Shown: piece by piece, positions 1 through 54,456 of the stretch
How the letters are laid out: each line of letters starts with the position of its first letter
Numbering within the stretch: position 1 is the stretch's first letter
From: Chloroflexota bacterium
Lineage (GTDB): Bacteria; Chloroflexota; UBA11872; VXOZ01
Direction of reading: 5' to 3'
DNA length: 54,456 nt
NCBI GenBank assembly: GCA_022824225.1
Contig: JAJEAH010000049.1
Coordinates: forward strand, 1 to 54,456
Made by a program: the position numbers and the translations under genes
The notes under the pieces: generated by a model
What the model was told of the DNA's origin: nothing
Seen by the model: the letters and a program-made list of their open reading frames with translations, nothing else
The model's database searches: none

Positions 1-921
1 GCCGGCATCGAAGTGCCTGAACGCGCCCAATGGCTCCGCTGCATCGTGGGAGAGCTGGGCCGGCTGGCAGGCCATCTGGTCTGGCTTGGCACCCACGCGC
101 TGGATATTGGCGCGATGTCCGTTTTTCTCTACGCATTTCGCGCCCGCGAACGGGTGCTCGAGTTATTCGAGGAGCTCTGCGGCGCCCGCATGACCCACAG
201 CGTAATGCGGCCGGGCGGCTTCTTGGAAGAACCCCGTGAGCCGTTTTTTACAAAGCTCGAAGACAGCCTGGACTACTTCATCCGCGAGATCGATCAATTC
301 GACAAGCTCTTAACCAGAAACGATCTCTGGTTGGGACGCACGGTGGACGTGGGCGTGATTTCCGGTGACGATGCCATTGCCATGGGCCTGTCGGGCCCGT
401 GCTTGCGCGCATCCGGTGTGGCGTGGGATATTCGCAAAGCCGAGCCGTACGCCGCCTACGATAGGGTCGAGTTCGACGTGCCGGTGGGCACCGGCCAGGG
501 AGATGTCTTCAGCCGCTACGTGCAACGCCTGGACGAAATGCGCGAGAGTGTGCGTATCATCCGCCAGGTCATCGAGCACGTGCCGCCGGGTCCCGTCATG
601 ACTTCCGACTCCCGCGTCGCCCGCCCGGACACGCCGCGCCTCTATACCGACATGGAGGCCATGATCAACCATTTCTGGATGTATATTCACGGATTTCCCG
701 TACCCCGCGGCGAGACCTACGCCGCCATTGAGGCTCCCAAGGGCGAACTAGGCTTCTACGTGGTGAGCGACGGCAGCGGCAAACCGTACCGTATGCACGT
801 CCGTTCGCCGTCGTTCGTCAATTTGCAGGCCCTGCCGTATCTCGTGGAGGGCAGACTGTTGGCGGACGTCGTGTCCGTGATTGGGAGTATCGATATCATT
901 CTTGGAGAGATAGATCGGTAG
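1..921 (+). CDS. nuoD: NADH-quinone oxidoreductase subunit D (5' truncated by window)
   Basis: This is the 49 kDa quinone-site subunit of respiratory complex I, in the peripheral arm next to the membrane. The reading frame is open from base 1, so the N-terminus lies outside the window; the GTG at 13 is internal. The visible part has the family blocks GRLAGHLVWLG, the ARMTHSVMRPGG stretch and the C-terminal SFVNLQALPYLVEG followed by GSIDIILGEIDR, which is the usual NuoD ending (normally GEVDR). About 300 of the usual 370-420 residues are present. It is followed after 61 bp by nuoG, so nuoE and nuoF are not in their common place. Identification is secure. Confidence 0.96.
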   Translation, partial: AGIEVPERAQWLRCIVGELGRLAGHLVWLGTHALDIGAMSVFLYAFRARERVLELFEELCGARMTHSVMRPGGFLEEPREPFFTKLEDSLDYFIREIDQFDKLLTRNDLWLGRTVDVGVISGDDAIAMGLSGPCLRASGVAWDIRKAEPYAAYDRVEFDVPVGTGQGDVFSRYVQRLDEMRESVRIIRQVIEHVPPGPVMTSDSRVARPDTPRLYTDMEAMINHFWMYIHGFPVPRGETYAAIEAPKGELGFYVVSDGSGKPYRMHVRSPSFVNLQALPYLVEGRLLADVVSVIGSIDIILGEIDR

Positions 922-982
922 GCGCAACCGCCAGGTTTGCCGGCTGCGCCGGCGCGCTTGGGGTGGCTGAGAAGAGGGAACC

Positions 983-3529
983 ATGCCCGTAACGCTGACG
1001 GTTGACGGTCAAGAAGTTACAGTGCCAGACGGCGCTACGATTCTCGATGCGGCGCGCAAGGCTGGCGTGTACATCCCTACCCTGTGCTTCGATACGTTTC
1101 TCAAGCCTTACGGCGCGTGCCGCATGTGCGTGGTGGAGGTAGAGCGGGCGCCCAAACCGCTTTCATCCTGCAACACCGCCGCCATGGACGGCATGGTGGT
1201 TAGCACGAAGACGGAACCCGTGGTGCACGCGCAGCAGGGCATTATGGAAATGACGCTGCAGCACCATCCACTGGACTGCCCCTACTGCGACAAATCCGGT
1301 GTCTGCGATCTGCAACACACGGCCTATGAGGTCGGCGTCTACCGCAGCAAACTGGGCAGCGATAACCCAAACGAACCCGACCATGTCTTTAGTCCGCTCA
1401 TAGAATGGGACCCGAACCGGTGCATCTATTGCGGCAAGTGCGTGCGCATATGCGATGAGCGCGTCGGTGACAGCGCGCTTACCTTCAACCTGCGCGGGTT
1501 CAATAGCTATATCGGCACCCAATTCGATGAACCTCTGGATTGCGTCGAGTGCGGCGAGTGCGTCGAGGTCTGCCCAGTGGGTGCGCTGTTGAGCCGCCCC
1601 TTCATGCACAGCGGGCGCTCCTGGCAAGTCAACCAGAGCGAGTCGGTGTGCAATCATTGCAGCGTCGGTTGCCAAATGCACGTCGAGACGCGCATGGGCG
1701 AAGTCCTGCGGGCTAAAGCGAATCCGGCCTTGCGCGACCAGACCCCGGTGAACACCCGCGACCGCGGCCCCGGCGACGGCATGCTCTGCACGCGCGGCCG
1801 TTTCGGCTACGACTATATTCACCACGAAGACCGCGTGACCCAGCCTTTGATTCGGCGCGACGGCCAACTGGAACCCGCGAGTTGGGATGAGGCGCTGGCG
1901 TTGGTCGCGGACAGGATTGTCGCGGCCAAGAGTCAAGATGGCGCCGATGCGGTGGCCGCCATCACGTCCGGCCGCCTTTCCGATGAAGAAAACTACCTGA
2001 TTTCGCGCCTCATGCGCGACGTGATTGGCACGAACAACGTCGATAGCAGCGAGCGGTGGACTCTGATTCCCACACTGCAAACGCTTGGTCCCGCTGCGTT
2101 CAGCTTCACCATCGACCAAATGGAACAGGCGGATGCGCTGCTGGTGGTTGGCGGCGACATCATGGAAAGCCACGACGTGCTCGGCATGCGAATGCGCCAG
2201 TGGGTGCGCGACCAAGGAAAAGTGCTGATCCAGGCCGGCAGTCTGCCCAGCCGGCAGGACGATCGCTTTGCCCAGCGCGTTTTGCGGGTGCGTCCCGGCG
2301 CGGAGGAACACCTCCTGCAGGGCCTCGCGGCAGAACTCTTGCGCCAGACGGATGACCGTGCCGCACCGGCAGCGCTGCGGGACTACGACCTGGAACTGGC
2401 CGCCGCTGACACCGGCATTGCCGTCGCAGACCTGCGGGAGACCGCCAGCCAACTGGCGCGGGCCGGCAGCGTCGGCATCGTGTGGTCATTGGGTAGCTGG
2501 CTGGTCGGCAATGCGCATGGCGTTGCCCAGGCCGCGGCCAATCTCGCGCTTGCCCTGCCGGATGCGCGCGTCTTCCCCGTGGCGGACAAAGCGAATTCTC
2601 GCGGCCTCGCGCAAGTGGGGGCCGGAGCCGACATTCTACCCAACTTCCGCGACAGCGACGACACCCAAGCACGCAGCGCCTTGGGCAGAATTTGGGACTG
2701 CGTGTTGCCCGACAACCGGGGCCTTACCCTCGACGACTTGTGCACGGGAGCAGAACTCGGGGTGCTCTATGTTGTTGGCGAGGACGTGGCAGCCAGCGCG
2801 CGCAATCGACATCAGGCCCACGCGCTGCTCGACCGGGCGGGATTTGTGGTCGTGCAAGACCTCTTCGTGAATTCCACGGCGGCGCAATACGCCGACGTGC
2901 TGCTGCCCGCCGTGAGCTTTGCCGAAAAGACGGGGACCTATACGAATCTGGAGGGCCGCTCCCAACGGGCCCAGGCGGCCATCCCGCCTGTGGGTGAAGC
3001 CAAGCCCGACTGGCAGATCTTCATCGAACTTGCGCTCAGGTTGGGCGCCCAGTGGACATACCGAAACTCCGACGCCGTGGCGCAGGAACTCGCGGAAGTG
3101 CTGGCCGACATTCCCGTGACCCATAGCCTGCCGCGATTCGGCTGGCAGGATTTGCCGGCGCTGCCGTCGGTAAATGGCGACGGCACGTTGCTCCTCGTGA
3201 CGCAAGACCACTTGTTTGTGCCCGGCGTAACCGGTCGCTACAGTGACAATCTCCGCCGCCTGGTCGCGGAACCCGCCGCCGAGCTTCATCCGGTGCAGAT
3301 GGCGCGGTTAGGCGTCAGCGATGGTGAGAAAGTAGGGATTCAAGCGAATGGCGCGGACCTCACCGTGGCGGTGAAGGCCAACGAAAAGCTGGCGGAAAAC
3401 GTCGTGTACTTGCCCGACGGTTTCCCCGATGCTCCGGTCGGCGCGCTGCTGGGCGCGGAAGCAACGGTAGCGGTCGCGGTACGGCCCGCCGTCGCCGCAA
3501 CGGCTGAATCGGATTCGGCGCAGGCGTGA
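983..3529 (+). CDS. nuoG: NADH-quinone oxidoreductase subunit G
   Basis: This is the iron-sulfur subunit of the complex I NADH arm, relaying electrons toward the quinone site. The 848-residue protein starts with a [2Fe-2S] ferredoxin domain (C35, C46, C49, C63), then the His-Cys cluster (H95, C99, C102, C108), and two CxxCxxC 4Fe-4S sets (C147/150/153/157 and C187/190/193/197). A further CxxCxxxC set with a distant Cys (C223, C226, C230, C269) fits the N7-type cluster found in only some NuoG proteins. The rest is a molybdopterin-oxidoreductase-like fold. The ATG lies about 6 bp after a GAGAAGAGGGA purine stretch. nuoH follows 14 bp later. Its usual electron donors NuoE and NuoF are not encoded here. 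Confidence 0.95.
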   Translation: MPVTLTVDGQEVTVPDGATILDAARKAGVYIPTLCFDTFLKPYGACRMCVVEVERAPKPLSSCNTAAMDGMVVSTKTEPVVHAQQGIMEMTLQHHPLDCPYCDKSGVCDLQHTAYEVGVYRSKLGSDNPNEPDHVFSPLIEWDPNRCIYCGKCVRICDERVGDSALTFNLRGFNSYIGTQFDEPLDCVECGECVEVCPVGALLSRPFMHSGRSWQVNQSESVCNHCSVGCQMHVETRMGEVLRAKANPALRDQTPVNTRDRGPGDGMLCTRGRFGYDYIHHEDRVTQPLIRRDGQLEPASWDEALALVADRIVAAKSQDGADAVAAITSGRLSDEENYLISRLMRDVIGTNNVDSSERWTLIPTLQTLGPAAFSFTIDQMEQADALLVVGGDIMESHDVLGMRMRQWVRDQGKVLIQAGSLPSRQDDRFAQRVLRVRPGAEEHLLQGLAAELLRQTDDRAAPAALRDYDLELAAADTGIAVADLRETASQLARAGSVGIVWSLGSWLVGNAHGVAQAAANLALALPDARVFPVADKANSRGLAQVGAGADILPNFRDSDDTQARSALGRIWDCVLPDNRGLTLDDLCTGAELGVLYVVGEDVAASARNRHQAHALLDRAGFVVVQDLFVNSTAAQYADVLLPAVSFAEKTGTYTNLEGRSQRAQAAIPPVGEAKPDWQIFIELALRLGAQWTYRNSDAVAQELAEVLADIPVTHSLPRFGWQDLPALPSVNGDGTLLLVTQDHLFVPGVTGRYSDNLRRLVAEPAAELHPVQMARLGVSDGEKVGIQANGADLTVAVKANEKLAENVVYLPDGFPDAPVGALLGAEATVAVAVRPAVAATAESDSAQA

Positions 3530-3543
3530 ACTAGGAACTCTCA

Positions 3544-4563
3544 ATGACCGAGCTTGTCATCACCATACTGATAAAGTCTGCCATCGCGTTTGTGGTGCCG
3601 CTCCTCGTCGTGCCGCCGCTGATCTGGGGCGAACGACGACTGTTGGGTCGCATTCAGTCCCGGGTCGGGCCGAATCGCGTGGGCCCAATGGGGGTCTTGC
3701 AGACCTTGGCCGATGCGGTCAAGCTCCTCGGCAAGGAAGATATCGTGCCTGCGGGCGCGGACCGGTCGCTGTTCATCCTGGCGCCGTTCCTCCTGCTCGT
3801 TCCCTCGTTCATGGCATGGTCGGTGGTGCCGATTGGGACGGAACTAACGATCCTTGGCCGGACCATCGGCCTATACCCAACAGACGTGAACGTGGGCGTC
3901 CTGTATATCTTGGCCCTGACCTCGGTGGCCGTCTACGGCATCGTCATGGCGGGCTGGGCGTCCAACAGCAAGTACGCGCTCTTGGGCAGCTTGCGTTCCA
4001 GCGCCCAGATGATCAGCTATGAAATCATGCTCGGCTTGTCGCTGGTTGGCGTCGTTGTGCTGGCCGGATCGCTGTCATTGCCCGAAATCGTGCGCCAGCA
4101 GCAGGTACCGTATGCCATCCCACTCTTCGTTGGCGCGTTCGTTTTCGTCTGCGCCGCGTTGGCGGAGACCAATCGCGCGCCATTCGACCTGCCCGAAGCC
4201 GAAACCGAGCTCGTTTCCGGCTACCACGTGGAATATACCGGCTGGCGATTCGCGTTCTTCTTTCTATCGGAATACGCCAACATGCTGCTGGCGTCTTTCT
4301 TGGTGAGCGCGGTCTTTCTTGGCGGCGGCTGGCCGGCGCCCTTGTTGGAACCGATGATCGGCCATCTGCCGGCCATGTTCCTCGCCTTGGTGTTCATGGT
4401 CACAAAGGTCTTTCTCTTCCTGTTCTTCTACATTTGGCTGCGCGCCACATTGCCGCGCTTTCGCTACGACCAATTGATGAACTTCTGCTGGAAAGTGCTC
4501 TTACCGCTGGGGCTGCTGAACGTCGCCATAGCCACGGTGCTGAAACTGACCATCTACGCCTGA
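3544..4563 (+). CDS. nuoH: NADH-quinone oxidoreductase subunit H
   Basis: This is the membrane subunit that forms the quinone chamber at the junction with the peripheral arm. The 339 residues have about eight hydrophobic helices. Diagnostic family blocks are the RIQSRVGPNRVGP loop near residue 40 and AETNRAPFDLPEAE near residue 210, including the acidic cluster lining the quinone tunnel. Length matches the family. The ATG follows nuoG by 14 bp and sits in the same operon; nuoI starts 25 bp after its stop. Confidence 0.97.
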   Translation: MTELVITILIKSAIAFVVPLLVVPPLIWGERRLLGRIQSRVGPNRVGPMGVLQTLADAVKLLGKEDIVPAGADRSLFILAPFLLLVPSFMAWSVVPIGTELTILGRTIGLYPTDVNVGVLYILALTSVAVYGIVMAGWASNSKYALLGSLRSSAQMISYEIMLGLSLVGVVVLAGSLSLPEIVRQQQVPYAIPLFVGAFVFVCAALAETNRAPFDLPEAETELVSGYHVEYTGWRFAFFFLSEYANMLLASFLVSAVFLGGGWPAPLLEPMIGHLPAMFLALVFMVTKVFLFLFFYIWLRATLPRFRYDQLMNFCWKVLLPLGLLNVAIATVLKLTIYA

Positions 4564-4588
4564 AGATACGTGTGAGAGGGGACATACT

Positions 4589-5047
4589 ATGGGTTTCCGG
4601 TTCGATTCGCTGCTGCCGATCGCGCGGGGCCTGAGCGTTACGCTGCGCGAGTTCTTCCGCCGCCCGGTAACCATCCGGTATCCGGAGCAGAAGAGACCCC
4701 TATCCGATATCTACCGGGGCGCCGTGGGCATGCGCCGCAGACCGGACGGCCGGCCGAAGTGCGTGGGCTGCGGGCTGTGCGAGACCGCCTGCCCCAACGA
4801 GTGCATTACCATCACTACAGAGTCTAATCCCGCCCAGCCCACGGAGAAAGTCGTAACGTCCTACACGCTAGATGTGGGACGCTGTCTATTCTGCAGCCTG
4901 TGCGTGGAAGCGTGTCCGGTGGAGGCGCTGGAGATGACAAACGCGTATAATTTCTCTACAAACGACAGAAGCACACTCATCTACGACGTGGACCGGCTCA
5001 TGGATCTCGTGGACAAGCAGGGCAAGGAGGCTGCTACGCTTGAATAG
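4589..5047 (+). CDS. nuoI: NADH-quinone oxidoreductase subunit I
   Basis: This is the 8Fe ferredoxin-type subunit carrying clusters N6a and N6b between NuoG and the terminal cluster. The 152 residues contain two classical CxxCxxCxxxCP motifs: C58/C61/C64/C68 and C99/C102/C105/C109. The N-terminal segment has the amphipathic stretch that anchors the protein to the membrane arm. GAGGGG lies about 8 bp before the ATG. Its last codons overlap the start of nuoJ, so the pair is translationally linked. Confidence 0.96.
   Translation: MGFRFDSLLPIARGLSVTLREFFRRPVTIRYPEQKRPLSDIYRGAVGMRRRPDGRPKCVGCGLCETACPNECITITTESNPAQPTEKVVTSYTLDVGRCLFCSLCVEACPVEALEMTNAYNFSTNDRSTLIYDVDRLMDLVDKQGKEAATLE
5024..5030 (+). 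promoter_or_regulatory. Shine-Dalgarno that fixes the TTG start of nuoJ
   Basis: AAGGAGG lies inside the 3' end of nuoI, nine bases before a TTG at 5040. It is a near-perfect anti-16S match and supports TTG as the nuoJ start, with an 8-bp overlap with nuoI. Confidence 0.6.
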
Positions 5048-5681
5048 CGAGACCTTGCTTACCTTGATCTTTGCCTATCTCGCGGTCGCGAGCGTGGTGT
5101 TCGCCATGCTTGTGGTCATGATGCGCAATCCGGTGCACTGCGCGCTCGCCCTGGTGGGCGTAGTATTCCATCTGGCGGGGATATTAATTTTGCTGCGGGC
5201 CGAGTTTCTCGCCGCGGCCCACATCATCATCTATGCCGGCGCCATCATCGTGCTCTTCCTCTTTACGATGATGCTCTTGAATGTCGGTGTAGCAGAACGG
5301 GCGCGGCAGTTTCACGTGCAAGCGCCTTTGGCCGTTGTCATTGGCGTCGTGCTCCTCTTCGAATTTATCGTGCTGACGGGCGCTTCGATCGTGGTGGGCG
5401 CGCCGGGCCTGCACACGCCGGCGTGGGTCGCGGAACAAGGCGGCAACGTGCAGGCCTTGGGACAAGTGCTGTTCCGTGACTACCTGTTGCCGTTTGAGGT
5501 CGCTTCCGTGCTGCTGACGGCGGCGGTGGTCGGCGCAATCGTCTTGGCCAGACAGAAGCCCAAACGGCCGCGCTCGTCTTCCGAAATGGGCGTATCGGAG
5601 TGGATGGCAGCGCGGGTCGAGAAGGCGCGCAAGCGGGAAGCGGAATCCGCGCCTCGCCGAGGAGTGACACGTAACCCATGA
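5040..5681 (+). CDS. nuoJ: NADH-quinone oxidoreductase subunit J
   Basis: This is a small membrane-arm subunit of complex I. It has 213 residues with about five transmembrane helices. The second to third helix region carries the family pattern NPVHCALALVGVVFHLAGI and AAHIIIYAGAIIVLFLFTMML, which identifies NuoJ. The C-terminus is a long basic cytoplasmic tail. The start is TTG, supported by a strong Shine-Dalgarno in nuoI. The stop overlaps the nuoK start as ATGA. Confidence 0.95.
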   Translation: MNSETLLTLIFAYLAVASVVFAMLVVMMRNPVHCALALVGVVFHLAGILILLRAEFLAAAHIIIYAGAIIVLFLFTMMLLNVGVAERARQFHVQAPLAVVIGVVLLFEFIVLTGASIVVGAPGLHTPAWVAEQGGNVQALGQVLFRDYLLPFEVASVLLTAAVVGAIVLARQKPKRPRSSSEMGVSEWMAARVEKARKREAESAPRRGVTRNP

Positions 5682-5986
5682 TCATTCCGGCGTTGGAATA
5701 CTACCTGTTGCTGGGAGCGGCGCTCTTCGTTATCGGACTGCTCGGCGTGCTCGTGCGTCGTAATCTCTTGATTGTGTTTATGTCGATTGAGCTCATTTTG
5801 CTTGGCGCGAACGTGACATTTGTTGGCTTTGCCGTAGCGTTGAACAATATGCTGGGTCAGGCGTTTGTCATCTTCTCGCTCACGGTCGCAGCCGCTGAAG
5901 CGGCGGTGGGGCTTGCCATCATCGTGGCTCTGGCGCGGCATCGAGAAACGCTCAACGTTGACGAAATCGACACACTGAGAGGGTAG
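5678..5986 (+). CDS. nuoK: NADH-quinone oxidoreductase subunit K
   Basis: This is an MrpC-like membrane subunit of complex I with three helices and 102 residues, the standard length. It carries the conserved pattern RRNLLIVFMSIELILLGANV with the membrane-embedded glutamate, and a second conserved acidic position in VAAAEAAVGLAIIVALAR. The start codon overlaps the nuoJ stop (ATGA, 5678-5681), indicating coupled translation. Confidence 0.97.
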   Translation: MIIPALEYYLLLGAALFVIGLLGVLVRRNLLIVFMSIELILLGANVTFVGFAVALNNMLGQAFVIFSLTVAAAEAAVGLAIIVALARHRETLNVDEIDTLRG

Positions 5987-6001
5987 GACTCAAGTAAAAC
6001 G

Positions 6002-7909
6002 ATGATCAACGTTGCCTGGCTCGTACCACTGTTGCCATTCATCGCGTTCGCGATCAACGGCCTCTTTGGCCGCGCGTACCTGAAGAAGACCACAGGCCTC
6101 GTAGCCAACGCGGGTGTGCTCGGCGCGCTGGTCGTTACCGTGCTCTTGTTCCTTGCCCAGGGCGGCCATCCGGAACCGGAGACCGTAACCCTGTGGACCT
6201 GGGCGGCTTCCGGCGATCTCACGGTGAACTTGGACCTGCGCGTAGATGCCCTCACCCTGGTCATGCTCTTGGTGGTCACCAGCGTCTCGTTCATGGTCCA
6301 CGTGTACTCTATCGGTTATATGGCCCACGACCCGGGCTTTTGGCGCTTCTTTACCTACCTGCCCCTGTTCGTCTTTGCCATGATCATGTTGGTGATGGCG
6401 AACAACCTGCTCGTGCTCTTCGTCTTCTGGGAAGCCGTGGGACTATGCTCCTACTTGCTCATCGGCTTTTGGTTCGAGCGCCGTTCCGCCTCGGCCGCTG
6501 CCGTAAAGGCCTTCTTGACCAATAGGATTGGCGACGTTGGTTTTCTCATCGGCCTCATTTTGGTCTGGCACGTATTCGGCACGTTGGACTATGACGAAAT
6601 CTTCGCGCAAGCGCCGGCCGTGGCCTCGGCAATGCCGGGTATGCTCACCATCATCTGCTTAACGCTATTCGTGGGGGCCATGGGCAAGTCGGCACAGTTT
6701 CCGTTGCACGTGTGGCTGCCCGACGCTATGGAAGGCCCTACGCCGGTCAGCGCACTTATCCACGCCGCAACCATGGTGACCGCAGGCGTCTACATGGTCG
6801 CCCGGTTCAATCCGTTGTATGTCTTTTCCGCGGACGCCATGATCGTGGTGGCTCTGGTTGGCGCATTTACGGCCCTGTTCGCGGCAACTATCGGTCTGGC
6901 CCAGAACGACATCAAGCGCGTACTCGCTTATTCAACCGTAAGCCAGCTCGGCCTGATGTTCATGGCGCTGGGCGTGGGCGCGTTTACGGCGGCCATCTTC
7001 CATTTGGCGACGCATGCGTTTTTCAAGGGCTTGCTCTTCCTTGGCTCCGGCTCGGTCATACACGGTACCGATGAAGAGCAAGACATGCAGCGCATGGGCG
7101 GCCTTTTCGGCAAGATGCGCGTAACGGGCACGACGTACATCATCGGCGGCTTGGCGCTCTCCGGCATCATCCCGTTGGCGGGCTTCTGGAGCAAGGACGA
7201 ATTGCTTGGGGCCACGCTGCTCGCAGGCGGCGCCGGATATCTGCTGTTCGCCATGGGCGCGTTGGCGTCACTCCTGACAGCCGTTTACACCTTCCGTATG
7301 ATCTTTCTCACATTCTTCGGCTCGACGAGGATGGAAGCTGACCGGTTCTCCCACGTGCATGAATCACCGGCAGTGATGACAATTCCGCTCCTCATCTTGG
7401 CGGTGGGCGCGCTCTTTGCCGGCTTCGTGGGCGTGCCGCCGGAACACGGGCTGATACACGACTACTTGCACGATACCTTCCTGGCGGCGGAAGCCGCGGG
7501 CTTGATGCACGCGCCCTCAACGGCATTTGTGGTGACGCTCATGGCTATTTCCACCGTCATTGCCGTCTTCGGCATTCTCATCGCATTTAGCATTTACCTG
7601 CGCAAGAGACCCGCGCCGGAAACCATCGGCGGCGCAGCGCCGTTTATCCATGCCTTACTGGTCAACAAGTACTACCTGGACGATCTCTACGACTTGGTTG
7701 TCGCCGGGGGTACGCGCAGCATCGGCTGGCTGCTGGCGTGGTTCGACCTTAACGTGGTGGACGGTCTGGTGAATCTCGTGGGTGTGGTCGTTAGCCTTGC
7801 CGGCAACGGACTGCGCCGCTTCCAGACTGGCCGCTTAGAGAACTACGCGTTCAGCGTGGCACTGGGCACAGCCCTCGTGCTTGCGTTCTACATTTTCATG
7901 GTGCGGTGA
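6002..7909 (+). CDS. nuoL: NADH-quinone oxidoreductase subunit L
   Basis: This is the distal antiporter-like proton-pumping subunit, with the long lateral helix. It has 635 residues and about 16 hydrophobic helices. Family hallmarks are FWEAVGLCSYLLIGFW, the KSAQFPLHVWLPDAMEGPTP lysine motif, KRVLAYSTVSQLG, and HAFFKGLLFLGSGSVIH. The C-terminal 150 residues provide the extra helices that separate NuoL from M and N. The ATG lies 15 bp after nuoK. Confidence 0.97.
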   Translation: MINVAWLVPLLPFIAFAINGLFGRAYLKKTTGLVANAGVLGALVVTVLLFLAQGGHPEPETVTLWTWAASGDLTVNLDLRVDALTLVMLLVVTSVSFMVHVYSIGYMAHDPGFWRFFTYLPLFVFAMIMLVMANNLLVLFVFWEAVGLCSYLLIGFWFERRSASAAAVKAFLTNRIGDVGFLIGLILVWHVFGTLDYDEIFAQAPAVASAMPGMLTIICLTLFVGAMGKSAQFPLHVWLPDAMEGPTPVSALIHAATMVTAGVYMVARFNPLYVFSADAMIVVALVGAFTALFAATIGLAQNDIKRVLAYSTVSQLGLMFMALGVGAFTAAIFHLATHAFFKGLLFLGSGSVIHGTDEEQDMQRMGGLFGKMRVTGTTYIIGGLALSGIIPLAGFWSKDELLGATLLAGGAGYLLFAMGALASLLTAVYTFRMIFLTFFGSTRMEADRFSHVHESPAVMTIPLLILAVGALFAGFVGVPPEHGLIHDYLHDTFLAAEAAGLMHAPSTAFVVTLMAISTVIAVFGILIAFSIYLRKRPAPETIGGAAPFIHALLVNKYYLDDLYDLVVAGGTRSIGWLLAWFDLNVVDGLVNLVGVVVSLAGNGLRRFQTGRLENYAFSVALGTALVLAFYIFMVR

Positions 7910-7919
7910 GGCGATAGTC

Positions 7920-9422
7920 GTGGAATCACTCCCAATTCTCTCACTTGTCCTTTGGTTGCCGCTCGCCGCAGCCGTCATCGTGATCCTCCTGCAAGACCGG
8001 CGCGCCATGTTTGGGGTGGCTGTGCTCGGCGCAGCGCTATCCCTGCTGCTCAGCGTGGCGGTGTGGGCCGCGTTTGAGCCAGGCGCCGGTATGCAATTCC
8101 AGGAGTCATTCGCCTGGCTGCCCGCGCTTGGCATCCAGTACGCCCTGGGTGTAGATGGCATTAGCCTCTTGATGGTGTTGCTCAATACGTTCTTGTTCTT
8201 CCTGTGCATCATCTACGCATGGGCCACGGTGAACGACCGGGTCAAGGAATACCTGGTCACCATGCTGCTCTTGGAAGTGGGTATTACGGGCGTTTTCCTG
8301 GCGCTGGACTTTGTGCTCTTCTACGTGTTTTGGGAGCTCATGCTCATCCCCATGTACGTGCTCATCGGTGTGTGGGGTGGTGAACGCCGGGTCTATGCCA
8401 CCATCAAGTTCGTGCTCTACACGCTGTTTGGCAGCTTGCTCATGCTCGTTGCGATCCTGGCGCTCTATTTCGTGCATGGCAATTCTACGGGCACCTACAC
8501 TTTTGACATACTTCAGCTCACCCAAGGCACGTACGGCGAGGTCTTCCAACTCTGGGCATTCGTGGCCTTCTTCCTCGCCTTTGCCATCAAAGTGCCTATG
8601 GTGCCGTTCCATACCTGGCTGCCGGATGCCCACGTGGAAGCCCCCACTACAGGCAGCGTGATTTTAGCGGGCATCTTGCTCAAGATGGGCGGGTACGGCT
8701 TCATCCGGTTTAGCCTGCCCCTGTTCCCGGATGCCAGCCAACTCGCGCAGACTGCCGTGCTCACCCTGTCGGTAATTGCCATCATCTATGGCGCGCTGGT
8801 TGCCTTGATGCAGACCGATTTGAAAAAACTCATCGCCTATTCGTCAGTGAGCCACATGGGGTTCGTGACCCTCGGCATATTCTCGTTTACCCAGCAGGGC
8901 CTAGACGGCGCCATGATGCAGATGTTCAGCCACGGGTTGGTGACAGGCGCGCTCTTCCTGTGTGTCGGACAGCTCTATGAGCGCACCCACGACCGGCTGA
9001 TTGCCAATCTCGGCGGCCTGGCCCACCGCTGGCCGGTGTTCGCCGCCTTGTTCCTGTACTTTTCGCTCGCGTCTATTGGTCTGCCGGGGCTATCGGGGTT
9101 CGTCGGGGAGTTCATGGCCTTGGTCGGCGCATTCGCTACCGGCGTGCGCGTCTTTGGCGTGCTGGCGGTATTCGGCATCATTCTCTCCGCAGCCTACATG
9201 CTCTGGATGTACTGGCGGGTGATGCTCGGTTCGCTGAAAGAAGCCCACCGGCGGCTGGAGGACCTAAGCGTGCTGGAAACGGCCGTGCTCGTTGCGCTGG
9301 CGCTGGTGGTCATTTGGGCGGGTGTACAGCCGCAAGCGTTTATTCAGATCTTCACTGCTGACACCAGTGGGGTCATGCAAGCCGTAAACGCGGCCCAAGT
9401 TGCAGGCCTTGTGCCAAAGTAG
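7920..9422 (+). CDS. nuoM: NADH-quinone oxidoreductase subunit M
   Basis: This is an antiporter-like proton-pumping subunit of complex I. It carries FYVFWELMLIPMYVLIGVWG, the KVPMVPFHTWLPDAHVEAPT block and KKLIAYSSVSHMG, all diagnostic for NuoM. I place the start at GTG 7920 (500 residues, beginning VESLPILS), 10 bp after the nuoL stop. The longer frame from ATG 7881 would add a non-hydrophobic leader overlapping nuoL. The Shine-Dalgarno is weak (GAGGCG), so the exact start is not certain. Confidence 0.95.
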   Translation: MESLPILSLVLWLPLAAAVIVILLQDRRAMFGVAVLGAALSLLLSVAVWAAFEPGAGMQFQESFAWLPALGIQYALGVDGISLLMVLLNTFLFFLCIIYAWATVNDRVKEYLVTMLLLEVGITGVFLALDFVLFYVFWELMLIPMYVLIGVWGGERRVYATIKFVLYTLFGSLLMLVAILALYFVHGNSTGTYTFDILQLTQGTYGEVFQLWAFVAFFLAFAIKVPMVPFHTWLPDAHVEAPTTGSVILAGILLKMGGYGFIRFSLPLFPDASQLAQTAVLTLSVIAIIYGALVALMQTDLKKLIAYSSVSHMGFVTLGIFSFTQQGLDGAMMQMFSHGLVTGALFLCVGQLYERTHDRLIANLGGLAHRWPVFAALFLYFSLASIGLPGLSGFVGEFMALVGAFATGVRVFGVLAVFGIILSAAYMLWMYWRVMLGSLKEAHRRLEDLSVLETAVLVALALVVIWAGVQPQAFIQIFTADTSGVMQAVNAAQVAGLVPK

Positions 9423-9501
9423 CCTACTGCGCGGTGTTCCGCTGAATGGGAATGATCATCCTGAAGCACACCGCATGAGGATCGAGTGAGGACGTAGACC
9501 T

Positions 9502-10977
9502 GTGCAAATCGAAGACCTCATCAGCATACTGCCTGAAATCATCATCACCGTAGTTGCCGCGTGTGTGCTCATGATTGACGCGTTCGGCGGCCGGCGCACA
9601 CACCGCGCGCTGATGCTCATGGTGGTTGCCGGCAGTATCGCCGCCATTCTCGTGAGCGTGCTGGCGCGCACGGACGGTGGAAGCGCGTTTGGGGGCATGT
9701 TGCTGACCGATGGCTACTCGGTCTTCTTCAAGGCGCTCTTCATCGCCATTGCCGCTCTGAGCATCGTGCTTGCGTTCGCGCAGTCCAAAGACGTGCCCTT
9801 CGCCGAGCTTGCGGCCCTTGTGCTCTTTGCCACCGTGGGCATGCTGCTGCTGGGCGGGACTGGCGACTTGATCACGCTCTATCTGGGTGTGGAACTTACG
9901 TCGATACCCGTCTATGTGCTGGTTGCCATCAAACGCGATCGGTTCCGCGCCACGGAAGGAGCCTTGAAGTACTTCTTGCTTGGCGCCTTTGCTTCCGGCG
10001 TGCTGCTCTATGGCATCGCGTGGCTGTTTGGCCTCACCGGTACGACGAATCTCAAGGATATGAGTCTCTACGTGCAGAGCCAGGGCGCGGACAATCCGTG
10101 GTTTATGCTTGGTCTCGGCTTGTTGCTGGTCGGCTTGGCGTTCAAGGTTGCTGCCGTGCCATTCCATATGTGGACGCCGGACGCGTACCAGGGCGCGCCC
10201 ACACCCTCTACTGCCTTTCTCGCCGCCGGCGCCAAGATTGGCGCTATGGCGGGCCTCTTGCGGGTCGTCATGCACGGGCTCGAACCCTGGCAAGACATGG
10301 TGCTTCCGATTGTCATTGCCGTGGCCGTGGGCAGCATGGTCCTCGGCAACTTCGTCGCCATATGGCAACAGGACGTAAAGCGCCTGCTCGCCTACTCATC
10401 CATCGCCCACACCGGCTACATGCTGGTCGGCATCGCGGCAGTCCACGCCCAGGCGGAGTCCGGCAGCCTCATGCAAGACGCCGTGGCGGCAGTCATGTTC
10501 TATGCGGCGGTGTATGCGCTCATGACGTTGGGCGCTTTTGCCGTGACCTTTGCCGTGGAGCGGCGCACCGGCGGCACGGATATGGAGAACTTTCAAAACC
10601 TCGGCCGGTCGTCACCTCTTCTGGCGTTAGCCATGTTGATCTTCATGATCTCGCTCACGGGTATACCACCCGCGGCCGGATTCCTCGGTAAGCTCTACCT
10701 GTTGCAAGTAGCCGTGAATGCCGGCCTCACGTGGGTAGCGGTGGTGTTGGTGTTGACGAGCACGGTGTCAGCCTATTACTACCTGCGCGTCGTCGTGAAT
10801 ATGTACATGGTAGAGGGAAAGCCTCGAGCTCTGCCGGTTGCGCCGTCAACTGCCGTGGGCGCAGTGGTGGCGCTGGGTGTCCTTGGCACGCTCGTCCTTG
10901 GCATCTATCCTACAGGCGTGCTGGACTGGGCGCAGACCGCCTTTGAAGAGGTCGGCAGGTTGGCGGCGTCCCCGTAG
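9502..10977 (+). CDS. nuoN: NADH-quinone oxidoreductase subunit N
   Basis: This is the antiporter-like subunit nearest NuoK. It has 491 residues and about 14 helices. Diagnostic blocks are FKVAAVPFHMWTPDAYQGAP, AGAKIGAMAGLLR, and KRLLAYSSIAHTGYML. The start is GTG 9502, 79 bp after nuoM; the GAGTGAGGA stretch upstream acts as ribosome binding site. It is the last gene of the operon; downstream comes about 1 kb without protein genes. Confidence 0.96.
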   Translation: MQIEDLISILPEIIITVVAACVLMIDAFGGRRTHRALMLMVVAGSIAAILVSVLARTDGGSAFGGMLLTDGYSVFFKALFIAIAALSIVLAFAQSKDVPFAELAALVLFATVGMLLLGGTGDLITLYLGVELTSIPVYVLVAIKRDRFRATEGALKYFLLGAFASGVLLYGIAWLFGLTGTTNLKDMSLYVQSQGADNPWFMLGLGLLLVGLAFKVAAVPFHMWTPDAYQGAPTPSTAFLAAGAKIGAMAGLLRVVMHGLEPWQDMVLPIVIAVAVGSMVLGNFVAIWQQDVKRLLAYSSIAHTGYMLVGIAAVHAQAESGSLMQDAVAAVMFYAAVYALMTLGAFAVTFAVERRTGGTDMENFQNLGRSSPLLALAMLIFMISLTGIPPAAGFLGKLYLLQVAVNAGLTWVAVVLVLTSTVSAYYYLRVVVNMYMVEGKPRALPVAPSTAVGAVVALGVLGTLVLGIYPTGVLDWAQTAFEEVGRLAASP

Positions 10978-11453
10978 CCGTCCTGCCGCACCGAGGCCGG
11001 GCAGGGCATTTACCCCGCGATTTCTACGGCTAGGCGCATCGCCTATGCGGGTTGCTGAGACCCATGCCGGCGAAGCTGCAAGAGCCATCCGCGTGAGCGA
11101 GCGTTTCTCTCGCCAGCCTGCCACTTCCGCCTTAGTCCACCAACCGCCCTCTGCCGCGCCATTTGAGTACCATGTCTGTCGCTGGGCGCTGGTAACTGCT
11201 CCGCTGTGCATCGGAATGTGAGCCTTGGCGCATAGCTTGAGATTCCGCCAGTCAATTTGCGGCGCCGCCCGTACGAAAGGCGAGCAATGCAGGCCGCCAA
11301 ACTTCGCCGCAGCCTGCTGTGATGGCTGCGAGCAGCCTTGCGGCCCGCAAAACGCCGCCGAACCAAGCTCCCCAAGTGGAGACTGACCATGCTGTACGTC
11401 GTGCCTTGGTGTGAGCGGCACCGGCCACGTCAAGTCTTCTGCCTTCGGGAAAC
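10978..11453. other. Intergenic stretch after the nuo operon, no gene recognised
   Basis: This 476-bp stretch separates nuoN from the first MITE-like element. Small frames exist on both strands but none has a recognisable protein or plausible start signals. A weak hairpin at 10982-11005 (CCTGCC/GGCAGG) and a perfect short one at 11031-11045 (TAGGCG/CGCCTA) could end nuo transcription, but neither has a T-run. I see nothing else. Confidence 0.5.
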
Positions 11454-11561
11454 AGTAGCTCTTGACTTCATCACCTTGTTGGGGTAGATCTCATGTCATT
11501 TGTATGTTGTAGAAGACGGGGAGACGGGGTGGTGAAGAGGTAGCGCGAAGGGTGTATCGAA

Positions 11562-11665
11562 TGTCATTCCGAACGGAGCGCAGCGCAGTGAGGAATCTAA
11601 GGAGCCGCGCCAAGCGGCCGGCTCGTTGCGCGGGCGCTAGATTCCTCGCAGGGCTCGGAATGACA
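11562..11665. repeat. Palindromic module of copy A (first)
   Basis: Two long inverted arms, TGTCATTCCGAAC...GAGGAATCTA and TAGATTCCTCG...TCGGAATGACA, flank a GC-rich loop. The module can form a large hairpin in DNA or RNA. Similar modules recur at 11763-11839 and 17864-17962. Confidence 0.7.
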
Positions 11666-11762
11666 AAAGACAGGGAACGCACATCCATGCCACGCCAAAC
11701 GCAGTACGCGCCCACGCCAAACCGAGCGCAGCACCCTCTATGTCATTCCGAGCGTCAGTCAA

Positions 11763-11839
11763 TGTCATTCCGAGCGCAGCGAGGAATCTAGCGTTCCCCG
11801 GTCACTAGATTCTTCGTCGCTGCACTCCTCAGAATGACA
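11763..11839. repeat. Palindromic module of copy A (second)
   Basis: The arms TGTCATTCCGAGCG...GAGGAATCTAG and CTAGATTCTTCGTCG...AGAATGACA are a diverged version of the first module, with a short loop. Confidence 0.65.
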
Positions 11840-11983
11840 ATCTGACTGCACTCCTCAGAAAGACATTTCGGGGAGCAGCCGTTCACGTTGATACCCATAC
11901 CCGTGATGACTAAGTCAATACCTACTAGGCGCGCTGCCTTCCGCGGCTTGCCGAGTGCGGGTCTGACGAGCGAGTGAAGTCCG

Positions 11984-12011
11984 TTGCTCGAGCTTTGTCG
12001 TCTGGTATCAT
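11984..12011 (+). promoter_or_regulatory. Candidate sigma-70-type promoter for tRNA-Arg
   Basis: TTGCTC (11984-11989) and TATCAT (12006-12011) are separated by 16 bp. The predicted transcription start falls a few bases before the tRNA at 12024. This is plausible from the sequence only. Confidence 0.4.
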
Positions 12012-12023
12012 AGAAGAAGACAT

Positions 12024-12098
12024 GCCCCCATAGCTCAGTGGATAGAGCACTGGCCTCCGGAGCCAGGAGCGGGCGTTCGAGTCGCCCTGGGGGTACCA
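12024..12098 (+). tRNA. tRNA-Arg (anticodon CCG)
   Basis: The cloverleaf folds fully. The acceptor GCCCCCA pairs with TGGGGGT (first pair G-T). The D arm is GCTC/GAGC, the anticodon stem CTGGC/GCCAG with loop CTCCGGA giving anticodon CCG (reads CGG, Arg), and the T arm GGGCG/CGCCC with loop TTCGAGT. The 3' CCA is encoded. It lies between MITE-like copy A and the kinase gene. Confidence 0.93.
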
Positions 12099-12212
12099 CA
12101 CTGGCCGCCGCGAAGTCTCAACTGGAGTCTTCCGGCCGGTTACGGCTCAGCGAAATTTCCCTTAACCTCTCCGGCGGCGGCGCACACCCAGCAGCGGCCG
12201 ACTATCGCACTC

Positions 12213-12854
12213 GTGAATACAAGACATCTGGGACAGATCATCATCCTCAACGGCGAGCCGCGAGCGGGGAAGTCGAGCATCGCTCAGGCGATCATGGAGA
12301 CGTATGCCGGTCTCTGGATCAATCTCGGCGTGGACGGATTCAAGCAACTGACGTCGCCACGCTATAGTCCGGGCATCGGCCTCCGACCGGGCGGCGAGTC
12401 GCCAGACACCATCGAACCTTTCGTCCCGACGCTCTACTTTGGCCTCTACGATTCGATTGCCGCGCACAGCCGGTTGGGCGTGAATGTGGTGGCCGACGTC
12501 GGCCATCACGACGCCTACTCGGTGCCGCGAGGCATCCTCTACGACTGCGCGCGGCGTCTTGCCGGACTGCCAGCCCTATTCGTGGGCGTGCGCTGTCCCT
12601 TGGACGTCATCGTGGCGCGGCGCCAGGCGACGTGGGACCCGCATCGCGGCCCGGACGCCCACATACGCCGCTGGCAGCGAGAAGTGCACACTCCCGGCAT
12701 CTACGACCTCGAGGTGGACACGTCCAAGAGCACACCCGATGCGTGTGCGGAGCAGATCCGGCGCAGGCTCGATCAGGGACCGCCGCCCACCGCGTTTGCG
12801 CAACTCGCCGCTATGCAGGTGGCGTCCGTAGCGACCCCCGGCGCTGGGACGTAA
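12213..12854 (+). CDS. Chloramphenicol-phosphotransferase-like P-loop kinase
   Basis: This is a 213-residue P-loop kinase. The N-terminus has the strand-loop IIILNGEPRAGKSS (P-loop at residues 14-21). It is followed by GVDGF with Asp41 at the position of the catalytic aspartate of the chloramphenicol 3-O-phosphotransferase family (CPT), and VVADVGHHDAY as a second acidic motif. Such proteins phosphorylate small hydroxylated substrates; real chloramphenicol resistance is known only for a few, so the substrate is unknown. The start is GTG 12213, giving the compact family N-terminus. It stands alone, 115 bp after tRNA-Arg and 76 bp before the ABC genes. Confidence 0.75.
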   Translation: MNTRHLGQIIILNGEPRAGKSSIAQAIMETYAGLWINLGVDGFKQLTSPRYSPGIGLRPGGESPDTIEPFVPTLYFGLYDSIAAHSRLGVNVVADVGHHDAYSVPRGILYDCARRLAGLPALFVGVRCPLDVIVARRQATWDPHRGPDAHIRRWQREVHTPGIYDLEVDTSKSTPDACAEQIRRRLDQGPPPTAFAQLAAMQVASVATPGAGT

Positions 12855-12930
12855 GTGACCCCAACCATACCGCGGACCACACAATCTTGGAGGCCCAGCA
12901 GGGCCGCCCAGCATTGAGCAAACTACGCCC

Positions 12931-13647
12931 ATGGCCAAGCAGCAAGACCCATTCCTGACGCTGCGCTCGGTTACCAAGACGTTCATAGACCATGGCGAGC
13001 AGCGTGTTGTGCTTGACGGCGTCAACCTGGACGTTGAGCGCGGGGCATTCGTCACCATCCTGGGCAGCAGCGGCAGCGGCAAGACCACTTTGCTGCACAT
13101 TGTTGGCGGCATCGATACGCCCGATAGCGGGGACGTGTTGATCGACGGCAGCGATCTCACCGGGCTCAGCGATACGGACCGCACCCGCTTCCGACGCCGA
13201 CATGTCGGCATGGTTTTTCAGCTATTCAATCTTATACCCACGCTGACTGTACAGGAGAACATCCTCCTGCCGGCAGAACTCGAGGGTACGGTGGACGCCA
13301 GGTTGCGGCGCCACGCGGAAGTTCTGCTAGACCGAGTGGGACTAAGCGATCGCAGCGAAACGTATCCGGAAAGGCTCAGCGGCGGGGAACAGCAGCGGAT
13401 TGCCATAGTTCGGGCCCTGGCCCACGAGCCGCTGTTCGTATTGGCCGACGAACCGACCGGCAACCTGGACGCCGAGAATAGCGCCCGGGTGCTGTCGCTG
13501 CTCTTGCAGCTCACACGCGAGGCGGGTCGCACGCTCCTCATGGCCACCCACGACCACGACATCGCCCGCCAGGCCACCCTAGTCTGCCGATTGCAGGGCG
13601 GGGAGTTGACCACCCATTCCGCCGCGCACGCGCTCGAGACCCGGTGA
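12931..13647 (+). CDS. ABC transporter ATP-binding protein, LolD/MacB type (AttE-like)
   Basis: This is the cytoplasmic ATPase of an ABC system that works with FtsX-fold permeases. The 238 residues carry Walker A GSSGSGKTT (45-53), the Q-loop in VGMVFQLFNL, signature LSGGEQQR (149-156), and Walker B LFVLADEPTGNLD (168-180), typical of the LolD/MacB/FtsE branch. Its stop overlaps the permease start (GTG 13644 or ATG 13647). With the permease and the following secreted CrtC-like protein it resembles the attEFGH arrangement. The transported substrate is unknown. Confidence 0.9.
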   Translation: MAKQQDPFLTLRSVTKTFIDHGEQRVVLDGVNLDVERGAFVTILGSSGSGKTTLLHIVGGIDTPDSGDVLIDGSDLTGLSDTDRTRFRRRHVGMVFQLFNLIPTLTVQENILLPAELEGTVDARLRRHAEVLLDRVGLSDRSETYPERLSGGEQQRIAIVRALAHEPLFVLADEPTGNLDAENSARVLSLLLQLTREAGRTLLMATHDHDIARQATLVCRLQGGELTTHSAAHALETR

Positions 13648-16211
13648 TGCCCATCGTCTTGGCCCGTCTGGCTTTCCGCGCGCTGCAACGCCGGGCGCTA
13701 CAGAGTGCGCTGTTCGTGTTTAGCATCGTAGCGGGGGTTGCCCTGGTGGTGGGCGTGGACGTGGCCGCAGATTCGGCCCGCCGGGCGTTTGCGCTCACGG
13801 TCAGCAGCCTCCAGGGCAACGCCACTCACGAAATCGTAGGCGGCCCCAACGGCGTCCCCTCGTCGTTCTACCGGACAGTGCGCGTCGATCTCGGCGTGGG
13901 CGCCGCCGCTCCCGTGGTACAGGGGACGGTACGGGCCGGCGCGGACGGCGCCGCGCTCACGCTGCTCGGCATCGATCCATTTGCCGACTTGCAGGTTCGC
14001 CAATTCCTGGGCGAATCCCCGGTGGCGGAAGCTCCGGCGGCGCCGGTCCAGGCCCTGCTGCGGCTCCTCGCTGAACCTAACACGGTCGTAACCACGGAGA
14101 ACGTGGCGGCGCTTCTCGGCATACAGCCCGGCGACCGGTTCACCCTCGCCACGGCGCGGAACCGCCAGTCGTTTACGCTCGTTGGGATCATTCGACCGCG
14201 CAACGACGTGAGCGCACAGGCCCTTGCCAATCTGGTGGTGGCAGACATTGCCACGGCTCAGGAGTTTCTGGGCACGCCCGGCTACGTGACACGCATCGAG
14301 CTCGTTACGAGTGATGAACCCACTCTGACTCGCATCCGCGCTGCCCTGCCTCCCGGCTTGGCTCTCCGGCTGGTGGAGAGCAACCGGGAGTCTCTGGCGC
14401 AACTGAGCGGGAGCTTTACGCTCAACTTGCAGGCACTCAGCCTGCTTGCGCTGGTGGTCGGCATCTTCCTCGTATACAACATTATGTCATTTAGCGTAGT
14501 GCAGCGGCGGGTGCACATCGGCATGTTGCGTGCGCTTGGGGCCACCCGCCGGCAGATCTTTGCAACGATTGTGCTTGAAGCACTAGTGTTTGGCAGCGCG
14601 GGTACGGTCTTGGGCGTGGCGGCCGGCTACGCGCTGGGCGGCGGCTTGGTAGACGCCGTCACGCGCACCATCTCCGATCTCTACTACCGCGTCGAAGTGC
14701 AGGCGCTCACGCTCACGCCCCTCACCGTTGCCAAGGGCGTGCTCACAGGCCTAATGGCCAGCCTCGGAGCGGCGCTCATACCCGCCTATAGTGCCACCCG
14801 CATCACACCGGCCAGCGCACTGCGCAGCGCCGACGCCGAGCGAGCGTCGCGTTCGCGGGTAGACCTGGCGGCGGCAGCCGGGCTCGTGGCGTTGGTTGCC
14901 GGCCTCCTGCTCACACAGGTGCAAGCGCGCAGCCTGATCTTTGGCTTTGGCGCGCTCTTCCTGGTCCTCATCGGCAGCATTCTCTTCACTCCGGCGGCGC
15001 TGCTGATCGCCATGCGGCTGCTGCAGCCCCTCACCGGTCGCCTCTTCGGCCCGCTGGGCGCCATGGCGCCGCGCGCTATCACCCGTTCGCTGAGCCGGAC
15101 CGGTGTCGCGGTGGCGGCGCTGGCCCTGGCCGTGAGCGTCATTGTGGGCGTGAGCGTGATGATTACAAGCTTCCGGGATACGGTGACGGTCTGGCTCGAC
15201 GGCGCGCTGACCGCGGACATCTTCATCTCCGCGCCGAGCAGCGGGCTCTTGGAAACGGTCAACCTCGATCCGAGCTTGGCTGACTCCCTCCGGGCCGTGC
15301 CGGGGGTGGCGGAAGTGCTCACGGCCCGCGACGTGCCCATACTTGCTCCCGACTATCCCGATTTGCCGCCGGTAAACCTCGTCGCGGTCAGCCAGGACTT
15401 AGCCGAAACCTCTCGCCGTTACATGTGGCAGGCCGTACCCCGCGACGAGGTCTGGCAGGCCCTTGAAGGCGGCGGCGTCATCGTGACGGAATCATTCGCC
15501 TACCGCCGCCGGATTTCCCCTGAAACACAAACGCTGACGCTGCTCACCGACCGCGGGCCCCGCGCCTTTCCAGTGATCGGCGTCTACCAACACTACGGCT
15601 CGGACCAGGGCATCGTGCTGATGGCGGATACCGTCTACCGCAGCCACTTTGCCGATCCCTGGGTCTCTTCGTTTGCGCTGTTCTTGGCGCCGGACGCTGA
15701 GACCGCCGCCGTGCTGGCGGCCACGCGGCAACTGGTCGCAGACCAGGGCTTGAGTGTGCAGAGCACCGGCGAATTGCGGGCCGAGGTCTTTGCCGTCTTC
15801 GACCGCGCCTTTGCCATCACGTCCGTTCTGCGCAGCCTTGCCGCTCTCGTTGCCTTCATTGGCATCCTGAGCGCGCTCATGGCGCAGCAGCTCGACCAGC
15901 GGCGCATGTTCGGCACGATGCGGGCGCTTGGCCTGACTGCCGGACAGCTCTGGCGCTTGACCCTGTTCGAAACGGGACTGATGGGTCTTGCCGCCGGCAT
16001 CTTTGCCCTGCCCATCGGATTACTGTTGGCAAAGATGCTCATCGACGTCATCAACGCGCGTGCGTTCGGTTGGACCTTTGACTTTCTTGTGTCCGCGGAA
16101 GCGTTGTACCAGTCATTGCTCATCGCCCTGGCTGCGGCCTTGCTCGCCGGCATCTATCCGGCCTGGCGTGTGGCAAGGCTCGCGCCGGCAGAGGCGATTC
16201 GCAATGACTAG
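13644..16211 (+). CDS. FtsX-like ABC permease (duplicated MacB/FtsX type)
   Basis: This 855-residue membrane protein pairs with the upstream ATPase. An N-terminal helix is followed by a large extracytoplasmic domain (about residues 40-260), then three helices with the FtsX pattern YNIMSFSVVQRRVHIGMLRALGAT. A second half repeats this plan, with another extracellular domain (about 510-710) and MFGTMRALGLTAGQLWRLTLFETGLMG near the end. This two-module, eight-helix layout is usual for LolC/AttF-G-like long permeases. The start is either GTG 13644 or ATG 13647. Its stop overlaps the next gene by 8 bp. Confidence 0.9.
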   Translation: MMPIVLARLAFRALQRRALQSALFVFSIVAGVALVVGVDVAADSARRAFALTVSSLQGNATHEIVGGPNGVPSSFYRTVRVDLGVGAAAPVVQGTVRAGADGAALTLLGIDPFADLQVRQFLGESPVAEAPAAPVQALLRLLAEPNTVVTTENVAALLGIQPGDRFTLATARNRQSFTLVGIIRPRNDVSAQALANLVVADIATAQEFLGTPGYVTRIELVTSDEPTLTRIRAALPPGLALRLVESNRESLAQLSGSFTLNLQALSLLALVVGIFLVYNIMSFSVVQRRVHIGMLRALGATRRQIFATIVLEALVFGSAGTVLGVAAGYALGGGLVDAVTRTISDLYYRVEVQALTLTPLTVAKGVLTGLMASLGAALIPAYSATRITPASALRSADAERASRSRVDLAAAAGLVALVAGLLLTQVQARSLIFGFGALFLVLIGSILFTPAALLIAMRLLQPLTGRLFGPLGAMAPRAITRSLSRTGVAVAALALAVSVIVGVSVMITSFRDTVTVWLDGALTADIFISAPSSGLLETVNLDPSLADSLRAVPGVAEVLTARDVPILAPDYPDLPPVNLVAVSQDLAETSRRYMWQAVPRDEVWQALEGGGVIVTESFAYRRRISPETQTLTLLTDRGPRAFPVIGVYQHYGSDQGIVLMADTVYRSHFADPWVSSFALFLAPDAETAAVLAATRQLVADQGLSVQSTGELRAEVFAVFDRAFAITSVLRSLAALVAFIGILSALMAQQLDQRRMFGTMRALGLTAGQLWRLTLFETGLMGLAAGIFALPIGLLLAKMLIDVINARAFGWTFDFLVSAEALYQSLLIALAAALLAGIYPAWRVARLAPAEAIRND

Positions 16212-17379
16212 CGGGTCAAGAAAGATAAAGCCATTCTTGTTGTTCCTCTTCACCGCTTTGGGCGTTCTGTCAGCACTTGCCGGTGTGTGGGCAGCGCAAC
16301 GCGCTGGTGACAACGTGGAAGCAGAAACAGTCGTATCGCCGCCCCAACTCGCTGCCGAGGGCTTTGCCCGCGCCGTCGATCCGTGGGCTTGGGAATTCCC
16401 ACGCGATCACGGGCCGCATGAAGCTTACGAAACCGAGTGGTGGTACTTCACGGGTAATCTATCGACCGACGACGGCCGCCGGTTCGGGTTTCAATTCACC
16501 ATCTTTCGCCGGGCCCTATCACCGGCATTGATCGACTCTTCATCCGAGTGGCAGGCAAACCAGGTCTACATGGCTCACTTTACGGTCAGCGACATCGAGA
16601 GCGGCGCATTTTTTCAGGCCGAGCGGTTTGGCCGCGGCGCCGTCGGCCTCGCCGGGGCTGAAGTCCTCCCGCGCCTGCGCGTCTGGGTTGGCGATTGGTC
16701 CGTGCAGGCTGACGATGGCGCGGTCTCCGCCCTTACCATCCGGGCCGTTGGGGAAGGATTCGCCATCGATCTCGCGCTTACCCCGCTCAAGTCGCCGAGC
16801 TTTCACGGTGAGAATGGGCTCAGCCGCAAAGGCCCGGAGACCGCCAACGCCAGCTACTATTACTCACTCACCCGCTTGGCAACAACCGGGACGGTGACAA
16901 TCAATGAGGTGGACTACAGCGTGGCGGGCTCAAGCTGGATGGACCATGAGTTCGGCACCAGCGCGCTGAGCGCGGGCGCCGTCGGCTGGGACTGGTTTGG
17001 CCTGCATCTAGACGACGGGCGCGACCTGATGGTAGGGCAAATCCGACGGCAGGACGGCAGCGTGGAGCCGCAATTTGGCGGGTTGTTGGTAGAGGCAGAC
17101 GGCGCAACGCACAATCTGCCGGCGTCAGCGTTTTCCATCACACCGCGTGACACCTGGCCAAGCCAAAAAAGCGGCGCTACGTATCCGGCGGGCTGGGAGC
17201 TCGTGATTGACCTAGAAGGCGGGCCGCTACGCTTGGCGCTGGAGCCGCTGCTGGCCAATCAGGAGGTCCTGGGGAGTGTCATCTATTGGGAGGGAGCGGT
17301 GCGCGTGACCGGAGATGCCACGGGGATGGGCTATGCGGAACTCACGGGCTATGCCCAGCCCCTAAGGGGTCTATTCTAG
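16204..17379 (+). CDS. Secreted CrtC/AttH lipocalin-like protein
   Basis: This is a 391-residue exported protein of the carotenoid 1,2-hydratase/AttH family, which has a double lipocalin-like barrel. The start at ATG 16204 gives a signal peptide (basic SRKIKP, then FLLFLFTALGVLSALAGVW). Family motifs are HGPHEAYETEWWYFTGNL near residue 70, GLSRKG near 205, SYYYSLTRL near 220, and SSWMDHEFGT near 240. The barrel probably binds or modifies a lipid or isoprenoid. It overlaps the FtsX gene by 8 bp, as AttH-type proteins commonly follow ABC/FtsX pairs. A carotenoid role is not supported by context. Confidence 0.82.
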   Translation: MTSGSRKIKPFLLFLFTALGVLSALAGVWAAQRAGDNVEAETVVSPPQLAAEGFARAVDPWAWEFPRDHGPHEAYETEWWYFTGNLSTDDGRRFGFQFTIFRRALSPALIDSSSEWQANQVYMAHFTVSDIESGAFFQAERFGRGAVGLAGAEVLPRLRVWVGDWSVQADDGAVSALTIRAVGEGFAIDLALTPLKSPSFHGENGLSRKGPETANASYYYSLTRLATTGTVTINEVDYSVAGSSWMDHEFGTSALSAGAVGWDWFGLHLDDGRDLMVGQIRRQDGSVEPQFGGLLVEADGATHNLPASAFSITPRDTWPSQKSGATYPAGWELVIDLEGGPLRLALEPLLANQEVLGSVIYWEGAVRVTGDATGMGYAELTGYAQPLRGLF

Positions 17380-17691
17380 CCGCAAAGTCCGGCTACGGTT
17401 TGACCCCGGTCCGCAGATTCCAAACGGACGGCACTCTCTAGATGCCACAACCCCGCGCGATAAGTAGGTATTGGCTTAGGCTGCACAGGTATGGGTGTCA
17501 ACGTGAACGGCTGCTGCCCAAAATGTCATTCTGAGAAATACAGCCGAAATGTCATTCCGAGGAGTGCAGCGACGAAGAATCTAGTGTCGGGAGCACACTA
17601 GATTCCGCGTCTTTGACGAAGTCAGCGAACCCTGTTCGACGCTGCGCTCGGAATGACACTGATTGCCGTTCGGAATGACATAGGGGGTGCA

Positions 17692-17826
17692 GCGTTCGGT
17701 TTGGCGTGGGCGTGTACCGCGTTCGGTTCGGCGTGGGCGCGTGTAGCGCTCGGTTTGGCGTGGGCGCGTGCAGCGCTCGGTTTGGCGTGGGCGCGTGCAG
17801 CGCTCGGTTTGGCGTGGGCGCGTGCA
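17692..17826. repeat. 27-bp tandem repeat, five units
   Basis: Five contiguous units of GCGYTCGGTTTGGCGTGGGC followed by GCGTGYA occupy 17692-17826, followed by a degenerate sixth. Units 3, 4 and 5 are almost identical, suggesting recent expansion. Copy A of the element contains only about one and a half units. Because 27 is a multiple of three, both strands show long repetitive frames that I do not regard as genes. Confidence 0.85.
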
Positions 17827-17863
17827 GCGTTCGGCGTGGCATGGATGTGCGTTCCCTGTCTCT

Positions 17864-17962
17864 TGTCATTCCGAGCCCTGCGAGGAATCTAGCGCCCCCG
17901 CAACGTGCCGCCCGCTTGGCGCGGCTCCTTAGATTCCTCACTGCGCTCCGTTCGGAATGACA
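17864..17962. repeat. Palindromic module of copy B
   Basis: The arms TGTCATTCCGAGCC...GAGGAATCTAG and TAGATTCCTCA...TTCGGAATGACA match the module at 11562-11665 in reverse orientation. Confidence 0.68.
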
Positions 17963-18187
17963 TTGGATTAGTCGCTCCGTTCGGAATGACATTCGATACA
18001 CCCTTCGCGCTACCTCTTCACCCCCTCCCCCGTCTCCCCGCCTTCTACAACATACAAATGACATGAGATCTAGCCCAACAAGGCGATCAAGTCAAAAGCT
18101 ACTGATACCCCAACGCCGGTCATTTGCAAACTCTTGGCCACAGAGCGAGCACCGGTCGCACTGGACGCCGGGTCGTGAGTGCGCTGA

Positions 18188-19633
18188 CTACGTTTCAGAT
18201 GACTCTGGCGGCTCGTCAGTCTCCGGTGAGGCATCTTGCCCTTTCGCGGCCTGACCCGTTGCGCGCCGCTCAAGGCGCTCAGCCAACTCGCGCTCAAAGC
18301 CCTGGGTGCCCGGCTCGTAGAACCGCCTGCCCTGCAGTTCTTGAGGCATGTAGGTTTCCTCTACCCAGTTGCCTTCGAACGAATGGGGATACTGGTAGTC
18401 TTTCCCGTGCCCAAACGCCGCCATCAGGCCAGTGGGCGCGTTGCGCAGATGCAGGGGCACGCTGCGATTGCCCGTTTCCTGCACTGCATCCTTGGCGGCG
18501 GCATAGGCGCGCAACGCCGAATTGCTCTTTGGCGCCGCGGCGAGGTAGAGAGCCGCCTGGGTCAATGGAAAGAGGCCCTCGGGCATGCCGATGAAGTGCA
18601 CGGCCTGTTGCGCCGCCACGGCAACGCTGAGCGCCTGCGGGTCGGCCAGGCCAATATCCTCAGAAGCGAGGATAACCATACGCCGCACCACAAACAAAGG
18701 GTCCTCGCCGCCCTCTAACATCCGCGCGAGCCAATAGACCGCGGCATCGGGATCGCTGCCGCGCACGCTCTTGATGAAGGCCGAAATGAGATCGTAGTGA
18801 AAGTCGCCGTGCTTGTCGTGGGGCAGCACGCGCCGTTGCAGCGCCTTGACCATGTCGTCCTGGGTGACGCAGCGACGGCCGGAGTCGTCAGGCGCGACAA
18901 GCGTCGCGGCGAGTTCTAGCGCGTTCAACGCAACCCGGGCATCGCCGTCGGCCATGCGCGCCAGGAACGAGAGCGCCTCCGGCTGCACTGTCACCCGTTG
19001 CTCGCCAAGACCGCGGGCCGTGTCACCCAAACTGCGCTCGACGAGAGTCAGCACTTCGGCGTTGGTGAGGGGCTCCAGCTTGTAGACTCGCGTGCGCGAC
19101 AGCAGGGGCGCATTGACTTCGAAGGACGGGTTTTCCGTAGTGGCGCCAATGAGCGTCACCGTGCCGTCCTCTACGAAGGGCAGGATGGCGTCTTGCTGGC
19201 TCTTGGAGAACCGGTGTATCTCATCGATGAAGAGAATTGTGCGCTGGCCCGTGAGGTCCAGCCGCGTCTGGGCTTCCTCGACTACCTTGCGCAAGTCGGC
19301 CACACCGGCGCTCACAGCGCTCAGACCGGCAATCTTCGCTTTGGCGGTCCGGCCGATGATGGCGGCCAAGGAGGTCTTGCCGGAGCCGGGAGGCCCCCAG
19401 AGCACCATGGACGGGATACGGTCCAGAGCGATTGCCTGACGTAGCACGCCCTTTGCTCCCAGCAAATGGGCTTGTCCCACATACTCATCCAGCGTGCGGG
19501 GACGCATGCGCGTCGCCAACGGCGCGGCATCCTCGGGAGTGGATGCGGGAGGATGGGGAGTACGGCCAGCGGACGCGGCAGGCTCAGGCAGAAGCGAGGG
19601 AGGCGAGTCATGTGGAGGCGATTTCCGCCGCAT
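18188..19633 (-). CDS. rarA: Replication-associated recombination protein A, AAA+ ATPase
   Basis: This is a RarA/MgsA clamp-loader-like ATPase that acts at stalled replication forks. In 481 residues it has a Pro-rich N-terminal extension, then MRPRTLDEYVGQAHLLG, Walker A GPPGSGKTS (about 80-88), Walker B ILFIDEIHRFSKSQQDA (about 133), sensor 1 GATTENPSFEVN, and the RarA C-terminal domain ending with YQYPHSFEGNWVEETYMP. The start at 19633 has AAAGGCGG about 10 bp upstream; a start at 19702 would add 23 residues. The family usually has about 430 residues. Confidence 0.95.
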   Translation of the reverse strand: MRRKSPPHDSPPSLLPEPAASAGRTPHPPASTPEDAAPLATRMRPRTLDEYVGQAHLLGAKGVLRQAIALDRIPSMVLWGPPGSGKTSLAAIIGRTAKAKIAGLSAVSAGVADLRKVVEEAQTRLDLTGQRTILFIDEIHRFSKSQQDAILPFVEDGTVTLIGATTENPSFEVNAPLLSRTRVYKLEPLTNAEVLTLVERSLGDTARGLGEQRVTVQPEALSFLARMADGDARVALNALELAATLVAPDDSGRRCVTQDDMVKALQRRVLPHDKHGDFHYDLISAFIKSVRGSDPDAAVYWLARMLEGGEDPLFVVRRMVILASEDIGLADPQALSVAVAAQQAVHFIGMPEGLFPLTQAALYLAAAPKSNSALRAYAAAKDAVQETGNRSVPLHLRNAPTGLMAAFGHGKDYQYPHSFEGNWVEETYMPQELQGRRFYEPGTQGFERELAERLERRATGQAAKGQDASPETDEPPESSET

Positions 19634-19721
19634 CGCTTCACCCGCCTTTCTGTGCGCCACGGACGACGCGCCGCCAAGAGCGCCAGCATGACCGCCGCCC
19701 ATTCCGGCGGCGAATGGACGT

Positions 19722-20222
19722 CTAGCCGACGAAACGCTTCAGAACTGTCTGCACGGCGTTTTCTTTTTCGGAGGGAATGTAGAGCTTCTGCTTGGTCGGC
19801 CGCTCGCCCTTGCCTTCCAGGGTAGCGACGCCGTTTGCCACTTCGTAGCGGCGAAAGCTCTCCCACTTGTGCGTCTGGCCGTTGCTGAGCGTATACCCTT
19901 CTGTGGTGAAGATGTACGAAATCGGGATAAAGGCCGCAGCAAGCACGGCGATCATGATCATCAACTCAGTGCCCGGCAACATGAAAGAGAATTGGATACC
20001 CTCTACCGGGATTTGGTTGACGAAGAGCAGCAACAGCAGGGGAATGAGCGTGGGCCGAAAGACGAGGACCTTCTCGCGGAGGCCAAGCCTAACTCTGCCA
20101 ATGGTCTGCCCGGGCCGCTTGGGCGCAAACGGCAGGTAGATGCGCAAGAAGAGCAGCGCCAGCAGAAAGCTCGCCAGTGACGTGCCGATGATTTGCGAGA
20201 ATGTGGTGCCTTGCTCAAACAT
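19722..20222 (-). CDS. Hypothetical membrane protein, four-helix with C-terminal cytoplasmic domain
   Basis: This is a 166-residue protein of unknown function. A first helix (about 12-31) is followed by a basic loop, then two to three helices at about 55-110 (PLLLLLFVNQI, LMIMIAVLAAAFIPISYIF). The soluble C-terminal domain has a W-x2-F-x2-Y pattern (KWESFRRYE) and ends with YIPSEKENAVQTVLKRFVG. That layout recalls DUF5673-type PH-like membrane proteins, a weak comparison. GGTGG lies upstream of the ATG. It is on the same strand as rarA, 88 bp upstream of it. Confidence 0.65.
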   Translation of the reverse strand: MFEQGTTFSQIIGTSLASFLLALLFLRIYLPFAPKRPGQTIGRVRLGLREKVLVFRPTLIPLLLLLFVNQIPVEGIQFSFMLPGTELMIMIAVLAAAFIPISYIFTTEGYTLSNGQTHKWESFRRYEVANGVATLEGKGERPTKQKLYIPSEKENAVQTVLKRFVG

Positions 20223-20318
20223 GATTCCACCACGAGGCTACCTGCGAATGAGTCTCGGGCGGCTCTGCCACTGGACGTACCGCGTGAGGGGCAGGGGCGG
20301 CAATTGGACGGCAGACTC

Positions 20319-20702
20319 TCATTGCAGCACGAAGGTAAGCACTACCAGCACGATCAACATGCCCAGCGAGAGCAGGCCGATGCGGGCCAGATCGCCGCGC
20401 ACGTGGTCGAGTTCCTGGACGGGAAGTTCCACCAGATGCGAGCGTTTGCGGCGCGTTGGCCATGCCATCTTGGCCGGGGTCGACGCCACCGGCGCTAAAG
20501 CCACGGCAGGCGCGCTGTCTGGGGCCGGAGGGGATTCGGCAGGGGCTGAGGGACGAGATTCAGGTGTATCCGTCGTCGCGGGTGCGGATGCTGCCTCCCG
20601 AACGTCCGCGGCGCTGCCAGCCTGGTTTGGCCGCCGGACGGACTTGCGGGAACGCGATTGCCTACTCCGTCGGCTGTTTGACTTTCGCCTCTTCCTCGCC
20701 AT
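20319..20702 (-). CDS. Hypothetical basic protein with one C-terminal membrane helix
   Basis: This is a 127-residue protein I do not recognise. It starts with a very basic Arg/Ser-rich stretch (MARKRRKSNSRRSRQSRSRK), continues with an Ala/Pro-rich linker to about residue 75, then a basic patch WPTRRKRSH and a single helix LLSLGMLIVLVVLTFVLQ at the very end. This looks like a tail-anchored protein. The start at 20702 has GAGGAA 5 bp upstream, whereas the frame open to 20828 has no such site. The Arg-rich end might bind nucleic acid, but nothing shows this. Confidence 0.55.
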   Translation of the reverse strand: MARKRRKSNSRRSRQSRSRKSVRRPNQAGSAADVREAASAPATTDTPESRPSAPAESPPAPDSAPAVALAPVASTPAKMAWPTRRKRSHLVELPVQELDHVRGDLARIGLLSLGMLIVLVVLTFVLQ

Positions 20703-20927
20703 GGATTCCTCGCAAACGTAGACGTCTTGTTTCGTACGACGCGCCGCCTTGCTGGGTCGAACAAAGTCGACTTCACTGCTGGTCGGCAGTGCGACTCCAG
20801 CCAGACGCCAGTCGGCCGCTACTGGCAATCAGACCGCACCAAAATAGGCGACACCACAACCAATTATACCGCTTTCACGGCCCGGCGGCACAGTGCCCTA
20901 ACGCGGAAACCAGCACGGAATCCGCAG

Positions 20928-21689
20928 CTACGCTTGCAGCGCATCGACGAGCGCGCCGTAGTACCGCAGCAATTCTACAGGATCGGAAGACTCCTGAATC
21001 TCAGCGCAGAGCCATCCCGCATAGCCGTCCTCGGCGAGCAGGCCGAACAACTCGCGATAGGGATAGCCGCTGTGAAGCCGGTTTATGTGAATGTGGCGAA
21101 TGCGGTCGCGCACCAACGCGTAGCTCGCGGCGACTGAGCCGTCTGTCACGTCCTGCGGGTTCGAGTTCCAGCAGAGGAGGGCATTGGGGTGTTCGGCGTT
21201 GTCCATGATCTCCCGCACATTGGGCGGTTCGGCCGTGTCTCGCCCGTGCATTTCCAGCCAGACTTCCACGTTGAGATCGCCGGCCGCCTTGCCGACCTCG
21301 CTCAACGCCCTGCCGATTTGCGCCAAGGTCTGCTCTCTTGCCACGCCGGCCTCCACTTGCAAGCCGTTGGGACGTACTTTGATGCCCGCGGCGCCCACGT
21401 CGTGGGCAAGTTGGGCGAACTCTCTTGCGGTCTCGATGTTCTCCCGCACCGTGCCCTGATCAACCGCATGAAACTCACACGTGGTACCCAGCCCAATGAT
21501 GCTGACAGGCGAGTCCGCGAAACGCTGCCGTACCTCACGCCGTTGCTGGGCAGAAAGCGTGGGTTCCACACCGTGGGCGTGGGTGGTGCGCAACTCCACC
21601 CCGCCAATGCCCGCGGCCTCGCAGTTGGCAAGAATTGCCGGTATGTCCCAATCAGCCGCGATGTTGTACGTCACGATACCAAGACGCAT
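20928..21689 (-). CDS. Sugar phosphate isomerase/epimerase family protein (xylose-isomerase-like TIM barrel)
   Basis: This 253-residue protein has the AP endonuclease 2/xylose-isomerase-like TIM-barrel fold. It begins MRLGIVTYNIA with AGIGGVELRTTHAHG after the first helix. Probable metal ligands are the Glu in LNVEVWLEMHG, the Asn/Asp region LCWNSNPQD, HIHINRLH near residue 190, and the Glu in WLCAEIQESSD. The start at 21689 follows GAGGAG by about 10 bp; the longer frame adds an unlikely leader. Substrates vary widely in this family (hexuloses, inosose, hydroxypyruvate), so none is assigned. Confidence 0.8.
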   Translation of the reverse strand: MRLGIVTYNIAADWDIPAILANCEAAGIGGVELRTTHAHGVEPTLSAQQRREVRQRFADSPVSIIGLGTTCEFHAVDQGTVRENIETAREFAQLAHDVGAAGIKVRPNGLQVEAGVAREQTLAQIGRALSEVGKAAGDLNVEVWLEMHGRDTAEPPNVREIMDNAEHPNALLCWNSNPQDVTDGSVAASYALVRDRIRHIHINRLHSGYPYRELFGLLAEDGYAGWLCAEIQESSDPVELLRYYGALVDALQA

Positions 21690-22032
21690 GGTGCATTCGC
21701 TCCTCACAGAATGGCGCATGAAATGTGTGCCCACATGCTAGCACGAAGCCGGGGCGCAATTCATGTTGGCGCGACCGTCCTGCCAAGAGCCCCGATGATG
21801 CGGTCAAAATAGTGGAAGGAGTCCCTCCGGTCGCACGGCAGGAGTGGCGCGGGCTGCGCGCTGGCGTTGCCTCGTGGGAACGTGGGGCCGTGTTAGTAAG
21901 GCCGGGTCCCTCAGCGGCCTGAGCGCGGCAGTCGGCGCCGCCCTGCCCAAAGCAGGTCGTCAGGCTGCGCGCTACAATGGGTAGGTGGCGCTGACTTGTG
22001 GTCGCGAGGAGCGAGTGACTAGGGTTTAGGAC
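21690..22032. other. Divergent intergenic region between isomerase-like gene and EPS cluster
   Basis: This 343-bp stretch holds the presumed promoters of both directions. A TACAAT at 21973-21978 could be a -10 element for the EPS cluster, but no good -35 is placed 16-18 bp upstream. No gene is recognised. Confidence 0.35.
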
Positions 22033-23178
22033 ATGGAAATCGGGATCAATGCCCTCAAGCTCTTCACCTCCCACGACTACCGCAACGCCGGCGTCAGCCA
22101 CTATATCCGGCAGTTGTCGACCCACCTGCTCGATGTCGATAGCGCCAACCGCTATACGCTCTTCACCAACCACTTGATGCCAACGTGGCAAGAGCGCACC
22201 CGCAATGCGCCGCACATCGTTTCCAGCCGCTTCCCCACGGCGCGACCGGCGCTGCGCATTTTGTGGGAGCAGACCGTCTTGGCGTGGCACACCACGGGTG
22301 GTAAACTGGATGTGCTGCACTGCCCTTTGAACGTGATCCCTATGGCGGCAGCCTGCGCTACGGTTGTGACCGTTCACGACCTTGCGTTCTTACGCTATCC
22401 CAAGCTCTTTCCCCGCCTGAAGCAACGCTATCTCAAGCTCTTTACACGTCTATCTGCCCAGCGCGCCGGCGCCGTGATTGCGGTTTCCGCCAGTACGCGC
22501 GCTGATGTCATTGCAATGCTGTCAGTGCCGCCAGAACGAGTGAGCGTCGTCTACTCGGCGGCTGACCCGGATTTCAAGCCCTGCTCAGAGAGCGAACGAA
22601 AAGCGTTTCGCGAGAGCAAGGGCCTGACCGGCGGCTACGTGCTCTATGTGGGCACGCTGGAGCCACGCAAGAACGTGGACGTGCTGATCCGGGCATTTGG
22701 AACTGTGGTGCGCCAAGAACGCCTGCCGCATCGCTTGGTCTTGGTCGGCGCCAGGGGTTGGATGACCCAGCCTATAGGGGACGCCATCTTGGCCGCGGGA
22801 ATTGGCGACCGGTTGCTGGAGCCTGGTTACGTGGCGCGCGAGGAACTGCCGATGTGGTATAGCTGCGCAGACCTGCTCGTGTATCCATCATCCTATGAGG
22901 GATTCGGCTATCCGCTGCTGGAAGCCATGGCCGCGGGCACGCCCGTAATCGCGTCGAATACGTCCTCCATGCCGGAAGTGGCGGGCGCTGCGGGCCTGCT
23001 TGTTCCCCCGCGGTCGGAGCAAGAGCTCGCCTGCGCCGTCACGCAGGTGCTTACCGATCGTGCGCTCGCCGACTCCATGCGCGAGCGCGGCCTGACGCAA
23101 GCGGCTCGCTTCACATGGTCGGATTCCGTGGGCGTCTGCCTGCAACTCTATGAAGCTCTTGGCTCCCACCCGCCGTAG
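22033..23178 (+). CDS. Glycosyltransferase family 4 protein
   Basis: This is a 381-residue retaining GT-B glycosyltransferase, the first gene of the EPS cluster. The N-terminal half has HDLAFLRYPKLFP and the pattern AVIAVSASTRADVI; the C-terminal half has VGTLEPRKNVDVLIRAF and the nucleotide-sugar site YEGFGYPLLEAMAAGTPVIASN. This closely follows the GT4 pattern of mannosyl- or rhamnosyl-transferases in surface polysaccharide clusters. Donor and acceptor are not deducible. The polyprenyl glycosylphosphotransferase follows 11 bp later. Confidence 0.9.
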   Translation: MEIGINALKLFTSHDYRNAGVSHYIRQLSTHLLDVDSANRYTLFTNHLMPTWQERTRNAPHIVSSRFPTARPALRILWEQTVLAWHTTGGKLDVLHCPLNVIPMAAACATVVTVHDLAFLRYPKLFPRLKQRYLKLFTRLSAQRAGAVIAVSASTRADVIAMLSVPPERVSVVYSAADPDFKPCSESERKAFRESKGLTGGYVLYVGTLEPRKNVDVLIRAFGTVVRQERLPHRLVLVGARGWMTQPIGDAILAAGIGDRLLEPGYVAREELPMWYSCADLLVYPSSYEGFGYPLLEAMAAGTPVIASNTSSMPEVAGAAGLLVPPRSEQELACAVTQVLTDRALADSMRERGLTQAARFTWSDSVGVCLQLYEALGSHPP

Positions 23179-23189
23179 GCGAATAAACT

Positions 23190-24656
23190 ATGATTGCTCC
23201 CATGGTCTCGCCACCCAAAGTAAGACGACGGAACCGCGTAACCGCCCACGTGCTGGTGTTCTTCCTTGACCTGGCATTGGCCGGTGTTGCCACCTTCGTA
23301 TCCTGGTGGTTGCGGTATGAATTGGGCATCGGGCCGGACCTGACGGAATTCCAGCGCCAGGAATTCTCCGTCTATCGGCCTGTCCTCTTTGCGCATGTCA
23401 CGCTTGTGTTCATTGCCTTTCAAATCACGCGCGTCTATCGACTGCGCCGCACAACGGGCCTGGTAGAGGAACTTGGCCGCATCTTTCTCGGCGCGACCCT
23501 GGCGGCATTCTTCCTGACCGCTGTGTTTTTCTTGTGGCGGCCGGCCGGCTACGCCGGCTACTCACGCGGCATGTTCATCCTGCTCTGGCTCAGTACGCCG
23601 GCCATCGTAGGCGCCAGCCGCTTGTTGCTGCGTTTCGTGGTGGATATGCTGCGCCGGCGCGGACGCTTGCTAGACCAGCTTGTGGTCGTGGGCGGCGGCA
23701 TGCACGGCAAGATGATTATGCAACAAGTGGTGACCCAGCCCGGCTTGGGGTACCGGCTCGTTGGCTTTCTGGATGACGACCATTTCTCCCGCGGCGCGCA
23801 TTTCGGTCGTATCAAAGTGCTTGGCCCCGTCGATCGGCTTGCCCAGGTTGTGCAGGCCCAGGGCGTAGATCACGTCATTATCGCCTTGCCAGCGACCGAA
23901 CACCGCAGCATCGCCGACATCATAGACCAGTGCAAGCAGCAGCGGGTCGGATTCTACTTGGTACCCGACCTATTCGAAATCCAACTCAATACCGTGGACT
24001 TGGACTCCATCGGGGGCATCCCCATCATCGGGCTCCGGGACGGCGGCATCGTGGGCTGGGACTTCTTTCTCAAGCGGCTGCTGGATGTCACCCTTTCTCT
24101 CGCGGTATTGGTGATCGGCAGTCCTGCTTTCCTCTTGATCTCCCTTGCCGTGAGAATCGAGTCGCGAGGACCTGCGTTCTACTCATCGGAACGTGTGGGC
24201 CATCATGGGAAGCCCTTCCGCATGGTTAAATTCCGCTCCATGCGCGAGGACGCGGACCAGATGCGGGACACGCTTGCGGAACACAACCAGGCTGACGGCC
24301 CGCTCTTCAAGATGGCAAACGATCCACGGCGCACCCGCATCGGCGCGTGGCTGCGCCGGCTGTCTCTGGATGAGTTGCCGCAGTTCTGGAATATCCTGCG
24401 GGGCGACATGAGCCTGGTGGGTCCCCGCGCGCCGCTGGCGGAAGAGGTAGAACAGTATGAGGAGTGGCAGAAGAAGCGGTTGATCGTCAAACCCGGCCTC
24501 ACCGGACTGTGGCAAGTGAACGGACGGAGTAACGTGCCGTTCGAAGAAATGGTAATGATGGACATCTACTACATTGACAATTGGTCGCTCGGTCTTGACA
24601 TTAATCTCATTATCCGCACCATTCCGGCGGTTGTGGCCCGGCGCGGGGCGTATTGA
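23190..24656 (+). CDS. Exopolysaccharide polyprenyl glycosylphosphotransferase
   Basis: This 488-residue membrane enzyme loads the first sugar phosphate onto undecaprenyl phosphate. Four N-terminal helices (about 10-140) are followed by a Rossmann-like domain with VVVGGGMHGKMIMQQV (about 165-180) and a further helix. The catalytic bacterial sugar transferase domain has KRLLDVTLSLAVLVI, KPFRMVKFRSMREDAD, RRLSLDELPQFWNILRGDMS, LVGPRAPL and KPGLTGLWQVNGRSNV. The whole is WbaP/CpsE-like. Its stop lies 35 bp before the ATG chosen for the next gene. Confidence 0.94.
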   Translation: MIAPMVSPPKVRRRNRVTAHVLVFFLDLALAGVATFVSWWLRYELGIGPDLTEFQRQEFSVYRPVLFAHVTLVFIAFQITRVYRLRRTTGLVEELGRIFLGATLAAFFLTAVFFLWRPAGYAGYSRGMFILLWLSTPAIVGASRLLLRFVVDMLRRRGRLLDQLVVVGGGMHGKMIMQQVVTQPGLGYRLVGFLDDDHFSRGAHFGRIKVLGPVDRLAQVVQAQGVDHVIIALPATEHRSIADIIDQCKQQRVGFYLVPDLFEIQLNTVDLDSIGGIPIIGLRDGGIVGWDFFLKRLLDVTLSLAVLVIGSPAFLLISLAVRIESRGPAFYSSERVGHHGKPFRMVKFRSMREDADQMRDTLAEHNQADGPLFKMANDPRRTRIGAWLRRLSLDELPQFWNILRGDMSLVGPRAPLAEEVEQYEEWQKKRLIVKPGLTGLWQVNGRSNVPFEEMVMMDIYYIDNWSLGLDINLIIRTIPAVVARRGAY

Positions 24657-24691
24657 GCAGAGCGATAGCGGGTAAAGGCCAGGCTCCCACG

Positions 24692-25843
24692 ATGCGAGTC
24701 GCACTCGTACATGACTATCTCAACCAGATGGGCGGCGCGGAGAACGTGCTGCTCACGCTGCACGAGATCTTTCCGGGCGCGCCCATCTACACCTCGTTCT
24801 ATCGACCGGAAGACATGCCGCCGGCATTCCGCGATCTGGACATTCGCACGACGATTCTACAGCGGTTCGGCCCGTTTACGCGCTACCCGCGCCACCAAAG
24901 GCTGCTGCCATTCTATCCGGTAGCGTTCGAGGACCTGGATCTCCGCCAGTACGATATTGTGATCAGCAATAGCAGCGCGTGGTGCAAAGGGGTTATCACT
25001 CGCGAAGACTCGCGCCATATCTGCTATTGTCTCTCGCCCATGCGCTTTGCCTGGAACACCCACGAGTATCTTGCCGGCGAACGAATCGGCTGGGTAGCCC
25101 GCAAGTTGTTGCCGCCGCTGCTCACCCGCACGCGCACGTGGGACGTGGCCAGCAGCGCCCGTGTGGACGACTTCGTTGCAATATCCAGGGCGGTGGCTTC
25201 CCGCATCCGGAAATTCTACCGGCGCGAGGCCGCTGTCCTCTTTCCGCCGGTGGACACCACCCAGTTTGCGCCCATGCGGGACGTTGAGGACTATTTTCTT
25301 GTGGTTTCCCGGTTGGTACCGTACAAGCGGGTCGATTTGGCAATCCAGGCATTTAACCGGCTCGGCTTGCCGCTGCGCATCATTGGCGAGGGCCGCGACC
25401 GCACGCGCTTGGAGTCCATGGCACAGCCCAACATCCGGTTCTTAGGCTATGTCTCAGACGAGGAACGGCGGCGCCACTTTGCCCGGTGCCAGGCGCTCAT
25501 CTTTCCGGGAGAAGAAGACTTCGGCCTCGTGCCCGTGGAAACTCAGGCGTCGGGTCGGCCCGTCATTGCCTATGCCGCCGGGGGAGCGCTCGATACCGTT
25601 TTGGACGGCAAGACCGGCGTGTTCTTCACAGAGCGCACGGTGGAGGCGCTCTGTGCCGCCGTCGAACGCTTCCGTGCCGTCACTTTCAACAGCGACGACA
25701 TTGTCAACCATGCCGCCACGTTCGATACCGCAGTTTTCAAGGAAAAGCTCGCGGCATTCGTCGCGAGCACGGCGAACCCCGCGGAGGGCAGCCGCGGCAT
25801 GGATGCGGCGGAGAGCCAGGGAAATCCGCCCAATCTGCTATGA
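24692..25843 (+). CDS. Glycosyltransferase family 4 protein (WbaZ-like)
   Basis: This is a 383-residue GT-B glycosyltransferase. It starts MRVALVHDYLNQMGGAENVLL, then has SNSSAWCKGVITRED, LSPMRFAWNTHEY, VVSRLVPYKRVDLAIQAFN and FPGEEDFGLVPVETQASGRPVIAYAAGG. This is the pattern of WbaZ/mannosyltransferase-type enzymes that commonly sit beside a glycosylphosphotransferase and act early in repeat-unit assembly. I chose ATG 24692; a TTG at 24653 overlapping the previous stop would add 13 residues without family support. Confidence 0.88.
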   Translation: MRVALVHDYLNQMGGAENVLLTLHEIFPGAPIYTSFYRPEDMPPAFRDLDIRTTILQRFGPFTRYPRHQRLLPFYPVAFEDLDLRQYDIVISNSSAWCKGVITREDSRHICYCLSPMRFAWNTHEYLAGERIGWVARKLLPPLLTRTRTWDVASSARVDDFVAISRAVASRIRKFYRREAAVLFPPVDTTQFAPMRDVEDYFLVVSRLVPYKRVDLAIQAFNRLGLPLRIIGEGRDRTRLESMAQPNIRFLGYVSDEERRRHFARCQALIFPGEEDFGLVPVETQASGRPVIAYAAGGALDTVLDGKTGVFFTERTVEALCAAVERFRAVTFNSDDIVNHAATFDTAVFKEKLAAFVASTANPAEGSRGMDAAESQGNPPNLL

Positions 25844-25876
25844 TGGATAAGACCTCTCTGAATAATCAAGCTACCC

Positions 25877-26614
25877 ATGACCATTCAGTTCTACCTTAGA
25901 ATTCTCAGCGCCCGGAAACTGCTCATCCTGAGCGTCACCATCGTGGCATTCTTAGGCAGTGTGCTCCTGGCGCTGCTATGGCCGAACGCCTACGAGTCTT
26001 CAGTGCGATTGCACGTACAGCCGGTGCCTCCGGCGGCGAACGAGCAAGGCGACGCCTACTATTCGCCGGAATACTACCGCCAACTCATGGCGCAGTGGAA
26101 TGTCGAGGACTTTGACGAAATCGTGCAGGGCCTGGCGTTCGCCGGCCACATCGCCGCGATCCTGAGGGAACGCTACGATATCGTTCTGGCGCCGAAGGAG
26201 ATTGCGGACTCTCTGCACACGGACCGGCAGCAGCGCCTGCTGGAGTTGACGTTCACCAACTCCGAACCGCTAGTTGCCCTTGCGATGGCCGACGCCGCGG
26301 AGAACATCTTCGAGACGAGAGCCGCGGACCTGTCGGCTTTGGTCCGGGACGGCTACATCAGCATACAGGTAGTTGATCCGGCCAGTGAGCCGGAAGCTAC
26401 GTCCCTAGCGCGGCTGGGACTCGATATCATCACCCGCACAGCCGTCGCGTTTCTGCTCATTACCGGCTTCGCATTCCTGCTCGAAGTTATGTCAGGCCTG
26501 TGTCGATCGCGAGAAGACCTGGAGGAGACGTTGCGACTGCCAGTCCTCGTTGCGATCCCGCCGGTATCGGAACCCGAAGCAAACACCGCCCAGGCCGTAC
26601 CGCACAAGTCGTAG
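25877..26614 (+). CDS. Wzz-like polysaccharide chain-length protein (first of two)
   Basis: This is a 245-residue polysaccharide co-polymerase-like protein. It has an N-terminal helix (about 14-35), the typical beta pattern after it (PNAYESSVRLHVQP), a periplasmic alpha region with ALAMADAAENIFETRAADL, an IQVVDPASEP strand, and a second helix (about 190-210). The short cytoplasmic tail contains LEETLRLPVLVAIPPV, where a BY-kinase would dock. It is much shorter than the common 350-700 residues and lacks a long coiled coil. It controls chain length by inference from family and cluster. Confidence 0.75.
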   Translation: MTIQFYLRILSARKLLILSVTIVAFLGSVLLALLWPNAYESSVRLHVQPVPPAANEQGDAYYSPEYYRQLMAQWNVEDFDEIVQGLAFAGHIAAILRERYDIVLAPKEIADSLHTDRQQRLLELTFTNSEPLVALAMADAAENIFETRAADLSALVRDGYISIQVVDPASEPEATSLARLGLDIITRTAVAFLLITGFAFLLEVMSGLCRSREDLEETLRLPVLVAIPPVSEPEANTAQAVPHKS

Positions 26615-26639
26615 GCGAGGTTGTTGCAGGAAATTACAC

Positions 26640-27347
26640 ATGCTTGAAATCGCTACCATTCGACTGCGTGACTATACCGGCGTCGTGCGGCGGCGCTTCT
26701 GGATTGTGCTTGTGCTGGCGGTCGCGGCTGCCCTATCAGCGTACTTCTATAGCAGTCGCCAACAACCCGTCTACCAAGCCGGCGTAAGCGTGCTTGTCAC
26801 CCCGAATGTTATCGACTACTGGACTATCCAGGCAGTGGAACGCCTGATGAACACGTACGTCGACCGGGTGAAGACATGGGAAGTGGCGCAGCGTGTCGTA
26901 GACGCAAAACAGCTCGACGTGCCACCTGGAAACGTCCTGAGCGGCCTGCGCATGGTTATCGTCCCGGCCAGCTACAAGGTCATCATCCAGTCCGAAAGCG
27001 CGTCGGCGGAACAAGCCGTCCACGTGGCCAATGGGTTTGCCGAGGAACTGGCGCGCCTCGCGGAATTGGAGGAGAGCAGCGGGCCGGGCGGCGACATATT
27101 CTTGCGCGCCCGGGTGCTCGACAGGGCGAGCAGCGCAGCGCAAATCAGTCCTCGGCCCCGCTTCAATGTGGCCGTAGCGCTGGTGTTGGGGGCGCTTGCC
27201 GGCGCGGTGCTGGCGTTGGCGCTTGAGTTTCTCGACGGCCGGCTCCGCCTGCGGGAAGAGGCCGAACTCTTGCTTGGCGCGCCGATCTTGGCGTGCATTC
27301 CTGCAGTGGGTAGGCCAGACGCCCAATCCGGCGACCGAACGAACTAA
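26640..27347 (+). CDS. Wzz-like polysaccharide chain-length protein (second of two)
   Basis: This 235-residue protein has the same plan as the gene before it: DYTGVVRRRFWIVLVLAVAAALSAYFY as first helix, VYQAGVSVLVTP strand, a helical periplasmic part with EQAVHVANGFAEELARLAELEE, the VLDRASSAAQISPRPRFNVAVALVLGALAGAVLALALEF second helix, and a tail EEAELLLGAPILACIPAVG. The Pro-rich segment before the second helix is typical of Wzz. The start at ATG 26640 lies 25 bp after the previous stop; the longer frame reads back into that gene. Two short tandem co-polymerases are unusual. Confidence 0.78.
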   Translation: MLEIATIRLRDYTGVVRRRFWIVLVLAVAAALSAYFYSSRQQPVYQAGVSVLVTPNVIDYWTIQAVERLMNTYVDRVKTWEVAQRVVDAKQLDVPPGNVLSGLRMVIVPASYKVIIQSESASAEQAVHVANGFAEELARLAELEESSGPGGDIFLRARVLDRASSAAQISPRPRFNVAVALVLGALAGAVLALALEFLDGRLRLREEAELLLGAPILACIPAVGRPDAQSGDRTN

Positions 27348-27362
27348 GTACTGTGCCCCGGC

Positions 27363-28043
27363 GTGATCGATGAGGCGATAGAATCTATGAGCGCACCTTC
27401 CGTACCACTCCCAACATTGCGCGCAGCCATGAGTCCCGCCGCGGAAGCGTTCCGGGCACTGCGTACGACGATTCGGTTTCAGGCGGAAGAACATGCGCAG
27501 AAGGCAGTACTGGTAACCAGCGCCGGCCCGCAAGAAGGCAAGAGCCTGGTTTGCGCTAATCTGGCCGTCGCGTTGGCGCAGATGGGTCTGCGCGTCGCAT
27601 TGCTCGATGCCAATCTGCGTACGCCCAGCCTCCATACCGCCTTCGACGTTACCCAGCAACCCGGACTGGCGGACTATCTGAGCAGTGGCGACGGCCCCCA
27701 CTTTCAAGAAGACTGCGGCGCCGCCGGGCTAAAACTGTTAACCGCGGGCAACATACCGGAGCACGCTCCCGAGCTTCTGGCGTCGCAACGCATGGCGGAC
27801 TTGATTGCCAAGCTGGCCAGCCGCAACGACCACGTACTCATCGATACGCCTTCACTCCTCATGGCAGCGGACGCTGCCTCCTTGGCCCGCTGGGTGGACG
27901 GCGTTCTGCTGGTAGTGCGCGCAAACCGGACCAAACGCGAGCACATCCGGCGCGCCAAGGCCATGCTGGCGCAAATCGATGCCCACCTGCTGGGCGTAGT
28001 CTTCAACGATGATCCCAATGCCAAGAATTCATTCGGCGCGTAG
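27363..28043 (+). CDS. CpsD/CapB-type BY-kinase-like ATPase lacking tyrosine tail
   Basis: This is a MinD/ParA-fold ATPase that in this position normally is the cytoplasmic tyrosine kinase partner of the Wzz proteins. The 226 residues carry AAEAFRALRTTIRFQ (activator-contact motif), Walker A GPQEGKS (55-61), Walker A' LLDANLRTP (80-88, Asn where BY-kinases have Asp) and Walker B HVLIDTPS (157-164). There is no C-terminal tyrosine cluster; the end is NDDPNAKNSFGA. GTG 27363 or ATG 27387 may start it. The 3' end overlaps the next gene by 35 bp. Confidence 0.82.
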   Translation: MIDEAIESMSAPSVPLPTLRAAMSPAAEAFRALRTTIRFQAEEHAQKAVLVTSAGPQEGKSLVCANLAVALAQMGLRVALLDANLRTPSLHTAFDVTQQPGLADYLSSGDGPHFQEDCGAAGLKLLTAGNIPEHAPELLASQRMADLIAKLASRNDHVLIDTPSLLMAADAASLARWVDGVLLVVRANRTKREHIRRAKAMLAQIDAHLLGVVFNDDPNAKNSFGA

Positions 28044-29256
28044 CGGCTTGCTGCTGCGCGTCGGCGGCGTCATCCTCACCCTCGCGCTCCTTTTTCCCTG
28101 TGGGACTCCGAGCCTGGCCGCGGCGAACGTGGGCGCTCCCACGGCGGACGAACACGTCAACCAAGCTTTCTTTAGCCAGGCAGCGGGTTACGGCGAGGGC
28201 TTTGGTTACGTCATCGCCGACATCGCCGACGGGCCCCAATTCTATACGACGTTCCAGGATTTGGGCGGCAACCGCGCGTTAGGCTATCCCCTGGCCGCCC
28301 CATTCGTCGATGAGGAAACCGGGGACATGTACTTGGTGCTGCAGCGCGCGGTATTGGTCTGGCACCGCTCCAGCCGCCAGGTATCCGTGGCCAACGTATT
28401 CGAGATCTTGGATAACGAGGGACTGGCCCAATGGCTGCTTGACCGCGGCATACCCGGAGCCATTCAAGATGACGGCGGCGCCACATTTCGCGAGTCGCGC
28501 GCTATTCGCCTTTCCTGGCTATCGAATCCTGACATTTACCAGAGCTTTCTGCAAAATCCTCTGCACCCGGGCAATCTGGAGTACTCCATCCTACTCTACG
28601 GCCTTCCCATGTCTCGGCCCGAGCGCACTGGGCCATTCATCGTCCAGCGCTTTCAACGGGCGGCATTTCAATACTGGGTTGAGAGCGTGCCCGGCCAGCC
28701 CGCACCCGGCACGGTAACGCAGGTATTTGCCGGCGACCTCTTCAAAGAAGCGAACCTCATTCCGTTGGACGCGTTCCGGCCGGAGCCGAATCCCTTCCAT
28801 AGGCCGAGCGACAAGCAGATCGCAGATGCCCGCGCCTTGCTTGCTACCCAGCCGGAAACCGCATACTTGGCGCCGCGACTGGACGGCGCAATCGTTGGGT
28901 ACGCGCCGGACCTGCTAGACATAGCCGCAGTGCGCGTAGGCACGTGGGTGCACATTTATCTTAACCCGGCATTGGCGGACGTGCGCTACGAGGCTGTGGC
29001 GGCCGTTCTTGCTCATTTGGCCACGTACTTGCACGCCCAGTCCCTCTCGCCCGTGCCTTTTGAACATACCCGCGCAACGTGCGAGCGGCTAATGACGGAC
29101 GGCTTACGCACGCAAGCGGCGCTATGGGAAGGCCTCTGGGGCCCCGAAGGAACCTACAACGCACAAGGCTATGAACAGATCCTGAATGGCTACGTAAGAG
29201 ATGCGCAGCGGTCGGCGAACTGGGCGGAACTGTTAGCGCAACTCCATTGCGCCTAG
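28009..29256 (+). CDS. Secreted protein with two GYP/FQRA-type repeats
   Basis: This 415-residue exported protein has no assignable enzyme activity. A signal peptide (SGLLLRVGGVILTLALLFPCGTPSLAA) precedes a mature part with two similar segments: GNRALGYPLAAPFVDEE then VLQRAVLVWHRSS (about 85-125), and GLPMSRPERTGPFIVQRFQRAAFQYW (about 200-225). These resemble repeats I associate with secreted Chloroflexota proteins. The C-terminal third has VGTWVHIYLNPALADVRYEAVAAVLAHLATYLHA. The ATG at 28009 overlaps the kinase-like gene; ATG 28018 is equally possible. As the last EPS-cluster gene it may act on or bind the polysaccharide. Confidence 0.75.
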   Translation: MIPMPRIHSARSGLLLRVGGVILTLALLFPCGTPSLAAANVGAPTADEHVNQAFFSQAAGYGEGFGYVIADIADGPQFYTTFQDLGGNRALGYPLAAPFVDEETGDMYLVLQRAVLVWHRSSRQVSVANVFEILDNEGLAQWLLDRGIPGAIQDDGGATFRESRAIRLSWLSNPDIYQSFLQNPLHPGNLEYSILLYGLPMSRPERTGPFIVQRFQRAAFQYWVESVPGQPAPGTVTQVFAGDLFKEANLIPLDAFRPEPNPFHRPSDKQIADARALLATQPETAYLAPRLDGAIVGYAPDLLDIAAVRVGTWVHIYLNPALADVRYEAVAAVLAHLATYLHAQSLSPVPFEHTRATCERLMTDGLRTQAALWEGLWGPEGTYNAQGYEQILNGYVRDAQRSANWAELLAQLHCA

Positions 29257-29268
29257 GGAGTATGCGGT

Positions 29269-30243
29269 ATGTGGCAAACCGTAGGGCACGACCGCGTGCG
29301 CCAGTATCTGGCGCGGGCCATTGCCCAGCAGTCTCTCAGCCACGCCGTGCTCTTTGCCGGGCCCCAGTCGATTGGCAAACGCACCCTCGCCCTGGACCTC
29401 GCGGCCGCCTTGCTCTGCGATGCTGAGCGGGGCGACCCGTGCTGGGAGTGCCGCCAGTGCGCGGCGGTGCAACGGCGGCAACATCCCGATCTGCACCTCG
29501 TCGAGATCGAGGAGGGGCGCAAGACAATTCGCATGGACCAGGTGGCTGCACTGCAGCGCGCCATCGCGCTGCGGCCCTATCAAGCCTCCCAACGCGTCTC
29601 CCTCATCTTCGATGCCCACCTGCTGCAACCTGAGGCGGGCCAACGCCTGCTCAAGACGCTCGAAGAGCCACCCGACCACAATACCCTGGCGCTTACGACA
29701 ACCAGCACGAGCCTATTGCCCCAGACTCTCGTGTCGCGATGCCAGGCGTGGCGACTGACCGCGCTGCCCATTTCGTTGGTGCGGTCTGTCCTCGGCGAAC
29801 GCGGCGTGCCGGCCCGCGAAGCGGCGTTCCTCGCCGCGGCAAGCTTGGGCCGCTTGGGGTGGGCCTTGCAGGCAAGCACGGAGCCGGAACTGCGCGAGCA
29901 GGAAGAGGCCATGGTGAGCGCGCTCATTGACATGCTACAGACCGACCGCGCCGCACGAATTGCGGCCGTGGAACGGCTGCTCGACGATGTCTCCGATCAT
30001 GAACGCTTGTTCGAACTGTGGAGCGAGTGGTGGCGGGCGCTCTTATTCCAGCAACTGGGCGTAACGGACAGCGCCGGTGAAGACACGCACGTCTTGGGCG
30101 GCGAACTCAGCTTTGACATTTCGCCCCAGGAAATCGTGCGCGCACTCCAGCGCATCGAAGAGACCCGCGAGTGGGTGCGCGCCAATGTGAATGCCCGGCT
30201 GGCGCTGGAAACGCTGGTTCTACACTTGCCGGAAGCATCTTGA
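29269..30243 (+). CDS. holB: DNA polymerase III subunit delta'
   Basis: This is the clamp-loader delta' subunit of the replicative polymerase. The 324 residues begin MWQTVGHDRVRQYLARAIAQQSLSHAVLFAG, with a degenerate P-loop GPQSIGKRT (31-39). A zinc module C50, C58, C61, C64 follows (CDAERGDPCWECRQC). Then come the helix region ALRPYQASQRVSLIFDAHLLQPEAGQRLLKTLEEPPDHNTLAL and SLLPQTLVSRCQ, all standard for delta'. It starts 12 bp after the secreted-protein gene, so it may share its transcript. The C-terminal collar domain is normal in length. Confidence 0.92.
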   Translation: MWQTVGHDRVRQYLARAIAQQSLSHAVLFAGPQSIGKRTLALDLAAALLCDAERGDPCWECRQCAAVQRRQHPDLHLVEIEEGRKTIRMDQVAALQRAIALRPYQASQRVSLIFDAHLLQPEAGQRLLKTLEEPPDHNTLALTTTSTSLLPQTLVSRCQAWRLTALPISLVRSVLGERGVPAREAAFLAAASLGRLGWALQASTEPELREQEEAMVSALIDMLQTDRAARIAAVERLLDDVSDHERLFELWSEWWRALLFQQLGVTDSAGEDTHVLGGELSFDISPQEIVRALQRIEETREWVRANVNARLALETLVLHLPEAS

Positions 30244-30269
30244 CGCGCAAAACTGAGCCGGGGAATGGG

Positions 30270-30278
30270 TGGTATACT
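30270..30278 (+). promoter_or_regulatory. Candidate extended -10 promoter for fmdB
   Basis: TGGTATACT is a TGn-extended -10 element about 115 bp before the fmdB start codon. The TTGACG at 30240-30245 is too far (27 bp) to be its -35. Confidence 0.3.
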
Positions 30279-30391
30279 TGGTAGTTAGTGTGTGGGCGCG
30301 TCCGGCGCGCCGTTTCTGCGCATATGAGGGGCGCGAGACTGAAGAGCTACGCTACGATTTGCGATCCGGATCCCGGAGGTGTGTGAGTTAA

Positions 30392-30709
30392 ATGCCGTTG
30401 TACGAATATGAATGCGACGACTGTAGCCATCGATTTGAGCGGCAGCAGCGCTTTAGCGACCCTCCGGTGACTAGCTGCCCAGAGTGCGCTGGCGCCGTGC
30501 ACAAGGTGTTTCATCCCGCGAGCGTCATCTTCAAAGGCAGCGGTTGGTACATCACCGACAATCGCAAGAACGAAGGCAAGAGCGAGAGCAACGGCAGCCC
30601 CAAGCCAAAGGAACCGGCTGCCAAGGATGGCCAGGCAGCCAAAGCGGCAGGTACCGCGGGCGAAAAGTCAGGTGGGGATGCAAAGTCCTCCTCATCGAAA
30701 AAGGACTAG
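30392..30709 (+). CDS. FmdB family zinc-ribbon protein
   Basis: This 105-residue protein starts MPLYEYECDDC, the FmdB/CxxC zinc-ribbon signature. Two knuckles are visible: CDDC (8-11) and CPEC (31-34). They are followed by AVHKVFHPASVIFKGSGWYITD, which is strongly conserved in the family. The last 45 residues are a basic Lys/Ala/Gly/Ser-rich tail of low complexity. The family is named after a putative regulator of formamidase, but its function is not known. GGAGGTG lies about 9 bp before the ATG. A strong hairpin terminator follows. Confidence 0.9.
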   Translation: MPLYEYECDDCSHRFERQQRFSDPPVTSCPECAGAVHKVFHPASVIFKGSGWYITDNRKNEGKSESNGSPKPKEPAAKDGQAAKAAGTAGEKSGGDAKSSSSKKD

Positions 30710-30773
30710 GCGGTAGGCGGAAGGCCTCGTTCGCTGCGTTCGTGGTTGCGCCAGACCGACGAGGTTCGCCGGA

Positions 30774-30813
30774 AAAGCAGAGCGGTCCGTAGGGGCCGTT
30801 CTGTTTTGCTTTC
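30774..30813 (+). terminator. Rho-independent terminator after fmdB, possibly bidirectional
   Basis: A 15-bp stem (AAAGCAGAGCGGTCC with GGGCCGTTCTGTTTT, containing a few G-T pairs) has a GTAG loop and is followed by GCTTTCTT. On the other strand the stem is followed by a short TTTT run, so it may also stop transcription of the MFS gene coming from the right. Confidence 0.72.
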
Positions 30814-30920
30814 TTGGCCCAGTTGGGCGTTAGAGCTTCACTCTCATGGCGCTGGCGCCGCCACAACCTGAGCCCGCGCGATTGCGTGCCCGCAGCCCCG
30901 CATGGGCCCTGGCACAACCG

Positions 30921-32111
30921 TCATGCCATCTTGGCAATCGGTTGTCCCCGCAGCCAATTGGCAAAGCCCGCCGACGCCAGGAACGCGACGCCAAAAGCGC
31001 CGAAGAGTAACTGCTCACTGCCGACGGTGGTGATGATGGCGGCTCCGGCCAAAATTGCGATGCCGACCCCCAGGTCACGCCACACGAACAGCGACGCGAT
31101 GGCCAAATGGCGATTGCTGAACGTCGTAAGGTCGCCGATCATGGCATTTGTCGCAACCGGCACGGTGCTATTGAGCAAACCCATGGCCAGCGCGGCGATA
31201 CTCATGGCAACCATACCGCCAAAGAGCGCCGGCAGCAGCAGTCCCACGCCGGCGAGGCCGAACGAGAGTATGAGCACGTGTTCACGGCCCAGCCAATCGG
31301 CAATGAAACCGCCGATATAGCTGCCAAAGATGCGGGTGATCCAATAACCGGCCGTGATGAGGGCCAGCGCGCCGTGCCCCTGGCCGCTGCCGATGATCTG
31401 GCTGAAACTCCCCAGAATCAACCCAAACGCGAGGGATGACAAGAAGAGAAACAACGCGGCCAGTCCGGTGCGGGGCACCGTCAGCACGCGAAAGATCGGC
31501 GCCAAGCGGGGCTTCACCCGCTTGGTGTGTTGATAGGGCAATAGGAGAAATATCGCTACGCCAAAGGCCGTGATGACTGCCGCCACCGGTGGGCCGAACT
31601 CCACGTTGGTTACGGTCATGAGAGCGCCTAAGAACAGCACGCCAATGGCTTGTCCGGCGGTGGTCGCGGTGTAGAGCAAGCCGCTGGCGCGCCCATAGTG
31701 CGTGTTCGCAGTAACGTCCAGAAGTTGCGTCGTACTGGAAATCCACATGGCGGCCGCGCCCCAGCCCCATAGGGCCGCGGCGATGAGCAACAATTCGAAG
31801 CGGTCCAAGACAAAGGCGCCAACGGCAAAGAGCGAATAGGTCGCCGCACCCAAGACCGTGCTCCAGTATTCGCCCAGGTAGTAGAGGGTGTACGCCACCA
31901 CTGCCCGCCAGACCAGGAACGAGATGTAGACTACCGCCAGCACGGTCGAAGCCTGGAATGCGTTTGTGACGCCCTTGTCCGTAAGATAGGGAATGAGAAA
32001 TTGCTGGAAGGCGCTGGCGCCCATGAAGACAAAGAAGAAGCCCAGGCTCAAGATGACTACGGCGCGCGGCATGCCGGCCGCGGGCCGTGCCAGGAAGCGA
32101 ATTGCTTTCAC
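30921..32111 (-). CDS. Major facilitator superfamily transporter
   Basis: This is a 396-residue integral membrane protein with about 12 helices in two halves, separated by a basic loop around residues 190-205 (LLPYQHTKRVKPRLAP). The start is read as GTG 32111; an ATG 39 bp inside (PRAVVILSLGFFFVFMGAS) is an alternative. Motifs that would name a substrate are absent; small polar Gly/Ala-rich helices and the segment GSYIGGFIADWLGREHVLILSFG resemble the MFS loop between helices 8 and 9. It sits 69 bp downstream of the phosphofructokinase gene. Confidence 0.83.
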   Translation of the reverse strand: MKAIRFLARPAAGMPRAVVILSLGFFFVFMGASAFQQFLIPYLTDKGVTNAFQASTVLAVVYISFLVWRAVVAYTLYYLGEYWSTVLGAATYSLFAVGAFVLDRFELLLIAAALWGWGAAAMWISSTTQLLDVTANTHYGRASGLLYTATTAGQAIGVLFLGALMTVTNVEFGPPVAAVITAFGVAIFLLLPYQHTKRVKPRLAPIFRVLTVPRTGLAALFLFLSSLAFGLILGSFSQIIGSGQGHGALALITAGYWITRIFGSYIGGFIADWLGREHVLILSFGLAGVGLLLPALFGGMVAMSIAALAMGLLNSTVPVATNAMIGDLTTFSNRHLAIASLFVWRDLGVGIAILAGAAIITTVGSEQLLFGAFGVAFLASAGFANWLRGQPIAKMA

Positions 32112-32180
32112 GGCGTGGTGGCGCTCCTCACAGGGGGACTCCGCCTGGGTGAAGGGCCGCCGGACGTTGCCGGGAAGCTG

Positions 32181-33407
32181 CTAGGCACTGGGGTGACTTT
32201 CCTCGACGCGTTTTGCCACGGTCGCGGCCCGGAAGCGCACGTAGTTGGGCAGGGGCTCACCCAGCAGCGGTCGCACGTAATCCAGATATGCCGGCGTGAC
32301 GAAGTTCCCGGCCCTATTGAGGAACGCATCGGGTAACGGGCGTTCCTTGCCAGCGACTTCGTCTACATCGATGAGACCCGTGGCAACGCGATAGGCGGGG
32401 CCCGGCGCCCGTTCCAGCGTTACCATCTTGCCCGTCTCACCGGCGGCGGCCGCGGCCACGGCGACTCCGCCCACCTGAAACGACTCTGCCAGATCCACGC
32501 TGGAGGCCAGTGAAATGCATGCGCGCTGCATCGTGCCGGGCTTGTCGGTGCGGCTCTTCAAGCCCAGTTCGGTCGCCACCAACTCCGATAGCATGCTGCT
32601 CACGCCGCCGAGCTGCCCTCTGCCGAAGGCGTCTTGGTCCACCGCTAGCTCCGACGCAAAGAGCAGACTGCCGTCGGGACGGCGCAGCCCTTCACACACG
32701 GCCACGAAGGCGTACCCGTATCGGTCAAACACATCCTGCACGTCCTGCAGGAACCGCTCCTTGGTGAGCGGCCGCTCGGGGACGTAGATGAGGTGCGGTG
32801 GATCGCTTTCTTCAGTCTTGGCCAGCGCGGTCGCGGCAGTAACCCAGCCGGTATTCCTGCCGAACGTCTCTAGGATCTTCACCTGGTCGTGGGAGCGCAG
32901 CGCCCACGAATCGGCGCCGCCGTCCATAGCCGCTAACGCCGCGAACCGCGCCACGCTCCCATAGCCCGGAGTATGGTCGGTGCCCCATAGGTCATTGTCG
33001 ATGGTCTTAGGTACGGCAATGGCCTGCAAGTCATAGCCGCTTTCGCGCGACCAGCGGTTAACCGACTGCACAGTGAGCGCGGAACCGTTGCCGCCAATGT
33101 AGATGAAGTAGCGCACGTCGTGGGCCCGCAGCACGTCCAAGGCACGCTCGGCATCGGCTTCAGCCAAGGCATAGCGGCATGAGCCAAGGGCGGCAGCGGG
33201 AGTCCGGCGCAGCGCGGCGCGAAGCCGGTCAGACGCGGCGCTGAGATCGATGAAACGCTCTTCCAGCAGGCCTTCGATGCCGTTGCACATGCCGTAGACG
33301 CGGTCAATGCCGGCAGTCTCTTGCGCCGCCTCCAGCACGCCTGCCAGCGTCGCGCTCAGCGTCGCCGTCGATCCACCCGATTGTCCGACAACCAGCGTGC
33401 CACTCAT
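32181..33407 (-). CDS. 6-phosphofructokinase, PPi-type-like with variant active site
   Basis: This enzyme phosphorylates fructose 6-phosphate. The 408 residues carry the phosphofructokinase fold: LVVGQSGGSTATLSATLAG at the N-terminus, YIGGNGSALTV (GGNGS at 105-109), VPKTIDND (133-139) and KILETFGRNTGW. Lys134 is the residue associated with pyrophosphate use, while Gly108 is the residue seen in ATP users (PPi enzymes have Asp), and Asn107 replaces the usual Mg-binding Asp. The phosphoryl donor is therefore ambiguous. The start at ATG 33407 has GCAGG 6 bp upstream. Confidence 0.85.
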   Translation of the reverse strand: MSGTLVVGQSGGSTATLSATLAGVLEAAQETAGIDRVYGMCNGIEGLLEERFIDLSAASDRLRAALRRTPAAALGSCRYALAEADAERALDVLRAHDVRYFIYIGGNGSALTVQSVNRWSRESGYDLQAIAVPKTIDNDLWGTDHTPGYGSVARFAALAAMDGGADSWALRSHDQVKILETFGRNTGWVTAATALAKTEESDPPHLIYVPERPLTKERFLQDVQDVFDRYGYAFVAVCEGLRRPDGSLLFASELAVDQDAFGRGQLGGVSSMLSELVATELGLKSRTDKPGTMQRACISLASSVDLAESFQVGGVAVAAAAAGETGKMVTLERAPGPAYRVATGLIDVDEVAGKERPLPDAFLNRAGNFVTPAYLDYVRPLLGEPLPNYVRFRAATVAKRVEESHPSA

Positions 33408-33753
33408 AGTGCCTGCACTGCGCTCATGGCCGAGCGGGGAAGAATCTTCACCAGTACCGGAAACCCATCTGCGCGGGCCGAGGACTTTTGCCGGTTGCCG
33501 GTAGTCGATTCCGGACCACCGCAACAATGGACCGGCGTCTCAAGGGCAAAACCGGCGCAGTTCTCACTGCATGCTACTGTCTGGACATGAGACCGTCAAT
33601 GGACGCCGGGCGCGCGGTCGCCGGCGGCGTTGCCGCCGGGCCGAGAGCCAACGCAAGACTCTCGCTATAATTGGGCAGTAGACGGCAAACGCGCACCGTC
33701 CCGGCCAATCGCGCCCCACATAATGGATATGCCTAGCGCAAGGGAGAGAATTG
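33408..33753. other. Divergent intergenic region pfk / SDR
   Basis: This 346-bp stretch contains a perfect GC-rich hairpin at 33621-33639 (CCGGCGGC/GCCGCCGG) and a TATAAT at 33666-33671 that could serve the SDR gene, though no -35 match is placed properly. No gene is recognised. Confidence 0.35.
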
Positions 33754-34524
33754 ATGAGACTGCAGGACAGAGTAGCCCTTATCACCGGCGCCGGCAGCGG
33801 CATTGGCGCCGCGGCGGCACGACGTTTCGCAGCGGAAGGGGCTGCCGTTGCCGTTGTTGACGTCAACAAGGCGGGAGCCGACGCCGTAGCCGCTGAAATA
33901 CAAGCGGCAGGCGGTAGGGCGCTCGCCCTCGCGGCGGACGTAGCGCAGGAAGACGACGTGCGCGCAATGGTCCGGGAAACGACTCACACTCTTGGCGCAC
34001 TACACATACTGGTGAACAACGCGGCGATCTTTGTGGACAAAGACGTTGAAAGCACCACCGAAGATGAGTGGGACCGCATCATGGACATCAACGTCAAGAG
34101 CCTGCTGTGGACCTGCAAGTACGCCCTGCCAGCGTTGAAAGCCACGAAGGGCGTGATTCTCAACGTTGCTTCGATGGTGGGCGTGCACGCGCAACCCAAC
34201 TCCATCGCCTATTGCACCTCGAAAGGCGCGGTCATCGCCTTTACGAAGGCGCTGGCGCTGGACTGCGCTCCCTATGGCATTCGCGCCAACACGTTGTGCC
34301 CGGCCAGCGTCACCACGCCGCTGATGGAAGGCTTCATCAACATGCAGCCCGATCCGGACGCCATGCGTGCGAGCGTAGCGGCGCGGCATCCCTTGGGCTA
34401 CATCTCATCGCCGGAAGAAATGGCCGACGCCGCGCTCTTCTTGGTCTCAGACGAGGCCTCGTTCGTTACCGGCACGGAACTCCATGCCGACGGCGGCGGC
34501 ACGCTGGGCTACAAGTCTGAGTAG
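33754..34524 (+). CDS. SDR family NAD(P)-dependent oxidoreductase
   Basis: This is a classical short-chain dehydrogenase/reductase of 256 residues. It has the nucleotide site TGAGSGIG (11-18), NNAA after strand 4, catalytic Ser in NVASMVG and YCTSK (Tyr-x3-Lys), and the C-terminal FVTGTELHADGGGTLGYKSE of classical SDRs. Asp in VVDVNKAG after strand 2 suggests NAD(H) preference. The ATG at 33754 follows AGGGAGAG by 6 bp. The substrate is unknown; similar proteins are annotated as 3-oxoacyl reductases or sugar and alcohol dehydrogenases. It is convergent with the MOSC gene. Confidence 0.9.
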   Translation: MRLQDRVALITGAGSGIGAAAARRFAAEGAAVAVVDVNKAGADAVAAEIQAAGGRALALAADVAQEDDVRAMVRETTHTLGALHILVNNAAIFVDKDVESTTEDEWDRIMDINVKSLLWTCKYALPALKATKGVILNVASMVGVHAQPNSIAYCTSKGAVIAFTKALALDCAPYGIRANTLCPASVTTPLMEGFINMQPDPDAMRASVAARHPLGYISSPEEMADAALFLVSDEASFVTGTELHADGGGTLGYKSE

Positions 34525-34616
34525 GAGATTCCGGCAAGTGCCGGTGGACTTAGACGCCGGTGACTTGCAGAGAAGCTGAAACTACTAGCGTGGCGATGTT
34601 GGAAGTTTCGCCGTGG

Positions 34617-35084
34617 CTAGGCCGGCACGACCTCCGCGCCTACGTCTATCGTACCTTCCGTCAAAATCTCGGCGCGCAGCCCGCCGCGATGCATGAGGTG
34701 GTTGATGATGTGGGTATGCCCGCTGGTCTCGGCCAGAGTTGCGCACGGCTCGCACAGCAGAATCCCCCGCAAGCGCACGTCGCCGACCATGAACTCTCGT
34801 TCCACCAAATGGTTTAGCGGCACGCCTGAAACCAGTACGTTGCGACGGGAATTCTGCGGGTCCAGCCGGTACCCGTTTTCACGCTCGACCGCATCGATGG
34901 ACTCGATCTCAATCAACGTAATCTCGCGATGGGGGCCTGGCCGGTCGGAGTAGGTGGCGTTGCCGGTAAAATAGCGGTCGCCTTCAATGCCCTTGCCCGG
35001 CACAACCCGCACTGCCTCATTCGCCACCATGGGCTCGCGCTTGGCGGGGGCCGTGTAGATGGCGAGCACCTTTCCTTGGAACAT
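34617..35084 (-). CDS. MOSC domain-containing protein
   Basis: This 155-residue protein consists of the MOSC domain, a beta-rich fold related to molybdenum cofactor sulfurase C-termini that carries sulfur on a conserved Cys. The motifs AVRVVPGKGIEGDRYF, the basic NSRRNVLVSGVPLNHLV, VGDVRLRGILLCEPC and LRAEILTEGTIDVGAEV are the family signature; Cys in LCEPC is the conserved cysteine. The start at 35084 has AAGGAG 7 bp upstream. It lies 10 bp downstream of the nucleoside hydrolase gene in the same direction. Confidence 0.88.
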   Translation of the reverse strand: MFQGKVLAIYTAPAKREPMVANEAVRVVPGKGIEGDRYFTGNATYSDRPGPHREITLIEIESIDAVERENGYRLDPQNSRRNVLVSGVPLNHLVEREFMVGDVRLRGILLCEPCATLAETSGHTHIINHLMHRGGLRAEILTEGTIDVGAEVVPA

Positions 35085-35094
35085 GCCTTTCTCC

Positions 35095-35976
35095 TTATGT
35101 AAATACTGAAAAGTAGTGCGCAAAGAACCGATCTACGTCCACGGTATGGGCCACGCGGTGGCGGCCCTTGCCGTCATTTGGTTGCCAATGGGTGAAACCC
35201 AACCGTTCCGAGTCCTCTAGCTCCACACTGGCGTTTCCGGTGGCAAACGTACAGATTTCATCATCGAAGAGCGTAGCGGCGGCCAGGGGATCATGGAACG
35301 TGATCACGTCCCTACGTTGAAAGAAGACTTCCGCAAACGCCGCCACCGGTTCGAGGATGGGTCCCTGGAAGCGAGCGCGCACGTCCGCCGCGGCCATGCG
35401 CACCTGGAGCGTTACATCTAGCCCATGGGAACGATGCGCGGCAACAGAACTGCCGTAGACGATAGCCGCGGCATGGGGATCGCAGCCCGCGTTCCACTCC
35501 ACGGGCCCGCGTCCCGCCGTGGGACCGAAGAATTGTCCGCACATGAGCACCAGGCTTCGCAGCAAGCGGGGAATCTCCGGGTCGGCGCGAAAGAGCAGGC
35601 CAAGGTTCGTGAGCGGCCCCACGGCCAGCAAGGTGACTTCTCCTGGATTGTCCCGCACTGTGCGCCGCAGGAACTCAACGGCCTCTCCCTGAGGAAATTG
35701 CGTTTTGTGGGGCCAGCCGCCCAGAGCGTCGGCTTGCTGGGCCTTGGGTTGCTTCTGAGCGATGAGCAGCGGGTCCTCCACGCCAGGATAGATGGGTATG
35801 TCTTTACCTGCCGCCCGGCACAGCGCGCTCGCCAGCATGGCGCGCTTGTGGGCCTCGCCGCTCACCGTCGTAATGCCGAGTAGCTCGCACGCCGGTTGGG
35901 CGAGCAAGTAGGCAAGACACACCGCGTCGTCGATGTCGGTGCCGATGTCTGTATCGAATAGGACTTTCGTCGCCAT
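35095..35976 (-). CDS. Nucleoside hydrolase, inosine-uridine preferring family
   Basis: This enzyme cleaves the N-glycosidic bond of nucleosides to base and ribose. The 293 residues start with the Ca-binding motif DTDIGTDIDDA (8-18, usual DTDPGxDDA), then ELLGITTVSGEAHKRA, TLLAVGPLTNLGLLF, EWNAGCDPHAA and ITFHDPLAAA with the His-Asp pair near the C-terminus. Length is slightly below the family's usual 300-320. The ATG at 35976 opens a two-gene unit with the MOSC protein. It may work in purine or pyrimidine salvage. Confidence 0.88.
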   Translation of the reverse strand: MATKVLFDTDIGTDIDDAVCLAYLLAQPACELLGITTVSGEAHKRAMLASALCRAAGKDIPIYPGVEDPLLIAQKQPKAQQADALGGWPHKTQFPQGEAVEFLRRTVRDNPGEVTLLAVGPLTNLGLLFRADPEIPRLLRSLVLMCGQFFGPTAGRGPVEWNAGCDPHAAAIVYGSSVAAHRSHGLDVTLQVRMAAADVRARFQGPILEPVAAFAEVFFQRRDVITFHDPLAAATLFDDEICTFATGNASVELEDSERLGFTHWQPNDGKGRHRVAHTVDVDRFFAHYFSVFT

Positions 35977-36278
35977 GGTCTCTTACATAGGCCTCTTGTG
36001 GAGTAGCCTGATTCGGGTCAATCTTCTATCGGCAATTTGATTATGCCACATATGCCCGCCCAAAAAGGGGGGAGCCCACCGCCCCCGGCACGTCTCCAAC
36101 CCACAGGGCGCGTCGAGTGAAACAAGGGCAAAGCGAGTCCTCTCCGAGACGCGTCACGCAGAGCGACAGAGCCACAGAACTGCGCAGGCGATCCCGCGAC
36201 TACAGTAGAATAGACCCAAACGTGGGCCGGTTGCCTAGTGGCTGGCGTCCTGGCGTCTGAGAGAGGGAAGAGGAAGCC
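35977..36278. other. Divergent intergenic region
   Basis: This 302-bp stretch lies between the nucleoside hydrolase and the glycine-oxidase-like gene. It has no recognisable gene and no convincing promoter pair. GAGAGGGAAGAGG near its right end is the ribosome binding site of the following gene. Confidence 0.4.
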
Positions 36279-37379
36279 ATGAAATCGTACGACGTCGTCA
36301 TCGTCGGCGCGGGCATCATCGGCCTAATGGCCGCCCGCGCGTTACGCGCCGCCGGTTGCACGGTGGCGCTGCTGGAGCGCAGCGAGGTGGGCAAAGAAGC
36401 ATCGTGGGCGTCCGCCGGCGTGCTCATGAGCCGTCCCTACGCCTACGAGAGCATCACCGACTTCGCGTTGCGGGTGGAAGGCAGCGAGATGCTCCTGGCC
36501 TTGGCGCCGGCGCTTGCGGATGAGACCGGCATAGACGCCGAAGCGACTCGTCATCCTGCGCTGCACGTCGCCTTTAACGCGGCAGAGGAAGCCGACGTGC
36601 GCGCCCTACAAGCGCATTTGGATGGCGCCAATTTGGGATGCGAGTTCATCGGTCCCGATGAAGTGCGGGCGCGCCAACCGGAGATCACCGCGCCGGTCAC
36701 CCTCGGCATGGTTACGTCCTGCGCCAACATCGAGAACCGCCGTCTGTTGCGCGCGCTGGACGCCGCCGCCCGCAAGTCAGGGGTGGATGTCTTCACCGGC
36801 TGTGTTGCCTATGCGCTGCAGGTGACAGGCAAGACGGTGACGGGGGTCCGCACTGCCAGCCAAGACTTTGCGGCGGGCGCCGTGGTCAATGCAGCCGGCA
36901 GTTGGGGCGCGGCACTGGCGGGCGCGCCGGAACACGTACCGGTACAGCCGGAGCGGGGTCAGATGTTGGCAGTCCATGCGGATGCCGTTGCCCTTACCCA
37001 TCTCATCAACCTGCCCCAGTACATCATCATCCCGCGCAAGAGCGGCCGGATCGTCCTGGGAGCCACCACGGAAAAGGTGGGATACGACCGGCGCAATACG
37101 CTGGGCGCGATTCACGGTATCGTGCATGCCGCAATCCACGCGATACCCGCGCTGGCAGAGGCGACAATAGATGAGGTCTGGGCCGGTTTCCGCCCCTTCA
37201 GCCCGGACGGCTATCCACTGGTTGGCGCCTCAGAGTTGGCCGGTTACTATTACGCCGTCGGCCACCACAAGTTGGGCATACAGCAAGCGCCAATTACCGC
37301 AGAGATCATCAACGACCTCATTCTTACCGGCCAGTCGTCTCGACCGGTAGCCTCCTGGGACCCTAAGCGCTTCAGCTAG
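36279..37379 (+). CDS. FAD-dependent oxidoreductase, glycine oxidase (ThiO)-like
   Basis: This is a 366-residue flavoprotein of the D-amino-acid oxidase family. The N-terminal Rossmann motif is DVVIVGAGIIGLMAARALRAAG, followed by LLERSEVGKEASWASAGVL, a glycine-oxidase-type block, and the C-terminal EVWAGFRPFSPDGYPLVGAS with GHHKLGIQQAPITAE contacting FAD. Many relatives are annotated ThiO, which oxidises glycine for thiamine biosynthesis, but no thi genes adjoin it, so another amine substrate is possible. The ATG has a strong purine-rich site 7 bp upstream. Confidence 0.82.
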   Translation: MKSYDVVIVGAGIIGLMAARALRAAGCTVALLERSEVGKEASWASAGVLMSRPYAYESITDFALRVEGSEMLLALAPALADETGIDAEATRHPALHVAFNAAEEADVRALQAHLDGANLGCEFIGPDEVRARQPEITAPVTLGMVTSCANIENRRLLRALDAAARKSGVDVFTGCVAYALQVTGKTVTGVRTASQDFAAGAVVNAAGSWGAALAGAPEHVPVQPERGQMLAVHADAVALTHLINLPQYIIIPRKSGRIVLGATTEKVGYDRRNTLGAIHGIVHAAIHAIPALAEATIDEVWAGFRPFSPDGYPLVGASELAGYYYAVGHHKLGIQQAPITAEIINDLILTGQSSRPVASWDPKRFS

Positions 37380-37490
37380 TTTGCCGTGGCGCTCAGGTGT
37401 CGCAGCCATGCTGCCCGGGCCAAGTCCACACGATCTTGCCCGGCGCGACCTCAATGTAATAGCCGCCCAACACTGGCCGTTGCGCTGCAG

Positions 37491-38708
37491 CTACAGGCCG
37501 AACACCCGGGTTTCCGGCTTGAAGACCGCCCACGCAAACCAGAAGTGATTGCCGCTTACCACCGGCTGGAGTTGCTTTCCGGCCAACGGGCCGTCAGTCG
37601 CGCTGCCCAGCACGTTCCACTGTGACTTCGTCTCGGAGTCGACGATCCCGCCCTCATCGGTGACGCTGAATTCCAGTACCGCGCCGTCCAAGACCGAAGA
37701 GTAAGCGCTGGACGACCCGATGTCGCTGCCGCGAGAAAAGGGCGAATCCGTGCCGGGCTGGTGGAAGACCACGATGGACTCGCCGCCCACCGTATCCGCT
37801 ACCACCTTCTCTTCTGCCAGGACAGAGAAGGGATACGCGGCGTCTTCGCCATTGATGGACACCGTTACCACTCGTTCCATGGCGGGCAACCTGCCGTCCA
37901 CCGGCTCGAAGAAGAGGAACGGCGACCGGCTAATGTCGTCATAGCCAGGATAGGGATTGAACCCGTAGGACCGGGGATAGCCGGTATCGCGGGAAAGTAC
38001 GACACCCTCCGGATGGGTGGCACGGAAGTCGGCGAACGACACCATGGCCGCCGGCACGGGTGTCAGCCGCTTGCCGGTGAGTTCTCCCACGATGGCGGCG
38101 CCCGTGATCTGCTGCCACCAACTCTCGGTCTGCCGGTCGTACATGATCAAGTCACTGTAGCGCAGGTTGCCGCTCACGCCAAAGTCGTAGGTTGTGCCGT
38201 CCAAGCGCCGGTCAAAGGCAATAGCGGTATTGCAGAGCGGGCAAAACGTCACCGTTACCGGCACACCGCCCAGCGTGTCGTTGACGATTTCGTGCCAGAC
38301 CAGGACTTCGATGGGATAGGCCCGTGCTTCGCCGTTGATTTCCACTGACACGACGGGCGCCTTGTCATCGAGGTAGCGTTCGGCATCCTCGTTGCTGATG
38401 AAGTTCGGCTCGTCGATGGCTGGGATGCCGTCCTTGCCGGGACCGCCGGATGAAATCTCGCTGTACGGCACGCTGTGCTTGGTGAAGTCCGTACGCCAAC
38501 CGTGGGTTGGGAACGAAATATCCGGATCGAGCGTCGGCGCCGGCTGCGGGCTAGCGGCCTCCGGCACTGCCGTCGCGGCATCTTCCGATTCCACAACGGT
38601 GCCTTGACCCATTTCCCCGCACGCGGCAATCGCCGCGATTCCAATCGATGCGGCCCCGGTCGCCAATAGGATGTTGCGTCTGCTCAAGCCTCTACGTCTA
38701 GATTCCAT
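37491..38708 (-). CDS. DUF3179 domain Tat-exported lipoprotein
   Basis: This is a 405-residue exported protein of unknown function. The N-terminus RRRGLSRRNILLATGAASIGIAAIAACGE is a twin-arginine signal with a lipobox Cys at about residue 30. The mature protein has the DUF3179 motifs: DKAPVVSVEINGEARAYPIEVLVWHEIVND, VTVTFCPLCNTAIAFDR with the CxxC pair, and FGVSGNLRYSDLIMYDRQTESWW. The CxxC may bind metal or be redox active. It is downstream of the Crp/Fnr gene by 17 bp and probably co-transcribed with it. Confidence 0.87.
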   Translation of the reverse strand: MESRRRGLSRRNILLATGAASIGIAAIAACGEMGQGTVVESEDAATAVPEAASPQPAPTLDPDISFPTHGWRTDFTKHSVPYSEISSGGPGKDGIPAIDEPNFISNEDAERYLDDKAPVVSVEINGEARAYPIEVLVWHEIVNDTLGGVPVTVTFCPLCNTAIAFDRRLDGTTYDFGVSGNLRYSDLIMYDRQTESWWQQITGAAIVGELTGKRLTPVPAAMVSFADFRATHPEGVVLSRDTGYPRSYGFNPYPGYDDISRSPFLFFEPVDGRLPAMERVVTVSINGEDAAYPFSVLAEEKVVADTVGGESIVVFHQPGTDSPFSRGSDIGSSSAYSSVLDGAVLEFSVTDEGGIVDSETKSQWNVLGSATDGPLAGKQLQPVVSGNHFWFAWAVFKPETRVFGL

Positions 38709-38725
38709 GCCGCGAAACCATCTCC

Positions 38726-39478
38726 TTAACTGCCATGAACGTGAATCCCCTGGGTCAGAGCTTCCAGGCCCGGCCGGTCGGTCACGCTAATGCGTTTGCG
38801 GCCGACCTCCAACATATTGCCGTGCTTCAATTTGTGGAACGTCGCCGTCACGGTCTCACGGTAGACACCCAGCATGTCCGCAAAATCCTGATGGGTGAAT
38901 CCGACAACTTCATCTGAGTCCTCGGCAAGGCGCAGGATGAGAGCGGCAATACGCGCCGGCATGGTCATGAACGCGCTCTCGTGCAAGCGTTCCTCCGCTT
39001 CTTGGAGGCGCTCGTTGAGCACTTGGATGAGGCGCAGACCGATCCGTGGATAGCTGAGCAGTATGCGTTCTACTTCTGCCCGCCCCAGCGTACACAGCGA
39101 CACGTCGTCGACAGCCTCCGCTACAGTGTCCCCCATCGCTTGTCCAAAGAGCGGCATTTCGCCAAAGAATGTGTCAGGCCCCAGCATGGCGAGCACCAGC
39201 TTGCGGCCGTCGAACGAGATGCGATAGAGCTGGACACGTCCCTCTTTGATGAGAAAGAGCGCCTCATTGCCGTGCTCAGGCGTGAAGATTACCCGCCCCC
39301 GCTTAACGTGCACGGTGGCGCCGGCATGGTCGAGTTCGCTGATCTCTTGAGGGAGAAGGTCCGCGAAGATTTCTATCTTCGCGATGCAGGAGAGGGTGCG
39401 GTTGTACAAACCTGGACTACTGATTTCACGCGGGCGCGCATCTCCGGCTTTGGATGACAGCGCATGGTTGTTTCGCAT
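38726..39478 (-). CDS. Crp/Fnr family transcriptional regulator
   Basis: This is a 250-residue regulator with an N-terminal cyclic-nucleotide-binding fold (IEIFADLLPQEISELD, GNEALFLIKEGRVQLYRISFDGRKLVLAMLGPDTFFGEM) and a long dimer helix. The winged helix-turn-helix is FTHQDFADMLGVYRETVTATFHKLKHGNMLEVGRKRISV, where RETVT is the recognition helix. No Fnr-type N-terminal cysteine set for an Fe-S cluster is present. The start at 39478 has GAGGGCG 8 bp upstream. It precedes the DUF3179 lipoprotein gene by 17 bp, a possible target or partner. Confidence 0.9.
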   Translation of the reverse strand: MRNNHALSSKAGDARPREISSPGLYNRTLSCIAKIEIFADLLPQEISELDHAGATVHVKRGRVIFTPEHGNEALFLIKEGRVQLYRISFDGRKLVLAMLGPDTFFGEMPLFGQAMGDTVAEAVDDVSLCTLGRAEVERILLSYPRIGLRLIQVLNERLQEAEERLHESAFMTMPARIAALILRLAEDSDEVVGFTHQDFADMLGVYRETVTATFHKLKHGNMLEVGRKRISVTDRPGLEALTQGIHVHGS

Positions 39479-39924
39479 GGTTCGCCCTCGCTCGCGCGGT
39501 AGAGACCTCAAGAGAGGACTTCTACGCTAAGCAGCCACTCAAGCTGAGGATACCATGCCTACGGGCAGGAATTTGTATGCAAGGCTACATTGGGCGAGCG
39601 CCAGCGTTCAGCGCGGCAATGCGATTCTTGTGATGGGGCTGCGAGGCACATCATGGCGAAGCGCTCAAGGCGGGCTGACTGGACATCGGCCCACGCCCAG
39701 TCATGCGCACCTGTTCCAGCCGGACGGACGAGACGCCCGCCGTCCCACAGCAAGTAGCATGCGGTGGGATGGGACCCTCCGGCGGGAAAGGCCACAGGCC
39801 CGCGCACATGCCAGCAACGCGCGCGGGTGGGTCCGCAGAACAGCCAGCCAACCACACAGGCAGCGCGCCTCGGCCGCGCCGCGCACGTGTGCCACGCCCT
39901 CGCGCAAACGGCGCCGCAGGGCAA
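39479..39924. other. GC-rich gap between the HTH-MBL gene and crp/fnr, no gene seen
   Basis: This 446-bp stretch is very GC-rich with several overlapping frames on both strands, none with a recognisable protein or ribosome site. It must hold the promoter of the Crp/Fnr gene, but I see no clear -35/-10 pair. The sequence composition differs from the coding regions around it. Confidence 0.4.
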
Positions 39925-40758
39925 CTAGCCGAAGTAGGGGTTGTGCACGCGTTCTTCCCGCACCGTCGTGGCCGGACCGTGCCCAGGGAGGAGCTTGGTC
40001 GCGGCGGGCAGCGTGAGGATACGCTCGCGAATCGTCTGCAGCATGTCGGCATAGGTCAAGCTGCACCGGCCCATGGATCCCGCAAACAACGTATCGCCCG
40101 GAAACGCGGCGCTGCCAATCACGTAGGTGACGCTGCCCGCCGTATGGCCGGGCGTGGGCACGATTTCCACGTCGAAGCCTTCCAGCGCTAGCGAATCTTC
40201 CCCGGGCAGGACGCGAAGTTCGCCGCCCACGTCACCTTTGACTAGAGAGACGTCGGCGGCGTGGAGGTACATGTCCGCTCCGGTGCGCCGCCGGATTGTG
40301 CTCGCGGCCTCAGTGTGGTCGCCGTGGCCGTGGGTGTTCAAGATAGCCAGGAGGCGCACGCCGGCCTGCCGTACGCGCTCGGCAACAGCCTCACCCAGCC
40401 CACCGGCATCGATGAGGACCGCAGTGTCCGTCTTCCCATTCAGCAGCAGGTAGACATTGGCGTTGTATTCTTCCACCAGGAAGCGTTCAATAGCGATGTC
40501 TGCGCCGGCCGCATAGTCACAGGGCTCCGGCTCCCATTCTTCTCGGGCAATTGCCCCAAGCCGGTCTTCCTCCAACGCCAGCAAGGCCGCCAGGCGGCTG
40601 ATGGTCGCCTGGTCCGGCGTGAGCGTGTAGTCCTCCATCTTCTCGACGTCGACTGAGGTCACACCCACCCGGCCGGCCACGTCAGCCACGCTCAAGCCCA
40701 GGCCCCGTCGGGCTTTGCCAATGATGTCACCAAATTCATCTTCCAATGCATAGGGCAT
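39925..40758 (-). CDS. Helix-turn-helix plus metallo-beta-lactamase-fold hydrolase fusion
   Basis: This 277-residue protein combines two domains. Residues 1-70 are an XRE/Cro-type helix-turn-helix (GLSVADVAGRVGVTSVDVEKMEDYTLTP). Residues 85-275 are a glyoxalase-II-like metallo-hydrolase with THGHGDHTE (zinc HxHxDH at 143-148), PTPGHTAGSV, FPGDTLFAGSMGRCSL and LLPGHGPAT. The hydrolase half resembles hydroxyacylglutathione hydrolase-like MBL proteins. Most relatives lack the HTH part. It lies 41 bp downstream of the cyclophilin-like gene. The role is unknown; it may be a regulator sensing a thioester or lactone, or an enzyme whose HTH serves in dimerisation. Confidence 0.85.
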   Translation of the reverse strand: MPYALEDEFGDIIGKARRGLGLSVADVAGRVGVTSVDVEKMEDYTLTPDQATISRLAALLALEEDRLGAIAREEWEPEPCDYAAGADIAIERFLVEEYNANVYLLLNGKTDTAVLIDAGGLGEAVAERVRQAGVRLLAILNTHGHGDHTEAASTIRRRTGADMYLHAADVSLVKGDVGGELRVLPGEDSLALEGFDVEIVPTPGHTAGSVTYVIGSAAFPGDTLFAGSMGRCSLTYADMLQTIRERILTLPAATKLLPGHGPATTVREERVHNPYFG

Positions 40759-40799
40759 AGTGTGGTCTCCTTGCGCCTGAAAATCAATTGCGGACTAGG

Positions 40800-41180
40800 T
40801 TAAGTTGCCGCGTCTTTCTCGATGGTCACCGCCGTACCACCGGAAACGCGCTTGAAGACCGTTGCGTCTCCTTCTACTTTCCCAAAGACGTTCACGGGTG
40901 ATGCCGGCCGGATCTCAGCGCCGCGGCTCATGGGCGTTGGGCCATAGAAGATGCAGAAGGCGTTGCCCGGCGGCCAGTAGCCCAAATCGCCAAGCGCCAC
41001 GACTTCCTGGGCGTCGTCTTCTGGGAGCGACACGGGGATGCGGAAGTAGATTTCCTCGCCCCACACGTTGGCGCTGCCCTCAATCGGCAACGCCTCCCAA
41101 ATGGCTTGAGCGGTGGCCGAATTGTTCAGTTCCGCGACGGCTTCCACACCACCGCAGCGAATGGTCAAGCGTCTCGCCAT
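40800..41180 (-). CDS. Cyclophilin-like fold protein (TM1367-type)
   Basis: This is a 126-residue protein of the cyclophilin-like/DUF369 family. It has the blocks ELNNSATAQAIWEALPIEG, NVWGEEIYFRIPVSL, VALGDLGYWPPGNAFCIFYGPTPMS and the closing VNVFGKVEGD. The family has the cyclophilin beta-barrel but no established isomerase activity. It precedes the HTH-MBL gene by 41 bp, so the two probably form one unit. The ATG start is unambiguous. Confidence 0.82.
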   Translation of the reverse strand: MARRLTIRCGGVEAVAELNNSATAQAIWEALPIEGSANVWGEEIYFRIPVSLPEDDAQEVVALGDLGYWPPGNAFCIFYGPTPMSRGAEIRPASPVNVFGKVEGDATVFKRVSGGTAVTIEKDAAT

Positions 41181-41431
41181 CGTATCCTCATACTGTCAGC
41201 CCTCAATCCATTGCATCTCTTCTGTATCATGGGAGGGAGGTGGTTTGCAAATGGCAGGCGCTCACCGAGGGGTGGTGTGGGTGCGCTGCGCTCCTATCGA
41301 GGTTTCCCGGAATATCGTCGGAATCGCGGAATCCCTTCGCGGATTCCGGCAACCTCTCCACCAATCCTCGGCTTCTCTACATTGATTTGTGCAACGGTAT
41401 CTATAGCCGATCCTCTATTGAGTTAGTAACC

Positions 41432-43240
41432 ATGACAAGTGCCGGCGTCGCCAAGTTAAAGGAAATCTTGGGAGAATACCGCTTGATAGCGCGCAGCATG
41501 CGGCTGTTCGCTGGTGCGGCGCCCAGATACACGGTCGTCATGATCGCAATCTCACTCGTGCAGCACTTGCTCGAACCGCTCAGCGTCTGGTTCATGAAGT
41601 TCCTGGTGGATGCCGTTATTGCACAGCAGGTGCGGTCGGCACTCATTGTGGCCCTGCTGCTCGTTGCCTTTCGCATGAGCAGCTATCTCGCAACGTGGGC
41701 GGCTGAGATCGTCACGCCAGGCCAGCTTGATCGCTTGCAGTTCGCGCTGCAAACGCGGCTCATGGCGAAGGCCGTTTCGATTCAGGACCTTTCACTGTTT
41801 GAGTCCCCAGATTTCTATGACCGAGTGCAGACTGCCACGCGCGCGGCGAACCAGTGGGCGCAGCGGCTCTTCATGACCGCCCTGCAGGCACTCTCGTACC
41901 TCGTCGTCGTGGTGACCCTGTTTGGCTCGCTTTCACTGCTCCATCCGGTCGCGGCGGTACTGGTGTTTCTCGCTACTGTTCCTTCGTATGTTGCTCGCTT
42001 GAGGCTCGGTGTGGAGAGTACCACTGTCTTCCGCTCACAGGCTCCCTACCAACGAAAACTGGATTACTATGCGCAGGTACTCACCACCCAGGAGACCGCC
42101 AAGGAAGTGCGGCTCTTTGGGCTGGGCGGCTTCTTTCTCGACGCCTATCGTGACGTGTTTGCGCAGTCCTTCAAGCTCGTCGAGAGTTTCCGCCGCCGTC
42201 AAGCGCGCATCGTGACGCTGCTTACTTTGACATCGCCCGCGACGGCTGGCGCTGTCCTCGTTTATACCGTGTGGCGCGCAGCTCTCGGTGAGATAGGCGC
42301 CGGCGACCTTGTGCTCTACCTTGGGGTCATCTTTCTGGTCCAGCAGAGCTTCTACTGGCTGCTGCAACTCGCCGGTACGCTACACACGTGTCAACTCCAT
42401 GTTTCTCACCTGCTTGACTTTCTCGATCTTGAGCCCCCAATGGCGGTAAAGGAGGGAACGGGCAGGCACGTTCCGGCCCCGCTCAATACCGGTATAGCGC
42501 TGAACAACGTATCGTTTGTGTACCCAGGGACAGATCGCGCGGTGCTGCGTGACGTGAGCTTTCACGTGGCAGCAGGTGAGAGTGTGGCCTTGGTCGGACA
42601 CAATGGGGCCGGTAAGACGACGCTGGTGAAACTCCTCTGCCGGCTCTACGATCCCACGCAGGGCAGCGTGACTCTGGATGGCGTGGATTTGCGCGAGTTT
42701 GACCTACATGACCTGCGCAAGAACATCACCGCAGTCTTCCAAGACTATGCCCAATTTCACCTCACCGCGGCGCAGAACATCGGCATTGCCAACTTGGATC
42801 GCGCGGAGGATCGTGCGGCAATCACAAGAGCCGCCGAGCAGGGCGGCGCTGCTGAAGTAATCGCGCGACTGCCAAGAGGCTATGACAGTCAACTTGGCAG
42901 GGAATTTGAGAATGGCGCGGAGCTTTCTATCGGCGAGTGGCAGAAGCTAGCCCTGGCTCGGGCCTTCTTTCGGGATGCTCAAATCCTGGTTCTGGACGAG
43001 CCCACGTCCGCGCTGGATGTGCAAGCGGAGTTCGAGGTCTATCAGAAGTTCAGAGAACTCACCCAGGGCCGCAGCACGATCTTGATTAGTCACCGCTTCT
43101 CCACCGTTCGCATGGCAGACCGCATAGTCGTACTGGAGAACGGCACGATCATCGAAGAGGGCAGCCATGGGCAACTCATGGCGCTGGGCGGAACGTACGC
43201 CGACCTGTACAGCAAACAGGCGTCGTGGTTTCAGGAGTAG
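41432..43240 (+). CDS. ABC exporter, fused transmembrane and ATPase domains
   Basis: This is a type IV-fold ABC exporter half-transporter of 602 residues. It has six helices in the N-terminal 330 residues, then the ATPase: Walker A GHNGAGKTT (about 389-397), Q-loop in ITAVFQDYAQFHLTA, signature LSIGEWQKLALARAF (about 498, LSIGE instead of LSGGQ), Walker B ILVLDEPTSALD (about 517), and ISHRFSTVRMAD with the switch His. The start at ATG 41432 gives a normal N-terminus; the frame remains open upstream over non-conserved sequence. No partner gene adjoins it, so it probably works as homodimer. Confidence 0.9.
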   Translation: MTSAGVAKLKEILGEYRLIARSMRLFAGAAPRYTVVMIAISLVQHLLEPLSVWFMKFLVDAVIAQQVRSALIVALLLVAFRMSSYLATWAAEIVTPGQLDRLQFALQTRLMAKAVSIQDLSLFESPDFYDRVQTATRAANQWAQRLFMTALQALSYLVVVVTLFGSLSLLHPVAAVLVFLATVPSYVARLRLGVESTTVFRSQAPYQRKLDYYAQVLTTQETAKEVRLFGLGGFFLDAYRDVFAQSFKLVESFRRRQARIVTLLTLTSPATAGAVLVYTVWRAALGEIGAGDLVLYLGVIFLVQQSFYWLLQLAGTLHTCQLHVSHLLDFLDLEPPMAVKEGTGRHVPAPLNTGIALNNVSFVYPGTDRAVLRDVSFHVAAGESVALVGHNGAGKTTLVKLLCRLYDPTQGSVTLDGVDLREFDLHDLRKNITAVFQDYAQFHLTAAQNIGIANLDRAEDRAAITRAAEQGGAAEVIARLPRGYDSQLGREFENGAELSIGEWQKLALARAFFRDAQILVLDEPTSALDVQAEFEVYQKFRELTQGRSTILISHRFSTVRMADRIVVLENGTIIEEGSHGQLMALGGTYADLYSKQASWFQE

Positions 43241-43403
43241 CCGGAGTTTGCCAAGTCGCTCAGGGGATCCAGAATACCCATGTACCCGCCTACGCCTGCC
43301 CAGTTGGGGTCGTAGTAACAGAAATATGCGGCACTCGGCGCCAGCTACCGGCGAACCCTCGGCAACACGGACGGCGCCTGCCGCAAGGTCTACGCCGCAA
43401 TTG

Positions 43404-44912
43404 CTACTTCCCTTCGCCCTCTAGCGGCACGTGCACGACAGTTAGCCCTAGAGAAGGCGCCCTTACGTGCACTAGTCCCTCGGCGCCAACGCTCGCGCTG
43501 CCCGGCGCCGGCTTAACTACGTCCGGCTGTTCCCACGTGTTGTGGGCCTTGGGATCGTTGCCGGTAAGCACTGTTGACGTGGGATTAGGCGTTGCGCGGC
43601 GGGCGCCAAATGAGACCTGCACATCGATATTCTGCGAGAGGCTCCTGTTTACTAAGAACAGGCTGACGACGCCGCTAGCAGGATCGTAGCTCGCCGAAAC
43701 GTCCACCACGGGCACCTCACCCCTGGCGCCGGCCGTATACGTCGGGCCATCCACGACTGGCGTAAGCGACACTCCCCTGGCGTGCTGCGAAAACAACTGC
43801 AGCGGGTAGTAGATGCTCTGGATCAGTATTCCGTCGGGACTCGTGAGGATGGGCGCGATGACGTTTACGATTTGCGCGATGCAGGCGATCTTCACCACGT
43901 CGGCATGGCGAAGGAAGCTATTCAGGAATTGCGCGCATACGAGGGCGTCTTCCAGGTTGTAGACTTCCTCGATCAGGTGAGGAGCGTGGGACCAGCCGCC
44001 GTCAGTTTGCCTGTTCTTGTACCACACGTTCCATTCATCGAAAGCGACGGAGACGCGCTTGTCGCTCTTCTTGACGCCGCGCACGTAGGCGATCAGGCCG
44101 GCGTAGTCATCCAGAATGCGGTCGATCTCCACGCCTTCGGCCAGGAACCACGCGCTGTCATCCTCGGTATTGCGGCTGTACCGGTGGGCGGAAATGTACT
44201 CAACGTCCTCCCAGCATGCTTCGAGCACCACGCGGTCCCATTCAAGGTACGTGGGCATGGAGCGGCCGGATGAGCCGCAGGCCACGAGCTCAATACTGGG
44301 ATCGATGCCTTTCATGAGACGAGCTGCCTGCTGGGCTTTGGCCGCGTAGGCTTCTGCCGTGCAGTGTCCTGCCTGCCAAGGGCCGTCCATTTCGTTGCCC
44401 AGGCACCAGAGGTCAATGTGGTGGGGTTCATGGTTGCCGTGTTGCCGCCTGGCGTCAGACCATTGTGTGCCGCCTGGCAAGTTGCAGTATTCGACAAGCT
44501 CGGCGGCTTCCCGCGGCCCCAACGTGCCAAGATTGACGGCCATCATGGGTTCGGCATTCAGCCACCGGCACCAGCGGACAAATTCATCGACCCCAAATGT
44601 GTTCGGTTCGATGCTCCGCCAGGCAAAGTCCGGCCGCACTGGCCGGTCTTCCGGCGGACCAATGCCGTCCCGCCAGTCATAGTTGCTGACGAAGTTGCCC
44701 CCGGGATACCGCACGTACGGCATGCCAAGCGTGCGCAAGGCAGCGCCCACGTCCGTGCGAAAGCCGTTGGCATCACTCAGCGGACTGCCGGGATCGTATA
44801 TCCCTTCATACACCGCCCTGCCCATGTGCTCTAGAAACCCGCTGAATAGGCGCGGGTCTATTTCGCCAAGGCTGTGATCGAGGTCTAAGCGGATATTAGC
44901 TCTCATCTGCAT
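43404..44912 (-). CDS. Alpha-N-arabinofuranosidase, glycoside hydrolase family 51
   Basis: This enzyme releases arabinofuranose from arabinan or arabinoxylan side chains. The 502 residues start near MQMRANIRLDLDHSLGEIDPRLFSGFLEHMGRAVYEGIYDP, typical GH51. The acid/base Glu is in LWCLGNEMDGPWQ (about residue 180) and the nucleophile Glu in VAFDEWNVWY (about 295). A C-terminal beta domain ends with PSLGLTVVHVPLEGEGK. There is no signal peptide, so it acts in the cytoplasm on imported oligosaccharides. No strong Shine-Dalgarno; starts at 44906 or 44939 are also possible. Confidence 0.92.
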   Translation of the reverse strand: MQMRANIRLDLDHSLGEIDPRLFSGFLEHMGRAVYEGIYDPGSPLSDANGFRTDVGAALRTLGMPYVRYPGGNFVSNYDWRDGIGPPEDRPVRPDFAWRSIEPNTFGVDEFVRWCRWLNAEPMMAVNLGTLGPREAAELVEYCNLPGGTQWSDARRQHGNHEPHHIDLWCLGNEMDGPWQAGHCTAEAYAAKAQQAARLMKGIDPSIELVACGSSGRSMPTYLEWDRVVLEACWEDVEYISAHRYSRNTEDDSAWFLAEGVEIDRILDDYAGLIAYVRGVKKSDKRVSVAFDEWNVWYKNRQTDGGWSHAPHLIEEVYNLEDALVCAQFLNSFLRHADVVKIACIAQIVNVIAPILTSPDGILIQSIYYPLQLFSQHARGVSLTPVVDGPTYTAGARGEVPVVDVSASYDPASGVVSLFLVNRSLSQNIDVQVSFGARRATPNPTSTVLTGNDPKAHNTWEQPDVVKPAPGSASVGAEGLVHVRAPSLGLTVVHVPLEGEGK

Positions 44913-45017
44913 CGTGCTCAATTGGCCAAAGGAATCCACTGACCGTGAATTCGACAGGATTCCCCCTGAATTCCAAAGACGACTGGCTTTCCCTCAGGCT
45001 TGAGGCCATTTGAGGCC

Positions 45018-45797
45018 CTACGCCCTGCCATGACCCTGCAACTCTATGCGAACTTGCTCAATCAGATTGAGTAAGTCCTCGTACGTGCCTGACCCACCAA
45101 GGTAGTCCCACAATTCGCTGCCAATCAACACTTGCTTGCGCATGTCCATGATTTGCTTCGTGAAGGTGTGCCCGTAACTGTCTCGGTAGATGTAGGGGTT
45201 GTAAGTCAGTCCCAAGAATGCTCTAGAGTCTGCTTGCCCGCGCCTGTTCATTATTGTCAAGTAATAGAGTATTTTTCTCTTGGACTCTGCTGCCACGTCC
45301 AAGTTTGGGCGCGGGCTCTTCAGTTCTATGAATAAGGGACCCCGATCAAAGTCCTCGACGAAAAGATCGGCTGTAACAGACCTGCTCGATAGCCCACCTC
45401 CCCGCGACAAGAGAATGTCCCGCATCTCAGCGTCATGTTCAGGCCGTCGAGGGGACTGACGTTTGCTTGGCGGTGTGCGCAGTTCGGTCACAATCTGCTC
45501 AATCATATTGATGGCCGCATCGTTTACCGGTCCCTCGATTGCATGATTGGTGAACACGCACTTGAAGCGGCTTGCGGCGATGGCTTTGGCCAACGCGGGG
45601 TAAAGTGTTGCACCCATGGTTGTAACTACGCTGCGCTCAACCTTAGCCGCGAGAATGGCTTCTTCAGAAAAGAATAACTGATGGAATGGATAGCCTTGCC
45701 TAACGCCTTCAAGGGACCACTTTGTTAGTTTGGGAGTCTGACTGAGAGCAAACTCACGTAGGATTCTATGCACGGCATTTCGAGTCGACGGCTGCAC
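45018..45797 (-). CDS. TdeIII-like type II restriction endonuclease
   Basis: This is the endonuclease of a restriction-modification pair. It has about 259 residues from GTG 45797. The start MQPSTRNAVHRILREFAL follows GGAAGAG by about 9 bp; a TTG at 45821 inside the methyltransferase is the alternative. A PD-(D/E)xK core is visible as ADLFVED...GPLFIELKSPRPN (Asp then Glu-x-Lys), with AIEGPVNDAAINMIEQIV before it and FLGLTYNPYIYRDSYGHTF after it. I recognise this as the TdeIII endonuclease family (GGNCC specificity in TdeIII itself; the site here is not known). Sequence is AT-richer than neighbours. Confidence 0.82.
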   Translation of the reverse strand: MQPSTRNAVHRILREFALSQTPKLTKWSLEGVRQGYPFHQLFFSEEAILAAKVERSVVTTMGATLYPALAKAIAASRFKCVFTNHAIEGPVNDAAINMIEQIVTELRTPPSKRQSPRRPEHDAEMRDILLSRGGGLSSRSVTADLFVEDFDRGPLFIELKSPRPNLDVAAESKRKILYYLTIMNRRGQADSRAFLGLTYNPYIYRDSYGHTFTKQIMDMRKQVLIGSELWDYLGGSGTYEDLLNLIEQVRIELQGHGRA

Positions 45798-45802
45798 CAA
45801 AG

Positions 45803-47029
45803 CTACTCTTCCGCTACCCAAACGAATATGCTCTCAAAGAAAGCTCCTGCCCTTCTTCCCGTTCTTCTATTCACATGTCGTTCCAGTCTAGTTTCAAGAC
45901 TCATCCCAACTCGCTCTTGAATCTCGTCATACAGTCCCGATTTGTCATTCACGATCACAACCATCCGCCCCCCTCTCGTTAGGCTCTTCTTTACGTTTTG
46001 GAATGATTCAATCATGTTCTCAACATATTCAGTCTTTGCCCTAAGAGAGCTTCCTTTGAGTGCTGGGCCGATTTCGTTGGCGGCCTTCCATGGTAGACCC
46101 AGGAGCTCATACGCATATCTGTGCTGTTCATGGTAGTCGATCAACCCAACGTATGGCGGTGAAGTAATCACAAGGTCAAACTTTGGGAGTTGAGCTCGTC
46201 TGGCATCGTCAGTGATCGTCAGTAGCGCCACGTCCCTTCTTATGGCGGCGTATTCGCTAATCCTCTTCACCGTGTCTGTGCTGTATCGTCTTAGGAACTT
46301 AGCTGAATCCTCCGTTGGTGTGCAGATCCGGCTGTGCTTGTAGCAATAATAGGGCTCAGTTTGAGGGCACTTCGGGAAGTCAAGGTCAAAGTGAGTTGTG
46401 CGGCGCGCCGATCTTGCTGCGCGTGACAGAATCAGCTTGAGTACATCCTGGTAGGTGTAGTCCTCGATCAAGGCACGGTAGGACAATAGCGACGTCAATG
46501 CAGTTGGCGCAAACCATGCTTCGAGATAGTCGTTTGAGTTATACGGCGCCGCATCCTCCATTAGTCTCAACTGAGAAACAGAGAGCGCTCTGACCAAAAT
46601 GTCATTCACTTCGCGCTCAAGCAGCTCGAGGTCATACCTACCAGTCTTCACTCGCGCCATGAGAGTGTTGAATTCTGAAATGTCACACCCAATAGCGTTG
46701 ATGCCCAGGGCTGCTGCCTCGACCAGCGTTGTGCCTGACCCGCAGAATGGGTCACACACCGTTATTGGCTCAAACTTGCGGAGGAAGATTTCCACCAATT
46801 GGGGAACGAATTTCCCAAGGTATGGGTGTAGCCGGTGAACATGCTTGGTCCTTGCACGTTCCGGCAAGTCCTTCTCTCGCCAATTGAGGTTTAGAGACTC
46901 GAGTTTCGTACTGGGTTTGATGGACTCAAAATCAGTAAGGGAGTCTCCGGCATGCTCGGGGCTGTAATTGTGCTTGAGTTCGTTGCCTCTATCGGGCTTG
47001 GTGGCGGAATTCAGGTCCCTCTGACTCAT
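45803..47029 (-). CDS. Site-specific DNA methyltransferase of the R-M pair
   Basis: This is an amino-methyltransferase (N4-cytosine or N6-adenine) protecting the cognate site. The 408 residues carry motif I VCDPFCGSGTTLVEAA (about 93-101) and motif IV DLVITSPPYVGL (about 289-293); TSPPY is typical of N4-cytosine enzymes. About 190 residues lie between them, so the probable recognition region is between motif I and motif IV. The start ATG at 47029 overlaps the stop of the upstream flavoprotein gene as ATGA and begins MSQRDLNSATKPDRG. The endonuclease follows directly. Composition is AT-richer than the flanks, which suggests transfer. Confidence 0.9.
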   Translation of the reverse strand: MSQRDLNSATKPDRGNELKHNYSPEHAGDSLTDFESIKPSTKLESLNLNWREKDLPERARTKHVHRLHPYLGKFVPQLVEIFLRKFEPITVCDPFCGSGTTLVEAAALGINAIGCDISEFNTLMARVKTGRYDLELLEREVNDILVRALSVSQLRLMEDAAPYNSNDYLEAWFAPTALTSLLSYRALIEDYTYQDVLKLILSRAARSARRTTHFDLDFPKCPQTEPYYCYKHSRICTPTEDSAKFLRRYSTDTVKRISEYAAIRRDVALLTITDDARRAQLPKFDLVITSPPYVGLIDYHEQHRYAYELLGLPWKAANEIGPALKGSSLRAKTEYVENMIESFQNVKKSLTRGGRMVVIVNDKSGLYDEIQERVGMSLETRLERHVNRRTGRRAGAFFESIFVWVAEE

Positions 47030-48186
47030 AGTAGGGCCGGCACCCAACCAAGTTCTTCCCGCCAGGTGGGGCTAACAGTGCCGAATCTATCCATGCGCAG
47101 CCCACTTATGTCCACACTGGTCTCACCGTGGAGAACCAAGTCGCTCACGACTCTGCCAGTAGCCGCTACGATGGCGAATCCGTGCGCGGAAGCCGAGACG
47201 AACACGAAGTTGCTCGGCCGGTCTAGCACATCGATGATTGGTAGAGAGTCTGGGGCTTGCTCGATCACACCCGCCCAACTGCGGATGACGGGCACGTCCG
47301 CCACCCCTGGGAACAAGTCGGCAAGCCGACGGGCAATGTTCCGAATGAGGGGTGTGTTGGGCTTGTCGGGATCGCCGGTCAGGTCTACGTCGATCCACTC
47401 GTGAGGCCCGCCGCCGTAAAGTAGATTGCCTTTCTTGGCTTGCCGACCGTAAAGGCCGTTTCCCACCAGCGCGCACTCAAAGAGCGGCTCCAGCGGAGCA
47501 GTGGCAATTATCTCTGCCCGCGCCGTCGCGAGAGGCACACGAACGTCCAGCATTTCGAGGAACAACGCCGTTTGCGGCCCGGCTGCGCACACCACCGTGT
47601 CGGCCTCGATTGTGCCGGCCGTAGTCTCAACCGCCGCGATCCTGTCGCCGGAGAGCTTGAAGCCCGTGGCGGCCGTATGCTGGAGCAGCGTGCCGCCCCG
47701 GTCCTGCAAAGCCCACGCGAATGCCTGGACGGTGCGCTGGGGATTGGCGTGAGCGCCCTTCGGGAAGAATATCCCGCCTAGGTTTCTATCAGTTACAAAG
47801 GGCGCCATGTCCTTTATTTCGTGAGGATCCAGTACGTCCACGTGCACGCCGAAGCGGACCCCAACCTTCTTTTCGGTCAAGTAGCGGTCCATCTCTGCTT
47901 CGGACACGGCAACCTGGAGCCTCCCGGCCTGCACGAACTCGGTGGGATAGCCCAATTCATCGTCCAGCGTCGGCCACAAGCGCACGGACTCCACCGCCAA
48001 CGGCACCAAGTCCGGCTCGTCGGTGCGCTCACTGATCATCCCACCGTTGCGCCCGGAAGCCTCGGCGCCAACGACCCCTTTCTCGATGACGACGACGTTC
48101 TTGCCTGCCTTGGCCAAATAGTAAGCCGTGCTCAGGCCCGAAATGCCACCGCCAATGACGACTACGTCCGCTCGGTTACTAGGCAT
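47026..48186 (-). CDS. FAD-dependent oxidoreductase, DAO family (amine/opine oxidase beta-like)
   Basis: This is a 386-residue flavoprotein of the D-amino-acid oxidase fold (sarcosine oxidase beta, HcnC and opine oxidase B type). It has ADVVVIGGGISGLSTAYYLAKAG, VVIEKGVVGAEASGRNGGMIS, the C-terminal IRSWAGVIEQAPDSLPIIDVLDR and VSASAHGFAIVAATGRVVSDLV. The start at ATG 48186 has CGGAG about 8 bp upstream. It follows the other flavoprotein subunit by 31 bp. Its stop codon overlaps the start of the DNA methyltransferase. The substrate is likely an N-alkyl amino acid. Confidence 0.87.
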   Translation of the reverse strand: MPSNRADVVVIGGGISGLSTAYYLAKAGKNVVVIEKGVVGAEASGRNGGMISERTDEPDLVPLAVESVRLWPTLDDELGYPTEFVQAGRLQVAVSEAEMDRYLTEKKVGVRFGVHVDVLDPHEIKDMAPFVTDRNLGGIFFPKGAHANPQRTVQAFAWALQDRGGTLLQHTAATGFKLSGDRIAAVETTAGTIEADTVVCAAGPQTALFLEMLDVRVPLATARAEIIATAPLEPLFECALVGNGLYGRQAKKGNLLYGGGPHEWIDVDLTGDPDKPNTPLIRNIARRLADLFPGVADVPVIRSWAGVIEQAPDSLPIIDVLDRPSNFVFVSASAHGFAIVAATGRVVSDLVLHGETSVDISGLRMDRFGTVSPTWREELGWVPALL

Positions 48187-48217
48187 ACTGCCACTCCGCT
48201 GATCCACTGAACACTGC

Positions 48218-49750
48218 CTATCCCAACACTCTACTCACGGGAACGAACCACTTGACCCAGTTTTCACGCATCTCCTCCGTCTCATCGTGCGGCCACATGA
48301 CCTTCAACGGCAACGGTCGCACCGGCGGCCGATAGGACATGAACGGTACATCGGCGATATTGGCGCCGGACTCCGCAGCCAGCAGCAGCGAAGCCTGCTC
48401 GCGGCAACGCCGGCCCTGGCATTCGCCCATGCCGACCCGCGTCAAGCGCCTGACCTGGTCCGGATTCACCGGGCCGTCCTGCAACTGAGTTTGCAGGCTC
48501 CGAAGGCTCATTTGCTCTGACTGCCAATTCAAGTAGCGGGGCGGCTGCAATTCTATAAGCTCCGCGCGGGTAACTTCCTCGCACTCGCAGGCAAATACAT
48601 CGAGCCCGCCGGCATTGACGAGGGATTGTAGCCATTCATTCCATGCCGAATGAACTGAGACCGGTTGTGCGGCGACGGCCTCAGCCTGGATCTCAGTCCG
48701 CCGGGCAAGGGCCGCAGTCTCGTCGATGGCGCCCAGCGACTCGGCGGCGGCAAGACCCGCGAGGCGGCCCTGATTGCGCGCAATCTCAGGGCTCAGGACC
48801 ATCCCGTCGTGGAAGCCCGCGACATCGCCCGCCACAAACACACCCTCGACGCTGGTGCGCATCCGCTCGTCATGGTCCGGCACATAGCCGCCAAGCTCAG
48901 ATTTGAAGCTTATTTCGCAGTCCAGGAGACTGAGAAGCTCTATATTGGGCACGAGGCCGATTGCTTGGCACACCGTATCGGCGGCGATCGTCTTTTCGGA
49001 ACCGCTGACCGGCTCGTTGCTTTCGTCTACCGCGACGAGCACAACGGACTCGATACCATCTTCGCTGCCGACGGCTTCCCTCAAAGTATGGGAGTTGTGT
49101 ACGTCAACACCGTTTTGCCGAAGTTCCTGCAGGAGGGACCCGTCGCCGCGCACTGAGGGAGACACATCCACAATAGCAACGACTTCTACGCCGCTATGCA
49201 GCGCCATCCTTGCGGTCGTAAGGCCCAGGTTGCCCGAGCCCAAGATAATCATGCGCCGCGAAGTTGATGCCTGGTAGCGACTCAGCAGCGCGTGCGCGCC
49301 GTTGGCTCCCATCGCTCCCGCCAAGTCTGAACCGGCAAACGAAAAGTTCAGATCTCGGGCGCCGGCTGCCACTATGAGTCGGTCATACTTTACAACCCAC
49401 GACTGCTTGTCGTCGGCCAGGCCTAGCTGTGGACCGTCAAGTTTCCGGCTGGTGTCCGTATTGCGAAAAGCGCCCCACACGCACGTGCCAAGCTGAACCT
49501 CGACCCCGGCTGCCTCAGCCTCCGCCAACGCGCCATTGGCCGCGGTTACCCTCTGGAGCATCACATCCTTGTCGCTCACCGTGTCCATGGTTCTTCTGCC
49601 GAAGAACTGGGGCACGTCCATCGCCATCATGGATGCGCCGATGGGGTTCTCGTCGATGAGCGTGACCTGAACCCCGGCCCGGGCCGCCTCGATGGCAGCA
49701 GCCGTCCCGGCTGTGCCAGCCCCCACAACCACCAACGGTTTGGTTTCCAT
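48218..49750 (-). CDS. FAD/NAD(P) oxidoreductase with C-terminal BFD [2Fe-2S] domain (opine oxidase alpha/HcnB-like)
   Basis: This is a 510-residue flavoprotein with two nucleotide sites: VVVGAGTAGTAAAIEAARAG at the N-terminus and MIILGSGNLGLTTARMAL mid-protein, plus VEGVFVAGDVAGFHDG. The C-terminal part has CECEEVTRAELI and GMGECQGRRCREQ, the four cysteines of a BFD-like [2Fe-2S] domain. That combination is found in HcnB, opine oxidase A and similar alpha subunits. The start at 49750 follows GGGAGGG by 7 bp. It pairs with the DAO-type subunit downstream and is 77 bp after the methyltransferase-like gene. No separate small ferredoxin subunit is present. Confidence 0.87.
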   Translation of the reverse strand: METKPLVVVGAGTAGTAAAIEAARAGVQVTLIDENPIGASMMAMDVPQFFGRRTMDTVSDKDVMLQRVTAANGALAEAEAAGVEVQLGTCVWGAFRNTDTSRKLDGPQLGLADDKQSWVVKYDRLIVAAGARDLNFSFAGSDLAGAMGANGAHALLSRYQASTSRRMIILGSGNLGLTTARMALHSGVEVVAIVDVSPSVRGDGSLLQELRQNGVDVHNSHTLREAVGSEDGIESVVLVAVDESNEPVSGSEKTIAADTVCQAIGLVPNIELLSLLDCEISFKSELGGYVPDHDERMRTSVEGVFVAGDVAGFHDGMVLSPEIARNQGRLAGLAAAESLGAIDETAALARRTEIQAEAVAAQPVSVHSAWNEWLQSLVNAGGLDVFACECEEVTRAELIELQPPRYLNWQSEQMSLRSLQTQLQDGPVNPDQVRRLTRVGMGECQGRRCREQASLLLAAESGANIADVPFMSYRPPVRPLPLKVMWPHDETEEMRENWVKWFVPVSRVLG

Positions 49751-49827
49751 GTGTGACCCTCCCGACAATGCGGAAGCCTGCTTTACATCAGGCGTGACTA
49801 GAATTTGTCTATTCTACGCTAGGCGCC

Positions 49828-50889
49828 TTACGCGCCTAATTGCGGCGAGGCAATCCGGTCCGGCAAGGCGCCTGCCAAGGCCCTGATGTACTCCGGCCCA
49901 AACCCACAACACGTGCCAATGACTTGAACCCCCATGCCGACCCACTGTGCGGCCTCGCGCGTCAAGGCATCGGCGGACTCCTCATTTTCTATGCTGCTGT
50001 CCTGCCAAGTGTCAAGATAGTCTTCCCTACCCGCATCCGGATAGGAAATAATGGGACCGTGCCATGCTTCTTTGACGACTTGCAACGCCTTCGTAGTATC
50101 GCTTACTCTACTGTGAAACACGCCCAGGGCGTCGGGCTGGAGCGCCGCGATTTCCGTAACGGCTTGGGCCAGAGTCATTTCATTGTCGACTGTCCGCCAC
50201 GTCGACGTCCACATTGGCAACCCCAGGCCGACACTGTAATTGCGGTCTTCTGCGAAATCCATCCTGACGGTCTGTCCGTCTGCAGCCAGCGAGGCCGTAA
50301 ACGCCACCCACACCGGCAGTCCCGTGCTCTTCGCCGCTTCCGTGGCAATCGCTCTGGACTCGTTGTCGGACCACAGATTCTCGATCAAGAAGAAGTCCAC
50401 GCCGGATTCTGCCAAAATGTCCGCCTGCTCCCTGGCGTGGAATCGCAATTCCTCCACCGAGAGACTGGCGCCGTAGCCGTAGCCGGTGCCGCCAAGCAGT
50501 GTTCCGGTCTTGCGGTCGCGAATAGGAATGCGGCACGAGATTGAGCCGGCAATGTACACCGGGTTGTCTCCGGCGGCCCGGTCTCTCGCCTCAAGCGCTG
50601 CGTCCACGGCTCGGACGTTCACTTCCCTCACCAATTCTCCGTAGCCCGACGCTTCCAGCGCCGGTCGCAATGTGTTGAAGGTATTGGTGGTTATGATGTT
50701 GGCTCCCGCGCGGATGTACCGCTCGTGCATTTGCCTCACCGTTGCCGGATGCGTATAGTTGCCGGGGCCGCACCATGAAGCCGGGTCCATCGGCACGCCC
50801 ATATTCTGGAGTTCAGTCCCAATGGCCCCATCCAAGACGATCACCTCGCCTTGGTCCAAACGGCTCCTCAATTGCAGATATTTGGACAT
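49828..50889 (-). CDS. Homocysteine S-methyltransferase family protein with altered zinc site
   Basis: This is a 353-residue TIM-barrel protein of the homocysteine methyltransferase family (MmuM, betaine-homocysteine methyltransferase). It begins VIVLDGAIGTELQNMG, with ANIITTNTFNT near residue 65 and FFLIENLWSDNE near 170. The C-terminal zinc pair is VIGTCCGFGPEYI (Cys327, Cys328). The third zinc ligand, normally Cys in a G-x-N-C motif, is His259 in ALGVFHSRV. A promoter lies 95-123 bp upstream. It is the first gene of an operon with the two flavoprotein subunits. Its methyl donor may be a methylated amine. Confidence 0.86.
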   Translation of the reverse strand: MSKYLQLRSRLDQGEVIVLDGAIGTELQNMGVPMDPASWCGPGNYTHPATVRQMHERYIRAGANIITTNTFNTLRPALEASGYGELVREVNVRAVDAALEARDRAAGDNPVYIAGSISCRIPIRDRKTGTLLGGTGYGYGASLSVEELRFHAREQADILAESGVDFFLIENLWSDNESRAIATEAAKSTGLPVWVAFTASLAADGQTVRMDFAEDRNYSVGLGLPMWTSTWRTVDNEMTLAQAVTEIAALQPDALGVFHSRVSDTTKALQVVKEAWHGPIISYPDAGREDYLDTWQDSSIENEESADALTREAAQWVGMGVQVIGTCCGFGPEYIRALAGALPDRIASPQLGA

Positions 50890-50983
50890 GACCCAAGTCC
50901 TTCTTTGACTCAGAACTATACCCAGTAATCTCCAAGGAAAGCTGCCTTAATCCAGGCGAAGAACGATGATAGAGATTAGCGCT

Positions 50984-51012
50984 ATTCTAGTCTTTCAATG
51001 CCCTCCAGTCAA
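50984..51012 (-). promoter_or_regulatory. Sigma-70-type promoter of the methyltransferase/flavoprotein/R-M operon
   Basis: On the - strand TTGACT (51012-51007) and TAGAAT (50989-50984) are separated by exactly 17 bp. The predicted start of transcription lies near 50977, giving a leader of about 90 bases before the ATG at 50889. The surrounding stretch is AT-rich. Confidence 0.62.
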
Positions 51013-51079
51013 CAAGTCAATCACACAAACACTCCCTTTATTTTTTGTTCGATCAACCGGTTTGCGCCCGCAAGAAATA

Positions 51080-51092
51080 GCCTGGTCCAGGC
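51080..51092 (-). terminator. Weak hairpin after the SAM methyltransferase gene
   Basis: GCCTGGTCCAGGC is a perfect short palindrome nine bases past the stop codon; on the - strand it is followed by TATTTCTT. It is too short to be certain. Confidence 0.3.
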
Positions 51093-51100
51093 CCTGCCGC

Positions 51101-51724
51101 TCATCGCTTTTGCGCTAGAACCAGAGGATGATCCTCGGTGAATTCCTGTGCCGATTCAGCGTAGCCGGAACCGGTAGATTCCGACTGAACCAGCATGAAT
51201 CCAGTGCGAGAGAGAATCTCAATATACCCAGAGAGACGGTAGTTACTCCAATACATCGTGACGCTAAAGAAGCCGTCTTCCGTGTATCCCTCCTCACTGA
51301 AATGGCTCAAAGTACACAAGAAGAGCCCACCCGGCGCGAGCCAACGGTGAATTCTGCGAAAGAGAAGTGAGTGCTCCTCCCGAGGAAGGTGGAATATGGA
51401 ATAGAACGCTACCACCGCACTGAAGCTCGCCGGAGGAAAGCGGAGTGACATGATGTCAGCGCACGTGAAGTTGCCGGTTGGGACGTTCTGCTGAGCCCGC
51501 CGGATCATCTCCCGGGAAAGGTCTACGCCCGTGACGTTGAAACGTTCGGCCAGCGCCTTTGCGATTGGGACACCGGCGCCGCAACCAATGTCGAGCACCG
51601 CGTCACCTTCATGCAACCTGTCGCGTAGCCTTAGAAGCTCGGCGCCCGCTTCAGCCTTGCGAGACTTGTCGTAAGCCTGTGCGCATGTGTCATAGCCTTT
51701 CCTAACGAGCGCTTTGTAATCCAT
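51101..51724 (-). CDS. Class I SAM-dependent methyltransferase
   Basis: This is a 207-residue Rossmann-fold methyltransferase. It has AVLDIGCGAGVPIAKALAERF (SAM motif I), VTGVDLSREMIRRAQQN (motif II acidic), TGNFTCADIMSLRFPPASFSAVVAFYSIFHL (motif IV), and APGGLFLCTLS. These place it among small-molecule methyltransferases of the UbiE/Methyltransf_11/25 group; the substrate is not deducible. The ATG at 51724 begins MDYKALVRKGYD, the usual start for such proteins; an upstream frame to 51823 adds 33 residues. No strong ribosome site is seen. It lies apart from the upstream tRNA-His. Confidence 0.85.
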   Translation of the reverse strand: MDYKALVRKGYDTCAQAYDKSRKAEAGAELLRLRDRLHEGDAVLDIGCGAGVPIAKALAERFNVTGVDLSREMIRRAQQNVPTGNFTCADIMSLRFPPASFSAVVAFYSIFHLPREEHSLLFRRIHRWLAPGGLFLCTLSHFSEEGYTEDGFFSVTMYWSNYRLSGYIEILSRTGFMLVQSESTGSGYAESAQEFTEDHPLVLAQKR

Positions 51725-51911
51725 CTTCGGATCAATCGCGGGATTCAAGGTAGCAAGGCTCCCTCGATTTGCAGCATGTCCTGACGGGGTGGGCCATTGC
51801 GGTGCGGCAAAGACCGGAAACATGCTAGCGCGTGAGTGCTCAAGCTAGCGCGCGAGTGCAGGCGCTTGCAGGCCTGTATAGCAAAGGTCTAGCAAAGTAC
51901 GAATAAGGGAG

Positions 51912-51989
51912 TGGGGTGGCTGAGGGGACTCGAACCCCCAACCGCTGGAGCCACAGTCCAGAGCTCTAACCTGTTGAGCTACAGCCACC
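51912..51989 (-). tRNA. tRNA-His (anticodon GTG)
   Basis: The cloverleaf folds on the - strand: an extra 5' G (G-1) opposite C73 as needed for tRNA-His, acceptor GTGGCTG/CAGCCAC, D arm GCTC/GAGC, anticodon stem CTGGA/TCCAG with loop CTGTGGC giving anticodon GTG, and T arm GGGGG/CCCCT with loop TTCGAGT. The 3' CCA is encoded. Confidence 0.93.
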
Positions 51990-52011
51990 GTGCGGAGCAT
52001 CTACCTAGCTA

Positions 52012-52041
52012 AGTCTAGCAAGCAAATTGGTCTCTCGTCAA
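52012..52041 (-). promoter_or_regulatory. Promoter of tRNA-His
   Basis: On the - strand TTGACG (52041-52036) is followed after 18 bp by TAGACT (52017-52012). Transcription would start about 15-20 bases before the tRNA. Confidence 0.5.
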
Positions 52042-52202
52042 TGAAGCAATTGTTGCCGGACTGAGGCGTTTGCGCAGCGGTTGCGCGAAACCGGTATCGT
52101 GAGGCCTAGGCCGCAGTTGAAGCGCCGCCGAGCCCAACTGACCTGTCGCCCTTACTACGGTTTCCTCAATGCATTTGGGCAGCTCAGCGACCGACGCTGG
52201 GG

Positions 52203-53141
52203 CTACGCGGCAGCCAAGTACGACGTAATCTCGCCGTTTGTCGCGATCCAACAGCCCCCGGGCTTCTCGAGCGCATAGCGGATCACGGTGTCGAGTACGT
52301 CGCAGTGAGGGTCGCGCGCGGCCATCGCAGGCGGATGGAAGGCTAGACTCAGAATATAGCGATTCGCGTGAGCATGGTCGATTGCCGTCTTGAGCAGTCT
52401 GACATACTCCCAGCGGTCCAGGTCAAGGACCCGAAACGCCGCAATGTCAGTCAGCGCCATGGGCGCGATTTCCAGTAGACCGTTTGGGTACCGGTACGGC
52501 TGGAGTCGGTCAATGTTCTTACACATGGCGGCTTCAACTTGATCGAGCGGCGGGCGCCTGATCCCGCGCGGCGCCGGACTAAGATAGTGCGAGGTGACGT
52601 GGGTGAAACCTTCGTCTTTGAGCAGCGCTTGGACCTCCGGCGCGTCGTGCAGTCCGGTGCTGAATGCGCCCGGCGTCCCAAACCCGGTCACGGAGACGCC
52701 GAGCCGCTCCCGGATTGCGGCGCTCGTCGCGCGCACCTCATCGTGAATGATCTGCAGCGGCGTCCGCCCGTTGGCCCGCCACGGCGCGCTGGCGTACACC
52801 GCCTGGAGACTCTCCACAGTCTTAGCTTTGACGTTAAGGTGGGTGTACGTGTGGTTGCCCACCTCGTGCCCCGCCGCGACAAGCTCTGTCAGATAGTCGA
52901 TATCCGGGTCCTCGAAGGTGCTACCTACGAGCAGGCAGTACAGGTGCACACCGTATGAGCGCGCCACCTCGTGCATCTTTAGCACGTATTGCTTGCTGTC
53001 GGCGTCCAGCGCGCCCTTTAGATGGTTCCACTGTGACGTCCAGTAGGGGAAATTCGTGCACATCTCGACCGCGGGCCGCAGGCTGAGACAGAATTGCGCG
53101 CCACTTGGATAAACTTGTGGGCGGTTCGGCACTGGGTTCAC
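52203..53141 (-). CDS. Polysaccharide deacetylase family protein
   Basis: This is a 312-residue protein of the NodB/carbohydrate esterase 4 fold. The core motif is AGHEVGNHTYTHLN (metal His-x3-His type) after VARSYGVHLYCLLVGSTFEDPDIDYL; GFGTPGAFSTGL resembles the R-x-P-Y/G motif and LSLAFHPPAM supplies the C-terminal His. The catalytic base Asp of classical NodB proteins is less clear (EMCTNFPYW at the start). The GTG start at 53141 overlaps the stop of the upstream gene as GTGA. No signal peptide is visible, so the substrate is probably intracellular or a cyclic amide. Confidence 0.8.
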   Translation of the reverse strand: MNPVPNRPQVYPSGAQFCLSLRPAVEMCTNFPYWTSQWNHLKGALDADSKQYVLKMHEVARSYGVHLYCLLVGSTFEDPDIDYLTELVAAGHEVGNHTYTHLNVKAKTVESLQAVYASAPWRANGRTPLQIIHDEVRATSAAIRERLGVSVTGFGTPGAFSTGLHDAPEVQALLKDEGFTHVTSHYLSPAPRGIRRPPLDQVEAAMCKNIDRLQPYRYPNGLLEIAPMALTDIAAFRVLDLDRWEYVRLLKTAIDHAHANRYILSLAFHPPAMAARDPHCDVLDTVIRYALEKPGGCWIATNGEITSYLAAA

Positions 53142-53962
53142 TTCTCTACCCGCTCCGCGGCCACCGCGCGGCACGCCGCCATGAATTGGTCGAACCCAAT
53201 CGTGTCGCCTACGTGCTTCTGAAACTCGATGAGGGCAACTCTGGTGATCAGACGGTCCTGGAAGGTTTCCGGGATCTCGGTTCCTAGCGTGGCCTCACGA
53301 ATGAGAAAGATCCTGTAGCCGTAGCCCAACATCGGTCGGGTAGCGCCCTCCGACCCCAGAATGCACATATTCGTCGCGAAGCCGGTGTAGATGAGGTTCT
53401 TGATGCCCCGGCTGCGGCAGATGCGGTCGAACTGCGCGCTGGTGAGAATGACTTGGTCGCCGGGCTCCGCCTCACACGAGGAGAGGATGCGCATCTGCTG
53501 CCAGCCCTCCCACTCCATATACCCGTGGCCGTGGGTCCGCTCCGCCCGCTCCTTGCGCCAGCCGGGATTGACCTCAGGCGGTCCCGGCGCCGGCCGCGGC
53601 GGGTTGAGGTCTTCGTCCTTCAACATGTGCTGGACAGAATCGTATTTCAGCGCGATATTGCGCGGCTCCACGTGGAAGATTGCCATGCCCGCAGCGCGCG
53701 CCGCGTCGATTGCCGGCCGGATGTACTCCGCGGCGATCCGCACCGATTCCGCTTGGGTCTCCGGTTTTCCCATGTCCACTGAAAAGAGTTCCGGCACGGG
53801 TGGGCCATTCACGTCACCCACGTTCCAGAGGTGCAGGGCCACGAAGCCCGTCTCTCTTGGGTCCAGCGCAAACTCCTCTTCTTCCCAATCAGCGGTGGCC
53901 AGCGTCCGCGTGCGCCAGTGCCTTCCGCGCAGACGCAGCGCTGCATTCGAACGTGCGGCCAT
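53138..53962 (-). CDS. Isochorismatase-like cysteine hydrolase with incomplete triad
   Basis: This is a 274-residue member of the isochorismatase/nicotinamidase fold. It has the nucleophile region YTGFATNMCILGSEGATRPMLGYGYRIFLI with Cys200 in the expected place. The first triad residue, normally Asp in a [LI]-D-M-Q motif, appears as His44 in FVALHLWNVGD, and the Lys normally after GD-x-V is missing in GDQVILTSAQFD. The fold is clear but catalysis is doubtful. The stop overlaps the deacetylase start (GTGA). An insertion of about 40 residues (115-155) is Pro/Arg/His-rich. Confidence 0.8.
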   Translation of the reverse strand: MAARSNAALRLRGRHWRTRTLATADWEEEEFALDPRETGFVALHLWNVGDVNGPPVPELFSVDMGKPETQAESVRIAAEYIRPAIDAARAAGMAIFHVEPRNIALKYDSVQHMLKDEDLNPPRPAPGPPEVNPGWRKERAERTHGHGYMEWEGWQQMRILSSCEAEPGDQVILTSAQFDRICRSRGIKNLIYTGFATNMCILGSEGATRPMLGYGYRIFLIREATLGTEIPETFQDRLITRVALIEFQKHVGDTIGFDQFMAACRAVAAERVEK

Positions 53963-54426
53963 GAGAGTCCCTTCGTTTGTGTGCGCCGGATTTCCGCAGT
54001 CTCAAGAATTGCGCGTTACTTGCGCGTGCCGGTCCGACCCGGTAGCGGGTGCGGCGGAGATTCTATGGAGATTTTGGGGCGGCGCACTCCCCTAATGCAA
54101 TCGGGATCACGGGCTGAGCGAGAGGGTCGGCAGGGTCTCGGCGGAACGCGCCAGTCCTGCGTTCTCTCCGTTCTCGGGACACGTACGTTCACATTCTATG
54201 CCATGCAGTCTTGCCGGGCCATTCTCACACTACAATGGTGTACCGGTAGCACAGCTTGGCTCGAGTTGACGAATTCTGCGTTTAGGTGATACTATGGTGG
54301 TTACCTACCTTTCAGGCAGGCGGCACATTAACAGGTAAAGAGTGATGAAGGTAAGAGTGTTCTTCGTTGGAGAGCGGGGTCTGTGACGTTCTGGGACGAG
54401 GCGGAATTGCTTTTTGCAATCGTTTT
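53963..54426. other. Region upstream of the rRNA operon
   Basis: This 464-bp stretch separates the isochorismatase-like gene from 16S rRNA. It contains the rrn promoter at 54266-54295 and a leader of about 130 bases, with a small perfect hairpin at 54406-54420 (ATTGC, five T, GCAAT) just before the 16S start that may take part in processing. No gene is recognised; frames crossing the rest are not protein-like. Confidence 0.5.
54266..54295 (+). promoter_or_regulatory. rRNA operon promoter
   Basis: TTGACG (54266-54271) and TACTAT (54290-54295) are separated by 18 bp. Transcription would start near 54302, about 125 bases before the mature 16S end. No fast-growth UP element is obvious, although the upstream stretch is mixed in composition. 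Confidence 0.6.
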
Positions 54427-54456
54427 GTTATGGAGAGTTTGATCCTGGCTCAGGAT
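54427..54456 (+). rRNA. 16S ribosomal RNA (first 30 bases, 3' cut by window)
   Basis: AGAGTTTGATCCTGGCTCAG at 54434-54453 is the universal start of bacterial 16S rRNA (E. coli position 8). The mature 5' end would be about 54427 by that numbering. The rest of the gene is beyond the window. Confidence 0.95.

Follow-up and report, generated by a model that had tools for sequence, protein, structure and literature searches.

Layout of the fusion gene and its surroundings

The DNA analysed here, referred to as the window, is a contig of 54,456 nucleotides from a member of the Chloroflexota. On its reverse strand, at positions 39925-40758 (read from 40758 to 39925), lies an open reading frame of 277 amino acids with orthologs in related genomes, whose ATG start codon is preceded by GGAG. 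Its product consists of an XRE/Cro-fold helix-turn-helix (HTH) domain (residues 5-71; 40546-40746, reverse strand), identified by Pfam, AlphaFold2 and fold matches, and a metallo-β-lactamase (MBL)-fold hydrolase domain (residues 96-277; 39928-40473, reverse strand), identified by Pfam, structure prediction and matches in both sequence and fold. The Pfam family Lactamase_B matches residues 98-260 with an E-value of 1.4e-19, which exceeds its cut-off, while HTH_31 matches residues 9-67 (E 5.9e-5) with 23.7 bits against a cut-off of 27; residues 1-80 by themselves score 26.6 bits, still under that value. The full-length AlphaFold2 model, built with 15 orthologs, has five helices (residues 7-19, 24-31, 35-42, 50-59 and 64-71) followed by the MBL fold, with a mean pLDDT of 88.3 and a pTM of 0.88. 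When the HTH domain is modelled alone with 29 orthologs the same five helices are predicted, the first beginning at residue 5, with a pLDDT of 88.9. The two-part protein is real and not a chance arrangement, since full-length orthologs are found in 37 of 40 other genomes of the class. A preliminary description of this DNA, made from the letters alone, had proposed an HTH fused to an MBL hydrolase, and both the fusion and the HTH fold of its N-terminal part are borne out.

A co-directional gene for a cyclophilin-like protein of the TM1367 type (126 amino acids; 40800-41180, reverse strand), which matches PF04126 with an E-value of 6.9e-45, lies 41 bp upstream of the fusion. A probable sigma-70-type promoter of the pair, TTGCAA ... 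GATACA (41223-41250, reverse strand), was picked by eye from an alignment of the regions 5' of the cyclophilin-like gene in five members of the genus, which share a TTGC / TGATACAGA-like block; the hexamers are about 16 bp apart in the window. The two genes adjoin in four of the five genus genomes that carry both, the window included, and are separated by about 4.7 kb in the fifth. No match to the cyclophilin-like gene was found in the neighbourhoods of the fusion in 33 class genomes beyond the genus, some of them cut by contig ends. The pairing pointed out in the preliminary description thus stands as a feature of the genus, and the cyclophilin-like protein was rejected as a general functional partner because the pairing is limited to that genus. 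On the other side of the fusion, a DUF3179 protein (37491-38708) and a CRP-type regulator (38726-39511) follow, co-directional and in an order conserved in the genus.

Elsewhere the neighbours differ. In one other genus of the class a glyoxalase-I-like gene lies about 12 bp upstream of the fusion in all six genomes, over 8 loci of which two are duplicate copies. Going by gene names read from sequence, a RecQ-like gene is near the fusion in 11 loci and peptide-permease-like genes lie 3' of it in 48 of 62 Poribacteria loci; in the Nitrospirota set it is preceded by a TrmI-like (tRNA methyltransferase) gene in 7 loci or a macrodomain-like gene in 5, and followed by a RibA-like gene in 8 or an M50-protease-like gene in 16. 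No neighbour is constant across the loci, a pattern that fits poorly with a local regulator.

The hydrolase domain

The seven metal ligands are complete in sequence and alignment: H143, H145, D147 and H148 of the HxHxDH motif (40315-40332), H205 in TPGH (40144-40146), D222 in GDTLFAGS (40093-40095) and H260 in GHGP (39979-39981), all on the reverse strand. The zinc hydrolase domain is thus as complete as the preliminary description had it. The closest solved relatives in both sequence and fold are S. aureus GloB (7L0B), BLEG-1 (7EV5) and YcbL (S. enterica, 2XF4), that is, glyoxalase II enzymes of the YcbL type, with which the domain shares the MBL fold, the metal ligands and a GHGP..T...E...NPF tail. 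The chain ends with NPYFG soon after the last metal ligand, and the C-terminal α-helical domain is missing from the fusion and from the YcbL-type enzymes too (PMC8431146). What the fusion adds to these enzymes is its N-terminal HTH. Curated family models fit poorly, with the glyoxalase II equivalog TIGR03413 far under its cut-off (84.2 of 200.8 bits) and the β-lactamase models for subclass B3 (42.1 of 240 bits) and the class B core (44 of 100) also below their curated cut-offs.

YcbL and BLEG-1 carry an insertion near the metal centre, Glu85-Ala103 in BLEG-1 (PMC8431146), which in the fusion is mostly missing; gaps appear at about residues 176-185 of the fusion protein on alignment to 7L0B and 7EV5. 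The loop between HxHxDH and PGH measures 51-57 residues in 33 of 36 fused sequences and 65-70 in 15 of 21 stand-alone ones, a short loop also being present in the other 6 of the 21. Given that most of the insertion is missing relative to most stand-alone relatives, the pocket is probably more open. Two fused sequences, assigned to archaeal carriers by their lengths, have very short active-site loops of 33 and 37 residues.

Comparing 37 fused with 22 stand-alone MBL domains, we observed that wherever a single residue fills a column in at least 85% of the fused sequences, it also occurs in at least 41% of the stand-alone ones, and that the ligands match. The catalytic core is therefore intact, and as judged from these alignments the hydrolase domain looks active. 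The same comparison revealed no invariant residue specific to the fused domains, and thus nothing on the MBL side that would readily serve, within the protein, as a docking site for the near-invariant helix described below. The second histidine of HxHxDH is replaced by aspartate (HxDxDH) in 20 of 38 class members (L038, L044-L047, L049, L052-L058, L060 and L062-L067 of the alignment), and stays histidine in the 69 other sequences of the one-genome-per-species set and in 30 of 30 orthologs of the Nitrospirota set. This replacement would alter the metal position that is left empty in the YcbL crystal (PMC8431146).

S. aureus GloB acts on S-lactoylglutathione and carboxy esters (PMC8318587), which is the ground for our guess of a thioester or ester substrate. 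In the genome of the window, the thiol-biosynthesis families BshC and GCS2 gave no match, and MshC and BshA gave matches only below cut-off; bacillithiol, mycothiol and γ-glutamylcysteine were accordingly rejected as cofactors within the scope of these families. Among the effectors proposed in the preliminary description, a thioester agrees with the closest relatives and with the glyoxalase-I-like gene found beside the fusion in one genus. A glutathione adduct, by contrast, is an unlikely effector, because the genome gave no GCS2 or BshC match and no MshC match above cut-off.

Conservation within the helix-turn-helix domain

The fold matches of the HTH domain include C.BclI, SinR, P22 c2 and Mbf1, at TM values of about 0.7 and a best E-value of 0.0036. 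HTH_3 and HTH_31 each match 27 of 29 members at E-values up to 0.1, and R17, E42 and P48, which we take to be positions typical of XRE domains, are invariant in the ortholog alignment. The best PDB profile match is the MBF1-like protein 2mez (E 1.9e-7). A profile of the domain finds a single strong copy (at least 97 bits) in 38 of 41 genomes, and since no second match exceeds 39 bits, this type of HTH is confined to the fusion in those genomes. Net charge was discarded as a sign of DNA binding: residues 5-71 carry -6, and the charge is uninformative because seven HTHs of that genome, taken as controls, span the range from +4 to -5 (+4, +1, +2, +4, -4, -4 and -5).

Conservation within the domain is concentrated in a near-invariant N-terminal helix, LEDEFGDIIGKARRG (residues 5-19; 40702-40746, reverse strand), with the core LE[DN]-x3-D-[IV]-x2-K-x-R, and is low at the position of the recognition helix (residues 35-42; 40633-40656, reverse strand). 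Averaged over alignment columns of the 38 class members, the entropy of the N-terminal motif and helix 1 (residues 5-19) comes to 0.39 bits; helix 2 has 1.70, the recognition helix 1.83 and the MBL domain 1.56. The strict motif LEDE[FL]GD is present in all 38; of 30 orthologs from the Nitrospirota set, all 30 share the looser pattern LE[DN]-x3-DI-x2-K-[AS]-R-x-G and 7 have the strict one, while two more distant orthologs (L212 and L213) read LEDQ-x2-DVLKKFRYG. The class (38) and Nitrospirota (30) sets are the independent ones in this respect; the one-genome-per-species set was scanned with LEDE[FL]GD[VIL][IV], and conservation of the strict motif in it is partly by construction.

Ordinary XRE/Cro regulators, whose five-helix fold the fusion shares, would be expected to conserve the recognition helix. 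Relative to the window, the proteins of six matched genomes are 98% identical over the N-terminal motif and helix 1 and 50% identical over the turn and recognition helix, whereas a control B12-binding/XRE protein from the same six genomes has 60% and 89%, respectively. The control is one XRE family, with seven orthologs aligned and six counted, L218 being omitted because its genome is without an HTH-MBL match. Within the genus itself the turn and recognition helix of the fusion are just 50-67% identical in four genomes. We infer from these patterns that helix 1, rather than the recognition helix, would be the working surface of the domain. The control protein (G000:C26:550-1440, L214), with its strongly conserved recognition helix, belongs to a type found in all six genus genomes and in two genomes of another family; its B12-binding domain is a reading of the sequence.

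Simple alignment of the cyclophilin/fusion promoter in five genus members showed no evident repeat, at a sensitivity that a short or diverged site could escape. In the regions 5' of 61 Poribacteria orthologs, conservation is concentrated in a TATAAT-type promoter and a Shine-Dalgarno sequence, and in a simple test of the 40 of these 61 sequences that were scored the best inverted repeat averaged 5.45, versus 5.38 after shuffling.

Distribution and proposed role

Among 101 genomes, the window's own and 100 relatives, full-length orthologs are found in the former, in four of five other genus genomes (the one without a full-length match is 69% complete) and in 33 of 35 other class genomes. Beyond the class, the search covered 60 genomes of the phylum, and there the matches listed all start at residue 79 or later, so that among these only the hydrolase part is matched. 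Scanning one genome per species for the N-terminal motif yielded 216 stretches and 156 relatives; the 80 of the 156 that were listed comprise, by title, 62 Poribacteria, 11 Chloroflexi/Chloroflexota including one Thermoflexus, 3 Nitrospirae/Nitrospirales, 1 Nitrospinae, 1 Latescibacteria and 2 archaeal MAGs. In the phylum of one Nitrospirae MAG (L137; 245 genomes), at least 90 genomes have a match that starts at model position 1-4 with an E-value of 2.2e-70 or lower, and at least 18 further matches with weaker E-values start at position 3 or 4. In the phylum of an archaeal MAG (L140; 194 genomes), 7 genomes have a match at an E-value of 1e-40 or lower: one is full-length, one (L188) is shorter and has the LED helix, and the other five, one of them unreadable, have no LED helix in the stretch read. 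The occasional archaeal occurrences of the fusion, or of a shortened form (L134, L140, L187 and L188), may reflect transfer or misbinning.

In a tree of the hydrolase domain, one branch with support 99/99 splits the 37 fused from the 22 stand-alone sequences, no member without the HTH falls on the fused side, and two archaeal fused proteins are sisters with support 100/97. A single origin of the fusion fits this division, in that the fused MBL domains occupy one side of the branch; the sequences were picked by choice, and one origin is uncontradicted within this sample.

From these observations we hypothesize, at a probability of about 0.5, that the protein is an active thioester or ester hydrolase of a housekeeping type that is docked or positioned by its HTH fold. 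Its C-terminal domain would be a short MBL-fold esterase or thioesterase of the kind of YcbL and S. aureus GloB, whose metal site, predicted from the ligands, would activate a water molecule and cleave the substrate. The N-terminal XRE fold would not serve mainly to read an operator; its conserved face, the first helix with LED-x3-D-[IV]-x2-K-x-R, may dock the enzyme on a conserved partner (a protein, the ribosome or a nucleic-acid backbone) or hold an oligomer together, and docking would bring the hydrolase to the site where its substrate is produced. The variable gene neighbours would follow, because such a partner would be a housekeeping component and not an operon mate. More tentatively, and with rather less confidence than in the general proposal, we envisage an ancient protein of single origin, present in several phyla, in which an XRE HTH was turned from a reader of operators into a docking module with helix 1, and not the recognition helix, as its functional surface, carrying the hydrolase to a conserved housekeeping partner that is possibly the translation machinery.

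The preliminary description had favoured a regulator that destroys or senses its own effector. In such a one-component design the HTH would sit on an operator and the MBL domain would sense or cleave the effector, much as in BzdR, an XRE protein with an enzyme-derived sensor (PMC3602430). The genuine XRE fold, the invariant R17, E42 and P48 and the HTH_3 and HTH_31 matches all speak for it; however, the recognition helix is poorly conserved, even inside the genus, and the N-terminal helix near-invariant, the reverse of the one XRE control, while the promoters of five genus members and 61 Poribacteria yielded no operator-like repeat in simple alignments and there is no constant neighbour to control. 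The likeness to BzdR is moreover one of layout alone, an N-terminal domain of DNA-binding type, a linker and an enzyme-derived domain: its shikimate-kinase-like domain had to lose catalysis and the protein controls a promoter (PMC3602430), whereas the fusion, by its sequence, keeps the catalytic ligands and not the recognition helix. We therefore regard a regulator as unlikely. Marginally less likely still is that the HTH acts as an intramolecular or intersubunit lid, which would shape the pocket in place of the missing loop and of the missing C-terminal helical domain found in classical glyoxalase II. The pTM of 0.88 for the two-domain model hints at a fixed domain arrangement, which would suit such an internal role and counts against docking, and the mostly shorter loops of the fused enzymes and the absence of an HTH-less member from their side of the tree agree with a lid; against it, the MBL side has no fused-specific invariant residue, and in the full model the pLDDT is below 50 over residues 1-6, among them the invariant L5 and E6.

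We consider it improbable that the HTH tethers the hydrolase specifically to ribosomes or tRNA-related machinery in the manner of MBF1, an XRE-type HTH protein that can serve ribosomes or coactivation and not operators (PMC3062615, PMC6301793 and PMC7486125). Besides 2mez, the profile matches include ribosome-bound EDF1/MBF1 chains, the fold matches include chains of the Mbf1 disome and of EDF1 on the ribosome, and the fusion follows the TrmI-like gene in the seven Nitrospirota-set loci; but ordinary DNA-binding XRE proteins match the domain about equally well by profile and fold, and the fusion, with four residues before its motif, is without the MBF1 N-terminal region (aMBF1 model, 23.3 bits against a cut-off of 110). 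Conversely, MBF1 is not known to carry an MBL domain.

Fusions of an HTH to an enzyme are already known as a kind; among the listings of open-licence PMC papers we found no description of an HTH-MBL fusion. PqsE has the MBL fold and RhlR is a LuxR-type factor. Their cooperation is the nearest partnership of a thioesterase with a transcription factor (PMC9715718), formed by two separate proteins, as opposed to one chain with an XRE fold. We stress that, on the docking hypothesis, the layout of an HTH plus an enzyme need not signify a regulator. Kept across several phyla, in single copy in most class genomes and with a near-invariant motif, the fusion offers a handle on an unknown housekeeping function, and since many genomes of the Nitrospirota set carry it, the hypothesis lends itself to tests on the isolated protein or in hosts that can be grown. 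Within that set, a run of a TrmI-like gene, the HTH-MBL gene and a RibA-like gene, with gaps that mostly do not exceed a few tens of bases, is seen at L157, L161-L164, L168 and L174.
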